Shown one piece after another: positions 1-53,283 of a stretch of 53,283 bases of DNA. The stretch lies in the NCBI GenBank assembly GCA_009841255.1, contig VXMD01000031.1, positions 50,975-104,257 of the forward strand. Reading direction: 5' to 3'. A program made the position numbers and the translations under genes. Source of the stretch: Candidatus Poribacteria bacterium. Its GTDB lineage: Bacteria > Poribacteria > WGA-4E > WGA-3G. The notes under the pieces were generated by a model, which was given only the letters and a program-made list of their open reading frames with translations, had not been told where the DNA came from and ran no database searches. Position 1 is the stretch's first letter. The number at the start of each line of letters is the position of its first letter.

Positions 1-97
1 CAACGGCGCGTGCGGACCTAAAGAAAAAACCGTTATCATTTCAACGGCTTACCTTCACGCTTGGCAAATCGTTAAAAAATGTTAACCAGTGCCGGTA

Positions 98-121
98 GCA
101 CGCAACAACGGCGCGTGCGGA
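98..121 (+). other. AACAACGGC stem-loop, copy 1 of dispersed RNA-like family
   Basis: GCACGC (98-103) pairs with GCGTGC (113-118) around loop AACAACGGC, followed by GGA. It has the same loop as the copies at 50059 and 53053 but a different stem sequence that still pairs. This copy lies beyond the lpxB 3' end and not before a start codon. A partial copy is cut by the window start. Confidence 0.6.
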
Positions 122-123
122 CC

Positions 124-152
124 TAAAGAAAAAACCGTTATCATTTCAACGG
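124..152 (-). terminator. Rho-independent terminator of lpxB
   Basis: On the minus strand, AAGCCGTT and AACGGTTT form an 8-bp stem with one G-U pair and an 8-nt loop, followed by TTTTTTCTTT. It begins two bases beyond the lpxB stop codon. A second copy lies at 19-47 in the duplicated unit. Confidence 0.75.
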
Positions 153-153
153 C

Positions 154-1347
154 TTACCTTTGCGCTTGGCGAATCGTTAAAAGAACTAATTCCGCCGTGC
201 GTTCAGCGGCACCGGCGGTACCGAGTTGCGCATGTACGCTTTGGAGTGCTTCCCGTTGTGTCTCCCGTTTCTGTGGATTTTGTAGGAAATCAAGGGTCAA
301 TTCCGTCAAAGCAGTCGGGGTCAGTTCTGTCTGTAGGAGCTCTGGAACAATGTCGCGTCCTGCGATAAGGTTAGGAAGTCCGCTCCGTTCCAAAGGTGTC
401 AACGCCTTGACGATGTGCCAGTTAAACGATGCGGTCCGAAAAACGATAATCATCGGCGTACCAATGCATGCCGCCTCAAGCGTCGCTGTGCCCGAGGTAA
501 CCAGCAACAGAGTCGATGCTCGCATCGCCGGATAAGTTGCGTCTTCCACAATTTTTATCGACGGAATTTGTATGCCTGACAGATTTTGTTCCTGTTGACA
601 CTTCGCAATGAGTTCGTGTGAAATTCCGGGTGCTAACGGAAGGAGCCACTGGGCGTTCGGGTAGACCTGGGCGATGTTCGCCGCCGCATTTAGCATGACC
701 GGCAAAATGTGTCGGATTTCGGAACGGCGACTCCCCGGCATCAATCCGATGACAGGCGTATTCTCATCGTCTGTAGGAGGGGTTTCTAACCCTGACCCCT
801 TTAGATTGAGATGCTCGCGTGCGGCTCGCGTGCTGAGGGGTGTCTGGGCAAAATCAACAAGCGGGTGTCCGACAAATTCGGCGTTCGCACCCGCGTTTCG
901 GTAAAATTCTGCTTCAAACGGGAAGATTGCGGCAACAACGTTTGCCCATTTTGCCAACTTCCGTGCCCGTTTCGCGCGCCACGCCCACGCTTTCGGCGGA
1001 ATGTAATACACGACCGGGACACCGTGCTTCTGGGCAAACTTCGCTAACGGCATGTTAAACTCCGCAAAGTCCACGAGCAGAAGAACATCGGGGCGTTCCT
1101 CACGGATACGTCGTTTCAGACGCGCCTGTTTCCGAAGGAACATCGGTAGGACAGTGATAACATCAGCGAACCCCATGACCGCCGAATCTCGTATATGAAA
1201 ATCGAGGGACACGGATGACTTTTCCATCCAATCGCCGCCCATGCCGAAGAGTGTTATATCGGGACAAAGTGCCGTGAGTCGGCGTGCAACATGAGAAGCG
1301 TGCAAGTCACCAGAGGGTTCTCCAGCAACAATCATAATACTCGGCAC
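154..1347 (-). CDS. lpxB: Lipid-A-disaccharide synthase
   Basis: Peripheral membrane glycosyltransferase (GT19) that joins UDP-2,3-diacylglucosamine to lipid X to make the lipid A disaccharide. Visible motifs are the N-terminal GEPSGDLHA, the central GHPLVD, LPGSRRSEI and the C-terminal VTSGTATLEA. The open frame runs up to a TTG at 1377, but the GTG at 1347 has GGAG six bases upstream and gives 397 residues, close to the family length; an ATG at 1335 is the other option. It lies downstream of argC with 58 bases between them and probably shares its promoter. Its last codons sit inside a diverged 105-bp tandem duplication. The product implies an outer membrane containing lipid A. Confidence 0.93.
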   Translation of the reverse strand: MPSIMIVAGEPSGDLHASHVARRLTALCPDITLFGMGGDWMEKSSVSLDFHIRDSAVMGFADVITVLPMFLRKQARLKRRIREERPDVLLLVDFAEFNMPLAKFAQKHGVPVVYYIPPKAWAWRAKRARKLAKWANVVAAIFPFEAEFYRNAGANAEFVGHPLVDFAQTPLSTRAAREHLNLKGSGLETPPTDDENTPVIGLMPGSRRSEIRHILPVMLNAAANIAQVYPNAQWLLPLAPGISHELIAKCQQEQNLSGIQIPSIKIVEDATYPAMRASTLLLVTSGTATLEAACIGTPMIIVFRTASFNWHIVKALTPLERSGLPNLIAGRDIVPELLQTELTPTALTELTLDFLQNPQKRETQREALQSVHAQLGTAGAAERTAELVLLTIRQAQR

Positions 1348-1405
1348 AAGAGTCTCCAAGTCGTTGTGAATTGACAATAGTTGTCAGAGCGTTCGCTATG
1401 CTCAC

Positions 1406-2446
1406 TTAAGGCATCATTCCTGGCACTTTCAGCCCGTCAGTCTCTTTGAAGCCGAACATCAGATTGAGGTTCTGAACAACGGCTCCCGCCGCGCCTTTAC
1501 CGAGGTTGTCAATCGCTGCCATCGCGACGATACGCCGTGTCCGAGCATCCACTTCGAGCCCGACATCGCAATAGTTGCTCCCAAGAACTGCCTTCGTTTG
1601 CGGATATGTACCCGTTGGAAGTACTCGAACGAACGGCTCATTCTCATAGAACTTTGCATACATATCAAGGGCATCTTCCGTAGAGAGCTCTTCTGTGAGA
1701 CGCATATAGACGGTGCTAAGGATACCGCGGGTCATCGGCACAAGATGTGGTGTAAACGTCACGCGAACCGGTTCAGAGGCAACAGCACTCAATTCCTGTT
1801 CAATCTCCGGTGTATGCCGATGGACACCGATATTGTAAGCAATAAAATTGGATTCTCGATTCGCATAGTGCGTGTTTTCACTCGGTTTCGGACCAGCCCC
1901 CGAAATACCAGACTTTGAATCGACGATGATGGAATCTAATTCCACGACCCCATATTTCAGAAACGGCATTGCTGCGAGTATGGCACTCGTTGGATAACAC
2001 CCCGGATTCGCGACGAGTTGGGCGGAACGGATACAATCGCGATAGCGTTCCGGCAATCCGTAAACAGACCTGGAGATAAGCGATGTACTCGTATGTTCCA
2101 CGTGATACCAAGTTTCGTAAGTTTCAGCATCCTCGAGCCTGTAATCCGCACTGAAATCCACGACACGTAAGCCTTGTGCCAAAATTTTCGGCACGAAAGA
2201 CATCGCCACTTTATGCGGAACGGCAAGCACAACCACATCCACTCTATCTTTGAGGGAGTCAAGATCTAGGGCTTCAAATTTCGACGATAGAAATCCACGG
2301 AGATTCGGGAGGACGCTATCGATACATTGCCCTGCGTAGGTTTCAGACGTGCAGAGTGCTATCTCCAGCTTGCCAGGGTGGTTGACGAGGAAGCGCAGCA
2401 ATTCGCTACCACTATACCCCGACGCACCAACAATTCCAAGTTTCAT
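1406..2446 (-). CDS. argC: N-acetyl-gamma-glutamyl-phosphate reductase
   Basis: Third step of arginine biosynthesis: NADPH-dependent reduction of N-acetylglutamyl phosphate to the semialdehyde, in the cytoplasm. The 346-residue protein starts with the dinucleotide-binding GASGYSGSELLR and carries the catalytic cysteine in NPGCYPTSA (about residue 150). The C-terminal GKGAAGAVVQNLN is also typical. Length matches the family. No other arginine gene is nearby; the downstream partner is lpxB, an unrelated pathway, so the pairing is probably positional. A good sigma-70-type promoter lies 52-80 bases upstream of the start. Confidence 0.95.
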   Translation of the reverse strand: MKLGIVGASGYSGSELLRFLVNHPGKLEIALCTSETYAGQCIDSVLPNLRGFLSSKFEALDLDSLKDRVDVVVLAVPHKVAMSFVPKILAQGLRVVDFSADYRLEDAETYETWYHVEHTSTSLISRSVYGLPERYRDCIRSAQLVANPGCYPTSAILAAMPFLKYGVVELDSIIVDSKSGISGAGPKPSENTHYANRESNFIAYNIGVHRHTPEIEQELSAVASEPVRVTFTPHLVPMTRGILSTVYMRLTEELSTEDALDMYAKFYENEPFVRVLPTGTYPQTKAVLGSNYCDVGLEVDARTRRIVAMAAIDNLGKGAAGAVVQNLNLMFGFKETDGLKVPGMMP

Positions 2447-2497
2447 TATTTCGGTCTCACTATATGTTTTTTATGAAGGTGTTAATTTTGTATAGGA

Positions 2498-2526
2498 ATT
2501 TTAGCACATCTTGAGCGAAATGTCAA
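2498..2526 (-). promoter_or_regulatory. Sigma-70-type promoter for argC-lpxB
   Basis: On the minus strand TTGACA (2526-2521) and TAAAAT (2503-2498) are separated by exactly 17 bases, about 52 bases from the argC start. Consensus match only. Confidence 0.6.
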
Positions 2527-2731
2527 ATTATCATAGGACTCACACACCCAGAACCATCCAATCCTTCTGTAAGAAGGAACTCCGATTCCCGATTGCTTTT
2601 AAAGTCCCCTGATAAGGTGGATTCAGGGGGTTTACTGACCGCCAACAGCCATTATCGTAGGAGGGAACTCCGATTCCCGACTCTTACTTTCGCTGGTTGC
2701 TGATAGCTGACAACCACTCTAAAGAAATAAA

Positions 2732-2760
2732 TTGACAGCCCCCACTATACGCGATAAAAT
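2732..2760 (+). promoter_or_regulatory. Sigma-70-type promoter upstream of the FAA-family gene
   Basis: TTGACA (2732-2737), 17-base spacer, TAAAAT (2755-2760). It lies about 177 bases before the start codon, so the transcript would have a long leader containing the TTTCTGCGGA repeat block. Confidence 0.6.
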
Positions 2761-2812
2761 ATAACAGACTTCGGCTTATAGCTTAAGCCGCTGATTGACT
2801 ATGGGAGCGAGT

Positions 2813-2890
2813 GTTTTTGCTTGGAGTCTTGCTTGGAGTTTTTGATAGGGTGTTTCTGTGGATTTCTGCGGATTTCTGCGGATTTCCCGG
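2813..2890 (+). repeat. TTGCTTGGAGTT / TTTCTGCGGA repeat block, copy 1
   Basis: Two TTGCTTGGAGT-like units are followed by three near-perfect tandem TTTCTGYGGA decamers. A longer relative is at 48877-48955 in the same orientation. The function is unknown. Confidence 0.7.
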
Positions 2891-2936
2891 CGCTCGCGAT
2901 TCTTATACATGCTTATCCCAAAGGAAAATTAAAAAC

Positions 2937-3686
2937 ATGAAGTTAGCACGATATGAATTAAATGGAACAATCGGTTACGGCATTGTCTCGGGCGACAATC
3001 TGAGCGTCCTATCCGGATGCCCGTTCAGCGAATACAGCGAGACAGGAGAGACTGTCGCACTATCGGACGTCAAACTGCTCGCACCCACCACACCCACAAA
3101 GGTATTGGCTGTCGGCTTGAACTATCGGAGCCATTTGGATGGGGCTCCGGAACCGCAAAACCCTGAAATCTTTATCAAGACGCCTTCCTGTATCAACGAC
3201 CCAGAAGGCGACATCGAATTGCCCGATGGCGATGACGACGTGCATGCAGAGGGTGAACTCGTCGTCATCATAAAGGAACGGACCCGGAAAGCCACACCAG
3301 AAGAAGCTGCTGCCAATATTTTAGGCGTAACCTGCGGCAACGATGTCAGCGCACGTACATGGCAGAGCAACGACTTGCAGTGGTGGCGCGCCAAAGCATC
3401 CGACACCTTTGGTCCCATCGGTCCCGTCATTGCGACTGATCTTGACTACACCGATGCACAATTGGAAACCCGCATCAACGGCGAAGTCGTTCAGAAGCAG
3501 ACCACTGCCGATCTCATTTTCCCAGTGACAACAGTTGTCAGCTTCGTTTCACAGGCGATTACCCTTGAGCCGGGGGATGTAATCTTTACCGGCACACCCG
3601 GCACAACAACCGCTTTGAAAGCCGGTGATGTCGTTGAGATTGAAATTAAGGGCATTGGTATTTTGAAAAATCCTGTCGTAGGATAG
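2937..3686 (+). CDS. Fumarylacetoacetate hydrolase (FAH) family protein
   Basis: Probable metal-dependent hydrolase, decarboxylase or isomerase acting on 2-oxo/1,3-diketo acids of the FAH superfamily. Visible features are KVLAVGLNYRSH, the metal-ligand segment HAEGELVVII, GNDVSAR, and the C-terminal TGTPGTTTALKAGDVVEIEI that closes the fold. The open frame extends to 2811, but that part translates the repeat block. The ATG at 2937 follows AAAGGA with a good spacing and gives 249 residues, usual for the single-domain form. The substrate cannot be told from sequence. Confidence 0.88.
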   Translation: MKLARYELNGTIGYGIVSGDNLSVLSGCPFSEYSETGETVALSDVKLLAPTTPTKVLAVGLNYRSHLDGAPEPQNPEIFIKTPSCINDPEGDIELPDGDDDVHAEGELVVIIKERTRKATPEEAAANILGVTCGNDVSARTWQSNDLQWWRAKASDTFGPIGPVIATDLDYTDAQLETRINGEVVQKQTTADLIFPVTTVVSFVSQAITLEPGDVIFTGTPGTTTALKAGDVVEIEIKGIGILKNPVVG

Positions 3687-3723
3687 TAAAGCCTTCGTAG
3701 ACGCGCTTTCTAACCACTCTGCT

Positions 3724-3744
3724 GGCGAGGTTTTTAACCTCGCC
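3724..3744 (+). repeat. Palindrome GGCGAGGTT/AACCTCGCC
   Basis: Nine-base perfect arms with a three-base loop, 38 bases after the FAH-family stop. It belongs to the same class of intergenic palindromes as those at 6087, 36527, 36600, 51758 and 52908. It may act as a transcription end, though no strong T-run follows. Confidence 0.6.
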
Positions 3745-3824
3745 CTGTTCTTACTCGGAACCTCGCCCAATATTCTGCGATTATGCGGTTGTAGATACAG
3801 GAATTTATTAATGGGTCAACGCTT

Positions 3825-4472
3825 ATGAAAAAATTGTTTAGAGGTTTCATATTATCATTGGCAGGCGTGCTTACTGTTTCAATGCTCACCGGCTGCGGCG
3901 ATATTGACGACACAGATGAACCTGTTCCAGTTAACTTTGTAAGTGCAACCCCAACGGGCGGTGAGATTAACCCAAATGAGTGGATCACGATTACCTTTGA
4001 CAACCCACCCACTGATGTCACGGTAAGTACGGGTACTGTCACAGTTGCTGGCAAAACCGCGACGATCACGGGTCCTTTCACCCCCGGTCCGCTTTCAGTG
4101 ACGCTCACATGGGCTGATGGAACCTACTTCCTCAACTTTATCGTTCACTCGCCGTGCTGTGAACCACCGACAGTCACAGGGGGCACCGTCAAAGACGGAG
4201 ACACGGATGTCGATCCCGAACTTATCAACAGCGACAGGAAGATCGTGATTCAGTTCAGTGAAGAGGTAACCGGAAACATCGCCCTCCAAACCGAGAGCGG
4301 GGATAATGTCGGTTGGCTTGGCAAAGTTGCAGGTAGCAAAGGGACACTTGAACTCGTCAAAGGTAGAGAACTCGTCAACGAAACCGTCTACATCATCGCC
4401 GGTAAGATTTCCGATGCCAAAGGCAACGCGTCAGACTTTAAAATCACCTTTGTAACCAAGGGTAAAGCGTAA
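3825..4472 (+). CDS. Lipoprotein with bacterial Ig-like domains
   Basis: A 215-residue exported lipoprotein of unknown role. It has a charged start MKKLFRGF, a hydrophobic stretch and a lipobox LTGC with Cys at about residue 25, followed by an Asp-rich tether. The rest resembles SbsA/Big_5-type Ig-like domains: the second half has VDPELINSDRKIVIQFSEEV and YIIAGKISDAKGNASDFKIT, the usual 'parts below zero are impossible' style of β-strand pattern of that fold. It lies upstream of another secreted protein in the same direction. Function is not identifiable beyond a likely cell-surface structural or binding role. Confidence 0.75.
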   Translation: MKKLFRGFILSLAGVLTVSMLTGCGDIDDTDEPVPVNFVSATPTGGEINPNEWITITFDNPPTDVTVSTGTVTVAGKTATITGPFTPGPLSVTLTWADGTYFLNFIVHSPCCEPPTVTGGTVKDGDTDVDPELINSDRKIVIQFSEEVTGNIALQTESGDNVGWLGKVAGSKGTLELVKGRELVNETVYIIAGKISDAKGNASDFKITFVTKGKA

Positions 4473-4542
4473 ATTCAAACCCTGTTTTGACTTGCATTGG
4501 CGAAGTTTTTTAACTCGGTATTGTTCCAATAAGGAGAAGAAA

Positions 4543-5322
4543 ATGCGTTTTAGATATCTATCTCTTTTTCGATGTAGTCAAATTTCTGAAAAAGCAAGAC
4601 TTGCGTTTAAAATTGTTGTGCCTTTGTTGTGCCTCAGTATAGCAATACAGGCATCGGCAGTCCTGTTGTTTCATGATGACTTTGAGAAGGATGAGATCGG
4701 AGCAGAACCCGGTAAATGGGAGGTCGGACACGACGGGAGCACAACTGCAGAAGTTGTTGCCGATCCGAAAAAAGCCAGTAATAAAGTCTTATTAACTGCT
4801 GACAAGGCATCTAATCAATCACGGCATGATGTCGGTGGTTCTATTTATGTCGTCGGGGATGCAGGCTGGGACGATTACGTCGCTGAATGGGATATGATGT
4901 TCCCTGATGACTTCTATATGGGGGTCGTCTTCCGTTTTCAGGGCGGCGAGAAGTTTTATTTAAGTGATAGACGGCAAGGTGGCAGAGAGTACCACTTTTA
5001 CAAACGCCAAGGCGGTTGGGGAAAGATCAAAGATGGGATGGTACAAAACAAACCCGAAATCTGGTATCGTGCGCAACTAATTCTCGCCGGTGATGAATTC
5101 ACGTTCAAGTTAAAGGAACGAAAGGATAAGACTCCGTTTGACAAAGTGGATCCAGCGACGGAAGGGAAAGACGGAAACTTTAAAACAGGGAAATTCGGCA
5201 ACTACGGACTTGTCTATATTGATAACATCTTTATCGGTGATGCCGTTGAGGACTTGGTTTTACCTGTTGAGCCACAGGACAAGTTAAGCACAACGTGGGG
5301 CATTATTAAAGCCTCTTATTAA
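4543..5322 (+). CDS. Secreted jelly-roll (LamG/DUF1080-like) protein with TTWG..K tail
   Basis: A 259-residue exported protein. The ATG at 4543 follows AAGGAG at ideal spacing; the frame opens earlier at 4492 without a site. A hydrophobic segment at residues 21-39 (ending IQASA) is a likely signal peptide. The body starts LLFHDDFEKDEIG and contains WDDYVAEWDMMF and GLVYIDNIFIGD, the pattern of concanavalin-like glycan-binding or 3-keto-disaccharide hydrolase-like folds. No catalytic site is recognised. It ends KLSTTWGIIKASY, a tail shared with the proteins at 17852 and 32489 although the bodies are unrelated. Confidence 0.75.
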   Translation: MRFRYLSLFRCSQISEKARLAFKIVVPLLCLSIAIQASAVLLFHDDFEKDEIGAEPGKWEVGHDGSTTAEVVADPKKASNKVLLTADKASNQSRHDVGGSIYVVGDAGWDDYVAEWDMMFPDDFYMGVVFRFQGGEKFYLSDRRQGGREYHFYKRQGGWGKIKDGMVQNKPEIWYRAQLILAGDEFTFKLKERKDKTPFDKVDPATEGKDGNFKTGKFGNYGLVYIDNIFIGDAVEDLVLPVEPQDKLSTTWGIIKASY

Positions 5323-5472
5323 TACAGAATCCATCTTCAACCGTAGTCCGAAACAGAGGGAGGGTTTTTAAATGTTTGCTTTGGGACTGCAGCCTCTGTT
5401 GTCCTTGCGGATTTCTGGTGAAGTAGAAATGAGGTTTCAGTACCTGTACACGATTAAGATTCAAAGACGTTA

Positions 5473-5493
5473 GCCTGCAACAACGGCACAGGC
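5473..5493 (+). other. AACAACGGC stem-loop, copy 2
   Basis: GCCTG (5473-5477) pairs with CAGGC (5489-5493) around CAACAACGGCA. The stem differs from other copies but stays paired. It is followed by GGGTATACGGAAAGGCACG and, 50 bases on, by CCGCAAGGAAAATT. Confidence 0.6.
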
Positions 5494-5584
5494 GGGTATA
5501 CGGAAAGGCACGTGAAAGCACAAATTTACCTGACCGAACCGCAAGGAAAATTAGAAATCGGATTTCTTTGACCCCTACGCGTAA

Positions 5585-5601
5585 GTGCAACCAACGGGCA
5601 C
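5585..5601 (+). other. AACCAACGG stem-loop, copy 3
   Basis: GTGC (5585-5588) pairs with GCAC (5598-5601) around AACCAACGG. It lies 69 bases before the larA start and upstream of its CCGCAAGGA ribosome-binding site. Confidence 0.5.
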
Positions 5602-5669
5602 ACTAGATATACGGAGAGAAACGTTATTACTACGATTCACCTGATCGAACCGCAAGGAAAATTTAAAAT

Positions 5670-6959
5670 ATGGCAACCTATATTGCACACGGTGGAAAAG
5701 ACACCGTCATCACAACCGAAGAGAAACGCGCATTCCTACACGAGGCACTCCTCAAGTTAGGCGGGATCCCTAAAAAGATATTGGTAATCCCGCCGGATAT
5801 AACACGCCTCCATTCAAACGCCGGCGAACTCACCCAACTCCTCTACGAATTATGGGATACTGCCAACGGCACCACCTTCGATATCCTCCCCGCTATCGGC
5901 ACGCATGCCCCGATGACCGAACCGCAAATTGCTGAGATGTACGGAGATCTGCCCAAAGCCACCTATCATGTCCATCACTGGCGGACCGGACTCCACCACT
6001 TCGGTGAAGTCCCATCGGAGTTCGTGCAGGAGGTTTCGGGTGGCAAACTCGATTATAGCATCCCTGTCGCCGTGAACCGCCGTCTTGTAGGGGCTGGGTT
6101 ACCCAGCCCCTACGAGCTCATTATCTCCGTTGGACAGGTAATTCCGCACGAGGTAATCGGTATCGCCAACGGATTTAAAAACATCCTCGTCGGTGCGGGG
6201 GGTGTTGAGATGATTAACAAATCTCATTTCCTCGGTGCTGTAGACGGCATGGAACGGCTCATGGGACGCACGGATACCTCCGTCAGAAGGGTCCTGAATT
6301 ACGCACACGCACACTACCTGAAATCACTCGGTATTGTGTATGTTATGAGCGTCATGGACGCAGACGCATCCGGTGAGCGTGTAATGCGTGGTCTTTATGT
6401 CGGAGATGACGCACACACCTTTGAAACTGCTGCCGAGTTGAGCAGAGCCGTCAATATGACCTTCTTAGACGAACCGTTATCAAAAGTGGTCGTCTACTTG
6501 GATCCGAGGGAGTTCAAAAGCACGTGGCTCGGCAACAAAGCGATCTATCGTACACGAATGGCGATGGCAGACGATGGCGAATTGATTATCATCGCACCCG
6601 GACTCCGTGAGTTCGGCGAGGACGCCGAAATCGACCGGCTTATCCGAAAGTATGGCTATCGCGGCACCCCTGCGACGCTCAACGCCGTCTCAGAAAATCC
6701 TGAGTTGCAAGAGAACCTCTCCGCCGCTGCCCACTTGATTCACGGCAGCACCGAGGGACGTTTCAAGGTCACCTATGCCACAGAACACCTCACCCAAGCC
6801 GAGATTGAACCCGTGGGTTACCAATGGGCACCTGTGGACGAAGTGCTTGCCGAATACAATCCCGCAATGCTTGCCGATGGTTTCAATGACGGTGGTTTCT
6901 TCTACATCAGCGAACCCGGACAGGGTTTATGGTCATTGCGATCGCGATTTAATGAGTAG
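5670..6959 (+). CDS. larA: LarA-like nickel-pincer racemase/epimerase
   Basis: A 429-residue cytoplasmic enzyme of the lactate racemase superfamily, which uses a nickel pincer nucleotide to racemise or epimerise 2-hydroxy acids. Conserved residues are visible: PPDITRLHS (43-48), HVHHW (100-104), PHEVIG with His160, GFKN with Lys170 (the residue position that carries the cofactor) and SHFLG with His186. Start ATG follows CCGCAAGGA. Odd feature: codons 140-148 (V-G-A-G-L-P-S-P-Y) are exactly a 27-bp perfect palindrome of the dispersed family, in frame, at a loop between VNRRL and ELIISVG. The superfamily is broad, so lactate as substrate is unproven; no larB/C/E genes are in the window. Confidence 0.85.
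   Translation: MATYIAHGGKDTVITTEEKRAFLHEALLKLGGIPKKILVIPPDITRLHSNAGELTQLLYELWDTANGTTFDILPAIGTHAPMTEPQIAEMYGDLPKATYHVHHWRTGLHHFGEVPSEFVQEVSGGKLDYSIPVAVNRRLVGAGLPSPYELIISVGQVIPHEVIGIANGFKNILVGAGGVEMINKSHFLGAVDGMERLMGRTDTSVRRVLNYAHAHYLKSLGIVYVMSVMDADASGERVMRGLYVGDDAHTFETAAELSRAVNMTFLDEPLSKVVVYLDPREFKSTWLGNKAIYRTRMAMADDGELIIIAPGLREFGEDAEIDRLIRKYGYRGTPATLNAVSENPELQENLSAAAHLIHGSTEGRFKVTYATEHLTQAEIEPVGYQWAPVDEVLAEYNPAMLADGFNDGGFFYISEPGQGLWSLRSRFNE
6087..6113 (+). repeat. 27-bp palindrome inserted in frame in larA
   Basis: GTAGGGGCTGGGT and ACCCAGCCCCTAC are perfect 13-base arms around one T. The nine codons it supplies keep the larA frame open. The core matches the intergenic element at 51758. Confidence 0.9.
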
Positions 6960-7046
6960 ATTTGTCAAAGCCCCGATTTTACGGTACACTATACAGCAGG
7001 AAAACCGAAAGTTTACATTGAAACCACGGAGGTGTTAATTGAGGAA

Positions 7047-7208
7047 ATGCAGATGAAAAAGCAACGTGAACCGCAGACAGATCCTATTCTTGAAGAGTGC
7101 TATCGAATGAAAGCAGAGTTTGCTGCCCAATTCAATTCTATAGAGGAACTCTACGATTATTTGAAGGCACAAGAGAAAAGCGCAGAGCCCAAGGTAAGAT
7201 ATATCTAG
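7047..7208 (+). CDS. Small hypothetical protein (53 aa)
   Basis: Not recognised with certainty. The protein starts MQMKKQREPQTDPILEEC and continues with a helix-rich stretch MKAEFAAQFNSIEELYDYL. This looks like the short DPxxEE.. family seen in cyanobacteria and Poribacteria-like genomes, often near toxin-antitoxin or mobile loci. GGAGG at 7028-7032 and GAGGAA just before the ATG could serve as ribosome-binding sites; the ATG at 7053 is an alternative. Codon use is compatible with coding. It lies 88 bases after larA, so read-through expression is possible. Confidence 0.5.
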   Translation: MQMKKQREPQTDPILEECYRMKAEFAAQFNSIEELYDYLKAQEKSAEPKVRYI

Positions 7209-7340
7209 ATTCGCCTCCTCCGGCTGAACGGAGCAAGTAGTCCACTATGTCTGGGGTTTTACGTGGGTGTTTCCCCAAGTCTTCTGCCCATCTATAAGAG
7301 CACCTGTTAACTTCCGACAATCATTGAATAGGGGTGCACA

Positions 7341-7911
7341 GTGCAAAACCCAAATCTGCAGACAGTTTCCGAAGAAATAGGCAGGAATACGGATGTCGCC
7401 ACTTGGGCACTCCCAGAAGGCGCAATTGCCCGATTAGGGCGTGGAAGAATAGATACCCTTGGATTTTCTCCAGACGAAGCGCATCTCGTTATCGGGACCT
7501 GTGTCGGGCTATGGTGGTATGAACTTGCGACGATGAAACCCGTCGCACTGTGGGAAACAGAACGTGGGATGGTTTGCGCCTTTAGATTTTCACCGGATGG
7601 TACGCTACTTGCGACCGGCAACCAAGACGGTGGGATTAAAGTTTGGGATGTGCAGAATCACCGGTGCCTTTTGAAGATGCAGCGGACGGGACAATTCGAT
7701 CGGGCATCCCGATTCGCCTTTTCACCCGATGGACAATGCTTAGCCTCCTCTGGTGGAAGATACGATGCCATTTATATTTGGCACCTCAAAACCGGCGAGC
7801 AGATCGCAAAATTCACCGTCACTCGCTTTCTCGCCGGACGGAACACTATTGGCAAGTGCAAGTTATGACGGTACCATTCTACTATGGAATATGAAGCCTT
7901 ATCTTTGCTAA
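7341..7911 (+). pseudogene. Frameshifted WD40-repeat gene remnant
   Basis: A GTG start with AGGGG upstream opens a frame with three WD40-type units: GFSPDEAHLVIG, FSPDGTLLATGNQDGGIKVW and FSPDGQCLASSGG..IYIWHLKTGEQ. The frame ends at 7868, but from about 7828 the next frame reads FSPDGTLLASASYDGTILLW up to TAA at 7909-7911. A single-base indel near 7825 therefore breaks the fourth blade. WD40 propellers need about seven blades, so the gene is also truncated relative to the family. It is convergent with the HAD gene. A sequencing error cannot be excluded for the frameshift, but the shortness supports a remnant. Confidence 0.75.
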
Positions 7912-7919
7912 ACCGAGAA

Positions 7920-8618
7920 CTAAGCGAGTAGTTTCGGTAATTCACTAAGACTCTGAATCGTTTCGTGCCATCTACCGGCTTGTGTACCGTCCCTGTCAAG
8001 CAATATCGGACGGATCCCTACACCTTGTGCGCCAACGACATCCGCCTCGTATGTATCTCCAACATGGACAACTTCCTCCACTGAAACGCCAACTGCCGCC
8101 AGTGCATAGTTGAAGATATGCGGATCCGGTTTCTCAGACCTGACACGCACATCGTGTGAGGCAACAACCGCATCAAAATACTCGGCGATCCCCAATCGTT
8201 CGGTGAGTGGATCCAGTGTTGACTCCCAATTGGAAACGATCGCTAACTTGAAACCCGAATCCCGCAAATCCTGAAGCGTAGGGACGACATCATCGTAGAG
8301 TGTGCCACTGTTCGCCGCAAAGAGGAAGTGGCCAGATTGCAACAACTCCCACGCCATCTGTCCAGCATACTCGTGAACGCCAAGTTCTCTTATAAACTCA
8401 TATTGTCGCTTCACTATAGTCATCAGCGATTCTATCAGAGAATAGGTAGCAGGGTCGAACACTGCCGTATCGGCGAAGAGCCCCTCCTGCGCCGTTTCAA
8501 AGCGTTCCCAATTGATCTCAACACGATACCGTGCAGCGATCCTCTGAAGGTTTTCTTCAAGCGTGTGCCTATGAAAATACAATGTTTTGTAAAAATCAAG
8601 GAAAACGGTTTTTATCAT
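7920..8618 (-). CDS. HAD-superfamily hydrolase (subfamily IA), paralogue 1
   Basis: A 232-residue cytoplasmic phosphatase-like protein. Motif I is FLDFYKTL: the nucleophile Asp is present, but the second Asp of the usual DxD is Tyr, as in haloacid dehalogenases (DxYxT). Motif II is AIVSNWEST and motif III/IV is SEKPDPHIF...HVGDTYEADVVGA. A helical cap lies between residues 15 and 90. It is closely related to the gene at 9997-10698, most strongly at the C-terminus (GRW/DRW-x-ETIQ-x-LSEL-x-KLL), indicating a local duplication around the TPR gene. Substrate unknown. Confidence 0.85.
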   Translation of the reverse strand: MIKTVFLDFYKTLYFHRHTLEENLQRIAARYRVEINWERFETAQEGLFADTAVFDPATYSLIESLMTIVKRQYEFIRELGVHEYAGQMAWELLQSGHFLFAANSGTLYDDVVPTLQDLRDSGFKLAIVSNWESTLDPLTERLGIAEYFDAVVASHDVRVRSEKPDPHIFNYALAAVGVSVEEVVHVGDTYEADVVGAQGVGIRPILLDRDGTQAGRWHETIQSLSELPKLLA

Positions 8619-8738
8619 AATTTTCGAGTCAAACAGTTTGTGCCTTCAGATACTGGCGCCACGAAGAAAAACAGATCCTTTTGTAAAGGCGATTTTGTTC
8701 GTTCAGAACGAAACCAACACACGAGGATCCCAAAGTCG

Positions 8739-10004
8739 TTATTTTCGATGCTTTAGATTCTCAAGATGTCGACCAATCTTTGGTCGGTTCTCATACCCCA
8801 ATTTCAAGGCTCTCTGGAAAGCTTTCTCGGCGGCTCGTTCATCGTTCCTGAAGAGCAATTGTACACCAATGTAATAGTGGTAATCTGCATCACTGTCGGA
8901 GAGATCCTTAATGATGCTCTCTAATAGTTGGATAGCTTGTTCAACCACGCCCTTTCCTCTGAATACGAATTCAAAATTATTGAAATCAGTCTCATAATTA
9001 GGACAGACCCTGACAGCAGTGTCGAAATCTTCAAGAGCTGCACTATAATCGCCTATTTCAAGGTATAAACTCCCTCTATTGAGATAAACCTCCATAGCAA
9101 CATTGGTGTTGAGTCTGATAACTTCATCATACCCCTTAATCGCTCTATCATAATCCCCTATTCCCTCATAAACATGCCCTCTATAAACACGTCCTCTACG
9201 CTGATAGACAGCGGCATATTGCGAATCAAGACGGATGGCTTCATCGTAGTCCGCCATCGCCTTATCATATTCGCCTTTTTGGTAATAGGCATCGCCTCTG
9301 CTCTGGTATGAGAAACCATTCCCATAATCAAGAAGGATAGCTCCTTGGATGACTTCAGTGTAGTCCGCTATCGCCTTATCATATTCACCTATTTGGTAAT
9401 AGATATTCCCTCTGCTCTGGTAGTAGTATGCCTCATAATCGGAAACAATGCGAATGGCTTCAGTGTAGTCCGCTATCGCCTTATCATAATCCCCTTTTCC
9501 CTCGTAGCCCTGTCCTCTGTTATGGTAAGCGTCAGAATCCTCAGGATCAATGCGAATGGCTTCAGTATAGTCCGCTATCGCCTTATCATACGCCTCTATT
9601 CCTTGGTAGACAGCAGCCCTGCCTATATATCCATACGAATCTTCAGGATCAAGACGGATAGCTTCACCGTAGTCAGCAATGGCACTGTCAAAATCGCCTT
9701 TTACATCGTAAGCGGATCCCCGCCAACGATAGGCGCTAACATGCCCAGCGTCAAGACGGATGACTTCATCGTAATCAGCAATAGCACTGTCAAAGTCGCC
9801 TATGATATAGTAGATTTCTGCCCTATACATATAGATTTCGGTGTTTTCAGGGCTGAGTTCGATCGCTTTGCCGTAGTCGGCTACCGACTTTTCAAATTCC
9901 TTTTGCCACATGTAATGAACCGCCCTGTTGATGTAACTTACAGCATCTTCTGGATTGCCTCGGATCGCTTCCTCCAACTCATAAAAAGTTTGATTGTTAT
10001 TCAT
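8739..10004 (-). CDS. Tetratricopeptide repeat protein
   Basis: A 421-residue protein made almost entirely of about eleven 34-residue TPRs of the form YDKAIADYTEAIRIDPED-x-AY-x-NRG, a superhelical protein-protein interaction scaffold. No signal peptide or membrane segment is visible. The open frame reaches 10079, but the ATG at 10004 is preferred: it overlaps the stop of the upstream HAD gene as ATGAATAA, a typical translational coupling, and gives a clean TPR start (NNNQTFYELEEAIRG). Repeats are also evident at DNA level with a period of about 102 bases. A role linked to the two flanking HAD proteins is possible but unproven. Confidence 0.85.
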   Translation of the reverse strand: MNNNQTFYELEEAIRGNPEDAVSYINRAVHYMWQKEFEKSVADYGKAIELSPENTEIYMYRAEIYYIIGDFDSAIADYDEVIRLDAGHVSAYRWRGSAYDVKGDFDSAIADYGEAIRLDPEDSYGYIGRAAVYQGIEAYDKAIADYTEAIRIDPEDSDAYHNRGQGYEGKGDYDKAIADYTEAIRIVSDYEAYYYQSRGNIYYQIGEYDKAIADYTEVIQGAILLDYGNGFSYQSRGDAYYQKGEYDKAMADYDEAIRLDSQYAAVYQRRGRVYRGHVYEGIGDYDRAIKGYDEVIRLNTNVAMEVYLNRGSLYLEIGDYSAALEDFDTAVRVCPNYETDFNNFEFVFRGKGVVEQAIQLLESIIKDLSDSDADYHYYIGVQLLFRNDERAAEKAFQRALKLGYENRPKIGRHLENLKHRK

Positions 10005-10698
10005 TAAGTAATTTGCGTAATTCGGATAGGTTCTGAATTGTTTCATCCCATCTGTCGGTCTGGGTGCCGTCTCGGTCAATCAGTATCGGACGGATTCCCG
10101 CATTTTTTGCCCCAATGATGTCCGCTTCGTAAGTATCCCCAACATGAACCGCTTCTGCTGCTGAAACCCCGATTGCTGCAAGTGTGTAGTTGAAGATATG
10201 CGAATCCGGTTTTGAGGATCGGACGCGTGCATCGTGTGAGGCAACAATTATATCGAAATAGTGCGCAATGCCGAGTCTCTCAGTAAGTGGGTCCAACGGC
10301 GTATCCCAATTGGAAACAATCGCTAACTTGAAACCCGAATCCCGCAAAAGCTGAAGCGTTGGAACGGTATCATCATAGAGCGTAGCGTTGCTCGCCGCAA
10401 AAAGCGAGTGTTCGGATTGCAACAGTTCCCATGTCATCTGTTCTACATGTTCTTGAACCCCAAGTGCCCTTATAAATTCATAATAACTCTCAATGATCTC
10501 TCGCATTGTTCCAAGAAGGGAATGTTCCGTAGGATCCGATCCCGACGCATCGGCGTAAAGATTCTCGCGTGCCGTTGCATAACGTTCCCAGTCAATTTCA
10601 AACTGGTACCGTTCTGCAATTTTTTCGAGGCTCGCCTCAAGCGGCTGCCCCCAAACGCACAGCGTCTTATAAAAATCAAAGAAAACTGCCTTTATCAT
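9997..10698 (-). CDS. HAD-superfamily hydrolase (subfamily IA), paralogue 2
   Basis: A 233-residue HAD phosphatase-like protein related along its length to the gene at 7920. Motif I is FFDFYKTL (Asp-x-Tyr), motif II AIVSNWDTPLD, motif III SSKPDSHIF and motif IV HVGDTYEADIIGA. It precedes the TPR gene with an 8-base overlap of stop and start. Upstream of its ATG the sequence CCGCAAGGTATAATTAAAGA resembles the CCGCAAGGAAAATT segment that ends the stem-loop leaders elsewhere in the window. Substrate unknown; the missing second Asp of DxD matches dehalogenase-like members and argues some caution about phosphatase activity. Confidence 0.85.
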   Translation of the reverse strand: MIKAVFFDFYKTLCVWGQPLEASLEKIAERYQFEIDWERYATARENLYADASGSDPTEHSLLGTMREIIESYYEFIRALGVQEHVEQMTWELLQSEHSLFAASNATLYDDTVPTLQLLRDSGFKLAIVSNWDTPLDPLTERLGIAHYFDIIVASHDARVRSSKPDSHIFNYTLAAIGVSAAEAVHVGDTYEADIIGAKNAGIRPILIDRDGTQTDRWDETIQNLSELRKLLNE

Positions 10699-10782
10699 TC
10701 TTTAATTATACCTTGCGGAGTAATGAAGTAGGTTTCATGCTTAACGCGCCTTCCTCTTATCCGTCCTCCATTTCATTACGGA

Positions 10783-11487
10783 CTACAGTATTGAGTTGTG
10801 AATGTAGCGGGTCGGATCGGGAATACCTACCTCTTTAAAGCCTCTCCTTCGGAGCAGGCAACTATCACATCCACCACATGCCCTGCCTTCGGTATCTGGA
10901 TCGTAGCAACTTAAAGTGAGACTGTAATCGACACCAAGTGCCGTGCCAATTTGAATAATCTCTGCCTTCGTTTTGTCCATAAGTGGGGTGCGAATTCTCA
11001 GTTTCGTTTTACCTTCAACGCCGGCTTGTGTCGCGAGGTTTGCCATCGTTTGATATGCCTCTATGTATTCTGGACGACAATCCGGATAGCCGCTGTAATC
11101 GATAGCGTTAGCTCCGATAAAAATAGTGTCAGCAACGAGGACTTCCGCATAAGCGAGGGCGTAGGAGAGAAAAATTGTGTTTCGGGCAGGGACGTAGGTT
11201 ATCGGTATGCCATCTCCCATCTCCGCATCAGATCTGTCCTTTGGGACGTCAATATCGGTTTCCGTCAATGCGGATGCCCCAAAAGTCCGCAGATCAACGT
11301 CAACGACGATATGTTGTCTAGCACCGAATACCTTTGCGATATTTTTCGCACACTGTAGCTCCACCGCGTGTCGTTGACCATATCGGAAACTCATGCAATA
11401 TGCATCGCAACCTTCATCGCGTGCGATAGCGAGCGTCGTTGTTGAATCCAAGCCGCCACTGAGTAAAACGACTGCTTTTTTAGGCAC
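10783..11487 (-). CDS. queC: 7-cyano-7-deazaguanine synthase
   Basis: Converts 7-carboxy-7-deazaguanine to preQ0 with ATP and ammonia in queuosine (or deazapurine DNA modification) biosynthesis. The 234-residue protein has the PP-loop [10 protein letters not shown] near the N-terminus and the C-terminal zinc-binding cysteines C-x8-C-x2-C-x2-C in [17 protein letters not shown]. The start is GTG with GAAGGGA upstream. No other queuosine gene is next to it. No deazapurine DNA-modification (dpd) genes are visible, so a tRNA queuosine role is the simpler reading. Confidence 0.95.
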
Positions 11488-11623
11488 CGATTCCCTTCCA
11501 AAAAGAAGGGGGAAGTTGACAAGTTTGCAAGTGTTCTAAAGTTTTGCAAGTTATGTTTGATACACAGCCTAACTTTAGTTCACTTTAGCCACACTTCACA
11601 ACTTTCCACCTTTTTAATTTTTT

Positions 11624-12151
11624 CTATTCCTGTTCAAACTCTAATTTCGCAAAACGCATAAAGATGCCACCACCTGGTCTGGCAAGGGGACCGTTGATCG
11701 CTAAGCAAGCAATGACATGTTTCGCACCGGGTTCCGCGCTTTCGGTGACAACAACGCGTTGCGGCGTATTGAAACCCGAGGCAGCACCACGTCCTGACTC
11801 TCCGAATGCGAGGTCAATTTCGCCATCGACCCAGACTTCGCCGTAGTCGTCAATACACGTGTGGAACCACACCTGCGACCCAGCGACTGAGACTCCGTCA
11901 ACTTCCTCTGGAAGCGTCACGGTGATACGGTACCAACCGAAACAGAGTCCCTCAGAGATGACTGCTTGGATGTCCTCACAAATTTCCCAACCTGAATCGT
12001 CATAATCAGCGAGACGAGCCGGGCTATCTTTCATCAGATTAACCAAACCCCCGTTCGGTTCACCAGGGACGAGCCCATCGCCATAACGCCATTCGGAATT
12101 CGTGAGTTCACGATGTTCCACATTTTCTAAATCGAGTTCTGCAATAATCAT
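11624..12151 (-). CDS. Galactose-binding-like / jelly-roll domain protein
   Basis: A 175-residue protein with no signal peptide. The middle part (DYDDSGWEICEDI...GLCFGWYRITVTLPEEV...VWFHTCIDDYGEVWVDGEI) has the order of β-strands seen in the sugar-binding jelly-roll domain of β-galactosidase-type enzymes: Asp-Ser-x-Trp, Gly-x-x-Trp-Tyr, and a 'Val-Trp-Val-Asp-Gly' strand. No catalytic domain is attached. Its ATG overlaps the TAA of the upstream MFS transporter gene (TAATG), so the two are translationally coupled and may act on the same substrate. Function otherwise unknown. Confidence 0.65.
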   Translation of the reverse strand: MIIAELDLENVEHRELTNSEWRYGDGLVPGEPNGGLVNLMKDSPARLADYDDSGWEICEDIQAVISEGLCFGWYRITVTLPEEVDGVSVAGSQVWFHTCIDDYGEVWVDGEIDLAFGESGRGAASGFNTPQRVVVTESAEPGAKHVIACLAINGPLARPGGGIFMRFAKLEFEQE

Positions 12152-13344
12152 TATCCATTCCTTCCTTGGTTTGAATCGTTAAAAAGTTTATAGGCAATAC
12201 CAGTTGAAAAAATCAGGAAAATTCCCGCCACAATAAATGGAATCTGAACAGAAAAATTAATCAAAAAACCGCTTGCGACATAGCCGAGAAGGAATCCGGT
12301 GCTCCATGCCAAATGTGTGAGACCGACCCCGTGCCCCTTCTCATGCGGCTCGGTGAATTCGTTGATAAACCGCGGGATCGTCGTTGAAAGTCCCCACGCC
12401 GCGCCTGCGCCGAGGACCCCGAACACTTCCAACGCGATTAAAGAATCGTGGAAGAACGCCACGCCAAAAGCGAGGAGTGTAACCAGCGCATTCGTCACGA
12501 GGGCAGGCGTGCGATGCCCAATCGCATCACATATTCTCCCAACAGCCAATTGGCACCCAAAAGCGAACAACAGACTGATTGCACCGTAATAGCCTGTCGC
12601 CTTTACCCCAGCAATACGCTCAATCAAAATCGGCATCAGCAGGTTCACGGATCCCCAATAGTAGGTCGGGAACACCCGTAAACCGATGAGCATCCGCATC
12701 TCCCGTCGCCGACTCAGGTCCAAGTATGCCGGAACGTTAAGGGCTGACTTCCATATCCCGCCTTCCTTCTGTTGGCTCTCGGCAGACGGCTGCCCCGCTA
12801 ACCGTGGCAAAAAGAGACACGCCCCTACAAACAGCACACCTGCTAAAATCACCGCACCCGTGCCAAAAACACTATAATCGGTCCGATCAATCACCTCACC
12901 AGCGATAGCACTACCAACCGCACTCCCAACGGTCATACTGATAAAATACCACCCTGTCGCCCAGCCCAACCGATTCGAAGGCACGGCACTGATGAGGTAA
13001 CTCTGTCCACCCGCAGTCTTGAACCCAGACGCGATGCCTTCATAACAGAGGATGCCCCAAAGAAACAGCGGCGTCTGTGTCGTAAAAAGTCCACCTATCA
13101 CCACCGCCCCTGTCATCCCGATGAGTATCGTTGGTTTCCGTCCAAACCGATCGCTAAGTGTTCCACCGATCAGTGCCGAGAGTCCACCTAACCCGATAGG
13201 CAGTGCGCGCAACAATGCCGCAAACAGTGCCGTCTCTTCTAAAATCGTTTCCGCGTAGACAGGAAACAGCATCTGCACCGGTCCCGTTACCAGACCGACA
13301 GCAAACACGATGGCACAAAGAAAAATAAAACCGCGACTCCACAT
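12151..13344 (-). CDS. Major facilitator superfamily transporter
   Basis: A 397-residue integral membrane protein with about 12 predicted hydrophobic helices. The MFS loop 2-3 signature is visible as GGTLSDRFGRKPTILIG (about residues 60-76), with a related GRICDAIGHRTP after the sixth helix pair. Substrate is not evident. The stop codon overlaps the start of the jelly-roll gene downstream. Start ATG at 13344 lacks a strong ribosome-binding site. The upstream gap to NuoEF carries an inverted-repeat element. Confidence 0.88.
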   Translation of the reverse strand: MWSRGFIFLCAIVFAVGLVTGPVQMLFPVYAETILEETALFAALLRALPIGLGGLSALIGGTLSDRFGRKPTILIGMTGAVVIGGLFTTQTPLFLWGILCYEGIASGFKTAGGQSYLISAVPSNRLGWATGWYFISMTVGSAVGSAIAGEVIDRTDYSVFGTGAVILAGVLFVGACLFLPRLAGQPSAESQQKEGGIWKSALNVPAYLDLSRRREMRMLIGLRVFPTYYWGSVNLLMPILIERIAGVKATGYYGAISLLFAFGCQLAVGRICDAIGHRTPALVTNALVTLLAFGVAFFHDSLIALEVFGVLGAGAAWGLSTTIPRFINEFTEPHEKGHGVGLTHLAWSTGFLLGYVASGFLINFSVQIPFIVAGIFLIFSTGIAYKLFNDSNQGRNG

Positions 13345-13350
13345 TTTTTA

Positions 13351-13487
13351 TTGGCTGTCAGTTATCGGTTGTCAGTTTGCCTCGCAGTGAGAGTTAAGAG
13401 CGGTTTAGAACAATTTACCCCAATTTGGGGTATTCCAGAAAGTTGTGAATTTTACACCAAAGTCTCTTCACCGATAACTGACAACTC
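13351..13487. repeat. CAGTTATCGGTT inverted-repeat element, copy A
   Basis: Left arm TGTCAGTTATCGG (near 13356) and right arm CCGATAACTGACA (13471-13483) are 13-base perfect inverted repeats around about 100 bases. The interior has a separate palindrome TACCCCAA-T-TTGGGGTA at 13416-13432. Relatives lie at 38061, 39203 and 40944, with fragments near 2700, 43808 and 48855. Confidence 0.7.
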
Positions 13488-15122
13488 TTAGAAATACCGT
13501 ATCAGACTATCTGTAATGTTTGGTGCCGCGGTACCGAGTCCACATGCGCTCGTTGCTCTCATAACCGCTCCGATCTCCGAGATCAGTGCCTCTGAATCTG
13601 GGTGCAAAGGCTCGGACAAAAGTTCTGTCAATCGTTGTGTGCCGATACGACACGGGAAACATTTTCCACAAGATTCCTCGGCAAAAAATTCCATTGCGTT
13701 GCGTGCGACATCGAGCATATCTCGCGTGTCATCAAACACCATAATTCCCGCCGCCCCCAGCATCGCCCCTACCTTTTGAAAGCTCGGTTCATCAATCGTA
13801 ATGTCAAAGTCGGCTTCAGCGATAAATCCACCAGAGAGCCCAGCTGTCGTAATCGCTTGAATTTCGCGTCCCTTTGGCGCACCCCCTGCCCATTCGTAGA
13901 GCAGCGTCTTTAACGGAAGTCCAAAGGGCACCTCATAGTTCCCCGGTCTCTGGATGTCACCGGAAAGACTGATAATCTTTGTGCCTGCCAAGTTTTCATC
14001 GCAGCTGAGATTTTTATACCACGTTGCACCGTGTCGTAAAATCTGGACAGCGGCGGCAAGTGTCTCCACGTTATTTACAGCGGTGGGTAGATTCTCAAAC
14101 CCGTGCGTCACGGGATAAGGCGGGCGATTCCTTGGAAACGGATGCTTCCCTTCCAAGCTATTCAATAGCGACCCTTCCTCCCCGCAGACGTAAGCACCCG
14201 CACCGCGTCGAATATAGATATGGAAGTTGAAGTCTTCATCAAGAATGGCATCGCCAAGCAGTCCTGCTTCTTCCGCTTCCAAGAGGGCACGTTCAAGTAT
14301 TTTCAAGGTCTCTGGGTACTCATAGCGGAGATAGATAAAGCCGCGCGTCGCACCTGTCGCATAAGCAGCGAGTGTCATCCCTTCAATCACGGCGTGTGGC
14401 GCGTAATCGAGGATCACCCGATCCTTAAAACACCCCGGTTCGCCTTCATCTGCGTTGCAGACGATCGTTTTCGGTTCGCCGGGGGCATTCAAAACCGATT
14501 CCCATTTCACACCCGTTGGGAATCCCGCACCCCCTCTACCCGCAAGTTGACTCTCTTTCAGCGTTTCAATTACATCTGTTTGTGTCTGTGTTGTCAGTGC
14601 CCGAGTCAGTGCTTCATAGCCGCCAGTGCGTCGATAGCCTTCCAATGTATTGCGTTCGGGTTCTCGGATCTCGGCGAAGATGCATTCCTCTCCATCACCT
14701 GGATACGGTGGCGGTAAAGGGGTGGGTTCCACGGAGAGTGTCTCTACCTGTTTCCCGACGAGTACCTGATGTCCTTTCAGTACTGGCACACAATCGTCGC
14801 ATCTTCCCGCACACGGCATTGGGGTCGCGCCTTCGTCTTTGAGTGCCTCAAGGATTTCCAAGCCACCTTGCAATCGACAGACAGGTCCCGTACAGACGCG
14901 CGGTGCGTCTTGTCCTGGAGAAACCTCACGCGCAAAATGGTGGTAGAACGTTAAAGTGCCGAAGAGTTCAGCGAGCGGGATCCGAAGTCCGACTGCGATG
15001 TCGCGAAGGACTGCCTCCGATATAAACCCATCTCGGTCGTGAAAAGCGTGTAGCAAAGCGAGCAGTGGAGCGGGTTCATCACGCCAGTGGGCAATCACTT
15101 CTCGATTCGTCGGGGCTGCCAT
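13488..15122 (-). CDS. NuoE-NuoF fusion, NAD-linked dehydrogenase flavoprotein subunit
   Basis: A 544-residue fusion of a thioredoxin-like [2Fe-2S] NuoE domain and an FMN/NADH-binding NuoF domain. NuoE ligands are C77, C82, C104 and C108. NuoF motifs are GRGGAGFPTG (195-204), CNADEGEPGCFKD, GAGAYVCGEEG and the C-terminal 4Fe-4S set C485, C488, C491 and C527. The ATG at 15122 has GGAG six bases upstream; the longer frame to 15194 is not needed. Such fusions serve NAD-dependent formate dehydrogenases and hydrogenases as well as complex I. No complex I genes flank it. The FdhA at 43832 carries the matching NuoG-like front end, so pairing with it is inferred. Confidence 0.88.
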   Translation of the reverse strand: MAAPTNREVIAHWRDEPAPLLALLHAFHDRDGFISEAVLRDIAVGLRIPLAELFGTLTFYHHFAREVSPGQDAPRVCTGPVCRLQGGLEILEALKDEGATPMPCAGRCDDCVPVLKGHQVLVGKQVETLSVEPTPLPPPYPGDGEECIFAEIREPERNTLEGYRRTGGYEALTRALTTQTQTDVIETLKESQLAGRGGAGFPTGVKWESVLNAPGEPKTIVCNADEGEPGCFKDRVILDYAPHAVIEGMTLAAYATGATRGFIYLRYEYPETLKILERALLEAEEAGLLGDAILDEDFNFHIYIRRGAGAYVCGEEGSLLNSLEGKHPFPRNRPPYPVTHGFENLPTAVNNVETLAAAVQILRHGATWYKNLSCDENLAGTKIISLSGDIQRPGNYEVPFGLPLKTLLYEWAGGAPKGREIQAITTAGLSGGFIAEADFDITIDEPSFQKVGAMLGAAGIMVFDDTRDMLDVARNAMEFFAEESCGKCFPCRIGTQRLTELLSEPLHPDSEALISEIGAVMRATSACGLGTAAPNITDSLIRYF

Positions 15123-15216
15123 CAAATTCTCCAATCCTGTAACACAAAGAGTGGTTTCTTTATGTATCTTATCAATTTTTGGGCTTCGCGTCAACGCTTT
15201 TTTGAGGTTGCACTTG

Positions 15217-15245
15217 GTAGGAGGGATCTCCGAATCCCGACCCCT
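15217..15245 (+). repeat. GTAGGAGGGAT-type palindromic repeat
   Basis: Contains GTAGGAGGGATCTCCGAATC followed by CCGACC; GGGAT and ATCCC form a short stem. It resembles the motifs near 2572 and 2663 and lies in the gap between NuoEF and the first PhyH gene. Confidence 0.5.
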
Positions 15246-15292
15246 AATTGACCGGTTTTAATGCCTCTTTACAATCGGGTTCGGTAGAATTT

Positions 15293-16111
15293 TCATTCTG
15301 GCACATCCACTTTAAACGGATTTATGAGCTCATTCAGTGCCTTCCGCTGTCCGTGATCTCGGCTTTCAAGCTCATGAAGTGCGGTCGGGATTTCGTCTTT
15401 GTGGGCATCGAACGGAAACCACATGGACGCGTCTGCATGATGAAACTGCTTCGCATAAACCCAGCGTAAGAACACCGTCATCCGTGGATAACCTTCATGG
15501 TTCCACCGTCTTCCAGCGTGCCGCGTGTTCGGCAAAAACACAATGAAATCACCAGCGTTGACTGGGACGTTATGAACCATCGGTGGCGCGTCGTCCATTG
15601 TGATGTCCTCTGGATACTGGAAGTTGGATTTGTGGCTTCCCGGAATGCAGGCAAATCCGTTGCCGGATGGGACATCTACGAGCGAAACGGAGAGATTGAA
15701 AAAACTCGCGAAGATCTCATCGTTGGCGACTTGGTATTGGTGATTCGGACCTCGGAACCACCCCTTATGCCCGCCGTGCAATTCCAAACCGTCAGCATTG
15801 GGATAGCAGATATTCGCCACGACATCGAAAACGCGTGGATGGTTCCATGTCAGGGCAGTCGCCACACGTAGGATTTCTGGATTCAAGATAAGCCGTTGGA
15901 ACGCTTCATGCCCGTAGTGCATGTTGTAGACCCACCACGGTTTTCCCTCCGGGGCGTTGATCCGCATGGGTGGCTTGAAGTCTGACGCGTCCCATTCGTA
16001 CCACGCAAACATCTGCGCCTTCATCAGTTCGACATCCGCTTTCGGCACAGCATTGCGCACTACAAAATAGCCGAGCAGATCAAGATGCCATTTTTCTTCC
16101 TGTGTCAACAT
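15293..16111 (-). CDS. PhyH-family oxygenase with HxG metal motif
   Basis: A 272-residue member of the phytanoyl-CoA dioxygenase family of non-haem Fe(II)/2-oxoglutarate enzymes. The fold is clear from VDVPSGNGFACIPGSHKS and the distal iron ligand in NTRHAGRRW (His198). At the position where the neighbour has His-Arg-Asp, this protein reads LHGGHKGW (His112-Gly113-Gly114), so the iron-binding Asp is replaced by Gly. The same change marks Fe/2OG halogenases; it could also mean altered or lost activity. It overlaps the upstream PhyH gene by seven bases, so the two are co-translated and probably act together. Confidence 0.85.
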   Translation of the reverse strand: MLTQEEKWHLDLLGYFVVRNAVPKADVELMKAQMFAWYEWDASDFKPPMRINAPEGKPWWVYNMHYGHEAFQRLILNPEILRVATALTWNHPRVFDVVANICYPNADGLELHGGHKGWFRGPNHQYQVANDEIFASFFNLSVSLVDVPSGNGFACIPGSHKSNFQYPEDITMDDAPPMVHNVPVNAGDFIVFLPNTRHAGRRWNHEGYPRMTVFLRWVYAKQFHHADASMWFPFDAHKDEIPTALHELESRDHGQRKALNELINPFKVDVPE

Positions 16112-16977
16112 AATGCCTCTCCGTTCTCCAACTTTTTGAGGATCCGTTTGGCAAACCCCTTTTCACCTCGCTGGATCGATTCCAATTCGTACGCATCGTC
16201 AGAGATACAGTGTCGGTGCGCTTCTATTGGGAGGTTATAGTTCTCATTGAAATAGAAACTGAATTGATACCGATTGAAGACAACCCGACGCGGGGAATTG
16301 ACCTTCCAAAATTTTGCACCATGCATCAGGCGCGGTGAAAAAATCAGGCAGTCTCCTGCCTTCAATTCAAACGTAATCGCCGGTGCCCACTCATTGTCAA
16401 TATCGAGCGTCGTAGGAAATTTGATGCGTGATTTGTGCGTGCCCGGGATACACATGAAACCGTTGTCCTTCGGCACATCGACAAGCGTTATAGCGGTGTT
16501 GACGAAGTTGCTATAGATCTGTCCGTTCCCGGCTTGGTAATCGTTGTGCGGATTATGGAATCCATCGGGAAAGTCGAAGCCACTGGTATCGCGATGCAGT
16601 CGCTCCTTTTCACCGTCAGAGATGGGGCGTTGCTTCTGCAAGACGAGCGCGCAATTGAAGAGCCTTGGACGGTTCCACATCAAGCCCATCACAATCCGTA
16701 AGACCTTCTCATTGAGGGATAACCGCTCGAAAATTCGGTCGCCGTACTGCACGTTGTTCAGTACACCACTGTATTCGTCTTGGGTGACATTCACCGGTTC
16801 AGGCACAGTTTCGGGAGCAGCAAACCATCCATTTGCTATCTCAAGCATCCGTTCAACCTCTGCTGGCGATACCACCTGCCGAAGTACTAAGTAGCCAAAC
16901 AGATCGTAATGCCACTTCTCCTCTTCCGTTAGCGTGGAGGGGAGGTTGATCGCGCTATCTTCACCGCGAATTAGCAT
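16105..16977 (-). CDS. PhyH-family Fe(II)/2-oxoglutarate dioxygenase
   Basis: A 290-residue PhyH-family enzyme, expected to hydroxylate an unidentified substrate. The facial triad is complete: His128-Arg-Asp130 in RLHRDTSG and His219 in RLMHGAKFW. Family landmarks TLVDVPKDNGFMCIPGTHKS are present. The ATG follows GAGGAG closely. It overlaps the next PhyH gene by seven bases. Both proteins share the opening LTEEEKWHYDLFGYLVLR / LTQEEKWHLDLLGYFVVR, so they are tandem paralogues that have diverged at the metal site. Confidence 0.9.
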   Translation of the reverse strand: MLIRGEDSAINLPSTLTEEEKWHYDLFGYLVLRQVVSPAEVERMLEIANGWFAAPETVPEPVNVTQDEYSGVLNNVQYGDRIFERLSLNEKVLRIVMGLMWNRPRLFNCALVLQKQRPISDGEKERLHRDTSGFDFPDGFHNPHNDYQAGNGQIYSNFVNTAITLVDVPKDNGFMCIPGTHKSRIKFPTTLDIDNEWAPAITFELKAGDCLIFSPRLMHGAKFWKVNSPRRVVFNRYQFSFYFNENYNLPIEAHRHCISDDAYELESIQRGEKGFAKRILKKLENGEALC

Positions 16978-17067
16978 AACGTCTCCTCAGAATTTTGGTG
17001 GACCTACAGTCCAGTTAATATTGAAAAGGCACAAATTGCACAGAACAAATCGACAGCATTTTTTGGA

Positions 17068-17523
17068 TTAAAAAAGTTTCCATTGGCTGACAACCTCACC
17101 TGTATTTGCATCAATCAATTTATTGTCGTCCTTTAACAAATAGGTACCACCGGCTTTTACATCAGCAGAAAATTTTGACAAGGTTTGGGTAGTGGTCCCC
17201 GTATCATTCTGAAAAAAATGACGGTGTATGGTCGTTACTGACATATCACGCTTTCCCGGCAGGACCAAAATTTCGTCAATAGCGATCTCCTCATGGACTT
17301 CAATCTTCTTGTGTACAGCTAATTTACCATCAATTCGAAACGCCATTAACTTATACCGTTGGAGCCACCCGCCTTCTGTGTCAATTTTGATAGTGGCGAG
17401 TTCGGATTTTGGTAACTGTGGTGCTTCATAGTCACCCCTTGGCATAAATACGCCGCAACCGACAAATGACAGAGATACGAGTATACCTGCAAGTAGGACA
17501 AGGATGCTCAATTTTGGTTTCAT
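17068..17523 (-). CDS. Hypothetical lipoprotein
   Basis: A 151-residue predicted lipoprotein of unknown function. The start at 17523 (MKPKLSILVLLAG) is chosen because GGAG lies eight bases upstream and a signal peptide follows at once; the frame extends to 17604 without such support. The lipobox is SFVGC. The mature part has mainly β-strand character (ELATIKIDTEGGWLQRY, KDMSVTTIHRHFF-like stretches) and ends TGEVVSQWKLF. The wording of the last strands (GGTYLLKDDNKLIDANTGEVV) resembles PepSY-less 'surface-exposed' lipoproteins but no family is assigned. It is divergent from the LamG gene. Confidence 0.65.
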   Translation of the reverse strand: MKPKLSILVLLAGILVSLSFVGCGVFMPRGDYEAPQLPKSELATIKIDTEGGWLQRYKLMAFRIDGKLAVHKKIEVHEEIAIDEILVLPGKRDMSVTTIHRHFFQNDTGTTTQTLSKFSADVKAGGTYLLKDDNKLIDANTGEVVSQWKLF

Positions 17524-17851
17524 CTGCTGAACTCCAGTGCTATTGACATAGTGGTATATCCATTGAGTGAATTTCATTTTTCCTCTTAAACCTTGCTTGT
17601 TCATGTTGTATCGTTCATTATAAAATCCACTACAAACTGTCTAAGTGATGCCTTCACTTCATTATTAATGAGTTGTTATGAGGATACCAGTTTTAGACAC
17701 ATAAGTCAATCAAAAATCAGTTTGATTTTTTTCTTGACAATCTTCGTTAAATTTGTCATTATGGCGACAATCGAAATGCGATAAACACGATCCAGAGGGT
17801 ATCCGTTAATTTTCCACATCGTATCACTGAACTGGACAAATGGAGGCTGTC
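17524..17851. other. Divergent intergenic region
   Basis: No gene seen. It separates the lipoprotein (-) and LamG (+) genes and holds one clear sigma-70-type promoter for the latter at 17734-17762. The region is AT-rich with runs of T near 17725-17735. Confidence 0.5.
17734..17762 (+). promoter_or_regulatory. Sigma-70-type promoter for the LamG gene
   Basis: TTGACA (17734-17739), 17-base spacer, CATTAT (17757-17762), 90 bases before the start codon. Confidence 0.6.
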
Positions 17852-18655
17852 ATGAAACCGAAACGTTTAAATTGGTGGGCATTTCGAACCGGTTTTGCCC
17901 TCCTCTGTACTTTCATCTTAATTATTGGGGTGGAAGCTCAAGTTGTTACGGACGGCTTAGTGAGTTATTACACGCTTGACAAAAACGACATCGTCGGCGA
18001 TACCGTTAAAGATCTCATTGGCGGCAAGGATGGAACAATCGTCGGTGAGCCGGAGTCCATCGAAGGTCATCTCGGAGACGCACTCAATTTTGGCGGAAAA
18101 CCGGATTGTGTGGAGTTGCCGATCATTTTCAATATCGGAGAGAAACCAGCGTCGTATGAAGCGTGGTTTTTGAAAACCCCTAACAGTCGCATCGGTTGGC
18201 AATATATCCTGACAAACAAAACGAATTTCTTCGATCATTTCTTTCGGTTGGGCTTTAATCAGAATACCGGACAACTCCGATACTATACTGAACAAGCAAA
18301 CAACATCAGAAAAGCGTGGGTAACCGATGAGGATTACGCCGATGGCAAATGGCACCATGTAGTGGCGACGCGCGAAGGGGATAAGGCACAGGTGTATGTC
18401 GATAGCGTCCTCGTCAAAGAGGAGGAGGCAATGTCCGGCAATCTAGGCGGCGGTGAGACGAACTGGAACATCGCTCAAGATGGTAATACCGATGGGTACT
18501 TGATAGGTGCAGTGGACGAAGTGCGCATCTACAAGAAAGTACTAACCGTGGAAGAAATCAAGCAGAACTTCGAGTCACAGGGCTTAGCGGTTCAGCCTAC
18601 TGGGAAGTTGAGTCTCACCTGGGGGCGGATTAAAGCCGCGCAATCTTATCGTTAA
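17852..18655 (+). CDS. Secreted LamG-domain protein with TWG..K tail
   Basis: A 267-residue exported protein. The ATG at 17852 has GGAGG five bases upstream. An N-terminal hydrophobic stretch (about residues 12-30, ending GVEAQVV) is a signal peptide. The body is a LamG/concanavalin jelly-roll: LVSYYTLDKNDIVGDTVKDL, GGKDGTIVG, ALNFGGKPDCVELP, WHHVVATREGDKAQVYVDS and GAVDEVRIYKKVLTVEEI are the usual order of strands. Such domains bind glycans. It ends KLSLTWGRIKAAQSYR, nearly the same tail as at 5280-5319 and 32492-32530. Confidence 0.88.
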   Translation: MKPKRLNWWAFRTGFALLCTFILIIGVEAQVVTDGLVSYYTLDKNDIVGDTVKDLIGGKDGTIVGEPESIEGHLGDALNFGGKPDCVELPIIFNIGEKPASYEAWFLKTPNSRIGWQYILTNKTNFFDHFFRLGFNQNTGQLRYYTEQANNIRKAWVTDEDYADGKWHHVVATREGDKAQVYVDSVLVKEEEAMSGNLGGGETNWNIAQDGNTDGYLIGAVDEVRIYKKVLTVEEIKQNFESQGLAVQPTGKLSLTWGRIKAAQSYR

Positions 18656-18796
18656 TGGTTGTCAAATTCACACAAAATAAGTGGTTCTTTTTTGTTCATT
18701 TCTTGACGGAAGTCCGAAAGGACGCAGAAACTTCCCAAGGTCCTGAATCTTCGGACGGTTCCACTAAACTCTATCCGTTAGAAACGAGGACTGACG

Positions 18797-20017
18797 ATGA
18801 AAGTAGATCCGCAACAACTCATTGATGATGGCTATATCGTGCTACAACAAGTCGTTCCACCGGAGCAGCTGGAAGAACTGAGAACGAGTTTTGAAACCCT
18901 CGTTGAGAAGCAAAAGGTCATCTGGGCACGGGAACGGAAACCGGACGAGAAACCCGGAGGCGTTTGGACAACCAGCGCACAACCGCGAGTGTTTTTCGAT
19001 GAGGTCGTTGACGCAGCAACAGCGAATACCGTCGAATTTTGTCTGCATGAGAATACCCTCGGTGTGAGTCAGCAACTCATGCGAGCCCCCGACGCTGCGA
19101 TCACACTAATGGCACTCATGTGCAATCCTGTGCAAGATCACGGTCCCGCCAGTTGGCACCGAGATATTGATCCCACGGTCCAGGCACCGCTCAAGGGCAT
19201 GCAGATGGATTATGTTAAAAACGGACCGGGATACGTCCAATGGAATATCCCGCTTTACGACGATAACGTGTTCTGGCTCGTGCCGAGAAGCTACTGCCGC
19301 CCAAACACACCAGCGGAACACCAACACCTCTTGACACGCTCACAGGAACCCATGCCGGGCGGGATTCCAATCGAACTCTCAGCAGGCGATGGGGTCGTCT
19401 ATAGTCACATGGGCTTGCATTGGGGCAGCAACTATAGCACAAAATTGCGACGGACGGTTCACCTCGGCTATCGTGCCTTCGGTGGCGATTCGTATCCGAT
19501 CGTTGACCATTTTTATTGGAATCTGGAATTCACACGGCACCTTCCCGCCAAGGCTCGCACCCAATTTAAACATTTCTTCCAACTTCAGCAGCAGCAGAGC
19601 GATGTGATTGAAGCAACATTTCACGCCATCCGCAACAAGGATGCTGACGGTTTTCGGAGTGGCGTGGCGAAACTGCATCCGGGTGAAGAGGAACGCATGG
19701 TCGCGGTCGTATTCCTCTCAAAGTTGGCGGATAAAGTCCGCAAACTCAAAGACCCCGAAATCAGCAAACTTTCGATTGAAGAGCGCATCGGCGCAATCTC
19801 TGCCCACCGACTCAACTTCCATCTTTATGAGGATTTCGCAGATCGTTTTTCTGCCGAAGCCGCCGAAGATATCTGGAAACGGTTCTCCACGCTCTACGAG
19901 AAAATTGAGACAGAAATTGCCCAATCTGTTTCCGACAGAACATCGCGCGTCAGGCGCTATGAACTGACGGACATGCCAGTGAATTTCGAGGTAGAGGACT
20001 TCATTCGGAGCTGGTAG
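18797..20017 (+). CDS. PhyH-family dioxygenase, long form
   Basis: A 406-residue PhyH-family Fe(II)/2OG enzyme. The metal motif is SWHRDIDP (His121, Asp123), with a distal His in VYSHMGLHWGSN (His204 or His208). The N-terminal VDPQQLIDDGYIVLQQVVPPEQL is typical. It is longer than the other three paralogues because of a helical C-terminal segment of about 130 residues (after residue 255) with no family assigned. An RBS GAGGA precedes the ATG. Upstream (18712-18758) an inverted repeat GTCCGAA/TTCGGAC could form a leader hairpin. Confidence 0.88.
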   Translation: MKVDPQQLIDDGYIVLQQVVPPEQLEELRTSFETLVEKQKVIWARERKPDEKPGGVWTTSAQPRVFFDEVVDAATANTVEFCLHENTLGVSQQLMRAPDAAITLMALMCNPVQDHGPASWHRDIDPTVQAPLKGMQMDYVKNGPGYVQWNIPLYDDNVFWLVPRSYCRPNTPAEHQHLLTRSQEPMPGGIPIELSAGDGVVYSHMGLHWGSNYSTKLRRTVHLGYRAFGGDSYPIVDHFYWNLEFTRHLPAKARTQFKHFFQLQQQQSDVIEATFHAIRNKDADGFRSGVAKLHPGEEERMVAVVFLSKLADKVRKLKDPEISKLSIEERIGAISAHRLNFHLYEDFADRFSAEAAEDIWKRFSTLYEKIETEIAQSVSDRTSRVRRYELTDMPVNFEVEDFIRSW

Positions 20018-20134
20018 CAATGTAAAACAACTTTTAAACCACTTGCGTCAATCGGATGTGTCCGTCGTGCAAGAGATGAGCGACCGGTGCTGGAAAATTG
20101 AAAATTTCACCATAAAGCGAACAGGAGTTAACCA

Positions 20135-21280
20135 TTGACACAAAATCGAAGTGTAATTATCAAAATTGAGGCGGATTCAGTCAAACGGCACAATGACCTC
20201 GTCCGCATGCGTTTCACGCCAAAACATTACTTTTCCGAATGGCAAGAAGGCATTTCAATGCTTGCGATGTCCACGGCTGATGCAAATGGTCATGTCTCCG
20301 GTGAGGATGTCCCATGTCAATTCGAGCCGACGCTCCGTGAACTTGCATGGCAGACAGACAAACTTCCAGCGGAAGCACCGGCATATTACGCAGTCCGACA
20401 GACCGATGAGCCACCACCAAAAGTCCGTTATCAAATCGAACAGAAACCCGCGCATCTGCTTATTTCTGCGGATAACGCCTTATTCGCACGCTACAACTTT
20501 CTCGGTGTCTGGAAACCTTACTTTTGGCCCCTCAACGGGAATCATGGGACTGTGGTCCGCGGAGCTGGCGGCGAAGACCATCCGCATCACACAGGACTTT
20601 ACCTCGCCTACGGGGGACACGGTGAAGGTGGATCTGCGAACATCTGGTCTGATTGGGATGAGCCACCTTATGGACCCTGTGGGAAGATGTTGCACCAACG
20701 CTTTGTCCGAATCACTGAAGGGAATGTCTACGCTGAATTTGTCGAAGACCTGATCCATGTCACGGGAGATGGTGAAGTTATCATGACAGAAACGCGGACC
20801 GCTCGGGTATGGTATGCGGGCGATACGCGACGGTTTCTGGAAATTGTTCACGAAACAACACCGCCATTGGATATCGGTGCTCGGCAGTTCCTCTTCGTCG
20901 CGCGGTTGAATCCGTCAATGGGTATCCCGGCGGAAGGGCACGTTGAAAATTCTGAGGGACAGATTGGCAGAACAGCGGTGCATCATCAACGCGCCCGATG
21001 GTGTGATTTAGGGGGCACAGTGGGAGATGGGGTGGCCGGTATCGCGCTGTTTGACCACCCAGAAAACGTTGAACATCCGGGATTTTTCGGAGAAATCGCT
21101 GTACCGGAACAGATGAGCATCCTCCACCATCCACCTGATGAGTTGGAAGATGACCGATTCCGACTGCGATTCGGGGTCTATATCCACGAAGGTGTTACGC
21201 CGGAGGCAGATGTCGAACGACATTATCAGTGTTATGTAAATCCGGTGCAAGCGGAGGTTGTGAAGGTCTTAGAACTTTAG
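20135..21280 (+). CDS. PmoA-like (DUF6807) family protein
   Basis: A 381-residue protein of the family named 'methane oxygenase PmoA' in databases, which is not a true methane monooxygenase; members occur with sugar-catabolic Gfo/Idh and hydrolase genes. The core motif is GGEDHPHHTGLYLAYGGH (about residues 147-164), and later strands are EDLIHVTGDGEVIMTETRTARVWY and LFVARLNPSMGIPAEG. It starts at TTG with AGGAG seven bases upstream. No signal peptide. It follows the PhyH gene by 118 bases on the same strand. A second member is at 49104. Confidence 0.8.
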   Translation: MTQNRSVIIKIEADSVKRHNDLVRMRFTPKHYFSEWQEGISMLAMSTADANGHVSGEDVPCQFEPTLRELAWQTDKLPAEAPAYYAVRQTDEPPPKVRYQIEQKPAHLLISADNALFARYNFLGVWKPYFWPLNGNHGTVVRGAGGEDHPHHTGLYLAYGGHGEGGSANIWSDWDEPPYGPCGKMLHQRFVRITEGNVYAEFVEDLIHVTGDGEVIMTETRTARVWYAGDTRRFLEIVHETTPPLDIGARQFLFVARLNPSMGIPAEGHVENSEGQIGRTAVHHQRARWCDLGGTVGDGVAGIALFDHPENVEHPGFFGEIAVPEQMSILHHPPDELEDDRFRLRFGVYIHEGVTPEADVERHYQCYVNPVQAEVVKVLEL

Positions 21281-21341
21281 GCAATCATCGTACCAAACCG
21301 CAACAAAAGAAAAATCACTGCAGTCCGTCGCCAATTCACTT

Positions 21342-22154
21342 CTACCGCTTGCGGTGCTTGACATCCAATTCACGAAGGAGCACCAACGTATCCTCAAACG
21401 GCAGTTCACCGGTTGAAGCCGTACATTCGAGGTAATCGCGCGTCTTGTTATTGAGCACACCATAAAAGGCACGCACCTCAGGATCGGGATGGTCTCGCCA
21501 CAATTCAACAGGTATCAACGAATCCTCGCTCAAGTACCGACGGTTCGGATGTCCGTAATAGACTTGCACCGTCTTGCGCTCTTCATACGTCGGACGGGTC
21601 GTAGCGGTATGTAAAACACCGATGTTGAAGAGTATCGCCGTCCCGGCGGGACCGTACAGATCGACAATGCCCCCGCGTTCCAACTGCGCATCCGTTTCGA
21701 GAATTTCAGCGTCCACCGATTCCGGTGATAAGGAGAAACAGTGTGTCGTTTCATCCACATCGGTCAGATACAACATCAACTGTATGAACCCGACGCGCAA
21801 CGGGTGTTCAAGCCAGTGCCTCGGTCCATCTCGATGCCAGCCGCGATTCAGCTCACCCTCGTAGGGTGCCATGTGCCGGATGCAGACTTCTGAAAAGCAA
21901 GGCGCATTGCCCATCAGTGTGTGGAGGCAATCCATGACGATCGGATGCCGAATCACAGTGTCGAATTCAGGTGAGGTCAGAAGGGCATCGCAATTCACGG
22001 TCTGGTAATGCCCAATACGGTACCAGTGATCCTCAACTTCAGTGCGATCCCGGTCAAAGGTATGAACGAAATGCGCAACCTCGGCATCATTCAGAATCTT
22101 ACCAAGTGAGACATAGCCGTTTTCCTTAAAAAACGCATAATCTGCTGGCTTCAT
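21342..22154 (-). CDS. PhyH-family dioxygenase
   Basis: A 270-residue Fe(II)/2OG enzyme of the PhyH family with a complete triad: His107-Arg-Asp109 in RGWHRDGPRHW and His182 in NIGVLHTATT. Arg187 in the TTRPTY segment is placed for 2-oxoglutarate binding. AAGGAAAATCAC precedes the ATG. It is convergent with the DUF6807 gene and lies downstream of a Gfo/Idh gene on the same strand, an arrangement seen in catabolic clusters. Substrate unknown. Confidence 0.9.
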   Translation of the reverse strand: MKPADYAFFKENGYVSLGKILNDAEVAHFVHTFDRDRTEVEDHWYRIGHYQTVNCDALLTSPEFDTVIRHPIVMDCLHTLMGNAPCFSEVCIRHMAPYEGELNRGWHRDGPRHWLEHPLRVGFIQLMLYLTDVDETTHCFSLSPESVDAEILETDAQLERGGIVDLYGPAGTAILFNIGVLHTATTRPTYEERKTVQVYYGHPNRRYLSEDSLIPVELWRDHPDPEVRAFYGVLNNKTRDYLECTASTGELPFEDTLVLLRELDVKHRKR

Positions 22155-22165
22155 GTGATTTTCCT

Positions 22166-22208
22166 TGCCTCGATTCTCTGCGGGCGCGGTTGGGAGACCG
22201 TTCCTACA
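22166..22208 (-). repeat. GTAGGAACGGT palindromic repeat
   Basis: On the minus strand, GTAGGAACGGTCTCCCAACC contains CGGT/ACCG arms of the same GTAGG-type repeat family. It fills most of the short gap between the Gfo/Idh and PhyH genes. Confidence 0.5.
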
Positions 22209-22251
22209 GCAGGCTCATTTTTTTCAGGATTTTGCAGCACATCCGCAACTG

Positions 22252-23358
22252 CTATCGATTCGCTTGTAATCTCCGAATTCGGGCGGGCGTATCGTCGTTC
22301 TGAATCTCTGAGGAGAGAATCTGAAGACTACGATCCTCGACCGGTAGTTCAACTTTTACGCCGCCACGGCGATGCGATTCGCGAAGTGCGACCGCTACCT
22401 CTAACGCAGCGCGTCCATCTTCTCCGGAGCATTTCGGAGAAGTCCCGTTCTCAATGGCGTTAATGAGATCTTCAACGATCGTCAGCCCCATCCCCTGCAT
22501 CCGCACGGGAATCGGGAACGGACACTGAGCAGGCACGCCGCGTCCGCGCCGTCCGCCGGGAATTACACGAATCAACTCGAACGTTTCGGCATTGTTGACG
22601 GAACGGATACGTCCGGTCGTGCCGATGACATCCACCTCCCACGGTGCCGCCCCACACGATGTACTTCGCAGATACGCACGCACACCGTTATCAAAAACGA
22701 GGTAGCCGTTTCCCTGCGGGTCACTTTCACCAGCAGCGATTTCATCGGACTCCATCTCACCGAAGACCCACTCCACGTTTCCGCCTGCCATGTAGCGTAG
22801 AATATCAATGGCGTGGCTGCCGTTATGCGAGAGTCCACACTGTGCATAGACTGTCACCTGAAGCACATCACCGATTTCGCCTTCGTCAATGAGTTTTCGG
22901 GCTTCGCTAAAGAAAGGATTCCAGCGGCGCGCACAGTTGATCGCCAGTGCGACACCTTCTGCTCGACAGGTCCCCACCATTTCATCTGCCTCAGCGAGAC
23001 TCAGCGAGATCGGTTTTTCTGCCCAGATCGCTCTGACACTCGAGCGCGCCACATCTTGCACGATGGTTGACCGTATCCGTGCCGTCGTGCAAACACTCAC
23101 AATGTCCAGATTTTCCTTCTCCAGCATTTCACGGTAATCGCTGTAAATGTGTTCAGAACTGAGTCCCCACCGTTCACCAAAGATCGCTGCCTGTTCGGCA
23201 TGTAGATCAGCACCGGCCGCCAGTTCCACATTCGGTGCGGCGTGATAGGTTGGACCGTGGCAATAGGGCAGAAAGATCGATCCGCCCTGTGTGATTTCGT
23301 CGTCAAAAGTGCTTCCCATACGTCCCAAACCGATTACACCTGCTCGATACGTTGTCAT
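22252..23358 (-). CDS. Gfo/Idh/MocA-family oxidoreductase
   Basis: A 368-residue NAD(P)-dependent oxidoreductase of the glucose-fructose oxidoreductase/inositol dehydrogenase type. The N-terminal Rossmann start is RAGVIGLGRMGS, the catalytic-region motif is WAEKPISLSLAEADEM, and the C-terminal β-sheet domain follows with a conserved His/Asn-type segment SHNGSHAIDILRYMAGG. The ATG at 23358 has AGGAG seven bases upstream; the extra upstream residues of the open frame are ignored. Likely acts on a sugar or cyclitol. Confidence 0.92.
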   Translation of the reverse strand: MTTYRAGVIGLGRMGSTFDDEITQGGSIFLPYCHGPTYHAAPNVELAAGADLHAEQAAIFGERWGLSSEHIYSDYREMLEKENLDIVSVCTTARIRSTIVQDVARSSVRAIWAEKPISLSLAEADEMVGTCRAEGVALAINCARRWNPFFSEARKLIDEGEIGDVLQVTVYAQCGLSHNGSHAIDILRYMAGGNVEWVFGEMESDEIAAGESDPQGNGYLVFDNGVRAYLRSTSCGAAPWEVDVIGTTGRIRSVNNAETFELIRVIPGGRRGRGVPAQCPFPIPVRMQGMGLTIVEDLINAIENGTSPKCSGEDGRAALEVAVALRESHRRGGVKVELPVEDRSLQILSSEIQNDDTPARIRRLQANR

Positions 23359-23387
23359 CTTTTTCTCCTTTTTCGGTAGCGACATGC

Positions 23388-23846
23388 TCACAAAACAGCA
23401 TCTGCGTTCAACACAGAATCTGGTCCACGGATCCCATTTTGCGCCAATATCTGAAGATATTTACCTCTTTTCACGCTTGATGTGGTTCTTCCGCTGGAAA
23501 TCCAGTGATAAGTACTCTGATTCTCTAAATCTTCAAGGTTCTTTGCGGTAAGTTTACGCCACTGCTTTAACCACATTAGTTTCGCTACAACAGTCTTTAC
23601 TTCACCAGTGCTTCCCGCTGCGTGGATTTCGACATAGTAAATTTGATCTTTATAGCCAAATACGTAATCCCAGCGAGGGGCATTCGGATATCTGTTTGTG
23701 AGACAAGTGTCTATATCAACGCTTCCTGTTAGGGACCGTGTCTCGCGTACTGCGATTTTGTTACTATTTCCTCCTAATGCCTGCAATCCCTTTTTTAGAC
23801 ACTGGGCAATCTCGGGAATACTCTGAATAACATCGGCAAAACTCAC
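23388..23846 (-). CDS. Small nuclease-like protein paired with AAA ATPase
   Basis: A 152-residue protein without signal peptide. Its central part reads RWDYVFGYKDQIYYVEIHAAG: an Asp (60), a spacer, and Glu73-x-His75 on a hydrophobic strand, then a helix TVVAKLMWLKQW. This is the spacing of a PD-(D/E)XK-like core with His in place of Lys, so a nuclease is possible but unproven. It overlaps the upstream AAA ATPase gene by four bases (ATGA type), a strong sign that the two products work together. It closes the presumed defence operon. Confidence 0.6.
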   Translation of the reverse strand: MSFADVIQSIPEIAQCLKKGLQALGGNSNKIAVRETRSLTGSVDIDTCLTNRYPNAPRWDYVFGYKDQIYYVEIHAAGSTGEVKTVVAKLMWLKQWRKLTAKNLEDLENQSTYHWISSGRTTSSVKRGKYLQILAQNGIRGPDSVLNADAVL

Positions 23847-24994
23847 AAATCACTCTCCGACACAGCTTCTGTGACAACATCCGCAGATTTAGTGCTAAAT
23901 AGTGTAAGACCTCCCCAATCTGATACTGCTTCATCGGGGTCCTCAGCATCTAACGTTGAAATGTCTTTGACGTTCACAACATTCTTTTGTCGAGAGAAAT
24001 AATAAGTTTTAAATGTTTTTTCATCCAAGATTGTCTCCGTGAGGTCTCTGGAGTAGGCACTTGATTTCAAATCCAATAGCTGTCTTAAACGTGCAGGCGC
24101 AGTTTTTGATTTAGCAATGAATCGAATTGCCCAGATCAGTTCTAAGATTTGCGATGAATGCGTAGAAACGATGACTTTGTAGCCTCGTCTTAAAAGCTCT
24201 AAAAAAATAAGAAGTAATGCTGAGATCGCTTGGGGATGTAAGCCCATTTCTGGTTCTTCAATGATAACCCAGTTGATGTTATCTTTTTTTTGTACTTTCC
24301 CAGAAGGCATTAACCAATACAGCCCCAATAGGAGAGGCGCGAATTCTCTCTGCCCAGTTGACCAAGTCATGAATGGGAGTTGAGTGCCTGCAATATCTAA
24401 GACGATGCGTTTACGTAATCCGGACCTATCCAATCTAATTTCAGCGTCTCCAAAGATGCTTTTTCCGATCGCGTCTCGGAGTGTTTTATTCATGCGACCT
24501 TCCTGTGGAAATATAGCCCTTCCCCCTGAACCTAAACCTTTTTCCATCAATAAGCGCAATTCCTCGCTGAACTCCTTAACTACATACGGATCGCTTGTAG
24601 CATAGTCTGTAAATGCACGTGGCCATCCATCTTTCAGCGTTATAACTCGATGTGCTGGTATCAGAAAAAGGTTCTCATCTTTCTTTCGCTTTGCTAACGC
24701 CTTTCGGGGTGTAAAATCTACTTTATCAACGGTGACTCTCGTCTCATCCTCGTTCCAAATTGTTTGCATCCCCTCACCGAAATAAAGGGACAAAAAATTA
24801 TCAACTGTTTTCTGCCAGTCAAAACCGTGTTTTTTGAGAGTTCGCGTGATATCGCCAGCGTCTAAAATTAACTTCACAAGTTGGAGCAGAATACTCTTTC
24901 CACTCGCTTGTTCCCCCACAAACACTGTTAGATCCCCAAAGGAGATGTCGGCTTCTGTGATTTGTCCCAACGAAGTTAGTTTAATACGTTCCAT
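23843..24994 (-). CDS. OLD-like AAA/ABC-type ATPase
   Basis: A 383-residue single-ORF ATPase of the AAA_15/AAA_21 class related to OLD-family and SMC-like enzymes. Walker A is GEQASGKS (27-34), a degenerate signature is STGQREF (212-218), Walker B is WVIIEEPEMGLHP (242-254) and the H-switch is VSTHS (276-280). No TOPRIM domain is attached, unlike true OLD proteins; the coupled small gene may supply the nuclease. RBS AAGGAG precedes the ATG. It lies 97 bases after the Nudix gene, same strand. Such ATPase plus effector pairs are frequent in anti-phage systems. Confidence 0.85.
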   Translation of the reverse strand: MERIKLTSLGQITEADISFGDLTVFVGEQASGKSILLQLVKLILDAGDITRTLKKHGFDWQKTVDNFLSLYFGEGMQTIWNEDETRVTVDKVDFTPRKALAKRKKDENLFLIPAHRVITLKDGWPRAFTDYATSDPYVVKEFSEELRLLMEKGLGSGGRAIFPQEGRMNKTLRDAIGKSIFGDAEIRLDRSGLRKRIVLDIAGTQLPFMTWSTGQREFAPLLLGLYWLMPSGKVQKKDNINWVIIEEPEMGLHPQAISALLLIFLELLRRGYKVIVSTHSSQILELIWAIRFIAKSKTAPARLRQLLDLKSSAYSRDLTETILDEKTFKTYYFSRQKNVVNVKDISTLDAEDPDEAVSDWGGLTLFSTKSADVVTEAVSESDL

Positions 24995-25091
24995 AATTAC
25001 CCTACTCCTTTCGGATTGAAAACTCTCAATCAGGAGAACGAAAGTACAAAATCAGTATCGCAATTCATTCTAATGTCTATTTTACCATAAT

Positions 25092-25727
25092 TCAGATTTT
25101 CTTATAGACGAAATCCAGCCATTTGTCTTGTGGCGATATAATTTTGGGTTTTGGCGAAAGCGGTGTCCAATATGGTTTGAAAATGTGCCCCAGATCGCTC
25201 TGCAATTCCCACGCATCCGCTGTTTCCTTTTGCGTGGACAGATGGAAAAAATGTCTTTTCTTCTGCGCACTTAAGTTTTCATTCGGGACCCATCCTGTAA
25301 TGTGAGTGTCAATACGTATGGGTTTATGGAATTTGTCATATTCATACTCAATGTACGAAATGTGCGTAAGATCCTTTTGTGTGGAAAAGTAATCAACGGT
25401 AAGCCCCTTAGGGAGTTTTCGCTTGTAGGGAATTGCAGTTAAGTTGGGCGCGATATAAACCTGTGTTGTCTCTGCTATTATTCTCTCATTTTTCGCTAAC
25501 TCATTCTCAAAACAACCCAGATAGTTTTCAATCTCTACAAGTTGTAAACCGGTTTCCTCATAAGCCTCTCGCTTTACAGCGGTTTCAATATCCTCGCCCT
25601 CTTCAACAGTACCTGCCGGGATTTGAACACCCGCAGTCGGATGCTTAAACACGAGTAATTCCTTGACACCACCCCGCTCACGAACGATAAATGCCGTAAC
25701 CTTTTCAACAACGTCATTCACTCTCAT
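25092..25727 (-). CDS. Nudix hydrolase
   Basis: A 211-residue Nudix enzyme that would hydrolyse a nucleoside-diphosphate-linked compound. The Nudix box is complete, from G-TVEEG-E through REAYEETGL (about residues 39-61). The family usually ends near residue 150; this one has a C-terminal extension of about 60 residues rich in Lys and His. Its ATG is six bases after the stop of the sacsin-type gene, with GAGGAGAG straddling the junction, so the two are translationally coupled. This suggests a role with the ATPase-nuclease, for example clearing a nucleotide signal or toxic product; that is inference. Confidence 0.88.
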   Translation of the reverse strand: MRVNDVVEKVTAFIVRERGGVKELLVFKHPTAGVQIPAGTVEEGEDIETAVKREAYEETGLQLVEIENYLGCFENELAKNERIIAETTQVYIAPNLTAIPYKRKLPKGLTVDYFSTQKDLTHISYIEYEYDKFHKPIRIDTHITGWVPNENLSAQKKRHFFHLSTQKETADAWELQSDLGHIFKPYWTPLSPKPKIISPQDKWLDFVYKKI

Positions 25728-25733
25728 CTCTCC

Positions 25734-28700
25734 TCATAATTCAGGCTTTTCAAAGGGTTCAATTCCTAGCTCTTTGCATTTCGCCTTGACATCATCAGGA
25801 ATCTCCGGTGCTGCAAGTATACTGCGGACTTGCTTGCACGACGGCAGTTTGTACTGAACAGCCGCAATATGCTTATACCTCACGGCTTGCCAAACCTCAC
25901 CATAGCTTTCAGGCAGGATATATGGTTTTACTTCCACAGTTACAGGGTTTCCAGAACTATCCTGCAGTAAAATATCTACCCTATCACCCGATTCAAATTC
26001 GTATTCAGTTTGAACCAATGTTAATCCTGCACCAAGTTGAGAAGGATTATCCGCTAAGTATTCCTTTAAAGTCCGATGTTTTTCACCTTCTCCCCCGCCA
26101 CTTCCACCACTACCATAACCTGTGCTTCTGCTTCTATTAGATGTGCTACTTCGGTATCCATAACGCTGGCGCGTTCTATTCCCACCCGGACGTGGTTGAT
26201 ACTTAGCGGTTTCAGATTCATTCTCTGTTGAATCATCGTTTTCATTTCCGGTGTCTGGATCCTCACGAACCGTTGGCGTTTCGGATTCAGATTCTCCACT
26301 TACGTTCTGGGTGATCCCACCGCCGGTTTTGGTCAAAGATTGTGTATCAGGCGAATTTATGTTCCGGATATCCGATACTGAGTTTATCGGGCTTTCGGAT
26401 TCATCTGAAGTTGAATCGTTATCTGATTCGTCTACTTCCGTTGTTTCACTATCTGTGATCGTTTCCATCTGAGGCACATCGACTCTTGAATCGTCGTCTC
26501 TACTGCTGGAAAGATGGATTTCAGATTCATCAGCTTTATTCGTTAATGATTCATTATTCTCACTATCTATTTTTGGTATTTCACTGTCCGTTGGAATTTT
26601 CATATTGGATTCATCAGATGCAGGATCAGCATCTCCACTGTTAGGCACATCAGGGAGTTTCTCATCAAGAGACTCTGTCTTTTCTTCCTTATCACTTTTA
26701 GGATACTCATTGAGAAATTTGGTATCAAGCCCTTTTCTCTTCCAATTAGAGAGAACCTTGTCTCGTTTTTTTGTCGGTGTCAGCAAATCCTCAACAAATC
26801 TACCCAGTTCTTTGATGTCAAAGTGAGCCTGCAAAGCATCGCCAATAAGCTCAGCATATTCAATTTCATTCACTTCCAATCCTAACCAGAGTTTCGCTTC
26901 CTGATCGCTTACATCCAAAAAACTCAGACGTGGATCCGGATCGGGAACAGGAATACCTTTCAATTTATATGTCACTTTTAGTTCCTTAACGCGGCAAACC
27001 GACAGTTGGTCCAAAACCTCAGCACGTTTTTCTTCTTCAGAGAGGCGCGGTGAATTGAGGAAGGCATAAATGTACCGACATAGGTTTCGCACTTTCCTTG
27101 ACCAATCTGCGTCCTCTTCTTGATCTCCCTCCGAGTGGAATTCGTCTTGTGCCTGAGAGCACTCCTCTATCTTCAGAGTTAAAGCAAGACTTAACAAATC
27201 ATCGTCCCCTGTCCAAAAAGGAACCTTGCCCTCAAAAATCTCACCAATATGGGGATGATCTTTCAAAACTAACTTTTGTCGGGTGAAAAATCCCCACTCC
27301 TTTCCTTCCTTACCGAGCCAGCATTTCTCATTATATATTATCTCCCATTCGTGTTTTTGCCACGTTATTAAACACTTGTAAAGTCTTCGGAGGCGTTCAC
27401 GAACCTTCTTGTCCGCAGCTTGCTCTGTGGTTGCTATCTCTTGAATACGACAAGCGTAATCTCGTTGAGACGCTTGTTCCGAAACTCCGAGATCAATGAA
27501 AAATGATTTCAGTATTGCTGGATAATGTGCTTTAAGGCAACGACGATCATTTTCAAGGACCTCGCTCTTATCTTCCCAAAATACCTCATCCACTCGCCAC
27601 CAGCGCGACTCTGGATTCGGAGTAAAAATCAGGCGATTTTTCTTGAATTCCTCGCTTCGGCGGGCATCTTGTCGATTAAGAGAACGATAAAGTGGTTCAA
27701 CATCTTTGACACTTGCTTCCGTACCACTCAAGGTGCGGAGGTGGTTGAGAACACTATTTGTATCTGCATTCAGGGAGATGTCCAATTTTTCAGCCAACCA
27801 TCGGGCGGTTTGGCTATCTTGGCTGACATCAAAATCAGGGTGTAGGTAAGCCACGCTATTTCCTAATACCTTACGGTTCTCATCAGTTGGAGCAAACAGT
27901 TTAGAAGGCTGACGAAGCTTGCCTTTTTCGTCAGGCAGCCAATCAGTATCTATAAGTAGTTCACGATAGAATAGACCTTCAAATTTTTCGGTCTTTACCG
28001 TTCTTTTAAGACGGGGCACCCGAGAATAGGTGCCTTGAAAAAAGGCATCTCGGCTTGATGCTTCCAACCCTCTTTGTATTTCTGGCGAAAGAGGTTTAAT
28101 CGTTTTAATTAACAGATTCCAGACGGAGCACGAAAGATTTACGCCGTTGCTCTTCTTAATTTGAGCTAACACTTGCGACCACCCAACCCAGCAAGGATCC
28201 ACAATGTGACCATCAAAGTACTGATCCCCTCTTCTGGGAACATTTTTAAATTCGCCATCTTCAAAACGTTGTATACTCTTTTGATATTCAATACCTCGTT
28301 TTTTGCATTCCTCGTGATTACCAACTACTTCTATTTTATCAACTCGCGGCGTATCCATAGCCTTAATCGCCTTCAAAAACTTGAACCAATCTTTTGAATT
28401 AGAGTTGTCATCGAGATATCCACTATCTACAAACCATACACCGCCATTATATACGGAAAAATAGGTTTCCAAGTGAGTATCACCTGTGTAGGCTTCCGGT
28501 AGATAGGCATCATCAGGTTTTACAAAGCTAAAGGTTTCTGGTTGACCGTTGTTATAAGCGCGTAAGATTGGAGTCCTGCAGAGTTCTGCTTTCAATTGCC
28601 AATGCTCATATTTGTCAAGTTTGTCCCATACTTTGAAAATATAACGGACATGCAAGAGATTTTGTTTTTTAGAGGGTTTGTTACACTGAGAATATTGCGG

Positions 28701-30431
28701 GAGAATCCATTTACCAACCATCTCTTGAGGATCTAAACCCCTAACGTCTAACTCCTCCTCGAGGAAGCCTTTGATGTCATGCCCTACTTCTCCTTCAAGG
28801 AGAGCTGACTGAAGGATAGGCAACTCATCCTCATCAAGGAAAGGAGCAATTTCTTCACGCGCTTCATCTGTATCTGGCGGAAAAAACGCCTCGCTCCCAC
28901 ATACATGCTGTCCATTCTCAAGTCGAACCAGCGGTAGTTTCTTTATTCGTTCCAATCCGTTTATTCGCTCCAATTGGGATTCCTGGTCATTTAGATAATC
29001 ATATAAGGAACGCAGCCATTCATTAGACCGAGCCTCAAACCAATTGCAGTCTCGCTTTTCAAGCCAATTTAATACTTGGCTGACACTTATTTCTTTTACT
29101 TTAGCTTCCTGCATAACACTAAAAGCACGACCAGACCGCCCTATATCTGGATGCAACCAACTGCTGTTCGGATATATCCAACTGCATTCAACAAATTCTC
29201 GCAGGGATCCGTGGTGTGGGTAAAATACGTTCTCCGCCTTGGCATACTCTCCATTTTCCGTCGGCACAAACGCTCTTTCCTGCATTGATTTTTGCAGTGC
29301 CTCAGCGATAGGTGAAAATTCACTTGGCACATTATCTTCCTTCAAAGGTACTACGTTAAAGAATGATGGTTCAAGTAAACTATTTACCTTCAATTGTTCC
29401 AAAATTTCCGGGAGAAATTTAGCCGTTTCCTGCACTAACCATTTATTCCATGGATTCTGCTCCGTTTTTTCAATATCGTTACGAGCAGGATTCGTTTGAT
29501 AGCGTGCCTGAATGAAAAATCGCAGATGAGTTTCCTTTTCAGTCGAAAGGTAGGCAAATAATACACAATTATCCATTGCTATAATTTTACCATCTTGTAG
29601 CTTGAAGGCAACTTCAATAGGTTGAAGTTTATCCACAGTTTCTTGAATGCGTTTCCGTCGTTCTGGATATTCTATTTCCAAAAGTTCATCAATGACATTT
29701 GGTGGAGGTTGAAATTTCTTGGAAAAAATGAGGAATCTCTCAGATTCTTGAACCTCGCCGTTCATTGATGCTTTTAACTCAACTTGGTCAGCACCTTGTA
29801 TCTTTCCATATTGACATCGGCAATAGGTTCCTGTCTGTCCGCTGCATATATCATACCATTGAATCGTTTCAAGATGAGGTAGAAAGAGTAAAGGTCGCTT
29901 TTTTAGTAACTGACGAAGTTGATCTTTCAAGAGCTTCAAGTCTTCTTGACGCAGGTTCTCCTTGAAAGGTAGACGAAAGACTGTTCTACCTTCTTCTACC
30001 AACTCTGCAATTCTTGGAGGGACCCTATCAATGCCTTCTACCAAAGATGAAGAAGCTAAATCTTCTAAAGTTTTAGAAATACTCGTAGGATCTGGTAAGC
30101 AAAAACTTTCATCACCAGAATAGACTTCTGGGCGATCCGTGTAGTTGTAAACCGCCTTGAAGCCTTCACCAAAATTGCCAATTTGCGTCAGATCTTTATC
30201 ACTAAAACCGACTGAACTAATCCTGAGTACATCCTCTTCACGGAACTTGCATCCATCGTTCCAAACAAGTAACTCTTTCTCACACAGATGCAATTCAAGC
30301 CGTTTACTTTTACTGTCATCAGCATTTTGAGCGAGTTCATAGACGAAGTGCGTTTTGTCGCCACGTTGCTCACGGATACTACGCAAATTTATACGACTTT
30401 TTTCATTTATTTTTTTGTAGTCTGATGCCAT
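25734..30431 (-). CDS. Sacsin-type ATPase with C-terminal PD-(D/E)XK nuclease
   Basis: A 1565-residue multidomain protein. The N-terminus is a GHKL (Hsp90/sacsin-like) ATP-binding domain: N-box ELAQNADDS (32-40), WNDG (57-60), IGNFGEGFKAVYN (84-96). A large central region has no assigned domain. Residues about 1240-1450 are an acidic Ser/Asp/Glu-rich linker ending in an Arg/Gly-rich patch (RQRYGYRSS, GSGGSGGG). The last 114 residues form a nuclease fold like EndoMS/NucS or DUF3883: GDRVDILL (Asp1486), VTVEVK (Glu1500, Lys1502) and QAVRY. The start at 30431 has AAAGGA upstream. It is the centre of a five-gene minus-strand block and has the domain plan of an anti-phage effector, but no described system is matched with certainty. 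Confidence 0.85.
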   Translation of the reverse strand: MASDYKKINEKSRINLRSIREQRGDKTHFVYELAQNADDSKSKRLELHLCEKELLVWNDGCKFREEDVLRISSVGFSDKDLTQIGNFGEGFKAVYNYTDRPEVYSGDESFCLPDPTSISKTLEDLASSSLVEGIDRVPPRIAELVEEGRTVFRLPFKENLRQEDLKLLKDQLRQLLKKRPLLFLPHLETIQWYDICSGQTGTYCRCQYGKIQGADQVELKASMNGEVQESERFLIFSKKFQPPPNVIDELLEIEYPERRKRIQETVDKLQPIEVAFKLQDGKIIAMDNCVLFAYLSTEKETHLRFFIQARYQTNPARNDIEKTEQNPWNKWLVQETAKFLPEILEQLKVNSLLEPSFFNVVPLKEDNVPSEFSPIAEALQKSMQERAFVPTENGEYAKAENVFYPHHGSLREFVECSWIYPNSSWLHPDIGRSGRAFSVMQEAKVKEISVSQVLNWLEKRDCNWFEARSNEWLRSLYDYLNDQESQLERINGLERIKKLPLVRLENGQHVCGSEAFFPPDTDEAREEIAPFLDEDELPILQSALLEGEVGHDIKGFLEEELDVRGLDPQEMVGKWILPQYSQCNKPSKKQNLLHVRYIFKVWDKLDKYEHWQLKAELCRTPILRAYNNGQPETFSFVKPDDAYLPEAYTGDTHLETYFSVYNGGVWFVDSGYLDDNSNSKDWFKFLKAIKAMDTPRVDKIEVVGNHEECKKRGIEYQKSIQRFEDGEFKNVPRRGDQYFDGHIVDPCWVGWSQVLAQIKKSNGVNLSCSVWNLLIKTIKPLSPEIQRGLEASSRDAFFQGTYSRVPRLKRTVKTEKFEGLFYRELLIDTDWLPDEKGKLRQPSKLFAPTDENRKVLGNSVAYLHPDFDVSQDSQTARWLAEKLDISLNADTNSVLNHLRTLSGTEASVKDVEPLYRSLNRQDARRSEEFKKNRLIFTPNPESRWWRVDEVFWEDKSEVLENDRRCLKAHYPAILKSFFIDLGVSEQASQRDYACRIQEIATTEQAADKKVRERLRRLYKCLITWQKHEWEIIYNEKCWLGKEGKEWGFFTRQKLVLKDHPHIGEIFEGKVPFWTGDDDLLSLALTLKIEECSQAQDEFHSEGDQEEDADWSRKVRNLCRYIYAFLNSPRLSEEEKRAEVLDQLSVCRVKELKVTYKLKGIPVPDPDPRLSFLDVSDQEAKLWLGLEVNEIEYAELIGDALQAHFDIKELGRFVEDLLTPTKKRDKVLSNWKRKGLDTKFLNEYPKSDKEEKTESLDEKLPDVPNSGDADPASDESNMKIPTDSEIPKIDSENNESLTNKADESEIHLSSSRDDDSRVDVPQMETITDSETTEVDESDNDSTSDESESPINSVSDIRNINSPDTQSLTKTGGGITQNVSGESESETPTVREDPDTGNENDDSTENESETAKYQPRPGGNRTRQRYGYRSSTSNRSRSTGYGSGGSGGGEGEKHRTLKEYLADNPSQLGAGLTLVQTEYEFESGDRVDILLQDSSGNPVTVEVKPYILPESYGEVWQAVRYKHIAAVQYKLPSCKQVRSILAAPEIPDDVKAKCKELGIEPFEKPEL

Positions 30432-30463
30432 AATTTGTTTCCTTTCAGAATTTGGCTGAAACT

Positions 30464-30748
30464 TTAGCACGCATCTGTTACGCTTTCCGACTCCTCGAAT
30501 GCGGAATCAAAACGCATTGGGATTTCTCCCTCTTTAATAGATTGAAGCAAGGCTTCGGCATCTTCTATCGACACCTGATGTGATCTGTTAATGGCTGCTA
30601 AGACATGTGAAGGTTGACCTGTTGGTTCAGGTTTTGGAATTTCTGATTTCCAGACGAGGTATTCTAAGTAACACCTCAATTTCTCGATCTCAGCAGCGGA
30701 TAATTTCTCAACGGTCTTAAGAACCCAATTTTTTGTTGTAACTGACAC
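30464..30748 (-). CDS. Small helical protein, antitoxin-like
   Basis: A 94-residue protein with a GTG start and AAGGAGG six bases upstream. The N-terminal half LSAAEIEKLRCYLEYLVWKS is an amphipathic helix like those in small antitoxin-type proteins (DUF2281-like). The C-terminal half contains VSIEDAEALLQSIKEGEIPM, a pattern seen in cyanobacterial antitoxin-like ORFs. No DNA-binding motif is obvious. It ends 32 bases before the sacsin-type gene and is the first gene of that block, so it may regulate or neutralise the large protein. Confidence 0.6.
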   Translation of the reverse strand: MSVTTKNWVLKTVEKLSAAEIEKLRCYLEYLVWKSEIPKPEPTGQPSHVLAAINRSHQVSIEDAEALLQSIKEGEIPMRFDSAFEESESVTDAC

Positions 30749-30826
30749 GACTTTCCTCCTTCACAATATACTGAGATTGTCAATCAAACGGTCGCGCAGC
30801 GATTTTCGCTTCCTGCCCAGCAAGCA

Positions 30827-32449
30827 CTACTCCCCTTCCCGATACTTCAACTCCTGCCAAATAGAACGCATCTGCCACACATCCATCGAAACGACCTTCG
30901 CTTCCCCACCGATGGCGAAAAGCGAGATGCCGTTGCTCTCTTCTTGCTGTGGATAAACGCGCGCAACGACACACTGTCGAGAGAATAGCGGGAATAATTT
31001 GTCGATGCCTCTCCGTGGGAACGCCCATTCCGGCAGACACTCTCCATTGTCAGCGAAGACCTCAATGAGACTCCGGTCGAGGAAAATACGGAGACGCACC
31101 TTGCCATCACTGCTCAGACGGAACGGTGCATTTTCAGGCGGTTTACCGACAAGGTCTGTCCGCAACGAGGAATAGGAGGTGTCGATCTGTAAGCTATCGT
31201 TGGTCTTGCCGTGTCTGTGGTTATAGATAGAGATTTTTGTCCGTTCGCTTCCATCAGGAGAGCGGAACACATACAACCCAAACTCCCGTGCTGTCCCGAT
31301 CTCCACGGTCATATCTATCTCAATCGCTTTGCCCACTACAGTGTCAAGGACCCGTTCTTCATTTGTTGACAGCACAATATCGGTGAGCTGAGTGTGTGTC
31401 GCGCGTAAACCTTTCACCTCTTCTACCGGCTCTATCGCCAACGCGTTGTCCGCTTTCAGCGTCAGGTGCCACGGGAGCGTCATACACAATCCCGATGCGG
31501 CTTCTTCACCCTGCCTTCCGTCCGAGCAATTTAAAATAGCGATGAGGCGACCGCGGGAATCTATTGTTGCAGAGGGACAGGAGACCATCCCACCACCGAA
31601 GGTGCCGTGGTTGATTCTACCGTGGTATTCAGGGGTAAACCTATGTGTTCCGTAATCGTATTCACCGATGTAGTAGCGCGCCGAACGTTTATGACTGAAG
31701 AGGAGCAGAATGTGCTTATCGTTTCCGATAGGCAGGAAATTTGGCACCGCACCGTCTTCACCCAAGTCGCAGAAAACATCGTCAATCAGCAACGGATGGA
31801 GGTATTCCCAGTGGGTCAAGTCCTTTGAATAAAAGAGGTGGGAAGCGGATCTGCGCCGTTCACGAATCCAACCGTTCGCCGATGTTCCTGAGATCGAATA
31901 ATACCCGTCTTCCTCTTTCCAGATACACGGATCAAAGACGTTGTAGGGTTGCTCGTATGCGTTGGTTTCAATGTTCGGAATGACCGGGTTGTTCGGGTGC
32001 TTTTCCCAGTTGAGCAGGAGCGGATCACTGGCAGTGGCGATGCTATTCCCCGACATCTTGCCGTGGTAGATGGCAACAACCCGTTCATCTTCCACGAGGC
32101 ACTGACCACTATAGCAGTGGAGTTCGGTATCCGGATACAACGCAGGTGGGAGATCCTGCCGGTGCACCAAATCCTCGCTATAACAGTGCCCCCAGTGCAC
32201 ACGATCGGCATCCGGGGGACCGAATTGGTAAAACAGGTGATACCTACCTTGCCATTCGCAAAATCCGTTCGCATCCCCCATACCGTAGAGAGAGGAGATA
32301 TGATAGATGGGGCGATATGGATCCGATGCCCACGCCTCTCGCCGTTTCTTGTAGTCCTGCACCGTCTCATCCGTTTCAAGGACAGCGAGTTGCGCCGCCT
32401 CTGTGTCGGGATAGGTTTTACCTCGGAGTTTTTCCCATGCCTCTGCCAT
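30827..32449 (-). CDS. GH32-like glycoside hydrolase, paralogue 1
   Basis: A 540-residue protein with the five-bladed propeller plus β-sandwich plan of GH32 (invertase/inulinase). The nucleophile segment is GMGDANGF (Asp59), the transition-state Asp is in YNVFDPCIW (Asp173). The acid/base position, normally Glu-Cys-Pro, reads GEDGAVPNF (Ala234-Val-Pro), so the expected Glu is absent although Glu231 and Asp232 are close. No signal peptide is visible, so it is probably cytoplasmic. It is related to the gene at 33288, with a secreted protein between them. Substrate uncertain: fructan, sucrose or another glycoside. Confidence 0.8.
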   Translation of the reverse strand: MAEAWEKLRGKTYPDTEAAQLAVLETDETVQDYKKRREAWASDPYRPIYHISSLYGMGDANGFCEWQGRYHLFYQFGPPDADRVHWGHCYSEDLVHRQDLPPALYPDTELHCYSGQCLVEDERVVAIYHGKMSGNSIATASDPLLLNWEKHPNNPVIPNIETNAYEQPYNVFDPCIWKEEDGYYSISGTSANGWIRERRRSASHLFYSKDLTHWEYLHPLLIDDVFCDLGEDGAVPNFLPIGNDKHILLLFSHKRSARYYIGEYDYGTHRFTPEYHGRINHGTFGGGMVSCPSATIDSRGRLIAILNCSDGRQGEEAASGLCMTLPWHLTLKADNALAIEPVEEVKGLRATHTQLTDIVLSTNEERVLDTVVGKAIEIDMTVEIGTAREFGLYVFRSPDGSERTKISIYNHRHGKTNDSLQIDTSYSSLRTDLVGKPPENAPFRLSSDGKVRLRIFLDRSLIEVFADNGECLPEWAFPRRGIDKLFPLFSRQCVVARVYPQQEESNGISLFAIGGEAKVVSMDVWQMRSIWQELKYREGE

Positions 32450-32488
32450 ATCGGATTACCTTTTATTTATTCAGATTATTTATATAAT

Positions 32489-33229
32489 TCACCATAAATG
32501 ACCTTTCAGTTGTGCCCATGTCGTCGTTAATCTGTTTGCCGCTTCAACTGATAACCCTGAACCCCCGCCAAATTTAACATCAATCTCAAATTCATGAATT
32601 GTTTCGTGCACGTCCCGTTCTCTCGGTGTTACAGGTTTCTTCCAACGGTCTTTGTTTGGCTTTCCCTTAGGGACTTTCGTCGCTTCAACGTCGGGCATCG
32701 AGTCCACAATCTTCGATACATCCCATTCAGGGATTTCGCCTACAGGAGAGAGTGTGGCAATATTAGCTGTCCGTCCAATTTCAACCCCATTCAGCCACAA
32801 TATATAAGAATCGTCATAGTCAATCCGAAACATAACTTTTTTCGCTGTAACCGCTTCAGGTGCATCGAAGTGATAGCGCGTGTAAAGTGAGCCAACTTCA
32901 CCCGATTTAATTTCTGTATTGTCATCACCATCACCGTAACCGATGCTGGTGATACCCTTCTTCCAGTTCTTATCGTCAAATTCGAGTTCAGTCCAACCCT
33001 CAACATCTTTGTCAGGAACATGGTATTTTACCTCAACACCCTCATCAAATATAACATCCTTCCCGACAGTGAGTTGAATAATAAGCGTCATATCACTACT
33101 GCTGAACCCGTCATTATAACATCCTGCGGCAAGTACATTATCTTTCGTAAAGATTTTAGGTGTATCAGCGGCATAAGCTAAGGAAGCAAACACGCAACAG
33201 AAGTATAGAAAGATAAACTGTCTAATCAT
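32489..33229 (-). CDS. Secreted galactose-binding-like protein with TTW..LK tail
   Basis: A 246-residue exported protein: MIRQFIFLYFCCVFASLAYA is a signal peptide with an AYA-A cleavage site. The body has one jelly-roll-like half (YHVPDKDVEGWTELEFDDKN-type strand order, and VMFRIDYDDSYILWLNGVEIGR), resembling carbohydrate-binding galactose-binding-like domains. It ends RLTTTWAQLKGHLW, the third example of the shared tail in this window. Flanking GH32-like genes suggest it binds the same glycan at the cell surface. RBS GGAGAAATTACC precedes the ATG. Confidence 0.78.
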   Translation of the reverse strand: MIRQFIFLYFCCVFASLAYAADTPKIFTKDNVLAAGCYNDGFSSSDMTLIIQLTVGKDVIFDEGVEVKYHVPDKDVEGWTELEFDDKNWKKGITSIGYGDGDDNTEIKSGEVGSLYTRYHFDAPEAVTAKKVMFRIDYDDSYILWLNGVEIGRTANIATLSPVGEIPEWDVSKIVDSMPDVEATKVPKGKPNKDRWKKPVTPRERDVHETIHEFEIDVKFGGGSGLSVEAANRLTTTWAQLKGHLW

Positions 33230-33287
33230 GGTAATTTCTCCTATTTTAGTTCTTCCATAATCGGTATAATACTGTGTCTACTGGCAT

Positions 33288-34844
33288 TTATTCATATATA
33301 TTCTGCATCTGCCAAGCATCTAAGGATTTGAGATCACAGGCTTGCCCTTGTGACCGCAACGAAACACCGACACTCTCTTCCTTGTCGGGATAGACACGCA
33401 TCGCTACACACTGCTTCCCATTTGCGAAGACTTCCACAACGCTTTTGTCAACGAATACCCGTAATTTGAGGGTTTCGTCTTGGGCGATGGAGACGGCTCC
33501 GGTTTCGGGGGCGCGTGAAAGCACATCCGACGCCAGCGATGAATACGATGAATCGATCGTGAGCAAACTGTCACGGACGCGATCGGGGATATCCGGGTTA
33601 CGCATCCCGCGTTCTCTGAAGAAAGCGATACGGGTGAACTCCTCTTTCTGCGGCGATCGGAGAACGTTCAATTCCACCATCGGTGCCGATTTCGGATCGA
33701 TTTCGAGTTCAAGCTCCATGGCGTTGCCGTTTATGCCTTCCAGCACGACCTCTTCGTTTGCGGGGAGTGTCATCGCATCGACATGCTGGTGCGCATACCG
33801 CAACGATTCGATGTCGCCAGCGGGTTCAACTCCGACTTCATCTCTGGAGAGGAGCGTCAAACGACGCGGCAACGTCATAATCTGATTCCATCCTTTGGTA
33901 GGTTTTGCTGGATTCATGTTGTAGATGACGATAAGACCGCCGTTACCATCAGGTGTGGCAGACGGGGCATGAACACCCGCAGGTGATGCCGCTCCGAAAT
34001 TGTTTTTCGCACCCGCTGTCACGATGAACTTGTCGCGTTCGGTGTCATAATCACCGAGCAGATACTGACCGCCGCTCATGTGGCTGAAGAAGAGGAGCAT
34101 GTGCCGATCGCCGATGGGCCAAAAGTAGGGACACGCGCCGTCATCGCCGACTAAGGTGTACATATCATCTTCAAGGAAGGGATGTAGGTAGACCCAGTTC
34201 GCAAGGTCTGCCGAACGGAGCAGGAAATTCGCACGCACTCGTTTACCACCCGGTCCGTGGGGAAGGGTGCCACCCGACAGCGAGTAATACAGTCCGTCTT
34301 TTTTCCAAATACACGGGTCGAAAACGCGATAGACCGGTGTTGTACCGTCGGCGTGTTGCGATGGAATAACCGCTTTGCCAGCGACTTTTTCCCAATTGAG
34401 CAGCAACGGGTCGCTTGACACTGCTACCATATTACCGACAACCGTTCCGTGATACATCGCGATTACGCGGTCTTCCTCTACAAGCGTCGCACCTGAGAAA
34501 CAGCATCTTTCCGGGTTCGGATATATCGCATAGGGTAAGTCGCGCCAGTGAATGAGATCGTCGCTAATTGCGTGTCCCCAGTGCTGCCGTGTATCTTCAG
34601 GTGGATATGCCTGATAGAAGAGATGCCAGCGTCCCTGCCAGAAACAGAGACCGTTCGGATCGTTGAGCATCGCTTCAGGGTTGATATAATGATAAATTGG
34701 ACGGTGCGGATCGTCTTCATACGTTTTCCGATAAGCGTTGAGCCGTTGCATCAGCGGGTTCGTCTCCAACGCCGCTTCCTGCTCTTTTAGTGTGTCTGGG
34801 AACGTATAATGCGGTACACGCGAAGTGTAGTCTTCGTTAGCCAT
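33288..34844 (-). CDS. GH32-like glycoside hydrolase, paralogue 2
   Basis: A 518-residue GH32-like enzyme. The ATG at 34844 has AGGAG five bases upstream; the frame opens 34 codons earlier without support. The nucleophile motif is canonical: AMLNDPNGL (Asp62). The second Asp is in RVFDPCIW (Asp176). The acid/base segment is GDDGACPYFWPIG (Ala237-Cys-Pro): again Ala where Glu is expected. Propeller and β-sandwich domains are both present. No signal peptide. Paralogue 1 shares the same substitution, so this pair may belong to a GH32-like subgroup with another acid residue, perhaps Asp234 or Asp235. Confidence 0.82.
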   Translation of the reverse strand: MANEDYTSRVPHYTFPDTLKEQEAALETNPLMQRLNAYRKTYEDDPHRPIYHYINPEAMLNDPNGLCFWQGRWHLFYQAYPPEDTRQHWGHAISDDLIHWRDLPYAIYPNPERCCFSGATLVEEDRVIAMYHGTVVGNMVAVSSDPLLLNWEKVAGKAVIPSQHADGTTPVYRVFDPCIWKKDGLYYSLSGGTLPHGPGGKRVRANFLLRSADLANWVYLHPFLEDDMYTLVGDDGACPYFWPIGDRHMLLFFSHMSGGQYLLGDYDTERDKFIVTAGAKNNFGAASPAGVHAPSATPDGNGGLIVIYNMNPAKPTKGWNQIMTLPRRLTLLSRDEVGVEPAGDIESLRYAHQHVDAMTLPANEEVVLEGINGNAMELELEIDPKSAPMVELNVLRSPQKEEFTRIAFFRERGMRNPDIPDRVRDSLLTIDSSYSSLASDVLSRAPETGAVSIAQDETLKLRVFVDKSVVEVFANGKQCVAMRVYPDKEESVGVSLRSQGQACDLKSLDAWQMQNIYE

Positions 34845-34889
34845 CGTTTCTCCTCTATTGTGTAATATCCATAAAATTCTGTGATTCTT

Positions 34890-34918
34890 AGCATAGCATA
34901 GGAGTGGTTGAATGTCCA
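34890..34918 (-). promoter_or_regulatory. Possible sigma-70-type promoter for the GH32-like genes
   Basis: On the minus strand TGGACA and TATGCT with a 17-base spacer, 46 bases before the start at 34844. The match is moderate. Confidence 0.4.
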
Positions 34919-34959
34919 CAAATTTTAACCGAAAACGGACAGCCAAATATTCCTCACTG

Positions 34960-34988
34960 TTGATTTAGAATAGAGATTTTGCCATACT
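34960..34988 (+). promoter_or_regulatory. Sigma-70-type promoter for the aquaporin gene
   Basis: TTGATT (34960-34965), 17-base spacer, CATACT (34983-34988), 84 bases before the start codon. Confidence 0.5.
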
Positions 34989-35071
34989 TTCTTCGTAAGG
35001 GTTTGAGAGTTATACCGTTGATGAAATAACATTCATTTGGTTGTTCTATTTCAAACACAAGGGGGAGTTTC

Positions 35072-35740
35072 ATGAATACAAAAAACTTAGTTGCCGAATT
35101 TGTCGGCACTTTCGCGCTGATCTTTATCGGAGCAGGGGCATTAGCGATAGGTGCGGGCGGTTTAGTAGGAGTCGCACTTGCCCACGGCTTAGTCATTGTG
35201 ACATTCGCTTATGCGTATGGGCACATTTCCGGCACACATATCAATCCAGCTGTGACCCTGGGGTTACTGATAGCAGGAGAGATAGAATTTATAGCGGCTA
35301 TCGGGTACTGGATTGTGCAATTTCTTGGCGGAATTTTGGGGGCAGTCGTACTTAACGCCGTGCTACCGGAGGCAGGCGATCTGGGTGTGACGATTCTAAC
35401 CACAGAGGCAAATGGTGGGGATTTCACGGTTACTGCAACGCAAGGACTTATCGTTGAAATTGTGCTCACCTTCTTCCTCGTCAATACCATTTTCAATACC
35501 GCCGTGAGCGGAAAAGCAGGGAACTTCGCAGGACTCGCTATTGGGTTAGGTCTGATGTTTTGCATCGTCATGGGGGGACCCTTGACACGAGCTTCGCTCA
35601 ATCCGGCGCGGACGCTGGGACCTGCTGTTGTCAGCGGTAACTACGCAGACATCTGGCTCTATTTTGTAGGACCCCTCGTGGGTGCGATCCTTGCCGCGCT
35701 TCTCTATATCGGTGTCTTGAAAGACAAAGGCGAGGCATAG
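35072..35740 (+). CDS. Aquaporin (MIP family)
   Basis: A 222-residue membrane channel of six helices and two half-helices. Both NPA boxes are intact: SGTHINPAVTLG (Asn58) and SLNPARTLGP (about residue 177). The aromatic/arginine filter residue Arg follows the second NPA. Length and the AEFVGTFALIFIGAGA start fit AqpZ-type water channels; glycerol channels are usually longer with an Asp after NPA. Upstream GGGGGAG serves as ribosome-binding site. The same promoter region also serves the divergent GH32-like cluster. A stem-loop/leader copy and a terminator follow it. Confidence 0.93.
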   Translation: MNTKNLVAEFVGTFALIFIGAGALAIGAGGLVGVALAHGLVIVTFAYAYGHISGTHINPAVTLGLLIAGEIEFIAAIGYWIVQFLGGILGAVVLNAVLPEAGDLGVTILTTEANGGDFTVTATQGLIVEIVLTFFLVNTIFNTAVSGKAGNFAGLAIGLGLMFCIVMGGPLTRASLNPARTLGPAVVSGNYADIWLYFVGPLVGAILAALLYIGVLKDKGEA

Positions 35741-35753
35741 CACACGTCGGAGA

Positions 35754-35860
35754 GCCTGCAACAATACGCAGAAACACCCTATCAAAAACACGCAGGTGGG
35801 TATATGAAACGCACGTGATAGATAGGACGCACGTTGTGCCTCCGCAAGGTAAAATTAAAA
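35754..35860 (+). other. Orphan leader-like copy (AACAA stem-loop plus CCGCAAGG)
   Basis: CTGC-AACAATAC-GCAG forms a small stem, with GCAGG at 35792 as an alternative partner for CCTGC at 35755. Then GGGTATATGAAACGCACGTG and CCGCAAGGTAAAATTAAAA follow, as in the larA and ABC ATPase leaders. Here no gene starts after it; the terminator and the convergent hsp20 gene come next. It may be a remnant of a lost gene's leader or a mobile repeat. Confidence 0.5.
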
Positions 35861-35861
35861 A

Positions 35862-35900
35862 AAGGCTGGCACATTCACGCGCCAGCCTTCTTCATTTTTT
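35862..35900. terminator. Bidirectional terminator between aquaporin and hsp20
   Basis: AAGGCTGGC (35862-35870) and GCCAGCCTT (35881-35889) form a 9-bp stem with a 10-base loop. On the minus strand, TTTTTTTAATTTT follows the stem; on the plus strand CTTCATTTTTT follows it. It lies 16 bases beyond the hsp20 stop. Confidence 0.85.
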
Positions 35901-35915
35901 GCGATGGTAAACGTA

Positions 35916-36368
35916 TTAGGACCCAGTTGTGATAGGGATCTCGGTCGGTTTTACGGCTTCCGGCTTCGGGATGGAGAGCGTCAACACACCGTCGCTAAAT
36001 CCCGCTTTTATGTCGTCTGCCTCTACTTCCCGTGGGAGCGTGAACCTCCGCTGGAAACTGCCGTACCGTCTTTCCACACGGTGGTAATTTTTCCCCGCTG
36101 TTTCCGCTTCCTGTCGTTTCTCGCCTTTGACGGTGAGAAGGTTATCGGTTACCGAGACGTTGACATCGGCTTCGGAGACCCCGGGAAGTTCGGCTCGGAT
36201 TTCATAGCCGTTTTCCGTTTCAGAGATGTCTACCGTGGGTATCCAAGAGGTTTCTTCTGTATCTGTTCCACCTTCGTGAGAAGCGAAGCGGTCTCCAAAA
36301 ATCCGTCCCATCTCGTTGTGGAGGCTGAACAGATTTCTTATCGGTCTGCGTGTCGTTAAGTAAGTCAT
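35916..36368 (-). CDS. Small heat shock protein, Hsp20/alpha-crystallin family
   Basis: A 150-residue ATP-independent holdase chaperone that binds unfolding proteins in the cytoplasm. The alpha-crystallin domain spans about residues 40-135: WIPTVDISETENGYEIRAEL, LPGVSEADVNVSVTDNLLTV, the conserved GSFQRRFTLP and GVLTLSIPKP. The C-terminal IPI motif (TEIPITTGS) needed for oligomerisation is present. RBS AAGGAG lies seven bases before the ATG. Its upstream region has three tandem sigma-54-like promoters rather than a CIRCE or sigma-32 element. Confidence 0.95.
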   Translation of the reverse strand: MTYLTTRRPIRNLFSLHNEMGRIFGDRFASHEGGTDTEETSWIPTVDISETENGYEIRAELPGVSEADVNVSVTDNLLTVKGEKRQEAETAGKNYHRVERRYGSFQRRFTLPREVEADDIKAGFSDGVLTLSIPKPEAVKPTEIPITTGS

Positions 36369-36407
36369 TTTTTTCTCCTTTTGAATTTTGTTTCTGTAGA
36401 TGTTAGA

Positions 36408-36424
36408 TGCAAGTTCTATGCCAA
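36408..36424 (-). promoter_or_regulatory. Sigma-54-like promoter 1 (proximal) of hsp20
   Basis: Minus strand TTGGCATAGAACTTGCA: -24 TGGCAT and -12 TTGCA with correct spacing, two mismatches from the consensus YTGGCACGRNNNTTGCW. The implied start site gives a leader of about 29 bases before the ATG at 36368. Confidence 0.55.
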
Positions 36425-36430
36425 ATAGAT

Positions 36431-36447
36431 GGCAAGTTCCGTGCCAA
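36431..36447 (-). promoter_or_regulatory. Sigma-54-like promoter 2 of hsp20
   Basis: Minus strand TTGGCACGGAACTTGCC matches the sigma-54 consensus except at the final W. It lies 23 bases upstream of element 1. Confidence 0.6.
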
Positions 36448-36493
36448 TCTTTTTTGAGGCGATCCGAAGGGGTTGCCTCACTGTTTATATTTG

Positions 36494-36510
36494 AGCAAAT
36501 TCCGTGCCAA
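36494..36510 (-). promoter_or_regulatory. Sigma-54-like promoter 3 (distal) of hsp20
   Basis: Minus strand TTGGCACGGAATTTGCT is a perfect match to YTGGCACGRNNNTTGCW. It lies 63 bases upstream of element 2. Confidence 0.65.
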
Positions 36511-36526
36511 AGATAGGAACAAATTT

Positions 36527-36625
36527 GTAGCGGTAGGTCTCGTGCCTACCCCACACGTCTTCTGCCACCCCACACGTCTCGTGTACTCCCGTACAATCTG
36601 TAGGGATAGGTCTCGTGCCTACCCC
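36527..36625 (+). repeat. Two GTAGG..CCTAC palindromes
   Basis: Copies at 36527-36552 and 36600-36625 share GGTCTCGTGCCTACCCC. In each, GTAGG or ATAGG pairs with CCTAC around TCTCGTG. They belong to the same class as the element inserted in larA. Confidence 0.65.
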
Positions 36626-36738
36626 CTCATATTTGCCAAATTGACATCACCCTTGCCAGTGTGGCATTCTCTATATGTCAAAATGACTTTGGGAGTTAGC
36701 GGAAGAGGGGAGTCGCGTATTGCACGCGAGCGTCGGCA

Positions 36739-37404
36739 TTAAGACGTTACGCTGTGTTCTGCGATCCGGGCACGGATACCCGCAATAAGTGTCCGCAATG
36801 CAACAGGGTTTTCGTCTTGGAACGGAATAATCAGATCTGCATACTGCTTGTAGGGTTCAGTATAGATTGGAAAGTTCGGGAGGACATCGCGCCGATACCA
36901 GTTGATAGCCCACTCCAGATCACCCCCGCGTTGTGCGACATCACGGAGCATTCGTCGCAGGACCCGTTCATGTGCATCCACATCAAGGAACAGTTTAATG
37001 TCCATCAAGTCTCGTAAATCTTCACTCCAGAAGATGAGGTGTCCCTCCACAATAACGACTTTGCTCGGTGCCACGCTCGCTTTCTCGGCACCGCGTTGCG
37101 CGGCACGCGTGCCCGGGGTAGGTGTGTTGATTGAAGCACCATCGCGGAGTTTCCTGATGTCCGCGACGAGAGCATCCCATAGGACGGCATCCGGGTGATT
37201 CGCCGTGATGACGCGCTCCCGTTCCGCTTCCGAGTATTCCGACCAGTCCCGAAAATAGGAATCCTGATTTAGCACGACAGGTGAGAATTCCGTCAGTTGT
37301 TCCGCTAACGCACTCGCGAACGTCGTCTTTCCAGAGGCGGAACCGCCCATAATCCCAACGGTAATCGGTGTGAAATGTTTTAATTTCGGCATAGTTTTTT
37401 CCAT
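36739..37404 (-). CDS. udk: Uridine kinase-like P-loop kinase
   Basis: A 221-residue nucleoside kinase of the uridine kinase/phosphoribulokinase family, phosphorylating uridine or cytidine in pyrimidine salvage. Walker A is GIMGGSASGKTT, the acidic Asp is in NQDSYFRDWSEY, and the lid/nucleoside segment IVEGHLIFWSEDLRDLMDIKLFLDVDAHERVLRRMLRD follows as shorter pieces. The ATG at 37404 follows AGAGGACAGT; the frame opens 60 codons earlier without support. A nucleoside ABC importer is encoded at 47-53 kb, which fits salvage. Exact substrate is inferred. Confidence 0.85.
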   Translation of the reverse strand: MEKTMPKLKHFTPITVGIMGGSASGKTTFASALAEQLTEFSPVVLNQDSYFRDWSEYSEAERERVITANHPDAVLWDALVADIRKLRDGASINTPTPGTRAAQRGAEKASVAPSKVVIVEGHLIFWSEDLRDLMDIKLFLDVDAHERVLRRMLRDVAQRGGDLEWAINWYRRDVLPNFPIYTEPYKQYADLIIPFQDENPVALRTLIAGIRARIAEHSVTS

Positions 37405-37420
37405 ACTGTCCTCTTTACGT

Positions 37421-37449
37421 ATATTAGCACACCTTGATTTAGGGGTCAA
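37421..37449 (-). promoter_or_regulatory. Sigma-70-type promoter for udk
   Basis: Minus strand TTGACC (37449-37444), 17-base spacer, TAATAT (37426-37421), only 17 bases from the start codon at 37404. Confidence 0.6.
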
Positions 37450-37504
37450 CGCTATTTTTTTCGGCTGAAGATTGGCGCACCCTTTATGATTGGAGAAAAG
37501 AAAT

Positions 37505-37533
37505 TTGACTTGAAGAAAAAAATGTGTTATTAT
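37505..37533 (+). promoter_or_regulatory. Sigma-70-type promoter with no adjacent gene
   Basis: TTGACT (37505-37510), 17-base spacer, TATTAT (37528-37533). The first gene on this strand starts 650 bases later, so it either gives a long leader for aroF or an independent non-coding RNA. Confidence 0.55.
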
Positions 37534-38060
37534 ATAATAAAATTGGTTAAATATTATAACGTGGCATGGAATTTCGGACGACAAAACGCGTGCCTATAGT
37601 AAAAAGCATAAACGCTTTTCCAGAAATAACGTCTTAGGGTATAAAGATGTCCGCTTTAGCAGCGGAATTTGCTTTCAAAACATTAGGGTCGGGCTTTTTG
37701 ACTACCCTAATTCTTAGGAACTTGATGATGCGAACGCTCCTACGGAACACAACCACAACACAGATACTTCATGTCCGAGCTGTTCCAATCTCTTTACGGA
37801 ACGCTTCTTTCTCTCTTTTTACGCGACTTACAAGCAAAGGCTTTTTTGGATTGTATCTGTACCTGTACTTGTATCTGTACAGCAACGACAGGTGGTGAAA
37901 GTTCGCAGGGAATGCCCATATCACAAAGATTAACCGATTCCAGTATCACCACCCGGCGTTGAAAAGAAATTTTCGATGTTGGGTATTTTTTTTAACCGAG
38001 TTTCATTTGCGACAGATAGAATTTATTTTCGGTGTATGGGTCGTCATTCATCGAAAGAGT

Positions 38061-38156
38061 GGTCATCGGTTATCGGTTGTCAGTTATCACTATAAAGAGA
38101 GAACTTGTAAACGAAAATCTCTTCACTGAAAACTGAAAACTGAAAACTGAAAACTA
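38061..38156. repeat. CAGTTATCGGTT inverted-repeat element, copy B
   Basis: Left arm TATCGGTTGTCAGTTATC; the right side is a fourfold ACTGAAAACT tract (38125-38155) that degenerately pairs with it. The inner GAAAATCTCTTCACTG resembles the AACCTCTTGACTG and AACCTCTTTACCG of copies D and C. Confidence 0.6.
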
Positions 38157-38183
38157 TTAAGAAGGCGGAGGTAGTTGAAAAGC

Positions 38184-39200
38184 ATGGTAATTGTTACCAA
38201 GACCGATGCGACACAAGCAGATGTCAACGCTGTTGTAAAACGGATCGAAGATGCAGGATTGAAAGCACAAGTCTCAGTCGGCGAGAGACACACTGTCATC
38301 GGTGTCATAGGAGATAAAACATTGCTTGGTGATATTCCGATAGAGTCAATGTCCGGTGTCGATCGGACGATGCCAATTACGGCACCGTTCAAATTGGCAA
38401 GCCGTGAGTTTCGGGATGAACCGACGGTTATTGCAGTTAACGACACGAAAATTGGTGGACGGCAGGTGCCCGTCATTGCGGGTCCGTGTGCCGTAGAAAG
38501 CACGGAACAGATCGTAACCATTGCGAAACAGGTCCGAAAAGCCGGTGCAAGCTTCATCAGAGGTGGTGCCTTTAAACCCAGAACGGGACCGTATAGTTTC
38601 CAAGGCTACGGTGAAGAAGCACTCAAAATGCTGGAGGCGGCGAAAACCGAAACCGGACTCGGCATTGTTACCGAGGTCATGACACCGCACGAGGTCGAAC
38701 TCGTTGGTGAATATACGGATATGTTCCAACTCGGCACGCGGAATATGACGAACTTCTATCTGTTGCGTGAAGTCGGACAGGCAAATAAACCTGTCATCCT
38801 TAAGCGTGGAATGTCTTCAACAATTGAGGAATGGCTCCTTGCCGCTGAGTATATCCTCGCAGAAGGAAATCCCAATGTTATCCTTTGCGAGCGCGGTATC
38901 CGGACTTTTGAAACGCATACCCGCAACACGCTTGATTTGAACGCTGTGCCTGTTATTCACGAATTGAGCCACCTGCCCATTATTGTGGATCCGAGCCACG
39001 GCACGGGTATCCGGAGCCTCGTCTGTGATATGACAAAGGCATCTGTGGCAGCAGGCGCAGATGGATTACTACTCGAAGTACACCACGATCCAGATCATTC
39101 AATGACGGGAGATGGCGCGCAGTCGCTGTTCCCAGATCAATTCGAGACCCTGATGCAGGAATTGAAAGCAATTGCCGCCGCCGTCGGGCGTGAAATGTAA
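38184..39200 (+). CDS. aroF: 3-deoxy-7-phosphoheptulonate (DAHP) synthase
   Basis: First step of the shikimate pathway: phosphoenolpyruvate plus erythrose-4-phosphate to DAHP. The 338-residue protein has an N-terminal ferredoxin-like/ACT-type regulatory domain (residues 1-70, MVIVTKTDATQADVNAVVKR), followed by the TIM-barrel with AGPCAVES, RGGAFKPRTGPYSFQG, KRGMSST and DPSHGTG. This is the Thermotoga/Bacillus form of class Iβ. The ATG at 38184 is preferred; a TTG at 38175 is too close to the GGAGG site. It precedes leuA by 190 bases and is likely transcribed from the long upstream leader. Confidence 0.93.
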   Translation: MVIVTKTDATQADVNAVVKRIEDAGLKAQVSVGERHTVIGVIGDKTLLGDIPIESMSGVDRTMPITAPFKLASREFRDEPTVIAVNDTKIGGRQVPVIAGPCAVESTEQIVTIAKQVRKAGASFIRGGAFKPRTGPYSFQGYGEEALKMLEAAKTETGLGIVTEVMTPHEVELVGEYTDMFQLGTRNMTNFYLLREVGQANKPVILKRGMSSTIEEWLLAAEYILAEGNPNVILCERGIRTFETHTRNTLDLNAVPVIHELSHLPIIVDPSHGTGIRSLVCDMTKASVAAGADGLLLEVHHDPDHSMTGDGAQSLFPDQFETLMQELKAIAAAVGREM

Positions 39201-39202
39201 AT

Positions 39203-39332
39203 GGTGATCAGCCTTCAGCAAGAATGGCAGTCGGCAATCAGGTCGCGTTGCTACGCAATCCTTTCGGCAATCGAAAGAGGATACCGTTAAACAAAAACCT
39301 CTTTACCGACAGCTGACAGCCAATTTTCCGAC
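39203..39332. repeat. CAGTTATCGGTT inverted-repeat element, copy C
   Basis: A diverged copy: TCGGCAATCAGGTCGC on the left and ACCGACAGCTGACAGCC on the right, with AAAACCTCTTTACCG in common with copies B and D. It fills the aroF-leuA gap. Confidence 0.55.
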
Positions 39333-39390
39333 TGCCGATGGTTTAGCCACTCAGGAAACACACAATAAAAATATGTGGAGGAACAGAGCC

Positions 39391-40944
39391 TTGGACGATT
39401 TTCAAAACAACTCACAGAAAGTCTATATTTTCGATACAACGCTCCGCGATGCTGAACAGACCCCCGGCGCTGCACTCGGTATCGAGGAAAAACTGGAGAT
39501 TGCCAAGCACCTCGCCAAATTAAATGTTGATATCATTGAAGCCGGATTCCCAATTTCGTCGCCGGGAGATTTCGACGCCGTCAAACGGATAGCCAACGAA
39601 GTTGAAGGACCGGAGATCTGTGCGCTCTCTCGCGTGGTGGAGAAGGATATTACCGCCGCATGGAAAGCCATTGAGGACGCACCACGCGCCCGTATCCACA
39701 CTTTTGTCGGAACATCACCCATCCACATGGGACGTATTACACGGACGACTCCCGAAGATACACTTCGAATGGCAACCGAGGCAGTCGCCTATGCAAAAAG
39801 TTTGTGCGAAGGACACCCGGATGCGAATGTCGAATTTTCACCGATGGATGCCGGACGAACGGAATTATCCTTCCTTTACGAAGTCGTTGAAGCCACGATC
39901 GCCGCGGGCGCAACCGTTGTTAATATCCCGGAAACCGTCGGATGGACAGTACCGACAGAATTTGGTGATTTAATTAAAGCGATCATGGAGAATGTCCCGA
40001 ATGTTAACGATGCCATTATTAGTGTCCACTGTCATAACGACCTCGGTTTAGCGGTAGCGAACAGCCTTATCGCAGTTGAGCAGGGGGCGCGGCAGGTGGA
40101 GTGCACAATCAACGGACTCGGAGAACGCGCTGGGAATACTTCGCTGGAAGAAGTCGTCATGGCGATCCGAACTCGACGGGACTACTTCAAAGCGTATTAC
40201 ACCGACATTAACGCCAAAGAAATCGTTCCGATCAGCCGGCGTGTGAGTCGAACGATGGGTATTGCCGTTCAACCGAACAAAGCGATTGTCGGCGCGAACG
40301 CATTCGCACACAGTTCGGGTATCCATCAGGACGGTATCATTAAATCGCGTGTGACCTTTGAAATCATTGATCCGAAGGAGATCGGATGGAAAGAGAGTCA
40401 ACTGATTCTCAGCCCACGTTCCGGACGCAACGCACTCAGACACCGACTCAGCGAACTCGGCTACGAAGTGGATGCCGAGCAGTTGGACAAAGTCTATGAA
40501 AGGTTTTTGCGGGTCGCTGATAAGAAGAAAGCCGTGCAGGATGCCGACCTTGAGGCGATCATGAGCGATGAGATTCGCTCCATTCCTGCCGTTTTTGAGC
40601 TGGATTATATTCAAGTCGTCAGTGGAACGAGAATCTCACCGACAACGACCGTCGGTGTTCGGACGGAAGATGGCGTGGTTGAGAGAGCCTCAACCGGCGA
40701 TGGACCCGTGGATGCAGCATTTAAGGCGATTAACCAAGTCGTCGACATCCAACTCAACCTCATCGACTACCAGATCCGCTCCGTAACCGAAGGCGAAGAC
40801 GCCATTGGTGAAGTCTCGCTAAAGGTCCAAGACAACGGAAACATCATCACCGGACACGGTGCGAGTACAGACATCATCGAAGCGAGCGCGCGGGCTTACA
40901 TCCACGCCGTTAATAAGTTAATCCAGATCCGATCTGAAGGATAG
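39391..40944 (+). CDS. leuA: 2-isopropylmalate synthase
   Basis: First committed step of leucine biosynthesis: acetyl-CoA plus 2-oxoisovalerate to 2-isopropylmalate. The 517-residue protein has the HMGL-like barrel with FDTTLRDAEQTPG, the His-x-His metal motif in SVHCHNDLGLAVAN, and the NGLGERAGN segment, then the C-terminal LeuA allosteric domain (SGTRISPTTTVGV, GEVSLKVQDNG). The TTG at 39391 has GGAGG nine bases upstream; the ATG at 39373 would place that site inside the gene. The dimer domain is complete, so leucine feedback is likely. Not adjacent to other leu genes. Confidence 0.95.
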   Translation: MDDFQNNSQKVYIFDTTLRDAEQTPGAALGIEEKLEIAKHLAKLNVDIIEAGFPISSPGDFDAVKRIANEVEGPEICALSRVVEKDITAAWKAIEDAPRARIHTFVGTSPIHMGRITRTTPEDTLRMATEAVAYAKSLCEGHPDANVEFSPMDAGRTELSFLYEVVEATIAAGATVVNIPETVGWTVPTEFGDLIKAIMENVPNVNDAIISVHCHNDLGLAVANSLIAVEQGARQVECTINGLGERAGNTSLEEVVMAIRTRRDYFKAYYTDINAKEIVPISRRVSRTMGIAVQPNKAIVGANAFAHSSGIHQDGIIKSRVTFEIIDPKEIGWKESQLILSPRSGRNALRHRLSELGYEVDAEQLDKVYERFLRVADKKKAVQDADLEAIMSDEIRSIPAVFELDYIQVVSGTRISPTTTVGVRTEDGVVERASTGDGPVDAAFKAINQVVDIQLNLIDYQIRSVTEGEDAIGEVSLKVQDNGNIITGHGASTDIIEASARAYIHAVNKLIQIRSEG

Positions 40945-41042
40945 CGGTTATCAGTTGTCGGTTATCAGTTGTCAGTTACAAGAGGGTTGCCTTAAACGAG
41001 AACCTCTTGACTGAAAACCGAACCGATAACTGACAACCATTA
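40944..41042. repeat. CAGTTATCGGTT inverted-repeat element, copy D
   Basis: Left half holds two tandem TTATCAGTTGTC-type units (40948-40978), right half CCGATAACTGACAACC (41023-41038). The centre is AAACGAGAACCTCTTGACTG. It lies in the convergent gap of leuA and pepA and could end both transcripts. Confidence 0.7.
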
Positions 41043-41044
41043 AA

Positions 41045-42532
41045 CTACCAATCCTCAACCAGTTGTACCAACAACCGCACACCGTATCCGGACGCACCCT
41101 CAGGGATATAGGAGCCGCCCTTCATCCCCCACGCCATGCCAGCAATATCGAGATGAACCCACGGATAGCCTTCGGCGAATTTCTTCAAGAACGCGCCGCC
41201 GGCAATCGTCCCAGCAGTGCCGTCCCCGATGTTCTGCACGTCAGCGATCTTACTTTTAACCCCTTCATCGTAATCGTCCCAGAGCGGCAATTCCCAGACC
41301 CGTTCGTGTGTCTTTATTCCTGCCGATTTCACTTTCGCCATGAGTTCGGGATCCGTACTCATCGCGCCAGCTGCGATATGTCCTAAACAGGTGATCACAG
41401 CACCCGTGAGCGTCGCTAAGTCAATAACACCCTTCGGATTATACTGCGCCACCCATCCGAGCGCATCCGCCAACACCAACCGTCCCTCCGCATCGGTGTT
41501 GAGGATCTCAATCGTTTTACCCCCGTAAGAAGTGATGACATCGCCCGGCTTCACAGCAGTCCCACTCGGCATATTCTCAGTCGCCGCAATCACACCGATG
41601 ACGCGCACATTGGGCTTCAGCTGTCCGATCACCTGCATCGCGCCGATCACTGCCGCCGCACCCGACATATCGTGCTTCATCTCGTGCATACCGCTTCCAC
41701 TTTTGAGCGAAATCCCACCTGTGTCGAAGGTAATCCCTTTTCCAGCAAGCACGACTGTATCTTGTCCCTCGCCGTCCGGTGTATATTCCAAAATAATAAA
41801 CCGAGGTTCTTCAACACTGCCCTGCGCGACAGCGAGGAGCGTCCGGAAGCCTTTCTCTTCAAGGGTCGCCTTGTCAAAAATTTCGCAATTGAGTCCCGCT
41901 ACTTGGGCAGCGGCTTGGGCCTTTTCCGCAAGTTGCGTCGGTGTGAGATAGTTCGCGGGTTGATTACTCAGGTCGCGGGCGAGAAGTGTGCCGTTGGCTA
42001 TCGTTTGCCCGCGCCCCACGGCGTCTTCTATCGTTGCCTTGATTTGCTCGTTGTCAACTAAAAACGTAATAGATTCCAGTTTCTTTTTCTTATCGTCATC
42101 GTCGGTATCCGTTTTGTGTTCGTTGAACTGATAGAGCGAGAGAAGGCTTGCCTCCGCAGCAGCTTGAATCATGTCAGGAGTGGCTTCGATCGGAATCGGA
42201 ATTGCGGCGGTACTTAAACCCATGTCGCGGATCGCTTTCGCGGCAGTCCCTGCGGCCTCCCGCACCTTCTCGACAGTGAGGTCATGATATTCACCCAAAC
42301 CCACCAATAGCACACGCGGTGCCGCGATTGTTCCGTTTGTATAGAGCCAACGCGTCGTCTTGTGCTTACCTGTGAAATCACCGAGGTTCATCACTTCACG
42401 AATACGTCCACCGAGGGCTTGTTCTATATTTTGGAGCGGTGCGCTATAGAAATCCGGATTTTCCAATACACCGATGGCGATGACATCGGTCTGCTCTTGC
42501 GCAAATCCGCCCGTTTTAACAGTAATATTCAT
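41045..42532 (-). CDS. pepA: Leucyl aminopeptidase, M17 family
   Basis: A 495-residue two-metal cytosolic aminopeptidase that removes N-terminal residues from peptides. The catalytic part is clear: VLAGKGITFDTGGISLKSG with the metal-binding Lys and Asp, DMSGAAAVIG, and the signature NTDAEGRLVLADAL. The N-terminal macro-like domain begins MNITVKTGGFAQEQTDVIAI. Length is usual. An RBS GGAAGGAAAATTAG precedes the ATG. Some PepA proteins also bind DNA at cer-like sites; nothing here shows that. Confidence 0.95.
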   Translation of the reverse strand: MNITVKTGGFAQEQTDVIAIGVLENPDFYSAPLQNIEQALGGRIREVMNLGDFTGKHKTTRWLYTNGTIAAPRVLLVGLGEYHDLTVEKVREAAGTAAKAIRDMGLSTAAIPIPIEATPDMIQAAAEASLLSLYQFNEHKTDTDDDDKKKKLESITFLVDNEQIKATIEDAVGRGQTIANGTLLARDLSNQPANYLTPTQLAEKAQAAAQVAGLNCEIFDKATLEEKGFRTLLAVAQGSVEEPRFIILEYTPDGEGQDTVVLAGKGITFDTGGISLKSGSGMHEMKHDMSGAAAVIGAMQVIGQLKPNVRVIGVIAATENMPSGTAVKPGDVITSYGGKTIEILNTDAEGRLVLADALGWVAQYNPKGVIDLATLTGAVITCLGHIAAGAMSTDPELMAKVKSAGIKTHERVWELPLWDDYDEGVKSKIADVQNIGDGTAGTIAGGAFLKKFAEGYPWVHLDIAGMAWGMKGGSYIPEGASGYGVRLLVQLVEDW

Positions 42533-42641
42533 ATTTCTAATTTTCCTTCCTGTATTCCTTTTTAAAGAGGCACAGAGATTTCACCAGGAACCCGCTCGTA
42601 ATGAAATGGAGAGCGGATCAGAGGACCATAAATTAAAAGTT

Positions 42642-42947
42642 TTAATTTCGCCGCATTCCCGTCAAGACCACGAATGGCTCCTCGCTTGTGACGGTGATTG
42701 AATGGTAGGTGTTTGCGGGAACATCCATCCGGTCGCCGGGTTCAACCGTTCCCTGTTCATCGGCGACCTTCACATCAGCCGTGCCAGCCAACACACAGAC
42801 GACTTCATCTTGTGTGTGAATATAATCGAGATAGGCACCCCCCGGACGCCCTGTCCACTGATATGCATCGAAGCCTTCAGCTGTTAACTGTTGTTTTAAA
42901 GCGTCAGCGTCCGGGGACTTTTCTGACCAGCGTGATTTCCAAGTCAT
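42642..42947 (-). CDS. Cupin-domain protein
   Basis: A 101-residue single-domain cupin. Cupin motif 1 is partly present: YLDYIHTQDEVVCVLAGTADVKV (His in the IHTQDEV segment and Glu four residues later); motif 2 is PGDRMDVPANTYHSITVTSE. A metal site with two or three His is plausible. Upstream AAAGGAAATTTTT serves the ATG. Small cupins of this kind are often sensors or stress proteins; no substrate can be given. It lies between pepA and the toxin-antitoxin block. Confidence 0.8.
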   Translation of the reverse strand: MTWKSRWSEKSPDADALKQQLTAEGFDAYQWTGRPGGAYLDYIHTQDEVVCVLAGTADVKVADEQGTVEPGDRMDVPANTYHSITVTSEEPFVVLTGMRRN

Positions 42948-42959
42948 AAAAAATTTCCT

Positions 42960-43148
42960 TTAATCCCTAAGTATTTTAAGAATCTGCTTTGCTAACACAT
43001 CGTAAATATCAAGGAGGTTTTCCTCTAAGGCTTCTATGGTTTCGCCCTGCGTCCAATAATCGGGGTACGCCTCCAAATATCCGATAAACATTGTTTCATC
43101 TTGCCAATAAATGTACTTTTGCGTTTTCACAGACGATATCCTATGCAT
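42960..43148 (-). CDS. HicB-like small protein
   Basis: A 62-residue protein. The part TMFIGYLEAYPDYWTQGETIEALEENLLDIYDVL is the HicB partial RNase H-like fold found in type II antitoxins. The ATG at 43148 overlaps the stop of the preceding HTH antitoxin gene (ATGCATAG), so the two are coupled. HicB usually pairs with a small HicA toxin, which is not seen here. This protein may be a regulatory third partner of the HigBA pair. Confidence 0.7.
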   Translation of the reverse strand: MHRISSVKTQKYIYWQDETMFIGYLEAYPDYWTQGETIEALEENLLDIYDVLAKQILKILRD

Positions 43149-43458
43149 TTTGGGTGCTGTCTTTTTCTGATAGTGAAACCTGACCATCCATATAACCTTT
43201 CAACCGATCCCGAAAGTCAGAAAGACATGTCACACTAAAATGTTCATCGTCACCGTTTTTGAGTTTCGAGATGTCTGCGGGATCAACCGCCAGCAGTTTT
43301 GCCGCCTTCACGCGTCTCAGCCGAGACTCCTTGAGAAGTGTAAATACCTCAAAAGCCAACTTCGTCCGAAACGACAAGGCTTCGGCTTCCTCATCAGAAA
43401 AACCTATATCCTTAAACACGTTCCCACTGCTTTCCTCGAATTTCAGATCATCAGACAT
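43141..43458 (-). CDS. HTH (XRE-type) antitoxin, HigA-like
   Basis: A 105-residue helix-turn-helix antitoxin. The DNA-binding segment is VKAAKLLAVDPADISKLKNGD (about residues 48-68). In the HigBA arrangement the toxin gene comes first and the antitoxin second, as here, with an 8-base overlap (43451-43458). The antitoxin is expected to bind the operon promoter and the toxin. The C-terminus is acidic and disordered (EKDSTQNA). Confidence 0.85.
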   Translation of the reverse strand: MSDDLKFEESSGNVFKDIGFSDEEAEALSFRTKLAFEVFTLLKESRLRRVKAAKLLAVDPADISKLKNGDDEHFSVTCLSDFRDRLKGYMDGQVSLSEKDSTQNA

Positions 43459-43795
43459 CTGTTGCCTCCATTTCTCTTGCGCGTCTTAAGCGTTGCTTGA
43501 TAAGGTCTATTTCTCTTTTAGGAGTTCTTATTCCTCGTGTTGATTTTTTTTCGAAACAATGCAATACATACACCCGATCCGAGATGTTCACCGTGTAGAC
43601 AGCCCGGTAAGCATTAGTGGAGTGCCGAGCAACAATCTGCAGGACTCCTGTTCCGATACCTCGCATCGGTTTGGCAGCCGGATGCTTACCTCCGAGTTGA
43701 GCATATTCTAATGCCTTACCGATTGTTTGTCTAACATCCTTGGGAAATTGCCTCAGCAGTTGACGAGAATCCCCAACCCATACAACATCTTTCAT
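43451..43795 (-). CDS. HigB-like (RelE/ParE fold, Gp49 family) toxin
   Basis: A 114-residue type II toxin predicted to cleave mRNA on the ribosome. Landmarks are VVWVGDSRQLLRQFPKDVRQ, YRAVYTVNISDRVYVLHCFEKKS and TPKREIDLIKQRL. The ATG at 43795 is chosen over the 12-residue longer frame because the repeat fragment GTCAGTTGTCGGTTG overlaps the longer start. It overlaps the antitoxin gene by eight bases. It lies 36 bases downstream of fdhA on the same strand. Confidence 0.85.
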   Translation of the reverse strand: MKDVVWVGDSRQLLRQFPKDVRQTIGKALEYAQLGGKHPAAKPMRGIGTGVLQIVARHSTNAYRAVYTVNISDRVYVLHCFEKKSTRGIRTPKREIDLIKQRLRRAREMEATDV

Positions 43796-43831
43796 GGCAC
43801 AAACCGCTCTCAACCGACAACTGACAACCAA

Positions 43832-46561
43832 CTAAAGCGGCTCCAACCGCACAGGGCACACTTTCAATTCAGCAGTATGGGTAACCGGATCGTAACCAGA
43901 ACCCGTCAATAGGTTGACGGGAACATCTGCGAAACTGAAACTCGCGAAGACTGTCCCACGCGGAGAACGGTTTGTCGCTTTCACTTTGATAGTAATGCTC
44001 CCACGCGCACTGCTCAACTTACACCATTCCCCGTCCGTCAAGTCCCATTTCTCAATGTCAGTCGGATTCACCTCCAGCGATTCTTCCGACAAGAGATAAT
44101 CAATCCCCGCTGCTCTACCCGTCTGGGTGCGAGTATGATAGGATTCCAAGCGTCTCCCCGTTGTAAGCCATACGGGGAAATCATCACTGATTGTTTCAGC
44201 GGGATCCCGGTAGTGCACATTGGAAAAGATACCGCGTCCGTTGACGAACGTCTCTTCGTGTAATCTCGGTGTCCCCGGATGTTCCTTGTGCGGCACGGGC
44301 CACTGGTTGTTAAAGATGTCCGTGGCACCTTTGTCAATGCGTTCCCAATCCAACCCTGCATAAATCGGTGAAAGTTGGCAGAGTTCGTCGAAAATCGGTT
44401 TCGGCGCGTCGTAATCGAAGCCTTTAAAACCGAGACGTTGTGCAATTTGAGAAATAATCCACCAATCCGGTTTCGCCTCGCCGGGTGGCGGGACTGCAGC
44501 GCGCAGTCGCTGGACCCGACGTTCTGTGTTCGCGCAGACCCCGTCCGTTTCACCCCATGCCGTTGCCGGCAGCACAATATCGGCGAGTTCCGCGGTTTCC
44601 GTGAGGAAGATGTCGATGACAACGAGATGCGCCAAGGAACGGAGTGCGTGCTCACAGTGTTCCCGATCCGGATCCGATAGCAATGTATTTTCGCCATCAA
44701 TCAGCATCGCATGGATACTGTCGCCACAAAGTTCCAAGGCGGTGACTTTGGTGATGCCTTTCTCCAAGTCAACCGCTTTACCATAAGCTGCTTCGAACTT
44801 CGCTTGATGTTCTGGATCCGTGACGGCTTGGAAACCGGGATAGTTGTTCGGCAATGCTCCACTATCCCCCGCGCCTTGAATGTTGTTCTGCCCACGCATC
44901 GGGTTGATACCTGTCCCCTCGCGTCCGATGTTGCCCGTCATCAGGGCAAGATTACAGAGACTCTGCACGTTCTCAACGCCACAGATATGCTCCGTGATCC
45001 CTAACGTGTAGTAGATAGCTCCTTTGTCCGTAGTGCCATACCACATCGCCGCTGTCTCAATATCCTGAGCCGGTACCCCCGTAATCTCTTCCGCCCATTC
45101 CGGTGTCCACTCGCTGATATGTTCAAAGAAGTCGTCAAACCCGGTGGTACGATCTTTAATGAATTCTTCATCAATCAAACCTTCACGGGCAATCACGTGT
45201 GCCATGCCGAGAAGCAACGCCGTGTCCGAACCGACGCGGAGCGGTAGATAGAGATCCGACATCTCCGCTAATCCGATGCGCCTCGGATCCGCGACGATCA
45301 GTTTGGCACCGCGGGCAATCGCCTTTTTCAGCCCGGTCGCTGCAACAGGATGACACTCCGTCATATTCGTACCGATGCAGAAAATTACATCCGGTTTCTG
45401 CATATCAACGAGCGGGTTCGACATCGCCCCACGTCCGATTGTCGCTGCCAGACCGGCAACGGTCGGGGCGTGTCAGGCACGGCTACAGTTGTCGATGTAA
45501 TTCGTCCCGAACCCAGCACGGATGAACTTCTGCATGAGATACGCCGCTTCACTCGGTGCACGCCCAGAGGCGATGCCGTAAATGCTATGTCTCCCGTGCT
45601 CAGCGTGGACTTTCCGGTATCCTTCAGCGGCTTTGTCAAGCGCCTGCTCCCATGTCGCTTCGTGGAGTTCCCCATCCTCACCACGGATGAGTGGGACCTT
45701 CAGGCGGTCGGAATGCTGGACAAAGTCGTAAGCGAACTGACCTTTGACACAGAGGGCACCCTGGTTGGCGGGTCCATCCATTGCGGGATGAATACCAACG
45801 ATCTTTTCCTCTTTCGTTAGCATATCGACAGAACACCCGACCCCGCAGTAGGGACAAATTGTGCGTGTTTTTTCAATATCGGGTTCGGTAGACTGGATGT
45901 GTAATCCCGGCTCCGCGTGCCGTAGTGCCTTCTTGTCGCCGAGTGCCCCGGTCGGACAGGTCTGGATACACTGTCCACAAAAGGTGCAGGCGGAGTCCTT
46001 GAGAAGTCCGTCAAATTCAGTCGTAATCTGCGTATGGAAACCGCGATTCATAACATTGATGGCATGATCGCCTTCCTGTTCAGCACAGACGCGGACACAC
46101 CGATAACAGGAGATGCAGAGTTCATAATCTCTGAGAATGAACGGATTTTCATCGGTTTTGCTTGTACCGGATGTTGCACCTGTTATACGCGGGTTTCCGT
46201 TAATGCCGTATCTGTCTCGGAGGTCTGTGAGTTCGCCAGATGCATAACCCCGTAATGGAGACACATCGACTTCACGATTTTCACTGACAACCATCTCAAG
46301 CAGCGTCTTTCGATACGCCTCTATTGTATCCGTCGCCGTGCGAACGACCATCCCCGGTGTGGCTTTCGTTGTACAAGATGCCACCGGATTTCGAGCGCCT
46401 TCTAATTCGACGATGCAAAGGCGACATCCACCGAAAGGCTCAAGCCTTGGGTCGTAGCAGAGCGTCGGAATCTCTTGCTGATGGCGTTCTGCCACCTCAA
46501 GGATGGTTTCACCCTCGGAAAAGGCAACTTCAACACCATCAATTTCCATTGTGTGTGTCAT
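43832..46561 (-). CDS. fdhA: Formate dehydrogenase alpha subunit, selenocysteine-containing
   Basis: A 909-residue molybdenum/tungsten-bis-MGD enzyme, formate oxidation or CO2 reduction. The reading frame is interrupted only by TGA at 45475-45473 (residue 363). Both flanking ORFs are in the same frame and the context NCSRA-U-HAPTVAGLAATIG is the family's Sec site, so the codon is read as selenocysteine, with a SECIS hairpin just after it. Domains: NuoG-like [2Fe-2S] (C35, C46, C49, C63), two ferredoxin clusters (CISCYRCVRVC, CTFCGQCIQTC), molybdopterin domain starting ICPYCGVGC, and a C-terminal dinucleotide-binding domain. The usual His/Cys cluster after the [2Fe-2S] domain is missing (SENREVDVSPLRG). 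The ATG at 46561 has GGGAG eight bases upstream. Confidence 0.9.
45425..45475 (-). promoter_or_regulatory. UGA selenocysteine codon and bacterial SECIS hairpin in fdhA
   Basis: Minus strand: TGA (45475-45473), 12 bases, then GTTGCC-GGTCT-GGCAGC (45460-45444), a 6-bp stem with one U-G pair and loop GGTCT, the loop known from E. coli fdhF. A lower stem CGCCCC (45470-45465) with GGGGCG (45430-45425) closes the structure. Distance from UGA is the same as in E. coli fdhF. Confidence 0.85.
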
Positions 46562-46601
46562 GATGCATGCTCCCAACACAGATTTCCATATCTTGCAGAA
46601 C

Positions 46602-47678
46602 CTATTTTTCAGGCATTGCGGTGAAATCAATTTGCGGGACTTCTAACGTGCCCGCGAGGATTTGCAGTCTCGCTTCTTCAATTTTTTGCTGTACTTCTTC
46701 AGGCACCCGATCCCTCAGTTCCGGGTTATAGGTCAAAGCGATTGCGCCATCGGTTGTCATCGTGAAGACATAGAGTCTGGATTCAAACGTCCCCTCTTTG
46801 ACTGCCGTCGCGAGTTGTACATAGGCCCTCGGCGTAATCACGGCATTGGCGAGCACTGCACGCGGAGAAACAGCACTTTGATCTCGGTTGGCACCAAAGG
46901 AATAGACGGTTTTGCCAGCATCTTGCGCCGAGACGACTGCTTCAAACACACCAATTCCAGCTTCATTCGCGTTGTGGAAAATAAAGTCAACGCCCCCATC
47001 AATCTGAGCGAGTGCCAATTCTCGTGCCTTGGCGATGTTCTCCCAGTCCCCCACATAGGCGCGTTGCACGACTGCATCCGGGTTAACGCTTTTCACACCA
47101 CCTTCAAATGCCATGAACGTGCTACTGCCGGAAGGAAGTTCCTGCCCACCGATAATACCAATCTTATTCGTTTGCGTCATCATCCCAGATATCATACCCA
47201 AGAGGTACGTGGCTTGTTCAAGGCGGAAGACGATCGATGAAACGTTCTCACGAATCGCACCACTTGCCCCTGCAGACGTGATAAAAACAATTTCAGGATA
47301 GTCTTGGGCAACCGCTATCGCCGCTTCCTGATACTCGTAGCCGTGCCCAAAGATGAGATGGTATCCTTGCATCGCATAGGAACGAAAATCTGCTTCCTAA
47401 TCAGCCGGCGTTAGACTTTCAACGTAACTGATTTCTGCCCCTAACTCCGTTTCAATCGCTTTTAACCCATCATGCGCCAAGGCGTTCCATCCTTGATCGC
47501 TAATGGAACCCGGTAGGAGCATACCCACCTTGAAGGTTTCCGATTCTGGCATGTGGATAATTTTGCTGCTATCCTGAAGTCTCTCACAGCCTAACATACC
47601 CCCAATTACCAGCAGACATAGGATTAGCGTAGAACTTACAAACCTACCTGTCAATATCCAAGAAATCCCTTGTTTCAT
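46602..47678 (-). pseudogene. BMP-family substrate-binding protein gene with in-frame TAG
   Basis: Encodes a BMP/PnrA-like periplasmic binding lipoprotein (358 residues if read through). The start carries a signal peptide with lipobox GMLGC, then FKVGMLLPGSISDQGWNALA. At codon 94, TAG (47399-47397) breaks the frame after SLTPAD; the paralogue at 47709 reads TPTDQEEQFRSYAL, so CAG to TAG accounts for it and the frame is otherwise intact, with FGHGYEYQE, GMISGMMTQTNKIGIIGGQE, FMAFEGG and a full C-terminus. It is classified as a nonsense pseudogene, though amber readthrough or suppression is a possibility. It lies 30 bases downstream of the intact copy. Confidence 0.85.
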
Positions 47679-47708
47679 TAGCTGATCTTCCCGTGTTGTT
47701 AATGATGG

Positions 47709-48752
47709 CTATTCCTCTTCACTGAAATCAATTTGTGGGACTTTCAACTCGCCAGCGAGGATTTTGGCTTTTGCATCTTCGACGGCTTTTTGCACCTCTG
47801 CCGGCACCTTATCCTTCAAGGCAGGGTTATAGGTGAGCGTGATCGCCTCGTCCGTGAGCATGTTGAACGTATAGATCTGAGGCTTAAACTTGCCCTCCTT
47901 AATGATCTTAGCAATCTGCACAAACGCATCGGGCGTAATCACGGCATTGGCAATGACGACTTCTGGGGAAATATCGCTCTTGTCTCGGTTCGCGCCGAAC
48001 GCGTAAACAGTTTTTCCCTCTTTTTGCGCAGTTTCAGCCGCTTCATAAGCCCCCAGTCCTGCCGCATCCGCATTCGGGAAAAGGAAATCAACGCCTTCAT
48101 TAATCTGGGCGAGTGAGAGTTCTTTCCCTTTGCCGATGTCCTCCCAGTTCCCAACATACACCCGAGATACCTCCGCTTCAGGGTTCACACTTTTCGCACC
48201 ACCTTCAAACGCCATAAACGTACTATTGACAGATGGGATGTTCTGTCCACCCATGACACCGAGTTTGTTTGTATTGGTCATCATGCCTGCGATCACTCCT
48301 AATAGATAGGCAGCCTGTTCAACACGGAAATTGACAGGTGAAATGTTGTCGGTGATCGTGCCACCGGAAGACGTAATGAAAATCGTCTCTGGGAAATCAG
48401 GTGCAACCGCTTTTGCGGGGTCCTGGAACTCGTATCCGTGTCCGAACACTATGCTGTAACCGTCGAGTGCATAAGAGCGGAATTGTTCCTCCTGATCTGT
48501 CGGGGTTCGGGTCTCGGCGTGGCTGATTTCTGCACCGAGCTGTTTTTCAATCGCTTTCAGCCCTTCATACGCCAAAGCGTTCCACCCCGCATCGCTGATT
48601 GAACCGGGAAGTAGCATGGCAACCTTAAATTCTTCATGACCTTTTGCCTCAAGATTCGCGTTCCCAATCAGCATAAGTCCAATGATAAAAAGGCATAGAT
48701 ATAATGCCTGGATTGTAATGTTATTGCGTAGCTTGCAACATATCCGTATCAC
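47709..48752 (-). CDS. BMP-family nucleoside/nutrient-binding protein
   Basis: A 347-residue periplasmic substrate-binding protein of the BMP (PnrA/Med) class, feeding a nucleoside ABC importer. Motifs are FKVAMLLPGSISDAGWNALA, FGHGYEFQDPAKAV, GVIAGMMTNTNKLGVMGGQN, STFMAFEGGAKSVN and AYAFGANRDKS-like VYAFGANRDKSDI. The start is GTG at 48752 with AAGGAG upstream, giving a signal-peptide-like N-terminus (LYLCLFIIGLMLIGNANLEA) with no lipobox Cys. The longer open frame to 48971 only translates a repeat block. The matching ATPase and permease are at 50136 and 51791 on the opposite strand. Confidence 0.9.
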   Translation of the reverse strand: MIRICCKLRNNITIQALYLCLFIIGLMLIGNANLEAKGHEEFKVAMLLPGSISDAGWNALAYEGLKAIEKQLGAEISHAETRTPTDQEEQFRSYALDGYSIVFGHGYEFQDPAKAVAPDFPETIFITSSGGTITDNISPVNFRVEQAAYLLGVIAGMMTNTNKLGVMGGQNIPSVNSTFMAFEGGAKSVNPEAEVSRVYVGNWEDIGKGKELSLAQINEGVDFLFPNADAAGLGAYEAAETAQKEGKTVYAFGANRDKSDISPEVVIANAVITPDAFVQIAKIIKEGKFKPQIYTFNMLTDEAITLTYNPALKDKVPAEVQKAVEDAKAKILAGELKVPQIDFSEEE

Positions 48753-48790
48753 TTCAAAATTTCTCCTTCTTTGTAGGAATGTTTGATACA

Positions 48791-48820
48791 AGTATAGCAC
48801 GTTTAAAGGAAAAAAGTAAA
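48791..48820 (-). promoter_or_regulatory. Possible promoter for the BMP genes
   Basis: Minus strand TTTACT and TATACT separated by 18 bases, about 40 bases before the GTG start. Plausible but not strong. Confidence 0.45.
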
Positions 48821-48876
48821 GCGTTAATACATTACATGAGAGACGTTCAATTTTCCTGACTGACAACTGAAAGGGT

Positions 48877-48955
48877 GTTTTTGATAGGGGTTTTTGCTTG
48901 GGGTTTTTGCTTGGGTGTTTCTGCGGATTTCTGCGGATTTCTGCGGATTTCCCTG
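48877..48955 (+). repeat. TTGCTTGGGGTT / TTTCTGCGGA repeat block, copy 2
   Basis: Two TTTTTGCTTGGGG-like units followed by three tandem TTTCTGCGGA decamers ending in TTTCCC. It is the counterpart of 2813-2890 in the same orientation. It lies between the divergent BMP and DUF6807 genes. Confidence 0.75.
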
Positions 48956-49003
48956 TCGCAGCAACCCGCACTGATAACCGACAACGCTACCACATATTTT
49001 CTA

Positions 49004-49032
49004 TTGACACCTCTACACAAATAACATATACT
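49004..49032 (+). promoter_or_regulatory. Sigma-70-type promoter for the DUF6807 gene
   Basis: TTGACA (49004-49009), 17-base spacer, TATACT (49027-49032), 72 bases before the GTG start. A near-consensus promoter. Confidence 0.7.
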
Positions 49033-49103
49033 TTTTAGCACTGTTTCGCAGAAGAAAGGTTGGTAATTCCATTAATGCTTTTCTATAAGGAGGGAACACC
49101 TGC

Positions 49104-49988
49104 GTGCCACATCCAATGCAAAACAATTTTGAAGTCAAAGTAAATGCAAAAACCCATTTAGTCGTCCAAAGCGAGACAGGTCGCTGCTTGGGGGGTGTCG
49201 GTGCGAATTTTTATCGTCCCTTCGTTTTCCCGTTCTATACACCAGCCGGACATACCGTTGTTCAGGAGTTCGCCTTCGATCATCCCTTCCACAACGGTAT
49301 TTTTGTTGGACAAGGACCGGTGCAGGTCGGTGACAGAGAGGCAGGTTTCTGGGCATCGCCACCCCGCCGCTCCTTCACAGACAAAGTCTTTGAGAAATTG
49401 GGGCGGATGGACACACAGAAAGAGATTGACATCACACCGCATACCGATGGCGTTCAGTTCGTTCAAAATGTTACCTGGCGCGATGAAAACGAAGAACCGT
49501 TAATCGACGAAATCCGCACTGTCAACCTTTACACATTCGATGACGCCACAGTCTGCGATATGACGAGCGAAAAAATTGCGTCTTACGGGGCTGTAACATA
49601 TCCGCAGACGAAGTTCGGAAGCATCGGTATCCGTGTTGAACCCAGACTCCTACCCCTCATGGGCGGTATTGTGTTGGGTGACAATAGACGCACGGGCGGC
49701 GTCGAGGTCGTTCACGAAGGCGAATCCGACTTCGTTGCCTATCAGAACGCATTGACAGGACATGGAGAGTTTGGCGTCTTTATGAGCATCCTTAATGAAG
49801 GTATTCGGGGACCATGGTTTATTCGGGATTATGGGATGGCACTCTATAACCCGACGTGGACGGGTGCCGTATCAACACCAACGGGTGAAAGTTGGAAAGT
49901 TTCACTTCGGGTTACCGCTTACGACGGCGAGCTGACACCAGCAAGAGCCGCACAATGGACACAACACCCTGGAGGTTGCGGCGGCTAA
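49104..49988 (+). CDS. PmoA-like (DUF6807) family protein
   Basis: A 294-residue cytoplasmic-type protein of the same family as the gene at 20135, with the core FAFDHPFHNGIFVGQG and strands RTVNLYTFDDATVCDMTSEK. It starts at GTG with AAGGAGG nine bases upstream. The name PmoA in databases is misleading: the sequence lacks methane monooxygenase features and no membrane segment is seen. Family members occur with sugar and uronate genes. It ends in a Gly-rich GGCGG. Function unknown. Confidence 0.78.
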   Translation: MPHPMQNNFEVKVNAKTHLVVQSETGRCLGGVGANFYRPFVFPFYTPAGHTVVQEFAFDHPFHNGIFVGQGPVQVGDREAGFWASPPRRSFTDKVFEKLGRMDTQKEIDITPHTDGVQFVQNVTWRDENEEPLIDEIRTVNLYTFDDATVCDMTSEKIASYGAVTYPQTKFGSIGIRVEPRLLPLMGGIVLGDNRRTGGVEVVHEGESDFVAYQNALTGHGEFGVFMSILNEGIRGPWFIRDYGMALYNPTWTGAVSTPTGESWKVSLRVTAYDGELTPARAAQWTQHPGGCGG

Positions 49989-50058
49989 AATGATCCGCGT
50001 GTACTTGATGGAGAGGATCCCAATAAGCAGTATCCTTCTTTGTATACACAAACCTGTA

Positions 50059-50135
50059 GTCCGCAACAACGGCGCGGACGGATACTTTGAAAGGCACGCT
50101 TAAAATCCCATTTCCGTTGTTTAACCGCAAGGAAC
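50059..50135 (+). other. Stem-loop leader of the ABC ATPase gene (AACAACGGC copy)
   Basis: GTCCGC (50059-50064) pairs with GCGGAC (50074-50079) around AACAACGGC, then GGATACTTTGAAAGGCACGC, 30 bases, and CCGCAAGGAAC directly before the ATG. The stem covaries with the other copies (GCACGC/GCGTGC, GCACTGC/GCAGTGC). It forms the 5' leader here, so cis regulation of translation is possible. Confidence 0.65.
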
Positions 50136-51761
50136 ATGAAAAATATTCTTGAACTTCGGAACGTTACAAAAACCTTCGGCGATCTTGTCGCCGTTGACAG
50201 TGTCGATTTTGAACTCCAAGCCGGTGAAATTCACGCGATTCTGGGTGAAAATGGCGCAGGGAAGTCCACACTGATGAATCTGATCTACGGACTTTACCAA
50301 CCCTCGGCGGGACGCATCTATGTGACGGATCGCGAGAACTGGCGACGTAGGTTCCGGGCGAAATCACCACGCGATGCGATTGCAAACGGCATCGGCATGG
50401 TACATCAGCATTTTATGCTGATTGAAAACCTCACGGTCGCCGAGAATATTGCCTTAGCTCTTGGACAACAAGCGTCCAATCCTGCAGGAAGTGCGTCTTC
50501 AAACGGTGATGACAAGCAGAGATTGGGGAAATTCCGGTTCAAGAAAGAGGACGCTATCCGTATCACCCAAGAACTCTCGGAGCGGTTCGGTCTTACTGTT
50601 GATCCAACAGCGTTGGTACGGACACTTTCCGTCGGCTTAAAACAACGCGTAGAGATCCTCAAAGCACTCGCCGTTGATGCCCGGATCCTCATCCTCGATG
50701 AACCCACCGCCGTCCTGAGCCCACAGGAGGTAGAAGGTTTCTTCACGATTCTACGCAACCTCCAAGCCGACGGTCGCGCAATTATCTTCATTAGCCACAA
50801 AATGAAAGAGGTCCTGAGCATCAGTGACCGAATTACCGTCTTAAGACGCGGCAAAAAAGTTTATCTCGGTCCAACCGGAGAACTGACGGCTCGCGAGTTG
50901 GCGCGGGAGATGATCGGAGAAGACCTCACTGACGTTGAACGCTCGGTTTCCGGTTCATACCTCGAAAACGACTCGCTAGACCGGGTCCTACACCTCTCAA
51001 ACTTAACAGTCCTCGGCAGTCGAAACGAGATCGCAGTGTCAGATGTCTCTATGGAAACCCATCGCGGTGAAATCGTGGGTATCGCCGGTGTAGATGGCAA
51101 TGGGCAGCGTGAACTCGCCGAGGCGATCATGGGGTTGCGACACAGCGACTCTGGCACAGTAAACATCTTAGGCACCGATCCGAAAGGGATCAAGGCGGTG
51201 CGTCAGCGCGGTGTCGGCTATATTCCTGAAGACAGGCAAACGACAGGGGTCATCGCCGCCTTTTCGGTTACGGAAAACCTCTTGTTGAACGTGACACACC
51301 TACAAAACCTCGCCCACTGGAACGTCCTTAACCAGAAGCGGAAAAGTGAAACGGCAGAGCAACTCATCGCTGACTACGATATCCGTCCGCCTAACCCTGA
51401 TATTCCTGCTTCCTCACTCTCCGGTGGCAATCAACAGAAAATCGTCCTCGCCCGAGAAATCTCGCTTCGACCCGACCTCCTTATCGCTGTGAACCCGACA
51501 CGCGGTTTAGATGTCAACGCCGCTCGCTATGTCCATGAGAATCTATTGGCACAGCGCGACGCAAAAAAATCTGTCCTGTTAATTTCAACGGAGTTAGACG
51601 AAGTCTTGTTGTTGAGTGATCGACTCTACGTCATGTCAAGAGGCAAACTGATCGAAGCAACGGCACAACGCAACGACATCGAAGCACTCGGATTATTAAT
51701 GACTGGAGAAACGGATACAGAGGGATATGGAAATTCACCAAAAACCATTGTGGAGCCGTAG
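50136..51761 (+). CDS. BMP-type nucleoside ABC transporter, fused ATPase
   Basis: A 541-residue ATPase with two ABC domains, as in NupA/YufO and sugar importers. Domain 1: Walker A GENGAGKST (37-45), degenerate signature LSVGLKQRV, Walker B LILDEPTAVL. Domain 2: degenerate Walker A GVDGNGQRE, and signature LSGGNQQKIVLARE. It energises uptake with the permease downstream and the BMP binding protein at 47709. Its stop codon TAG is the first part of a palindromic repeat (51758-51780), so the C-terminus may have been reset by that element. RBS CCGCAAGGA. Confidence 0.92.
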   Translation: MKNILELRNVTKTFGDLVAVDSVDFELQAGEIHAILGENGAGKSTLMNLIYGLYQPSAGRIYVTDRENWRRRFRAKSPRDAIANGIGMVHQHFMLIENLTVAENIALALGQQASNPAGSASSNGDDKQRLGKFRFKKEDAIRITQELSERFGLTVDPTALVRTLSVGLKQRVEILKALAVDARILILDEPTAVLSPQEVEGFFTILRNLQADGRAIIFISHKMKEVLSISDRITVLRRGKKVYLGPTGELTARELAREMIGEDLTDVERSVSGSYLENDSLDRVLHLSNLTVLGSRNEIAVSDVSMETHRGEIVGIAGVDGNGQRELAEAIMGLRHSDSGTVNILGTDPKGIKAVRQRGVGYIPEDRQTTGVIAAFSVTENLLLNVTHLQNLAHWNVLNQKRKSETAEQLIADYDIRPPNPDIPASSLSGGNQQKIVLAREISLRPDLLIAVNPTRGLDVNAARYVHENLLAQRDAKKSVLLISTELDEVLLLSDRLYVMSRGKLIEATAQRNDIEALGLLMTGETDTEGYGNSPKTIVEP

Positions 51762-51780
51762 GGGCTGGGGAACCCAGCCC
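51758..51780 (+). repeat. GTAGGGGCTGGG palindrome at the ATPase 3' end
   Basis: GGGCTGGG and CCCAGCCC arms around GAA, preceded by GTAG. The TAG stop of the ATPase (51759-51761) is inside the element. It matches the core of the copy in larA (6087-6113) and fills most of the gap to the permease gene. Confidence 0.8.
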
Positions 51781-51790
51781 GTATAGAACG

Positions 51791-52864
51791 ATGACCAGAT
51801 TCGATAATTTAAAAAATAGCTTAAAAATTCAATGGCTCGCAACGCCTGTCCTAATTCTCGCAAGCGCGTTTGTAACAAACGCCATCATCATGTTGCTCTG
51901 TCACTATAACCCATTAGAGGCTTACCAAGCCGCCGTGAGTGGCGCGTTCGGAACCGGTAGGAAGTTCGGAGAGACGTTAGTCAAAAGCACACCCTTTTTA
52001 ATGGCAGGGCTTTCAGTCGCAATGGCGTTTCGGTGTGGGATTTGGAACATCGGTGCCGAGGGACAATTTTTAATAGGCGCACTCACAGCAACATGGTTTG
52101 GGACGAAACTCGCCCCAATCTTTCCGCAAACCCCATGGATTGCGGTGCCGTTGTGTCTCGGACTTGCCACAGTCGCCGGTGGAATTTGGGGACTCATTCC
52201 CGCCGTCCTTAAAGTGATGCGCGGTGTCAACGAAGTTATCAGCACCATCATGTTGAACTACGTCGCCCTCCATCTGGTGAGTATGATGATCGATGGCGGT
52301 CCGTTGCAGGAGGCAGCCCAACGCGGTCCCCAGAGCGATCGCATCGTCCAGTGGGTATTTCTACCTCGACTTTTCCCACCCCATCGGGTCCACCTCGGCA
52401 TTATTATCGCTGTCGTCCTGGCGATTATTCTCACATTCGTTCTCTTTCGGACGGCGTTTGGGTTCCAACTCCGCGCAGTCGGAGAGGGAGCAGCGGCAGC
52501 GGAAGCCGCAGGCATCTCGATTGTCCATAACACGCTCCGCGTCTTTTTCATTAGTGGCGCCCTCGCAGGACTCGGCGGCGCAATCGAGTTGACCGCACTC
52601 ACCCGCCGACTCTTCCTCAACTTTTCGCCCGGCTACGGCTACACAGCGATTGCCGTCGCTCTGTTAGCAAAGCTGAATCCTTTGGTGACAGTCGCCGCTG
52701 CGTTACTGTTTGGCGCGTTGACGACGGGTTCGTATAGCATGCAGCGGGAGGTCGGCATCTCTGACAAAGTAACGTTTATAATGCAAGCGACGATTCTACT
52801 TTTCGTTATCGGTTATGGTTCTATCCAACTGTTCCGTAAACGGACATCTTCGCACTCTGAATAG
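51791..52864 (+). CDS. BMP-type nucleoside ABC transporter permease
   Basis: A 357-residue integral membrane permease of the BPD_transp_2 class (NupP/YufP type) with about nine hydrophobic helices. The recognisable part is CGIWNIGAEGQFLIGALTA (about residues 81-99) and EAAGISIVHNTLRVFFISGALAGLGGA as two separate segments. It forms the channel of the importer with a second permease, expected just downstream and not in the window. It starts 29 bases after the ATPase. No good ribosome-binding site precedes the ATG. Confidence 0.92.
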   Translation: MTRFDNLKNSLKIQWLATPVLILASAFVTNAIIMLLCHYNPLEAYQAAVSGAFGTGRKFGETLVKSTPFLMAGLSVAMAFRCGIWNIGAEGQFLIGALTATWFGTKLAPIFPQTPWIAVPLCLGLATVAGGIWGLIPAVLKVMRGVNEVISTIMLNYVALHLVSMMIDGGPLQEAAQRGPQSDRIVQWVFLPRLFPPHRVHLGIIIAVVLAIILTFVLFRTAFGFQLRAVGEGAAAAEAAGISIVHNTLRVFFISGALAGLGGAIELTALTRRLFLNFSPGYGYTAIAVALLAKLNPLVTVAAALLFGALTTGSYSMQREVGISDKVTFIMQATILLFVIGYGSIQLFRKRTSSHSE

Positions 52865-52907
52865 GAGTGGTTCGAAACCGTAATATTTATTTTCCCCAGG
52901 CCCGGTA

Positions 52908-52929
52908 GGTGCGGTTTCCTAACCGCACC
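52908..52929 (+). repeat. Palindrome GGTGCGGTT/AACCGCACC
   Basis: Nine-base perfect arms with loop TCCT, preceded by CCCGGTA. It belongs to the GTAGG-type palindrome class and lies 44 bases after the permease stop. Confidence 0.7.
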
Positions 52930-53002
52930 GGATAGGGTTATGAAATTTACCGAAATATTTTATTAATCTCCATTTCAACGGAAACTCCTGATACGGAAGT
53001 AA

Positions 53003-53283
53003 ATGGTCGTCAGTTCTCAGTCAATCGTTTAGAAACTTAGCCAGGAATGGCAGCACTGCAACAACGGCGCAGTGCGGATTTGATCCGGGGGTGTGTCCTG
53101 CCAACCCATTCTGACAGCTCCCGTTAGGGCAACATTAAAATATGGTCGTCAGTTCTCAGTCAATCGTTTAGAAACTTAGCCAGGAATGGCAGCACTGCAA
53201 CAACGGCGCAGTGCGGATTTGATCCGGGGGTGTGTCCTGCCAACCCATTCTGACAGCTCCCGTTAGGGCAACATTAAAATATG
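53003..53283 (+). repeat. 139-bp perfect tandem repeat
   Basis: Two identical units, 53003-53141 and 53142-53280, and the first three bases of a third (ATG at 53281). Each has a GCACTGC/GCAGTGC 7-bp stem with loop AACAACGGC (53053-53075 and 53192-53214) and ends GGGCAACATTAAAAT. Perfect identity points to a recent duplication or an assembly effect at a contig end. Confidence 0.85.

Follow-up and report, generated by a model that had tools for sequence, protein, structure and literature searches.

A GTAG-tagged REP palindrome in frame within a LarA-like gene of Candidatus Poribacteria, with filled and empty alleles in related genomes

The window analysed here is a stretch of 53,283 nt from the genome of a sponge-associated member of Candidatus Poribacteria (genome G000), in which a palindromic element lies inside the gene of a LarA-like enzyme and a related copy lies near the other end. 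The features concerned, in window coordinates, are the following.

154..1377, minus strand: lpxB, an allele free of the REP; in genome G011 the orthologue contains a member of this REP family in frame, QELCRGWVTQPLELPS (ORF list, orthologue comparison)
5670..6959, plus strand: gene hosting the element; encodes a 429 aa LarA-like enzyme dependent on NPN (nickel-pincer nucleotide), putatively a hexonate epimerase (Pfam Lar_N; NF052594, 579 bits; fold match to 4nar/LarA)
6087..6113, plus strand: double-foot GTAG REP, 27 bp perfect palindrome, codons 140-148 (palindrome search, shuffles, RNA folding)
6087..6090, plus strand: 5' foot GTAG, its first three bases, GTA, already encoding V in empty alleles (alignment with empty alleles)
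6091..6098, plus strand: left arm GGGCTGGG (palindrome search)
6099..6101, plus strand: loop TTA, 3 nt (sequence, RNA folding)
6102..6109, plus strand: right arm CCCAGCCC (palindrome search)
6110..6113, plus strand: 3' foot CTAC, of which TAC is the native Y codon; the NTAC foot is well conserved in the TGGG subfamily (alignment)
50136..51761, plus strand: ABC transporter ATPase ORF, its stop codon inside the second copy (ORF list)
51758..51784, plus strand: second copy, 3' end GTAT (sequence match, shuffles, RNA folding)

The element GTAGGGGCTGGGTTACCCAGCCCCTAC at 6087-6113 is, as the earlier note had described it, a perfect 27 bp palindrome with 13 nt arms; between the arms stands a single T. 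No other perfect palindrome in the window has arms of at least 10 nt (loop up to 12 nt), and none of 100 dinucleotide shuffles of the sequence contained a match, so that it is not expected by chance. The in-frame position also held up, the palindrome forming codons 140-148 (VGAGLPSPY) of ORF 5670-6959. By its sequence the element is a GTAG-tagged REP, made up of GTAG, an 8 nt arm, a 3 nt loop, a second 8 nt arm and CTAC, and its RNA hairpin has a computed folding energy of -22.8 kcal/mol (z -3.8). Like the REPs of subclass 2.4 it has GTAG directly at the 5' foot of the hairpin and a stem base of three consecutive G-C pairs (GTAG-GGG...CCC; PMC6006769). The larA copy has the double foot, with CTAC at its 3' side, where other copies have GTAC, TTAC or GTAT.

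The second copy, GTAGGGGCTGGGGAACCCAGCCCGTAT at 51758-51784, belongs to the TGGG subfamily. It had been called intergenic; the copy is real, but it is not purely intergenic, since the ABC ATPase ORF ends on the TAG within its GTAG. At its other end it stops 6 nt short of the start of a permease gene. Elsewhere in the window, three otherwise different secreted-looking proteins (4492-5322, 17840-18655 and 32489-33229) have a similar C-terminal motif (KLSTTWGIIKASY, KLSLTWGRIKAAQSYR and RLTTTWAQLKGHLW), which is perhaps a C-terminal sorting signal.

The 429-residue host protein matches Pfam Lar_N and scores 579 bits against NCBIfam NF052594 (NPN-dependent putative hexonate epimerase, cut-off 500), and only 34 bits against the lactate racemase LarA profile. 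It is thus a LarA-like NPN enzyme, as had been proposed, but its best match is the hexonate epimerase family and not lactate racemase itself. The predicted model has a mean pLDDT of 92 and a fold matching 4nar and solved LarA structures. In this model residues 140-149 make the turn that links strand 131-136 to strand 150-156; their pLDDT is about 80, the lowest mean confidence among all blocks of 10 residues, and the insert comes just ahead of the invariant S153, G155, Q156 and H160. The predicted peptide at the insert site of the filled product is VNRRLVGAGLPSPYELI. Such a position fits a tolerated loop in the modelled enzyme. Of the earlier suggestion of a tolerated inserted loop, the loop stands in the predicted structure, but a pure addition does not, since native codons were replaced.

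This replacement is seen in a comparison of 35 larA orthologues of the same genus together with a wider Poribacteria set. The alignment of relatives, which the earlier note had recommended, found no insert in 25 of the 35 congeners, which have the native codons LV-E[G/R]x-YELI or a close variant, nor in the wider set, where the native form or a close variant is also found. The other 10 have a palindromic insert at the same codons, and these inserts are of two types: the TGGG type in G000, G011, G031 and G045, slightly eroded in G015 and G017, and the GAAACCGGG type in G005, shorter or eroded in G014, G003 and G038. From the empty to the filled allele LV-EGx-YELI becomes LV-GAGLPSP-YELI; that is, EGx is lost, V140 and Y148 are native, and the net gain is four codons, so that of the nine codons once thought to be added the in-frame element stands and the full gain of nine does not. 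The native site already has GTAG...TAC, i.e., both feet of the element, and the x of its EGx loop varies among orthologues. The same residues in non-palindromic codons, which had been named as contrary evidence, were seen only as decay of the palindrome: G017 (with AGT, TAT and TCA codons), G014, G003 and G038 keep most of the residues while the palindrome erodes. In G032 and G033 a member of a second GTAG REP family (GTAGGTGCGGTT...), hairpins of which stand beside other RAYTs, is found in frame close to the C-terminal end of larA; G034 has a shortened form. The C-terminal REP (GTAGGTGCGGTTTCC...; loci L104, L106, L145 and L146, shortened in L105) adds about 11-16 residues.

Searching the whole G000 genome for GTAGGGGCTGGG..CCCAGCCC gave 26 hits at 22 sites, four of which were counted on both strands. 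The 27-mer or its core is thus a dispersed multicopy sequence, found at sites both inside and outside genes (coding status was based on individually read loci), and it is accompanied in the genome by many sibling hairpins with other arms. The superfamily pattern gave 92 hits, and the reversed control none. The family consensus is GTAGGGGCNNGGTNNCCNNGCCC, and in the subfamily of the larA copy NN is TG/CA, often with a second foot, NTAC, at the 3' side; NTAC follows the hairpin in most TG/CA copies. Among the distinct copies read at the fetched loci and fitting GTAGGGGCNNGGNNNCCNNGCCC the NN pairs are complementary in 83 of 92, a count that includes orthologous copies, not all of them independent. 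Most TGGG copies of G011 (L381-L405) share the flanks CCACTC...GGTCAA or the complement, the REP there lying within a larger multicopy repeat, and the high TGGG count of this genome was dropped as a sign of activity.

Y1 transposases were found in 36 of 37 congeners, and several types of RAYT each have GTAG hairpins of their own on their flanks. With one RAYT as the query, its subfamily was found in 13 of the 37 genomes, among them G000 with a RAYT at C20:8689-9264; the match in G037 has only 40% identity, and this genome was scored as RAYT-absent when copy numbers were compared. Genomes with the RAYT had a median of 52 superfamily hits versus 20 in those without it (p = 1e-4, or 3e-4 without G011). 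Hairpins of the type GTAGGGGC stand on both sides of RAYTs in G000, G048, G036, G017 and others, and most such RAYTs have GTAGGGGC before the gene, in reverse orientation behind it, and again within the ORF, in frame, after the HuH motif. TGGG copies were found on both sides of a RAYT in G020 (L358), a related genome of another family; none of the RAYTs seen in G000 had TGGG-subfamily flanks, and those of G000 bear sibling stem variants. Nearly all such RAYTs that were read have in-frame REPs between the HuH and Y motifs, as in subclass 2.4, an assignment based on in-frame REPs and REP type rather than on a tree with the published set. The arrangement is very regular at L329-L338, L343 and L354-L373, where RAYTs of several genera and REP types carry copies of their own REP in frame right after MPNHxHGI (HuH). 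Another RAYT type, of about 214 aa (L101 and L308), has GTAGGCACGCTCCGCGTGCC hairpins on both sides and represents a separate REPtron. At about 900-1470 of L099 there are tandem repeats beside a RAYT gene, with a read-through, ESEFPPTEEASGIG-like repeated peptide and runs of N, and in a plasmid RAYT homologue of Chloroflexota (L352) GTAGGGGCGGAT hairpins flank the gene and there is no internal REP.

Other in-frame copies in the genome, for which the earlier note had proposed a search, were indeed found in purH, gyrB/parE, ispH, hyuA and other genes. Copies lie within Pfam domain matches in purH, ispH, hyuA (GAGG subfamily), DUF4340 and C25 propeptide (GAGG subfamily) proteins, and between domains in gyrB/parE, a sigma-54 regulator and an S8/FG-GAP protein; MurJ of G011 also has an in-frame copy. 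At six other in-frame sites most orthologues of relatives are without the element. Relative to the empty allele the net change is +15 nt in the S8 gene, +21 in purH, +18 in the sigma-54 regulator, +18 in gyrB/parE, +15 in hyuA and +12 in larA, the 27 nt element standing for 6-15 nt of target in the coding-sequence events with clean gaps (the precise number of bases replaced varies with the alignment). The ispH region is variable in length and has two elements, and no replaced length is given for it. No target-site duplication, as expected of a MITE with terminal inverted repeats, was found at the empty/filled pairs, where target bases were lost instead. Microhomology at both feet, looked for by eye at all the replaced sites, held only for larA and partly for gyrB/parE, and is not claimed as a rule.

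On a larA tree for which the columns of the insert had been left out of the alignment, the carriers require seven presence changes, and monophyly was rejected for all carriers (p-AU 1.2e-5) and for the TGGG carriers alone (6e-33). None of the nine insert codons varies among four TGGG carriers, versus 46 of 80 flank codons. Excess similarity between carriers was sought beside the insert to 30 nt on each side and there was none (ratio 1.0 relative to the gene overall), which leaves the spread of a single larA allele via long conversion tracts unsupported. The presence of RAYTs did not predict that of the larA insert (5/10 versus 7/24, p = 0.27). The simplest reading of the tree and the flanks would be that insertion was repeated at the same site within the genus. 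In our judgement it is likely that a member of the REP family, moved with a RAYT of subclass 2.4, replaced larA codons and that the same site was hit repeatedly. By this account a GTAG REP family would spread with RAYT/TnpA_REP transposases of subclass 2.4, and a copy would have entered larA at the turn that precedes the conserved S-G-Q/catalytic His region, substituting seven codons (GAGLPSP) for three (EGx) while the native V and Y codons on either side stayed. The mover would probably be a TnpA_REP single-strand transposase, and a single-stranded DNA hairpin may have been joined or annealed at an exposed single-stranded target with the loss of 6-15 nt; the same larA site would have been struck repeatedly in the genus, and the allele would have survived because the loop tolerates the insert and the change in length is a multiple of three. 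Both the movement by a RAYT and the manner in which target bases are lost are what we infer from the sequences. It should be added that the loss of target bases departs from the prediction of the IS200/IS605 model, and this counts against the best explanation, as do the sibling rather than TGGG flanks of the RAYTs seen in G000, the lack of association between RAYTs and the larA insert, and the unusual 3' end that G000 and G011 share in the S8 gene.

The principal alternative is that larA received the insert in only one or two events, after which homologous recombination in very short gene-conversion tracts carried it among co-resident Poribacteria. The scattered carriers and the identical insert in four of them would suit such a history, as would the S8 gene, in which G000 and G011 have an identical element at an identical place, with the same exact junction and the same unusual 3' end TCA, despite 130 differences among 509 flanking sites, while G005, a near relative of G011, is empty. 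The shared TCA end is a hint that the two S8 inserts have one ancestor or were exchanged in a very short conversion tract, rather than arising independently, and no other case speaks as well for an occasional transfer of filled alleles. Even here the S8 flanks of G011 follow those of its own relative G005 (36/509 differences) to about 15 nt from the element; and at larA the lack of excess similarity beside the insert and the presence of two different palindromes (TGGG and GAAACCGGG) at one site speak against it, so that we regard this history as rather unlikely, and at larA conversion would be conceivable, again with rather low probability, only by tracts shorter than about 30 nt. Somewhat less probable still is a transposase-free origin by short-patch double illegitimate recombination, in which a single-stranded fragment carrying a REP anneals at microhomologies and replaces a few bases. 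It would account for the loss of 6-15 native nt without target duplication in each clean-gap event, and for the match of the native larA site to both feet, GTAG...TAC. Set against this are the other replaced sites, which are without both feet, the precise and uniform ends of the element (GTAG, usually NTAC), as for an enzyme with a defined substrate, and a copy number that tracks the presence of RAYTs.

Two further explanations have little to recommend them. A functional in-gene hairpin under selection (mRNA pause, terminator or regulator) could draw on the stability of the predicted RNA, but 25 of the 35 congeners have no such hairpin, and in several carriers changes at synonymous and loop positions are eroding it, which makes this role highly improbable. 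That an ordinary variable loop should have become palindromic through a coincidence of codon choice gains something from the one native loop residue, the x of EGx, that varies among orthologues; it is refuted by the dispersed copies, with 22 sites in the genome, none in shuffles, and the stretch absent from most relatives, and has practically no probability left. Returning to repeated insertion with a RAYT, we would suggest tentatively, as something a little short of an even prospect, that REPs replace a short stretch of target and revisit the same codon, giving parallel peptides and thus transposon-driven convergent protein loops. If this is true, selfish DNA gives one enzyme loop the same peptide in separate lineages.

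Double-foot REPs, TnpA_REP/RAYT subclass 2.4 and long REPs have been published, as have in-frame REP copies inside the transposase genes of this subclass (Quentin et al., 2018; PMC6006769). The Poribacteria family has the same double-foot architecture and RAYT flanks; its in-frame copies differ from those described there in that they occupy genes of metabolism and housekeeping, recur at one codon and take the place of native codons. REPtron Sm of S. maltophilia (PMC8266576) also has GTAG directly before a perfect 8-3-8 hairpin, with another arm sequence and a RAYT of subclass 2.5, and has been biochemically tested, whereas the Poribacteria family is described here from genome data. Intragenic GTAG and CGTC REPs, short palindromes that code for extra residues in many unrelated proteins, are described in the available part of PMC3733652, as are a same-site precedent in recB of Xanthomonas campestris and X. 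oryzae and GTAG ends that often give a TAG stop, as does the copy at 51758; this part of the source mentions neither Poribacteria, nor codon replacement relative to an empty site, nor a phylogenetic test of repeated insertion. According to the same paper, the short RPEs of Rickettsia carry CGTC at their ends, and no transposase is known for them. The likeness to Rickettsia palindromic elements that the earlier note had drawn is thus one of effect, i.e., dispersed palindromes in frame in unrelated ORFs, and not of membership, given the GTAG foot and the cognate RAYTs. In-frame REPs being already known, what appears new, as far as our searches went, is the Poribacteria family, the recurrent replacement at the same codon and the empty/filled pairs. 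In this genus many close genomes can be compared that are filled or empty at one and the same nucleotide of essential genes, and the matching transposase is present as well; such pairs make the integration step of a REP (clean insertion versus replacement, choice of target, and the part played by the feet) readable from sequence.
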